Source of the DNA: Thiobacillus sp. | GTDB taxonomy: Bacteria > Pseudomonadota > Gammaproteobacteria > Burkholderiales > Thiobacillaceae | Direction: 5' to 3' | Length of the DNA: 12,496 nt | Assembly (NCBI GenBank): GCA_020217265.1 | Contig: JAIWOS010000188.1 | Coordinates: 1 to 12,496 of the forward strand | Shown here: positions 1-12,496 of the stretch, in pieces | How positions within the stretch are numbered: the first letter of the stretch is position 1 | How the letters are laid out: each line of letters opens with the position of its first letter | The notes under the pieces: generated by a model | What the model was told of the DNA's origin: nothing | The model's database searches: none | Seen by the model: only the letters and a program-made list of their open reading frames with translations | Translations under genes and position numbers: made by a program

Positions 1-373
1 AGGCGGCGATCGCGGCTTCCACGCCCGCGCCGCGACCGCCGCCGACACCGACTGGGTGCGCATTGCCGCGCTCTACGACGCGCTGGCCGAGGTTGCGCCG
101 TCGCCGGTGGTGGCGTTGAATCAGGCCGTCGCCGTCGGCATGGCCTACGGCCCGGCGGCCGGGCTCGAGCGGGTCGAGGCGCTCGCCTCGGAGCCCGCGC
201 TCCGGAATTACCACCTCTTGCCGGCGGTGCGCGGCGACCTGCTGGAAAGGCTGGAGCGCATCGACGAGGCGCGCGCCGAGTTCGCGCGTGCCGCAGAGCT
301 GGCGCAGAACGCCCGCGAGCGGGCCTTGTTGCTGGCGCGGGCGGCGGGGATGAACGTCGACGGCAAGCCGTGA
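1..373 (+). CDS. ECF RNA polymerase sigma factor with DUF6596-type C-terminal helical domain (3' part only)
   Basis: The reading frame is already open at base 2 and ends with TGA at 371-373, so only about the last 123 codons of a longer gene are present. The visible part begins GGDRGFHARAATAADTDW and continues through ALYDALAEVAPSPVVALNQA, HLLPAVRGDLLERL and NARERALLLARAA. This is the TPR-like C-terminal region of the large ECF sigma factors of about 400 residues (SigJ-like, DUF6596). The sigma-2 and sigma-4 DNA-binding regions would lie outside the window. The GTG at 56 is internal, not a start. The gene is convergent with the minus-strand operon, 30 bases away. A link to nitrate or sulfide genes is not indicated. 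The family call is from recognised sequence pattern; the target genes are unknown. Confidence 0.85.
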   Translation, partial: GGDRGFHARAATAADTDWVRIAALYDALAEVAPSPVVALNQAVAVGMAYGPAAGLERVEALASEPALRNYHLLPAVRGDLLERLERIDEARAEFARAAELAQNARERALLLARAAGMNVDGKP

Positions 374-401
374 GCGGCCCCGGCGAGTACGTACAGGCCG
401 C
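374..401. terminator. Weak inverted repeat between convergent genes
   Basis: GCGGCC at 374-379 is complementary to GGCCGC at 396-401 with a 16-base loop. It lies in the 30-base gap between the stop of the sigma factor gene (371-373) and the stop of the minus-strand membrane-protein gene (404). There is no T-run on either side, so it is a poor intrinsic terminator. It could be a bidirectional transcription barrier only by position. Confidence 0.2.
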
Positions 402-403
402 AG

Positions 404-1387
404 TCAGGGCCGGGCTTGCCGGTTGGCCCGGGCTTGGCCGGTTTTCGGCTTCTGTCTGAGGAGGATTTGTTCTGCCCGCGCGCCCAGGTAGACATACAGC
501 CCCAGCCCGACCAGGAGGCCGACAGCGGCGGCCATCATCCACACGCCGTCGGTTACGTGTTCGCCGTTGCCCACGGCCGACTTGAACATGAGGAGCAGGC
601 CCTCGATGGACACGGCGATGAGGATGGCGGCCATGAAGCGGGTGATGGTGCGGCGGGTGGAACTGTGGCGGTACACGTCCTTGTGCATCAGCACTTCCTC
701 TTCGAGGATGGTCTTGCCGAGATCGAACACGGCGAGTCCCAGAGTGAGGAAGATGATGACGCCGAAGGGCTTGAGGTGCAGGTCCGCGGCCTGGTCGGAC
801 GAACCGAAGATTTCCGTCAGTTGCACCAGCGCAGCGTAGCCGAGCAGCAGCACGACTGCGAACAGGCCGGCGACGATGACGCTGTATACACCCCTGAAAA
901 AGGGCACGAAACGTTTGCGCAGACCGTCGCCCATGAGAAAAGCGACCGCTTCGGCGAGATCGATGTCGAGCACCAGATAGCCGTAGCCCCTGTCGTGGGC
1001 GATGCGCACGATGGCGGTGATGCAGAGCTGGCCGCTGGCGTTCGACAGATACGGCGCGGTGATGGCGACGCCGCCGACCTGCGCCTGAGCCAGCGCGAAA
1101 TAGGGACGCTGGGCGCGCGAGATGCCCTGCCCCCGGCCTGCTGCGGGATGATTCTTGCGCACCGGCAGATTGGGGGTGAGCTGCGCGCCGGTTTCGTCGA
1201 GCAGGTAAAGCATATCGACGAATGGATAATGACGACCCGCGCAGCGCACGGCTTCATCGCGCGCAGCCGCATCGTCGAACAGCGCCGGGCTGGCGATGCC
1301 TGTGACAATGGATTCGATCAGGCCGTTGAGCGCGTGGCGGGTTTCCTCGTAGCGCTCGATGATGGCGAGGGTGCTCGGGCTGGCCAT
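404..1387 (-). CDS. PDC/Cache sensor-domain membrane protein, last gene of the nrt operon
   Basis: A 327-residue protein from ATG 1387. An alternative ATG at 1426 would overlap the upstream gene by 23 bases; neither start has a good Shine-Dalgarno sequence. Residues about 20-150 look like a PDC/Cache ligand-sensing fold (YPFVDMLYLLDETGAQ, RPYFALAQAQVGG, GYGYLVLDIDL). After it come about four hydrophobic segments: 168-189, one near FGVIIFLTLGLAVFDLG, one near FMAAILIAVSIEGLLLMF, and one near VWMMAAAVGLLVGLGLYVYLG. A basic tail follows, KPKTGQARANRQARP. No kinase, cyclase or chemoreceptor output domain is visible. There is also no N-terminal membrane anchor, so the sensor domain may be cytoplasmic. 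It starts 17 bases after the preceding stop and is probably co-transcribed with nrtABD. Related proteins are sometimes named 'general glycosylation pathway protein' without functional support. Role unknown. Confidence 0.8.
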   Translation of the reverse strand: MASPSTLAIIERYEETRHALNGLIESIVTGIASPALFDDAAARDEAVRCAGRHYPFVDMLYLLDETGAQLTPNLPVRKNHPAAGRGQGISRAQRPYFALAQAQVGGVAITAPYLSNASGQLCITAIVRIAHDRGYGYLVLDIDLAEAVAFLMGDGLRKRFVPFFRGVYSVIVAGLFAVVLLLGYAALVQLTEIFGSSDQAADLHLKPFGVIIFLTLGLAVFDLGKTILEEEVLMHKDVYRHSSTRRTITRFMAAILIAVSIEGLLLMFKSAVGNGEHVTDGVWMMAAAVGLLVGLGLYVYLGARAEQILLRQKPKTGQARANRQARP

Positions 1388-1403
1388 GGGGATTCGTCGA
1401 AGG

Positions 1404-1907
1404 TTACTCGCCGAACCAGCGTCCATATGGCGACGCCAGGAATTCCAGCGCGGGCAGGTAGTGGCTGCCGTCGCATGAAAAATTCAGGCCGACCAGGCCG
1501 TTGATGACGTTGAGCGAGCCCGAGCGCAGATACAGCTGCTCGTCCGAGAAACGCAGGATGCGGAACATTTCCAGGACTTCGCGTATCCGGTGGGGCTCGA
1601 CCATGGCTTCGTCCGGGTAGCGGGCGAGCGGACAGTCGGCACAGGGGGTGGCCGTCAGCAGCTCGTCCACCGACAGCACGCGATAGCGGCAGGGGTCGGT
1701 GTACAGCCAGAGCGTGGCGCGGCTGCTGGAGAAGTGCAGTTTGGCGTGGAACACGCCATGCCCGCACATCAGCTGCTCGATCCGGTCGAAGGTTTCGTCG
1801 AACTGGTCGTCCATCGCCGAACGCACCCGGTGCTGCGCAAACAGGCCCTCCCGGATGGCCGGATCGCCACGGTACTGCTTCCAGTGCGAATCGGACGCGG
1901 GGGGCAT
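1404..1907 (-). CDS. Hypothetical cysteine-containing protein between nrtD and the PDC membrane protein
   Basis: A 167-residue soluble protein with no signal peptide or membrane segment. I do not recognise the family. It starts 9 bases after the nrtD stop and ends 16 bases before the next gene, so it is almost certainly part of the nrt operon. Visible features are an acidic N-terminal helix region (DDQFDETFDRIEQL, about 33-46), cysteines at 48, 73, 89 and 92 (the last two as CADC) plus one near 144, and several histidines (H50, H54, H58). A metal- or redox-binding role is possible but not shown. The upstream sequence lacks a clear Shine-Dalgarno match, so a later start cannot be excluded. The frame keeps the high third-position GC of its neighbours, and the ordered operon position supports it being a real gene. 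Confidence 0.75.
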   Translation of the reverse strand: MPPASDSHWKQYRGDPAIREGLFAQHRVRSAMDDQFDETFDRIEQLMCGHGVFHAKLHFSSSRATLWLYTDPCRYRVLSVDELLTATPCADCPLARYPDEAMVEPHRIREVLEMFRILRFSDEQLYLRSGSLNVINGLVGLNFSCDGSHYLPALEFLASPYGRWFGE

Positions 1908-1916
1908 GAATGCGGG

Positions 1917-2714
1917 TCAGGCGGCCTCCTTCGGCCGCATCTGCCGGCTGTAGAGGAATTCCAGCACCTGGCTGCGCAGGTCGTGGTAGTTCGGATCGTG
2001 CGCCAGTTGCAGGCGGTCGCGCGGACGCGGCAGGTCGACCGCGAGGATTTCGCCAATGCTCGCCGCCGGGCCGTTGGTCATCATCACGATGCGGTCGGAC
2101 AAGAGCACGGCTTCGTCGACGTCGTGCGTGACCATCACCACGGTGCTTTTCGTCGCGGCGACGATCTTCATCAACTCGTCCTGCAAGTGCGCGCGGGTCA
2201 GCGCGTCGAGCGCGCCGAAGGGCTCGTCCAGAAGCAGCACTTTCGGCTCCATCGCCAGCGCCCGGGCGATGCCGACGCGCTGCTTCATGCCGCCGGAAAT
2301 CTCGCCGGGCAGCTTGTTGGCGGCATGCGCGAGGCCGACCAGTTCCAGCACCGCGCTGGTGCGTGCCTTCATCTGGGCCTTCGACTCCTTGTCGCCAAAC
2401 ACCTTTTCCACGGCGAGGTAGACATTCTCGAAAGCGGTAAGCCAGGGCAGCAGCGAATGGTTCTGGAACACCACGCCGCGTTCCGGCCCCGGTCCACGGA
2501 TTTCCTTGTTGGCGAGCAGCAGCACGCCGTCGGTGGCGTCGATCAGACCGGCGATGAGGTTGAGCAGGGTGGATTTGCCGCAGCCCGAGTGGCCGATGAG
2601 CGCGATGAATTCGCCCTGGTCGATGTGGAGGTTGATGCCGGTGAGCGCTGTGAACTTGCCCTTCCTGGTGCTGAAGGTCATGCCGGCGTTTTCGATCTGG
2701 ACATAGCTTTGCAT
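1917..2714 (-). CDS. nrtD: Nitrate/nitrite ABC transporter ATP-binding protein
   Basis: A 265-residue ABC ATPase that would energise nitrate import on the cytoplasmic face of NrtB. Visible motifs are Walker A GHSGCGKST (41-49), Q-loop Q84, signature SGGMKQR (140-146, in the form ISGGMKQR seen in the NrtC/NrtD/TauB/SsuB group), Walker B VLLLDE (159-164) and the switch histidine H197 in VTHD. The ATG at 2714 has GAGGAG seven bases upstream, and the gene begins 10 bases after the nrtB stop. Length and the NrtA-NrtB context identify it as NrtD. The cyanobacterial NrtC, with its fused substrate-binding domain, is absent, so a NrtD homodimer is expected. A bicarbonate, cyanate or sulfonate transporter is the family alternative, but the NrtA partner and the NasT-type leader point to nitrate or nitrite. 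Confidence 0.93.
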   Translation of the reverse strand: MQSYVQIENAGMTFSTRKGKFTALTGINLHIDQGEFIALIGHSGCGKSTLLNLIAGLIDATDGVLLLANKEIRGPGPERGVVFQNHSLLPWLTAFENVYLAVEKVFGDKESKAQMKARTSAVLELVGLAHAANKLPGEISGGMKQRVGIARALAMEPKVLLLDEPFGALDALTRAHLQDELMKIVAATKSTVVMVTHDVDEAVLLSDRIVMMTNGPAASIGEILAVDLPRPRDRLQLAHDPNYHDLRSQVLEFLYSRQMRPKEAA

Positions 2715-2724
2715 GATGTACTCC

Positions 2725-3633
2725 TCACTCGTAACTGAAGCGTTTGGCCACCAGCATCAGGCCCTGCTCCAGCAGCAGGCCGACGATGCCGACGACGAAG
2801 ATGGCGATGATGATGTGAGCGACGTTGAGGTTGTTCCATTCGTCCCACACCCAGAAGCCGATGCCTACACCGCCGGTGAGCATTTCCGCCGCGACGATCA
2901 CCAGCCAGGCCACGCCTATGGACAGGCGCACGCCGGTGAGCACGTAGGGCAGCACGGCCGGGAACAAAATTCTTGTGAAAACCTTGAACTCGGACAGATT
3001 GAGCACGCGCGCCACGTTCATGTAATCCTGCGGGATGCGCTGCACGCCCGCTGCCGTGTTGAGCACCATCGGCCAGATGCTGGAGATGAAGATCACCCAG
3101 ATCGACGCCGGCTCGGCCTTCTGCAGCACCAGGAGCCCGATCGGCAGCCACGCGAGCGGCGACACCGGGCGCAGGAGGCTGATGATGGGCGACATCATCT
3201 GGTTGAGAAAGCTGAAGCGGCCGATCAGAAAGCCCAGCGGAATCCCGATCAGCGCGGCGAAACCGAAGCCGATGCCGACGCGATACAGCGAGTTCAGGAT
3301 GTTCCAGCCGATGCCCTGGTCGTTGGGGCCGTTGTTGTAGAACGGATCGGAAAACAGCTCGACTGCAGCCGCCCAGGTTTCGCCCGGCCCGGGGATTTTC
3401 GCGCCGCTGTTGGCGATGAGCGCCCACAGCGCGACGAAGAGCGCCAGCCCGAGCACGGGCGGAATGGCCGCCTTCACGGCATGGCCAAGACCTTCGAGAA
3501 AGCGCTTGCCGCCTTCGGTTTCGAATAGCGGCGTGCGCCGTGGCGGCAACTCGGGCGCAGCGGCCGGCAGCCGTCCGGTTTCCGGCGCGGCCAGCGTCTG
3601 CGACAAGGTTTCGTTGAGGGTGACAGCGTTCAT
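2725..3633 (-). CDS. nrtB: Nitrate/nitrite ABC transporter permease
   Basis: A 302-residue binding-protein-dependent permease of the NrtB/TauC/SsuC type, six predicted membrane helices after a cytoplasmic N-terminal stretch of about 55 residues. The cytoplasmic EAA loop that docks with the ATPase is seen as NVARVLNLSEFKVFTRILFP followed by AVLP. The chosen ATG at 3633 has GAGG eight bases upstream (3645-3642). The alternative GTG at 3657 abuts the nrtA stop codon and has no ribosome binding site. The gene starts 24 bases after nrtA and ends 10 bases before nrtD, so the three are one operon. Substrate assignment comes from the adjoining NrtA and the regulatory leader, not from the permease itself. 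Confidence 0.92.
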   Translation of the reverse strand: MNAVTLNETLSQTLAAPETGRLPAAAPELPPRRTPLFETEGGKRFLEGLGHAVKAAIPPVLGLALFVALWALIANSGAKIPGPGETWAAAVELFSDPFYNNGPNDQGIGWNILNSLYRVGIGFGFAALIGIPLGFLIGRFSFLNQMMSPIISLLRPVSPLAWLPIGLLVLQKAEPASIWVIFISSIWPMVLNTAAGVQRIPQDYMNVARVLNLSEFKVFTRILFPAVLPYVLTGVRLSIGVAWLVIVAAEMLTGGVGIGFWVWDEWNNLNVAHIIIAIFVVGIVGLLLEQGLMLVAKRFSYE

Positions 3634-3657
3634 GGTAGGTACCTCGTTTCGCGGCAC

Positions 3658-4929
3658 TCAAGCCTTGATCTTGAAACTGTCGGCGTAGGCCTTGGGATTC
3701 TTGCCGTCCCACACCACGCCGTCGATGAGCTTGCTGGACCGCATGTCCGACTTGGGCAGAGGCGTCCGGGTCTGGGCTGCGGCCTCCTTGTAGATGTCGA
3801 TGCGGTTGACCTTCTTCGCCACGGCCAGGTAGTCCGGGTGTTCCTTCAGGAGGCCCCAGCGCTTGTGCTGGGTGAGGAACCACATGCCGTCCGACAGGTA
3901 GGGGAAGCCCACCGCGCCGTCGTTGTAGAACTTCATGTAGTTCGGATCCTGCCATTTCCTGCCGATGCCGTTGTCGTACTGGCCGAGCATGCGGTCCTCG
4001 ATCGAGTCGAAATCGGTGTTGACGTAGGACTTGGCCGAGATGATCTTCGCCACTTCGGAGCGGTTCTTCATGTCGTCGATGTATTTCGACGCATCGAGGA
4101 TCGCCGCGACCATCGCGCGCGCGGTGTTGGGATGCTTCTGCACGAATTCGGCGGTGGTGCCGAGCACCTTTTCAGGATGGTCTTTCCAGATGTCCTGCGT
4201 GGTGACTGCGGTGAAGCCGATGCCGTCGCGGATCGCGCGCGCGTTCCACGGCTCGCCCACGCAGTAGCCGTCCATGTTGTCGACCCGCATGTTGGCGACC
4301 ATCTGCGGCGGCGGCACGGTAATGACCTTGGCCTGCGTGAAGGGGTTGATGCCGTGCGCGGCCAGCCAGTAGTACAGCCACATCGCGTGCGTGCCGGTGG
4401 GAAAGGTCTGGGCGAAGGTGTATTCCTTCGGCTCGGCGGCGACCAGCCGGGCGAGCGAGGCGCCGTCGGTCACGCCCTTGGCCTTGAGCTGGTTGGAAAG
4501 CGTGATAGCCTGGCCGTTGTTGTTGAGCGTGGCGAGCACCGCCATGTCCTTCTTCGGCCCGCCGATGCCCAGTTGCACGCCGTAGACGAGGCCATACAGC
4601 ACGTGCGCGGCATCGAGTTCGCCGTTCACCAGCTTGTCGCGTACCGCCGCCCACGAGGCTTCCTTGGTCGGCGTGATGGTGAGTCCGTATTTCTTGTCGA
4701 AGCCCTTCACCGAGGCCATCACCACGCTCGCGCAGTCGGTGAGCGGAATGAAGCCGATGTTGACATTGGGTTTCTCGGGGGCGTCGGAACCTGCGGCCCA
4801 GGCGCCGCTTCGCACACCGGGGGGCACCAGGGCCATGAGGGCGGCGGCAACGGACAGTCCGGTCGTTTTCTTCATGAAATCACGCTTGCTGGGGTCCAGG
4901 GGCTGGGTCTGGTCGAGGGTGTCGCTCAC
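3658..4929 (-). CDS. nrtA: Nitrate/nitrite ABC transporter periplasmic substrate-binding protein
   Basis: A 423-residue NrtA-type receptor for nitrate or nitrite. The N-terminus holds SKRDFMKK followed by a hydrophobic stretch ending near AWAAG. This looks like a Tat-type signal with KR in place of RR, so the mature protein should be periplasmic. Family motifs include NVNIGFIPLTDCASVVMA, KEASWAAVRDKLVNGELDAA, GYCVGEPWNA and a C-terminal GVVWDGKNPKAY. The start is GTG at 4929 because GGAG lies six bases upstream (4939-4936); a TTG at 4941 would put the start inside that ribosome binding site. The family also includes NasS, the cytoplasmic nitrate sensor that sequesters NasT, but NasS lacks an export signal, so this protein is a transporter subunit. 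Transcription comes from a sigma-54 promoter at 5059-5044 and passes a terminator immediately before the gene. Confidence 0.92.
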   Translation of the reverse strand: MSDTLDQTQPLDPSKRDFMKKTTGLSVAAALMALVPPGVRSGAWAAGSDAPEKPNVNIGFIPLTDCASVVMASVKGFDKKYGLTITPTKEASWAAVRDKLVNGELDAAHVLYGLVYGVQLGIGGPKKDMAVLATLNNNGQAITLSNQLKAKGVTDGASLARLVAAEPKEYTFAQTFPTGTHAMWLYYWLAAHGINPFTQAKVITVPPPQMVANMRVDNMDGYCVGEPWNARAIRDGIGFTAVTTQDIWKDHPEKVLGTTAEFVQKHPNTARAMVAAILDASKYIDDMKNRSEVAKIISAKSYVNTDFDSIEDRMLGQYDNGIGRKWQDPNYMKFYNDGAVGFPYLSDGMWFLTQHKRWGLLKEHPDYLAVAKKVNRIDIYKEAAAQTRTPLPKSDMRSSKLIDGVVWDGKNPKAYADSFKIKA

Positions 4930-4935
4930 GGTTAT

Positions 4936-4976
4936 CTCCAAAAAATAAAGGCGTCGCCTTCAGGGCGGACGCCTTT
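4936..4976 (-). terminator. Leader terminator (attenuator) directly before nrtA
   Basis: In the minus-strand RNA, AAAGGCGTC (4976-4968) pairs with GACGCCTTT (4955-4947). GCC/GGC pairing continues inside (4966-4964 with 4958-4956) around a CTGAA loop, with C4967 bulged. An A and six T residues follow (4945-4940), and the T-run runs straight into the GGAG ribosome binding site (4939-4936). This is a textbook intrinsic terminator placed between promoter and start codon. It therefore regulates nrtABD rather than ending an upstream gene. Its ascending arm overlaps the P2 hairpin listed separately. Confidence 0.85.
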
Positions 4977-5028
4977 GTCCAGTGATGAATGATTTGACGG
5001 TCACGCTGAAAGCCACATCGTTGCGACT
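4967..5028 (-). promoter_or_regulatory. ANTAR (NasT) target: two-hairpin antitermination element in nrtA leader
   Basis: ANTAR proteins are known to bind two stem-loops whose hexanucleotide loops have A at position 1 and G at position 4. Here P1 is AGTCGC-AACGAT-GTGGCT (5028-5011), a six-pair stem with two G-U wobbles and loop AACGAT. P2 is GGAC-AAAGGC-GTCC (4980-4967) with loop AAAGGC. Both loops fit the rule. P2 uses 4976-4968, the ascending arm of the terminator, so P2 formation and termination exclude each other. P1 starts only about five bases from the predicted transcript start. The linker of about 30 bases contains no strong stem. NasT encoded at 8400-8960 is the obvious candidate ligand. 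Confidence 0.75.
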
Positions 5029-5043
5029 GTTCAAGCGAGATTT

Positions 5044-5059
5044 AGCAATGCCTGTGCCA
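5044..5059 (-). promoter_or_regulatory. Sigma-54 promoter of nrtA operon
   Basis: The minus strand reads TGGCAC (5059-5054), AGGCA (5053-5049), TTGCT (5048-5044), a perfect match to the -24/-12 core TGGCAC-N5-TTGCW with the required ten bases between GG and GC. The predicted start is near 5033-5032, giving a leader of about 100 bases to the GTG at 4929. Confidence 0.85.
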
Positions 5060-5176
5060 GTAACACAGATCTGTCGGAAACCCGGCCTTTGCAAGGCGCA
5101 ACGTGAGCAAAGCCAAGATGTCCCCGTGTGGATATTGGGAATGAATGCTCGGTTCTGGAGCGTCGTTCCGCCCGCT

Positions 5177-5193
5177 TGCACCAGAATGGACTC
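5177..5193 (-). promoter_or_regulatory. Probable NtrC-binding site upstream of nrtA
   Basis: The minus-strand sequence GAGTCCATTCTGGTGCA matches the NtrC consensus TGCACCA-N3-TGGTGCA with one perfect half site (TGGTGCA) and CCA in the other half, 10 of 14 defined positions. Its centre is about 153 bases upstream of the predicted sigma-54 start, in the normal enhancer range. It overlaps the stop codon of the upstream cheX-like gene. Confidence 0.5.
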
Positions 5194-5668
5194 ACGCGCC
5201 GCACCGATCGACTTCGACGATCAACAGCGCGTTGTATTTCTTCCAATTGAGCGGGATCGCGAAGGCGTGTTCGCCCGTTGCTGCGGGGGCCCCGCGCTGG
5301 GTCTGCGGCACAGAGATGACGAACCGGTCGCCGAAGTAGCGGCGCGCGTTGCCGGACAGGGTGTTGGCCACTTCCCCGACCAGGTCGAGCAGGGTGTCCT
5401 CGCTGTGCTGGGATTCGCCCTGTGACAGCAGCAGATGGCGCAGCATGGCGCTGGGCGCACTGAAATAGACCTGCCCCTGGAATTGGCCGCTGATCCGGAT
5501 CAGGCCGGTGTAATCGCCGCGCCGCCGGTCGTCTTCGTCGGTCAGGTAGGCGGGACGCACCTGCGCGTCCTCGGCCGATATCTGGTGGAAATAATGGGCG
5601 ATTGCCTCGACGAACACGTTGAGGTCGTCTGGTTTGAGGCTGGCGTAGGGGTGTGCCTGAGCGTTCAT
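5192..5668 (-). CDS. CheX/CheC-family chemotaxis phosphatase-like protein
   Basis: A 158-residue cytoplasmic protein resembling CheX, which dephosphorylates CheY-P. The family's active-site pattern E-x2-N is present as E99 and N102 in LVGEVANTLSGNAR, with the following glycine G106. The beta strands FQGQVYFSAPSAMLRHLL and HAFAIPLNWKKYNALLIVEV fit the CheC/CheX fold; only one E-x2-N motif is seen, as in CheX. The ATG at 5668 overlaps the stop of the CheY-like gene by four bases (ATGA), indicating translational coupling and a likely shared pathway. Many longer in-frame extensions exist upstream but would run through the cheY-like gene. It is predicted to reset the signal from the sensor kinase at 6072-8132. 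Its true substrate is inferred from the neighbouring gene. Confidence 0.82.
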   Translation of the reverse strand: MNAQAHPYASLKPDDLNVFVEAIAHYFHQISAEDAQVRPAYLTDEDDRRRGDYTGLIRISGQFQGQVYFSAPSAMLRHLLLSQGESQHSEDTLLDLVGEVANTLSGNARRYFGDRFVISVPQTQRGAPAATGEHAFAIPLNWKKYNALLIVEVDRCGA

Positions 5669-6075
5669 TGTGACAGTTCCTTCAGGGCCTGGACGAGTTG
5701 CTCGTCGGTAAAGGGTTTGAACAGGAATCCGTTCGCGCCGCGCTTGATGGCTTCCAGCGCGGTGACCTTGTCGCTGAGCGCTGACACGACCAGTACGCGG
5801 ATGTCGGGCTTGAGCTTCACCAGTGCGTCGACACAATCGATGCCGTCCATTTCCGGCATGGTCAGGTCGAGGGTCACCAGATCGGGCTGGTATTGTGCGC
5901 ACAGCCGCACCGCTTCGAGGCCGTTGCGCGCCAGACCGACGATATGGGTGTTCAGCAGACCGTTTCCAGCAATGCGGGCGATGCGGTTGCGGATGACGCT
6001 GGAATCGTCCACCACCATCAGCCGCACGCGCGTGAGGTCCTGCCGTGCGGCGTTCGCTTCGGGCGTGTTTCTCAT
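5665..6075 (-). CDS. CheY-like single-domain response regulator
   Basis: A 136-residue receiver with no output domain. All catalytic residues are visible: acidic pair D23-D24 (VVDDSS), phosphoacceptor D70 in LVTLDLTMPEMDG, S98 (VVSALS) and K120 (GFLFKP). It should therefore be a functional phospho-acceptor, in contrast to the receiver of NasT encoded nearby. The ATG at 6075 overlaps the TGA of the sensor kinase gene by four bases, and its own TGA overlaps the next ATG by four bases, so kinase, receiver and phosphatase are translationally coupled. Expected role: accept phosphate from the HPt histidine of the kinase and be dephosphorylated by the CheX-like protein. The downstream target is not visible. 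Options are a flagellar motor, a type IV pilus, or a diguanylate cyclase or transcription partner elsewhere. Confidence 0.93.
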   Translation of the reverse strand: MRNTPEANAARQDLTRVRLMVVDDSSVIRNRIARIAGNGLLNTHIVGLARNGLEAVRLCAQYQPDLVTLDLTMPEMDGIDCVDALVKLKPDIRVLVVSALSDKVTALEAIKRGANGFLFKPFTDEQLVQALKELSQ

Positions 6076-8132
6076 GCCGGCACCGTGAAGCGGATGGAAA
6101 ATTCGGTGAAACGCTCGGGGCGTGTCGCAATGCTCAGACGTGCGCCGAGGCGGGCGATTTTCTGCTTCACCACGTCCAGCCCGACGCCGTGTCCGGCGTC
6201 GCGGTCACCGGTGGTGACGGTGGAAAAACCGGGTTCGAAGATGCGCATGATGAGTTGCTTGTGGTCCCACTGGTCAAGCTGCTCGACGGTGTAGCGTCCT
6301 GAAGCCAAGAGGGTTTCCCGGATGCGTGCCGGCGACAGGCCGCTGCCGTCGTCGCGCACGCAGAGTTCAAACTCGCCGTTGTCGTGGGCGTGCAGGCGGA
6401 TGTGCACGTTACCCTGTGCGGGCTTGTTGAGCTGGGTGCGTTGCTGCGGCGTTTCGATGCCGTGGACGACGGCGTTGCGCAGCAGTTGCACGGCGATTTC
6501 ACTCACCGTGGTCTGCGCGCAGGGGTCGAGCGCGTTCAGCTTGTCGAGTTCGACGGCGAGTTCGACCGCCTTGCCGTGATCCGCCGCGATGCGTTTGCCC
6601 AGTTGGGCGAAGCGCTTGCCCGCGAGCACGGCCGGGGTGTGCTGCACACGGCTGGAGGTCAGGCGTTCGGCGATGTCGCGCACCGTCGCGAGCCGGTCGA
6701 GAAAGGCGTCGAGCTTGAGCGGAATCGCGACCAGATCGTTGCCGCGCAGGTCGGGCTGCTCGCGCAGGGCGATCAGCAGGCGTTCGAATTCGTGCGCCTG
6801 CGCCTCGAACAGATCCAGGCCCAGCATGGCGGCGTCGCCCTTGAGCGTGTGGATTTGACGGAAGATGCCGTTGATCAGTCCGTCGTAGCGCTCGTCGCTG
6901 TTGTGGTTTTTCAGCGTGGTGTTGATCCGCAGCAGCGTCTGCCGGGCCTGATCCAGGAATCCCAGCAGGCTCGCGCTGTCGGTTGTCAGCACTTTGAGCA
7001 GCGCTTCGGTCTCGCTGCGGGTTCGGGCGTCCGCCGCCGCCAGCGCGCGTTCCAGCCGGACCTGTTCGCTCACGTCCTGTACCGTGACCAGCAGATGCGA
7101 GACGCGGCCGCCGACACGCACCTGGTTGAAATGTATGCTGAGAAAATGCGTCTGCGGTTCCCCTCGATCATTGGTTTGAGTCATTTCCATCAGGCTCAGC
7201 GGGTTGAGATCGCCCATCAGCGATTCCTTCACCCGGTCGCCAAACAGCAGCCTGGCGTAATCGCGCGCAGCCTGCAGCGCGGTTGCCGGCACCCGTTCGT
7301 CCAGCACCTCGAAAAAGTCGGTGCCTGGCCGGGCGCGTTCGCCGAGGATGCCGGGCAGCGACGCCGACACCTGGGTGCCGATGCGCAAATCCGGCCCGAG
7401 CAGGAACAGGCCTTCCTTGACGGTGGCGAGGATTTCCTGCGTTTCCTGCTGCGCGGCCTCGATCACCTGATCGCTTTCGCGCAACTGGCGCAGGAAGTGC
7501 ACCAGAATGAAGGCAAAGTTGAGCAGCGCGAGCGCGATGCCTGCGGTCTGGATCAGGCGCAGGCGGCTGGCCTTGGCCGAGGCCTCGCGTTCCAGGTGAC
7601 TGGTGAGGTCATTCATGAGACCCAGCAGCTTGACGTTGTTGGCGCGGCCATAGGCCACGGCAGCGGGCAGCCGGGTTTCCCAGCTCGCGTCGCCGCGCAG
7701 GACCGGTTGCAGCGCGGCGAGGTAGGGATCCCACACTGCGCGCGCCTTGGCCAGAATCGCCCTGCCGGCCGGGCTCGCCACGGCAACGAGCGGAACCGGT
7801 GTGCCATCGCCACCCTTGACCTCGCCGCCCGATTCGAAACCCCGGAAGCTCGTGTCGAACAGCGCAACCGTGGTGCGCAACTCCTCCAGCGCCGCGTCCT
7901 GCGGTTCGCCCGCCAGCGCGTCTGACTGCATCGCCAGCAGAGACTTGGTCATGCGCTGCGACAACATGCGCTGGCGGCCGGCCAGGTTGATCGACACGGC
8001 ATCCTCGGAAATCTGGTACGAGGTGTAGAAGTTCAGCACCAATACGCCCAGGTCGAAGAGCAGGAAGGCCGCGACGGCGTACACGATCTGGCGATATTTT
8101 CCCGGGATCCATTTGGCAAGCGACAAGCTCAC
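6072..8132 (-). CDS. PilJ-type sensor, PAS, HPt and CheA-like ATPase kinase (hybrid CheA-like histidine kinase)
   Basis: A 686-residue membrane kinase from GTG 8132, which has AGGAG six bases upstream. Longer in-frame starts (up to 8375) would put the promoter and leader terminator inside the gene. Order: TM1 about 16-36; periplasmic PilJ/NarX-type domain beginning INLAGRQRMLSQRM (48-61), the P-box-like segment that binds nitrate in NarX; TM2 about 194-214; PAS-like region about 230-355; HPt domain with phospho-histidine H428 in IHTLKGDAAMLG; CheA-like HATPase with N-box QLLRNAVVHGIE (N553), G1 DDGSGL and G2 GHGVGLDVVKQKI. There is no CheW-like P5 domain and no classical HisKA dimerisation domain. 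The CheY-like and CheX-like genes follow with four-base overlaps. Nitrate or nitrite sensing is inferred from the P-box and the regulon; another small ligand is possible. Confidence 0.88.
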   Translation of the reverse strand: MSLSLAKWIPGKYRQIVYAVAAFLLFDLGVLVLNFYTSYQISEDAVSINLAGRQRMLSQRMTKSLLAMQSDALAGEPQDAALEELRTTVALFDTSFRGFESGGEVKGGDGTPVPLVAVASPAGRAILAKARAVWDPYLAALQPVLRGDASWETRLPAAVAYGRANNVKLLGLMNDLTSHLEREASAKASRLRLIQTAGIALALLNFAFILVHFLRQLRESDQVIEAAQQETQEILATVKEGLFLLGPDLRIGTQVSASLPGILGERARPGTDFFEVLDERVPATALQAARDYARLLFGDRVKESLMGDLNPLSLMEMTQTNDRGEPQTHFLSIHFNQVRVGGRVSHLLVTVQDVSEQVRLERALAAADARTRSETEALLKVLTTDSASLLGFLDQARQTLLRINTTLKNHNSDERYDGLINGIFRQIHTLKGDAAMLGLDLFEAQAHEFERLLIALREQPDLRGNDLVAIPLKLDAFLDRLATVRDIAERLTSSRVQHTPAVLAGKRFAQLGKRIAADHGKAVELAVELDKLNALDPCAQTTVSEIAVQLLRNAVVHGIETPQQRTQLNKPAQGNVHIRLHAHDNGEFELCVRDDGSGLSPARIRETLLASGRYTVEQLDQWDHKQLIMRIFEPGFSTVTTGDRDAGHGVGLDVVKQKIARLGARLSIATRPERFTEFSIRFTVPA

Positions 8133-8163
8133 GGTGTTCTCCTGATTGATCTGGAACTGATGC

Positions 8164-8203
8164 AAAAAAAAGCGCCTGGCTCCCATGCGGGAGGTCAGGA
8201 CGC
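8164..8203 (-). terminator. Leader terminator (attenuator) before the sensor kinase gene
   Basis: In minus-strand RNA, CTCCC (8193-8189) pairs with GGGAG (8184-8180) around loop GCAT. CCTG (8199-8196) pairs with CAGG (8178-8175), and GCG (8203-8201) with CGC (8174-8172), with small internal mismatches. Eight T residues follow (8171-8164). The terminator sits 31 bases before the GTG start, downstream of the predicted promoter, so it acts as an attenuator. Confidence 0.8.
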
Positions 8204-8243
8204 CTTTGCCCATGCAGGCGAGGCACGATGCCGACGACTGCAT
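8198..8243 (-). promoter_or_regulatory. ANTAR (NasT) target: two-hairpin element in sensor-gene leader
   Basis: P2 is GGGC-AAAGGC-GTCC (8211-8198), a four-pair stem with one G-U and the same hexaloop AAAGGC as in the nrtA leader. An 11-base block CAAAGGCGTCC is identical in both. P2 overlaps the terminator arm (8203-8198), so the folds are exclusive. Immediately upstream, ATGCAG (8243-8238) pairs with CTGCAT (8217-8212), enclosing an inner GGC-ATCGT-GCC hairpin whose loop has A1 and G4 but five bases. This would be P1, directly stacked on P2 and starting at the predicted transcript 5' end. P1 fits the ANTAR rule less well than P2. Confidence 0.65.
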
Positions 8244-8253
8244 GACCGGAACA

Positions 8254-8269
8254 AGCAATTGGCGTGCCG
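8254..8269 (-). promoter_or_regulatory. Sigma-54 promoter of sensor-kinase operon
   Basis: The minus strand reads CGGCACG-CCAA-TTGCT (8269-8254). Compared with TGGCACG-N4-TTGCW, only the first base differs, and the GG and GC elements are ten bases apart. The predicted start is near 8243, so the leader to GTG 8132 is about 110 bases and contains P1, P2 and the terminator in order. Confidence 0.75.
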
Positions 8270-8344
8270 CGGCGCGGCGCGAACGATAAAAGGAAGGTAG
8301 GCGGGAACGAAAGGTGGATACGGCGGGGATGCGCCGGCGCACTG

Positions 8345-8372
8345 CAAACATGGGGGCACCCATTCGGTGCCC
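8345..8372. promoter_or_regulatory. Probable NtrC-binding dyad upstream of the sensor operon
   Basis: The minus strand carries GGGGCACC, GAATG, GGTGCCCC, flanked by CAT and CATG, an almost perfect dyad. The core GCACC-N5-GGTGC (8370-8356) is the known NtrC recognition form. Its centre lies about 120 bases upstream of the predicted sigma-54 start. It is also a stable hairpin just after the nasT stop codon but lacks a T-run, so enhancer function is the better reading. Confidence 0.65.
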
Positions 8373-8399
8373 CATGCCCTTTCGGCGGGCGTCGGCGGT

Positions 8400-8960
8400 T
8401 CAGGCCTTGTGCAGAATCTGCCGCGCGATGTCGGCGAGCTTCATGCCGCGATCCATCGCGGCGCGGCGCATCTCGCGATACACCTCGGGTTCGGACGCGC
8501 CGGTCTGCCTGATGAGCAGCGCCTTGGCCTGGTCGATGAGCTTGCGCTCGGCGAGTTCGAGCCGGGTTTGCTCCAGTTGGTCGTGCAGCGCCTGGAAGGC
8601 TTCGAAGCGCGACACCGCCACGTCGAGGATGGGTTTGATGCGCGCCGGGTCGAGGCCGTCGACGACGTAGGAGGTGACGCCGGCCTGGGTCGCGGCACGG
8701 ATCGCATCGGTGCTGCCGTCGTCGGTGAACATCACGATCGGGCGCGGGCAGCCTTGATTGGCCACGCAGATGTTTTCCAGCGTGTCGCGGTCGGGCGAAT
8801 CGGTGGCGATGATCACCACGTCCGGACGCAGCGCCTGCACCTGCGCATCGAGGCTCGCTGCCGAATTGAGCGTGGCGGCCACCACGCAGCCCGCGGCTTC
8901 GAGGGCGGGCATCAGCATGGCCAGCCGCTCGGGCTGGTTTTCAACGATCAAAACTCTCAT
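8400..8960 (-). CDS. nasT: ANTAR-domain transcription antiterminator NasT
   Basis: A 186-residue RNA-binding antiterminator for nitrate-assimilation genes. The N-terminal receiver-like domain (1-120) has family wording SPDRDTLE and RPIVMFTDD...SYVVDGL. A linker helix follows, then the ANTAR domain from about 130 (LAERKLIDQAKALLIRQTG, EVYREMRRAAMDRGMKLADI, ARQIL). The receiver looks inactive: position 52, where the phosphoacceptor Asp should be (PDVVIIATD), is Ala, and the usual Lys is absent (SYVVDG). In described NasS-NasT systems a nitrate-binding NrtA homologue, NasS, holds NasT inactive; no NasS is in this window. Candidate RNA targets lie before nrtA and the sensor gene. The ATG at 8960 follows a GAG about seven bases upstream; its own leader also ends in a terminator. 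Confidence 0.93.
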   Translation of the reverse strand: MRVLIVENQPERLAMLMPALEAAGCVVAATLNSAASLDAQVQALRPDVVIIATDSPDRDTLENICVANQGCPRPIVMFTDDGSTDAIRAATQAGVTSYVVDGLDPARIKPILDVAVSRFEAFQALHDQLEQTRLELAERKLIDQAKALLIRQTGASEPEVYREMRRAAMDRGMKLADIARQILHKA

Positions 8961-8989
8961 GCGGTTCTCGATATTTTCAGGGCGTCTCC

Positions 8990-9017
8990 AAAAAAAGGCG
9001 GCCTCCGCAGAGGCCGC
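8990..9017 (-). terminator. Leader terminator (attenuator) before nasT
   Basis: In minus-strand RNA, GCGGCCTC (9017-9010) pairs perfectly with GAGGCCGC (9005-8998) around loop TGCG, followed by C and seven T residues (8996-8990). It lies about 30 bases before the nasT ATG and downstream of a sigma-54 promoter, so it is a leader terminator rather than the end of fccB, which has its own terminator at 9239-9273. Confidence 0.85.
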
Positions 9018-9056
9018 AAGATCGGAGGAGACTGCCTGAGCAACCTGGCCTTGCGG
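9014..9056 (-). promoter_or_regulatory. Possible antiterminator pairing in nasT leader
   Basis: CCGCAAG (9056-9050) is a perfect seven-base complement of CTTGCGG (9020-9014), which contains the first bases of the terminator arm. Formation of this stem would prevent termination. A smaller hairpin CCG-ATCTTG-CGG (9025-9014) sits at the P2 position but has T, not G, at loop position 4, so the standard ANTAR target rule is not met. How nasT escapes its own terminator is therefore uncertain. Confidence 0.4.
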
Positions 9057-9078
9057 TTTGGGTACTCATCCAGTCATT

Positions 9079-9094
9079 AGCAGGGGGCGTGCCA
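9079..9094 (-). promoter_or_regulatory. Sigma-54 promoter of nasT
   Basis: The minus strand reads TGGCACG-CCCC-CTGCT (9094-9079). Only one base differs from TGGCACG-N4-TTGCT and GG/GC spacing is correct. The predicted start is near 9068, giving a leader of about 108 bases to the ATG at 8960. Confidence 0.75.
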
Positions 9095-9111
9095 GTCTTT
9101 TTGTACTTTTA

Positions 9112-9126
9112 TTATCAATAAGATAA
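9112..9126. promoter_or_regulatory. AT-rich IHF-like site between NtrC site and nasT promoter
   Basis: A conspicuously AT-rich block lies between the NtrC-like site and the -24 element. On the plus strand TATCAA-TAAG-ATA (9113-9125) matches the IHF consensus WATCAA-N4-TTR except in the last triplet. TTATC/GATAA (9112-9116, 9122-9126) is also an inverted repeat. DNA bending between enhancer and sigma-54 promoter would be the expected role. Confidence 0.4.
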
Positions 9127-9159
9127 TCATTTTTGACGGCGCGAAAATGGCATCGATCG

Positions 9160-9176
9160 TGAGCCATCCTGGTGCA
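9160..9176 (-). promoter_or_regulatory. Probable NtrC-binding site upstream of nasT
   Basis: The minus strand TGCACCAGGATGGCTCA matches TGCACCA-N3-TGGTGCA at 12 of 14 defined positions, with one perfect half site. The centre is about 100 bases upstream of the predicted start, typical of an NtrC enhancer. Confidence 0.6.
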
Positions 9177-9238
9177 TGAGCGCGGGCAGCTGAATTAAAT
9201 GAGGGCACGCCGGCAGGCCCCGGACAGCGCTTATCGGC

Positions 9239-9273
9239 AAAAAAAACGGCCGACCGGGGGAGTGGTCGGCCGT
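9239..9273 (-). terminator. Intrinsic terminator after fccB
   Basis: ACGGCCGACC (9246-9255 on plus) and GGTCGGCCGT (9264-9273) form a ten-pair stem. On the minus strand it is followed by a run of T, complementary to eight A residues at 9239-9246, the innermost of which can also pair. It lies 22 bases after the fccB stop and separates the sulfide genes from nasT. Confidence 0.9.
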
Positions 9274-9295
9274 GCCGCAGGGGGCGGCAAGCGAG

Positions 9296-10600
9296 TCAGT
9301 TGAAGCTGTCGGCGAACAGGCTGTCGGCCCAGGTGAACATGTCCTGGTAGCTGTCGCCGTCGATCATGTTGTGGGCGGCTTCGCCTGTGTCGACCCGGTG
9401 CATGCCCTTGCCTTTCACGTTGCCTGTGGCGTCGAAGATGTCGCCATAGATGAAGTTGGCGGACAGCCACGACGCGGTCTTGTTGGTGATCGGACTGAAG
9501 CAGGCCGAACTGGTGGCGATGTTCGTGTCCGGCGCTTGTCCGCTGAACGAACGCACGATCGCGTCGGCGCAGACCTTGGCTTCCGAGTTGGCCATGTGGC
9601 CGGATTTCGGCACCGCCTTGCCGTCGCTTGCGGGCACGGCGCAGGCATCGCCGATGACGTGGATGTTGGGATAGCCCGCAACGCCATAAGTCAGCGGATC
9701 GACAGGTACGAAGCCGCTGCCGTTGACCGGCAGGCCGGCGGCGATGGCGCCCGCGCGCTGGTTGGGAATGTAGTTGAGCACCTTGGCCTTGTTGACCGTC
9801 CTGGCCGACGTCACGATCGAGCGCGTGGCGGAATCCACCGACTGCACCACCGCATTGGGGACGTATTCGATCATGCCGCCATAGGTCACGTTGAAGGCGT
9901 AGCTGAAGGCTTCGGGTTCGGCGGTGATGCCGGGGTTGGCGTCGAGCACCACCACCTTGGCGCCGGTGCGGCCCTTGCGCTTGAGATAGTCGGCGACCAC
10001 GCAGGCACGCTCGTACGGCCCGGGCGGACAGCGGTAGGGCGCTTTCGGCACCGTCATCACGAAGGTGTCTGCCACGCCCATCGACGCCAGCTGGTTTTTC
10101 AGCAAGGTGGTTTGCGGGCCGGCCTGCCAGGCGTGCGGGGTCAGGTTGGGATTCCAGTTGCCGGCCGCCGGCGCGAAATCGATCCCCGGCGACAGCACCA
10201 GGTGATCGTAGGGCAGGATCCGGTTGCCGGTTGCGGTGCTGACGGTCAGCGTGTTGCCCGGCGCGTCGATGGCGAGCGCGCGGCCCTGCAGCACGGCTAT
10301 GCCGTATTTGGTCTTCAGGGAATCGAAGCCGAGGGTGATGCGGTTCATCGACAGTCCGCCGGTGACGACCAGATTGGAAAGAATGCAGGACACATGGCTG
10401 GGATTGGCGTCGACCAGGGTGACCTGGACATTGCCGCCCCACAAGCGCACGTACTTGGCGAGGGTGGCGCCGCCAAAACCGCCGCCCACCACGACGACGC
10501 GCGGGGCCGTGGTGGCCGCGCCGACGGCGCGGGGGACGGCAGCCAGCGCAGACAGCGCACCGGCCAGCTTGAGGAATTGTCTTCTGTTCAGGGTGTTCAT
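9296..10600 (-). CDS. fccB: Flavocytochrome c sulfide dehydrogenase, flavoprotein subunit
   Basis: A 434-residue FAD protein that oxidises sulfide to sulfur or polysulfide in the periplasm and passes electrons to a cytochrome c subunit. The N-terminus has a classic Tat signal, NRRQFLKLAGALSALAA, cleaved around residue 29-30. The FAD-binding motif is VVVVGGGFGGATLAKYV (about 35-51), and a second nucleotide-fold motif is NIHVIGDAC (312-320). C191 in YRCPPGPYERAC and C367 in SSACF lie exactly 30 residues after the mature positions 161 and 337 of the redox disulfide of the Allochromatium enzyme, so the active-site pair is preserved. The ATG at 10600 has GGAGGAG six bases upstream. It follows fccA by 17 bases. 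SoxF is the close alternative, but no other sox genes are present here. Confidence 0.93.
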   Translation of the reverse strand: MNTLNRRQFLKLAGALSALAAVPRAVGAATTAPRVVVVGGGFGGATLAKYVRLWGGNVQVTLVDANPSHVSCILSNLVVTGGLSMNRITLGFDSLKTKYGIAVLQGRALAIDAPGNTLTVSTATGNRILPYDHLVLSPGIDFAPAAGNWNPNLTPHAWQAGPQTTLLKNQLASMGVADTFVMTVPKAPYRCPPGPYERACVVADYLKRKGRTGAKVVVLDANPGITAEPEAFSYAFNVTYGGMIEYVPNAVVQSVDSATRSIVTSARTVNKAKVLNYIPNQRAGAIAAGLPVNGSGFVPVDPLTYGVAGYPNIHVIGDACAVPASDGKAVPKSGHMANSEAKVCADAIVRSFSGQAPDTNIATSSACFSPITNKTASWLSANFIYGDIFDATGNVKGKGMHRVDTGEAAHNMIDGDSYQDMFTWADSLFADSFN

Positions 10601-10617
10601 GGTGTGCTCCTCCCGGG

Positions 10618-10929
10618 TCAGTCGCCGCCGTTGCCGGGCTGGGTGGCGAGGTAGTCGGCGATCAGCCGCAGCTGTTCGTCGGTGTAGCCGCGCGCCTGCC
10701 GGTCCATGATGCCTTCGACGGGGCGGTACTTCATGTCGAGCAGCTCGTGGAAGAGGCTGGAGGCGCTTTTGCCGGCGATGGACTCGAAGCCGGGGCCTGC
10801 GCCGTTGGTGCCGTGGCACTGGGCGCACTGGGCGGCCAGGAGCCGGCCGGGACCGGCGCTGGCCGGCAGGGCGGTCAGCAGGAGTGCCGCCGCGGCCAGC
10901 GCGGCGCGAGCAGGATGAAGGAAGTTCAT
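10618..10929 (-). CDS. fccA: Monohaem c-type cytochrome subunit of flavocytochrome c sulfide dehydrogenase
   Basis: A 103-residue exported class I cytochrome c. Signal peptide 1-25 (MNFLHPARAALAAAALLL then TALPASA). One haem site CAQCH at 35-39 with H39 as ligand, and a probable distal ligand M74 in GIMDRQARGYTDEQL, the wording seen in FccA and cytochrome c553/c554-like proteins. It is expected to take electrons from the FAD of FccB in the periplasm. Allochromatium FccA has two haems; this one is the short single-haem form, as in Chlorobium. The ATG at 10929 has AAGGA about eight bases upstream; a longer in-frame extension to 10998 has no signal-peptide logic. It is transcribed with fccB, probably from the sigma-54-like promoter at 11120-11135. 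Confidence 0.88.
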   Translation of the reverse strand: MNFLHPARAALAAAALLLTALPASAGPGRLLAAQCAQCHGTNGAGPGFESIAGKSASSLFHELLDMKYRPVEGIMDRQARGYTDEQLRLIADYLATQPGNGGD

Positions 10930-11119
10930 GTCATTGTCCTTGAACGGGGTGGCAGGATGGCCGGAGGGCGTCTGGCGGCACACAGGGCCGCGCAACACTC
11001 CCCAGCGCGCTGGGGGCAGGCAGGCAAATCACGCCGGCCTGACGATACGGATGATGCTTATGGATGAATCCTCCCTGTTTCTTTCGGTGCCTCGCCGACT
11101 AGGCGAGTGCCGCAGGGAT

Positions 11120-11135
11120 AGCGACAACCGTGCCA
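11120..11135 (-). promoter_or_regulatory. Probable sigma-54 promoter of fccAB
   Basis: The minus strand reads TGGCACG-GTTG-TCGCT (11135-11120). The -24 element is perfect, the -12 element differs by one base (TCGC for TTGC), and GG and GC are ten bases apart. The predicted start is near 11109, about 180 bases before the fccA ATG. The single mismatch and the long leader make this less certain than the nrtA promoter. Confidence 0.55.
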
Positions 11136-11154
11136 GTGGGTTTTAGTGTTTTTA

Positions 11155-11167
11155 AATCAATCAGATA
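11155..11167 (+). promoter_or_regulatory. IHF-like site upstream of fccAB promoter
   Basis: AATCAA-TCAG-ATA matches WATCAA-N4-TTR except in the last triplet, in an AT-rich stretch. It lies between the predicted -24 element and the three upstream dyads, where a bend would bring enhancer-bound protein to sigma-54 polymerase. Confidence 0.35.
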
Positions 11168-11220
11168 GGTTTGATGCAACGGGCATCGCGGTGCGTTATG
11201 GCGGTTGCGGACACGAGAAA

Positions 11221-11238
11221 TATCGCCGTCTGGCGACG
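11221..11238 (+). repeat. 18-bp dyad TRTCGCCG-N5-CGACR, copy 1
   Basis: TATCGCCG-TCTGG-CGACG. It shares T-R-T-C-G-C-C-G and C-G-A-C-R at identical spacing with the other two copies, and is centred about 120 bases upstream of the predicted fccA transcript start. It is the most diverged copy. Confidence 0.5.
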
Positions 11239-11274
11239 GGAACACAGGAATTCCGGGAATTCGCAGGAATCAAC

Positions 11275-11292
11275 TGTCGCCGATAGACGACA
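11275..11292 (+). repeat. 18-bp dyad TRTCGCCG-N5-CGACR, copy 2
   Basis: TGTCGCCG-ATAGA-CGACA, with TGTCG/CGACA inverted arms, centred about 174 bases upstream of the predicted fccA start. It is a candidate activator site for a sigma-54-dependent regulator. Confidence 0.6.
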
Positions 11293-11339
11293 AATCTCGG
11301 GTTGTCACGCGGATTGCCATGATTGGATTGAAACGTGTC

Positions 11340-11357
11340 TGTCGCCGAGAAACGACA
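11340..11357 (+). repeat. 18-bp dyad TRTCGCCG-N5-CGACR, copy 3
   Basis: TGTCGCCG-AGAAA-CGACA; the inverted arms extend to CTGTCG/CGACAG (11339-11358). It begins exactly 65 bases after copy 2 and is centred about 239 bases upstream of the predicted fccA start. It also lies about 55 bases past the 3' end of the next gene (11413), so a role for that gene's 3' end cannot be excluded. Confidence 0.6.
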
Positions 11358-11412
11358 GATGAGGCGCACATAGCCCGGTGTGGCCCAGCGTGCCACCCGT
11401 CACAGGTCGCCC

Positions 11413-12210
11413 TCAGGACGGGCAGCGCATGTCGGCGCCCAGCTTCATCCACTTCACGAGCCAGGCCTTCGCGCGTTCGCGCGCGTGGCGCTTGGCGATT
11501 TTTTCTTCCGGCGTCTGGTCGGGGCGGAAGTCGAACGCGCGCCGCGCCATCGGGTATTCCTGCCAATCCACCGGCACGCCGCGTTCCCACAGCGCGTAGA
11601 ACGCCCGGCCGCCGTTCATGCGGCGCAGTTCGTAGTCGGCGTCGCCGATGAGGTAAAGCATGGGCGTGGTGATCTGCATGATTTCCGGCGCCACCCGGAA
11701 CAGCTGGTCGGGCTCGGGGGCGTTGGGGTTCTGCATGTGGCCGTAGTAGCTGACGATGGCGGCGATGTCCTGCCCGCGCTTGGCCGCGAGGCGAATCGCG
11801 TAGTAGGGCCCGCGCGAGAGGCCGACGATGCCGACCGGCTGCTTGCACGCATTGGGCAGCGCCTTCAGGTAATCGAGGCCGGCTTCCACGTCCATTTCCG
11901 TCTCCGGGTTGTGCGCGGAGGGCCAGCGCTCGATGAAGCGGCCGCTCTGCCAGTCGGGCGCGACGACGAGAAAGCCCTGTTCGGCGAGTTCGCGCACGTG
12001 CGCGCGCTCGTCGCCCTCGTAGCCGCGCTTGGCGTGGATGAAAAGCACGGGCGGGAAAGGGCCGGCCCCGGTCGGGGTGGCGATCTCGACCGGCACCTCG
12101 GAGCCGTCGGCGGCCTTGATCGTGGCCTTGTCGAGCGTGACGCCGTTGGCGTGGGCGGTGAGGGCAAGGGCCGATGCTAAGATGGCGGCCGCTATGGCGC
12201 GGATATTCAT
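11413..12210 (-). CDS. Exported dienelactone-hydrolase-like alpha/beta hydrolase lacking the usual catalytic histidine
   Basis: A 265-residue alpha/beta-hydrolase of the dienelactone hydrolase group with a signal peptide (MNIRAIAAAILASALALTAH, cleaved near ANG), so it should be periplasmic. The nucleophile elbow is GLSRG with S132, where classical dienelactone hydrolases use Cys. The acid is probably D192 in IGDADYEL. The His expected in the YPxAxHxF segment is replaced: the sequence reads YPMARRAF, with R224 at that place. The first loop HAKRGYEGD also lacks the HEIFG form of the true enzymes. Activity is therefore doubtful or altered; substrate unknown. The ATG at 12210 has GGGGA seven bases upstream; the upstream in-frame extension to 12276 would sit before the signal peptide. 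It is transcribed alone, divergent from the TonB-like gene. Confidence 0.82.
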   Translation of the reverse strand: MNIRAIAAAILASALALTAHANGVTLDKATIKAADGSEVPVEIATPTGAGPFPPVLFIHAKRGYEGDERAHVRELAEQGFLVVAPDWQSGRFIERWPSAHNPETEMDVEAGLDYLKALPNACKQPVGIVGLSRGPYYAIRLAAKRGQDIAAIVSYYGHMQNPNAPEPDQLFRVAPEIMQITTPMLYLIGDADYELRRMNGGRAFYALWERGVPVDWQEYPMARRAFDFRPDQTPEEKIAKRHARERAKAWLVKWMKLGADMRCPS

Positions 12211-12303
12211 GTTTGTCCCCGGTAGGAAAGCTGGCTGCCATTCTAGGCCAGTCCGCGGTTGCGCGCGGAGGGTCAAACCCTATCCCGGCCCGGTGAACTG
12301 CCT

Positions 12304-12496
12304 GTGAGCCGGACGTTCGAAGAACCCACGATTCCCGCCGTGCCGGCCCGCGTGCAGCGTCCGCTGCTGGCGCTGTGGATTTCGCTGGCCCTGCACGCGG
12401 CGGTGATCGGGCTGGTGCGGGTCGCCCCGCCGGGGGGCACGGGTGCCGGCGGGCCGGTCATCGAGGCGCGCCTGATGCCGGCGCCGACCACGCCCG
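12304..12496 (+). CDS. TonB-like energy-transducer protein, N-terminal part (runs off the window)
   Basis: An open frame from GTG 12304 with no stop before the window end, 64 codons visible. It shows a short polar N-terminus, one hydrophobic segment (LLALWISLALHAAVIGLVRV, about residues 21-40) and then a Pro/Gly-rich stretch with PVIEARLMPAPTTP. A single anchor followed by a proline-rich periplasmic spacer, with the pattern SLALHAAVIG, is typical of TonB-family proteins. The start is uncertain: GGTGA eight bases upstream is a weak ribosome binding site, and GTG 12340 is an alternative. The C-terminal TonB domain that would confirm the call is outside the window. It is divergent from the hydrolase gene, with 93 bases between them. 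Confidence 0.65.
   Translation, partial: MSRTFEEPTIPAVPARVQRPLLALWISLALHAAVIGLVRVAPPGGTGAGGPVIEARLMPAPTTP

Follow-up and report, generated by a model that had tools for sequence, protein, structure and literature searches.

Gene order and control signals at the locus

The window, i.e., the whole stretch of 12,496 nucleotides that was analysed, carries genes for a sensor kinase, a CheY-like receiver and a CheX-type protein, and this triad is wedged between nasT and nrtA. The genes and the control features around them are as follows:

1917..2714, minus strand: nrtD, ABC ATPase
2725..3657, minus strand: nrtB, ABC permease
3658..4929, minus strand: nrtA, NMT1_2 substrate-binding protein
4966..4981, minus strand: nrtA leader, ANTAR P2 hairpin, UGGAC-AAAGGC-GUCCG, which overlaps a terminator with its end at about 4949
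5011..5028, minus strand: nrtA leader, ANTAR P1 hairpin, AGUCGC-AACGAU-GUGGCU
5044..5059, minus strand: sigma-54 promoter of nrtA, 0 mismatches
5192..5674, minus strand: CheX-type protein, ExxN motif (E101, N104)
5665..6075, minus strand: CheY-like stand-alone receiver, D70
6072..8132, minus strand: sensor kinase, 686 aa, with PilJ/N-box sensor, PAS-like region, HPt (H428) and CheA P4-type ATPase
8164..8204, minus strand: intrinsic terminator of the kinase leader, overlapping the 3' arm of P2 and followed by eight T
8198..8211, minus strand: ANTAR P2-type hairpin of the kinase leader, GGGC-AAAGGC-GUCC
8254..8269, minus strand: kinase gene promoter, sigma-54 type, CGGCACGCCAATTGCT, 1 mismatch
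8356..8370, no strand: NtrC-like dyad, GCACC-N5-GGTGC, 0 mismatches, located some 87 bp upstream of the -24 element of the kinase promoter
8400..8960, minus strand: nasT, receiver plus ANTAR
9079..9094, minus strand: sigma-54-type promoter of nasT, 1 mismatch

The open frame of nrtA runs from 4941, the GTG at 4929 being the likely start. In all ten loci fetched from the genus of the window, nasT lies directly before nrtA and the triad is absent; the triad is thus probably a lineage-specific insertion, represented by one incomplete assembly.

The preliminary description gave the kinase gene the same control architecture as nrtA, and the sigma-54 sites, the AAAGGC loop of P2 and the terminator were indeed found before both genes, whereas the NtrC-like dyad is perfect only before the kinase, the best site before nrtA of the window having 3 mismatches. 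The corresponding nasT-nrtA gaps of the genus (n=10) hold a perfect dyad in four cases, one with a single mismatch in four and one with two mismatches in two. The other perfect GCACC-N5-GGTGC dyad of the window lies within nrtD (2348-2362), and matches to the dyad pattern are overall about as many as chance predicts (16 found, 15.6 expected). By eye, the dyad at 8356..8370 could also belong to a nasT terminator stem. The sigma-54 pattern scored, TGGCAC-N5-TTGCW, gives a fourth site with 1 mismatch at 11120-11135 and is, at up to 2 mismatches, no rarer than chance in the window (10 found, 7.1 expected), so that the weight of the sites rests on their place and conservation; the site before nrtA is present in 10/10 same-genus loci.

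The leader hairpins were compared with the rule for ANTAR targets, which are hexaloops with A1 and G4 (PMC3369931). Both P1 and P2 of the nrtA leader follow the rule, and GGACAAAGGCGTCC of its P2 is found in 10/10 same-genus loci. The P2 hexaloop of the kinase leader, AAAGGC, also follows it and overlaps the terminator, but no P1 hexaloop hairpin was found in this leader, where a five-base loop, AUCGU, may be seen by eye. Composites of a P2 with loop AAAGGC and a terminator occur exactly twice in the window, both strands counted together, before the kinase (8211-8171) and before nrtA (4981-4949), in comparison to a mean of 0.025 and a largest count of 1 in 40 shuffles. The likeness between the two leaders is by motif only, as blastn of the kinase leader against same-genus nrtA leaders gave no similarity at E 0.01. 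A leader duplication, considered because the kinase and same-genus nrtA genes seemed by eye to share a 16-base start context, was rejected: that reading was mistaken, and the longest common stretch is 11 bases, inside the shuffle range (maximum 13). Rfam returned for the nrtA leader, below gathering scores, P11 (RF00625, E 0.0044) and narK RNA (RF03032, E 0.46).

Sensor kinase, receiver and CheX-type protein

The Pfam domains of the kinase are, in order, PilJ 36-141, Hpt 392-481 (H428) and HATPase_c 547-683; the ATPase is closest to CheA P4 and forms the C-terminal end, and the Pfam scan found no CheW or P5-like regulatory domain. Against the NCBIfam CheA equivalog the kinase scored 125.6 bits, below the cut-off of 950. 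The domain order proposed earlier was therefore borne out for PilJ, HPt and a CheA-like ATPase without CheW, while its PAS domain received no Pfam call; a mixed alpha/beta region of the predicted model, with strands at 241-255 and 315-353, is read as PAS-like. The core of NarX and NarQ includes its own His-phosphotransfer dimerisation domain of the HisKA_3 type, and no such domain was detected in the kinase, for which Pfam finds Hpt and HATPase_c only.

The sensor, which sits between long helices, belongs to PF13675 with a four-helix LBD fold. It had been likened to NarX on account of a P-box. The sensor scores as PilJ, and the P-box reading was replaced because residues 48-59, INLAGRQRMLSQ, match exactly the N-box of McpN, published as [IVL]-[ND]-x-A-G-x-Q-R-M-L-[ST]-Q (PMC6381276). 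By this motif the sensor is of the McpN type, R55 being the equivalent of the nitrate arginine R61 in McpN. Nitrite, earlier proposed as a ligand beside nitrate, is not favoured because McpN bound nitrate only (PMC6381276). A Comamonadaceae variant of the sensor has the motif INLSGRQRYVSQ.

The best solved relatives of the receiver are CheY, and its D70, acid pair, S98 and K120 are kept in 85/85 hits. The CheX-type protein matches PF13690 with 55.5 bits, over the threshold of 27, and the E and N of the CheX-type motif ExxN are kept in 84/84 hits.

Related triads and their linkage to nitrate genes

The triad is not unique to the window. Kinase, receiver and CheX genes occur together in 78 of 82 distinct loci, counted after exclusion of those with the kinase cut short or interrupted (L056, L066, L067, L120), incomplete or without a receiver hit (L068, L069), or matching the PilJ part alone (L070, L071, L073-L088), and after removal of duplicates (L107, L110, L140, L145, L148). 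No description of the triad was found in the open-access literature of one library.

An N-box-like motif is present in 62 of the 82 loci (61 loose matches by recount and L043, INLGGRQRMLSQ, by eye) and the strict published N-box in 25. With the classes typed by hand, 26 of the 62 lie near nitrate-assimilation genes and 5 beside napA; the strict N-box is found in 9/26 and 0/5 of these, respectively. The preliminary description took a set commonly found away from nitrate genes to speak against its proposal, and the survey goes half that way: no nitrate gene was seen close to 31/62 of the N-box-like loci and to 20/20 of the others, 12 of these 51 loci lying on short contigs. The claim that the N-box predicts nitrate linkage (31/62 vs 0/20, p 2.6e-5) was not retained, as 80 loci were the best-scoring ones from a search whose patterns contained the N-box itself; when only the two genome surveys are counted, the figures are 2/12 N-box-like vs 0/19 without (p 0.14), and an independent test on the tree has no power.

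Many Burkholderiales have the triad close to nitrate-assimilation genes, and in others it lies beside napA. Linkage recurs across the tree in Comamonadaceae, Oxalobacteraceae-like, Methylotenera, Spongiibacteraceae and, with nap, Azoarcus-type members, and gene orders differ among the linked triads. The nasT gene is near the triad in many linked loci, and near many other triads no nasT was seen. Among the other linked loci, 31 have a kinase gene free of interruption, and in none of these (0/31) does a P2 leader directly precede it. The triads without an N-box have no neighbour family in common beyond close relatives, and a scan of ten flanking proteins gave a mixture of types, so the neighbourhood does not name the output.

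Interpretation and comparison with known systems

We consider it fairly likely that the triad is a self-contained nitrate-signalling module. Nitrate would bind the periplasmic PilJ domain at the dimer axis, via R55, and the signal would travel along the second membrane helix and then the PAS-like region into the CheA-type core (HPt H428 and P4 ATPase), which would phosphorylate D70 of the adjoining receiver; the CheX protein would remove this phosphate. No CheW link would be needed because receptor and kinase are one protein. The receiver, without an output domain, would act in trans, and the leading guess for the output is motility, perhaps type IV pili; PilT in 75/75 triad genomes, counted in triad genomes alone, is only a hint of pili. 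Nitrogen limitation and nitrate may control expression through NtrC/sigma-54 and NasT antitermination, and the control signals suggest that production of the kinase could be confined to times of active nitrate assimilation. The earlier proposal of a self-contained CheA-type kinase that probably senses nitrate and is placed in the nitrate regulon is partly supported: the intact N-box, the conserved receiver and CheX sites and the linked triads agree with it, while the ten same-genus loci lack the kinase. Several observations stand against a self-contained module: nitrate genes are missing near half of the N-box-like loci, most linked relatives fail the strict N-box, the triad is absent from the ten same-genus loci, the kinase leader shows no clear P1 and its P2 leader does not recur in the 31 other linked loci, and genome size and kinship confound the co-occurrence tests.

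Standard flagellar chemotaxis, with the receiver competing with or replacing CheY at the motor, is an unlikely role, even though CheY is the closest solved structure to the receiver, FliM is present in the window's own genome, two loci (L014 and L029) have a chemoreceptor gene close to the triad, and CheW homologues occur in 59/59 genomes with an N-box-like triad vs 38/63 controls, a comparison in which genome size and kinship are confounders and in which the 59 include the interrupted-kinase genomes L067 and G652. The kinase has no CheW-like domain, 25 of the 59 genomes have no FliM match, and three genomes whose triads lack the N-box have zero CheW matches. Decidedly unlikely is that the triad replaces NasS as the nitrate input, signalling to NasT or to nrtABD transcription. 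The bracketing of the triad by nasT and nrtA, with nasT near many linked triads, would fit, as would the lack of a NasS candidate: NrtA is the one NMT1_2 protein in two single-contig same-genus genomes (G053, G058) and in the window's own incomplete assembly (G063, G082 and G106 have 4 to 6). However, the phospho-acceptor Asp is missing from NasT in the window, where the position is Ala, and in 10/10 same-genus loci, so phosphorylation by the kinase is hardly possible; moreover, those ten relatives keep nasT-nrtABD without the triad, and many triads have no nasT in view. It is very improbable that the triad is a general-purpose module placed beside nitrate genes by chance, as the loci away from nitrate genes would allow, since linked triads turn up on separate branches of the tree with varied gene orders and the kinase gene of the window bears its own regulon-type leader.

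Tentatively, and with rather low probability, the nitrate-signalling module could be extended to a portable single-receptor nitrate chemosensory pathway, switched on by the nitrate-assimilation regulon, which would steer type IV pilus or surface motility toward nitrate when nitrogen is short, without flagella or CheW arrays. If the module is real, many Burkholderiales and their relatives would assimilate nitrate with the help of a dedicated chemotaxis-type sensory pathway, and nitrogen foraging and nitrate uptake would be wired together. A natural compact fusion of receptor and CheA-type kinase would be useful for the study of kinases without CheW, and the triad would offer a setting in which orphan CheY-CheX pairs can be tested.

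Among known systems, the CheA-CheY-CheX core resembles the triad in its HPt (P1) and P4 ATPase, CheY-like receiver and CheX-type ExxN protein; unlike CheA, the window kinase has no CheW-like domain and itself carries a PAS-like region and a sensor anchored in the membrane. NarX-NarL and NarQ-NarP (described in part in PMC8199190) likewise pair a periplasmic four-helix nitrate sensor with a membrane kinase, but the window kinase differs in its HPt phospho-His, CheA-type ATPase and N-box, and the receiver, unlike NarL and NarP, stands alone without a DNA-binding domain. The NasS-NasT system resembles the locus in the adjoining nasT and in the leaders, ANTAR-type before nrtA and P2-type before the kinase; there, nitrate is sensed by dissolving the NasS-NasT contact, and no kinase is included (PMC3795266). 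EutV-EutW likewise places a kinase gene and an ANTAR regulator in one neighbourhood, but EutV is activated by phosphorylation (PMC3369931) while the window NasT lacks the acceptor Asp. McpN (PA2788), the nitrate chemoreceptor of Pseudomonas aeruginosa, shares the PilJ-type four-helix periplasmic domain, the N-box and the nitrate arginine, but signals through a separate Che pathway (CheA1) whereas the window sensor is fused to its own kinase, and the mcpN transcript falls with nitrate (PMC6381276) whereas the window kinase gene carries nitrate-regulon signals.

Sensor motif and phosphotransfer residues

The triad between nasT and nrtA consists of the following genes:

6072..8132, minus strand, kinase with PilJ, PAS-like, HPt and CheA P4-type ATPase parts (686 aa)
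5665..6075, minus strand, receiver
5192..5674, minus strand, CheX

In PMC6381276 (Martin-Mora et al.), the N-box, the nitrate motif of the Pseudomonas aeruginosa chemoreceptor McpN, reads [IVL]-[ND]-x-A-G-x-Q-R-M-L-[ST]-Q, and the McpN ligand is nitrate, not nitrite, held by two hydrogen bonds from R61. Pattern matching placed an exact N-box at kinase residues 48-59, where 26 of 26 aligned relatives, picked from the 120 listed homologues, all keep R55, the equivalent of McpN R61. The published pattern was found strictly at 25 of 82 loci, and a looser form (A/S, Q/E and two free positions) at 61 of 82. The HPt residue H428 was kept in 26 of 26 aligned relatives. In the receiver, 85 of 85 matches retain D70, the acid pair, Ser and Lys, and 84 of 84 CheX matches retain ExxN, both of these counts including a few duplicate loci. 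Judged from these residues, the phosphotransfer chain from H428 to D70, with CheX, is predicted to be intact.

Distribution and linkage to nitrate genes

The protein search returned at least 1516 kinase homologues at E 1e-10, and PilJ, Hpt and HATPase_c occurred together in 118 of the 120 listed. Distinct loci whose kinase was of sufficient length numbered 82; receiver and CheX genes adjoined the kinase gene at 78 of them, and three of the four loci without the full triad end near a contig edge. In the two drawn surveys a match was present in 17 of 399 genomes at order level and in 12 of 369 at class level, the window's own genome being counted in both.

The preliminary description had tied the kinase-receiver-phosphatase set to nitrate genes, which was borne out at 31 of 62 N-box-like loci (26 near assimilation genes, 5 beside napA) but not at the 31 with none in view, 11 of which sit on short contigs, nor at any of the 20 loci without the motif; linkage here means a gene inside the fetched stretch of up to 10 kb (at locus L031 a NarK-type gene only), and the locus sampling was biased toward N-box kinases. 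The usual gene order was nasT-nrtA-nrtB-nrtD-kinase-receiver-cheX, and at locus L013 nirB, nirD and a nasA-type gene come after cheX. NirB and NirD passed the NCBIfam cut-offs, while the nasA-type gene and the NarK-type gene of locus L063 fell below them; at L051, napA, napG and napH were above and a NapC/NirT-type gene below. A quick tree built from the cytoplasmic part gave at least 8 changes for assimilation linkage and 3 for nap linkage.

Molybdate-type ABC genes, read from Pfam domains, lie upstream of the triad at L047, and an ABC ATPase gene of this type was observed just upstream of the kinase gene at L044, L046, L047, L049 and L068 (Azoarcus-type or related MAGs), with nap genes downstream in L044 and L047. 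The nitrate-linked kinase gene of Polaromonas sp. P2-4 (L067, complete genome, 10001-12027) matches in several separate pieces, as a pseudogene would, and L142 (5751-13311) carries a tandem pair of triads without N-box plus an additional CheX-type gene.

NapA or NirB was encoded in 27 of 30 genomes whose N-box-like triad lacked local linkage, in comparison to 17 of 32 order controls (Fisher p 0.002) and 9 of 16 genomes with motif-less triads (Fisher p 0.020). At the level of sequence comparison, nitrate is a well-supported candidate for the signal of the triad.

Leaders and origin of the triad

According to PMC3369931, the ANTAR target consists of two hairpins with hexaloops carrying A1 and G4, the second at the terminator base. 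Both (P1 and P2) are present in the nrtA leader. The kinase gene had been described as sharing the control architecture of nrtA, and this stands for the sigma-54 site, the terminator and P2, whose AAAGGC loop is identical in the two leaders, but not for the NtrC-like dyad (GCACC-N5-GGTGC), which is missing before the window's nrtA at up to 2 mismatches. P1 is not clear in the kinase leader. The window scan for P2 overlapping a terminator matched the kinase and nrtA leaders only (mean 0.025 over 40 shuffles). Sigma-54 sites had 0 mismatches before nrtA and 1 each before the kinase gene and nasT, the loose pattern by itself being no rarer than chance in the window; the nrtA site and P2 were found again at 10 of 10 same-genus loci. 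One perfect dyad precedes the kinase gene and another lies inside nrtD, the pattern overall being at chance level in the window, and, unlike the stretch before the window's nrtA, 4 of 10 same-genus nasT-nrtA gaps contain a perfect dyad. The Rfam P11 and narK RNA models scored under cut-off on the nrtA leader (4950-5071, minus strand) and may represent leaders of the NasT type, not small RNAs in their own right.

An NrtA-like protein (E 1e-60) was found in 43 of 56 genomes of the window's genus, with at least 82% identity to the window's NrtA in 29, its own included. The full-length kinase was found only in the window's own genome among the 117 of the family survey, the other 7 matches being the sensor part alone. 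All 10 regions fetched, drawn from the 28 other same-genus genomes with nrtA of at least 82% identity, have nasT followed directly by nrtABD, without the triad. Since the window's nasT and nrtA are 82-93% identical to their same-genus counterparts, the genes on either side of the triad are those of the window's genus. The triad is probably a lineage-specific insertion, a case resting on a single incomplete assembly (84.6%, 231 contigs); the alternative is loss of the triad in all ten relatives.

Further genes of the window, after nrtD and upstream of nasT, were as follows:

404-1426, minus strand, gene after nrtD, weak Cache-domain match (E 2e-5, under cut-off)
1404-1907, minus strand, gene after nrtD for a 167-aa protein, no Pfam or NCBIfam family matched
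9296-10998, minus strand, upstream of nasT, flavocytochrome c sulfide dehydrogenase-type flavoprotein and small CxxCH ORF (by eye)

The weak-Cache gene recurs after nrtD in loci L175 and L178 and partly in L174, the 167-aa protein gene in L178, and a comparable flavoprotein adjoins nasT in L179.

NasT, output and relation to known systems

NrtA is the sole NMT1_2 protein in each of the single-contig same-genus genomes G053 and G058, so a separate NasS seems absent at least there; three other same-genus genomes encode 4 to 6. The NasT phospho-acceptor position is Ala in the window and 10 of 10 same-genus loci, and Asp in 14 of 15 NasT-like matches from other genera, the exception (L026) perhaps being another protein. 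Because Ala replaces the acceptor Asp, phosphorylation of NasT by the kinase is unlikely in this system.

CheW homologues were present in 59 of 59 genomes with an N-box-like triad in comparison to 38 of 63 controls. FliM, present in the window's own genome, is absent from 25 of those 59, and flagella therefore cannot be the general output. PilT occurred in 75 of 75 triad genomes, counted in these alone with no baseline, and pili are a possible output. In L141 (11713-12954) a receiver and protein-kinase fusion gene lies immediately 3' of the triad's CheX gene, and its product is a possible output protein.

Most likely, nitrate would be perceived by the sensor dimer of the kinase, CheA-type autophosphorylation would follow, phosphate would then be passed to the receiver, CheX would reset the receiver, and the output would act in trans. 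The terms HPt and CheX are absent from a review of nitrate-sensing kinases (PMC8199190), and no description of the triad was found among the papers listed from one open-access library, as judged by titles and opening lines, most subscription journals lying outside this scope. The triad is apparently new to the literature, and it is a real, conserved variant assembled from known parts.
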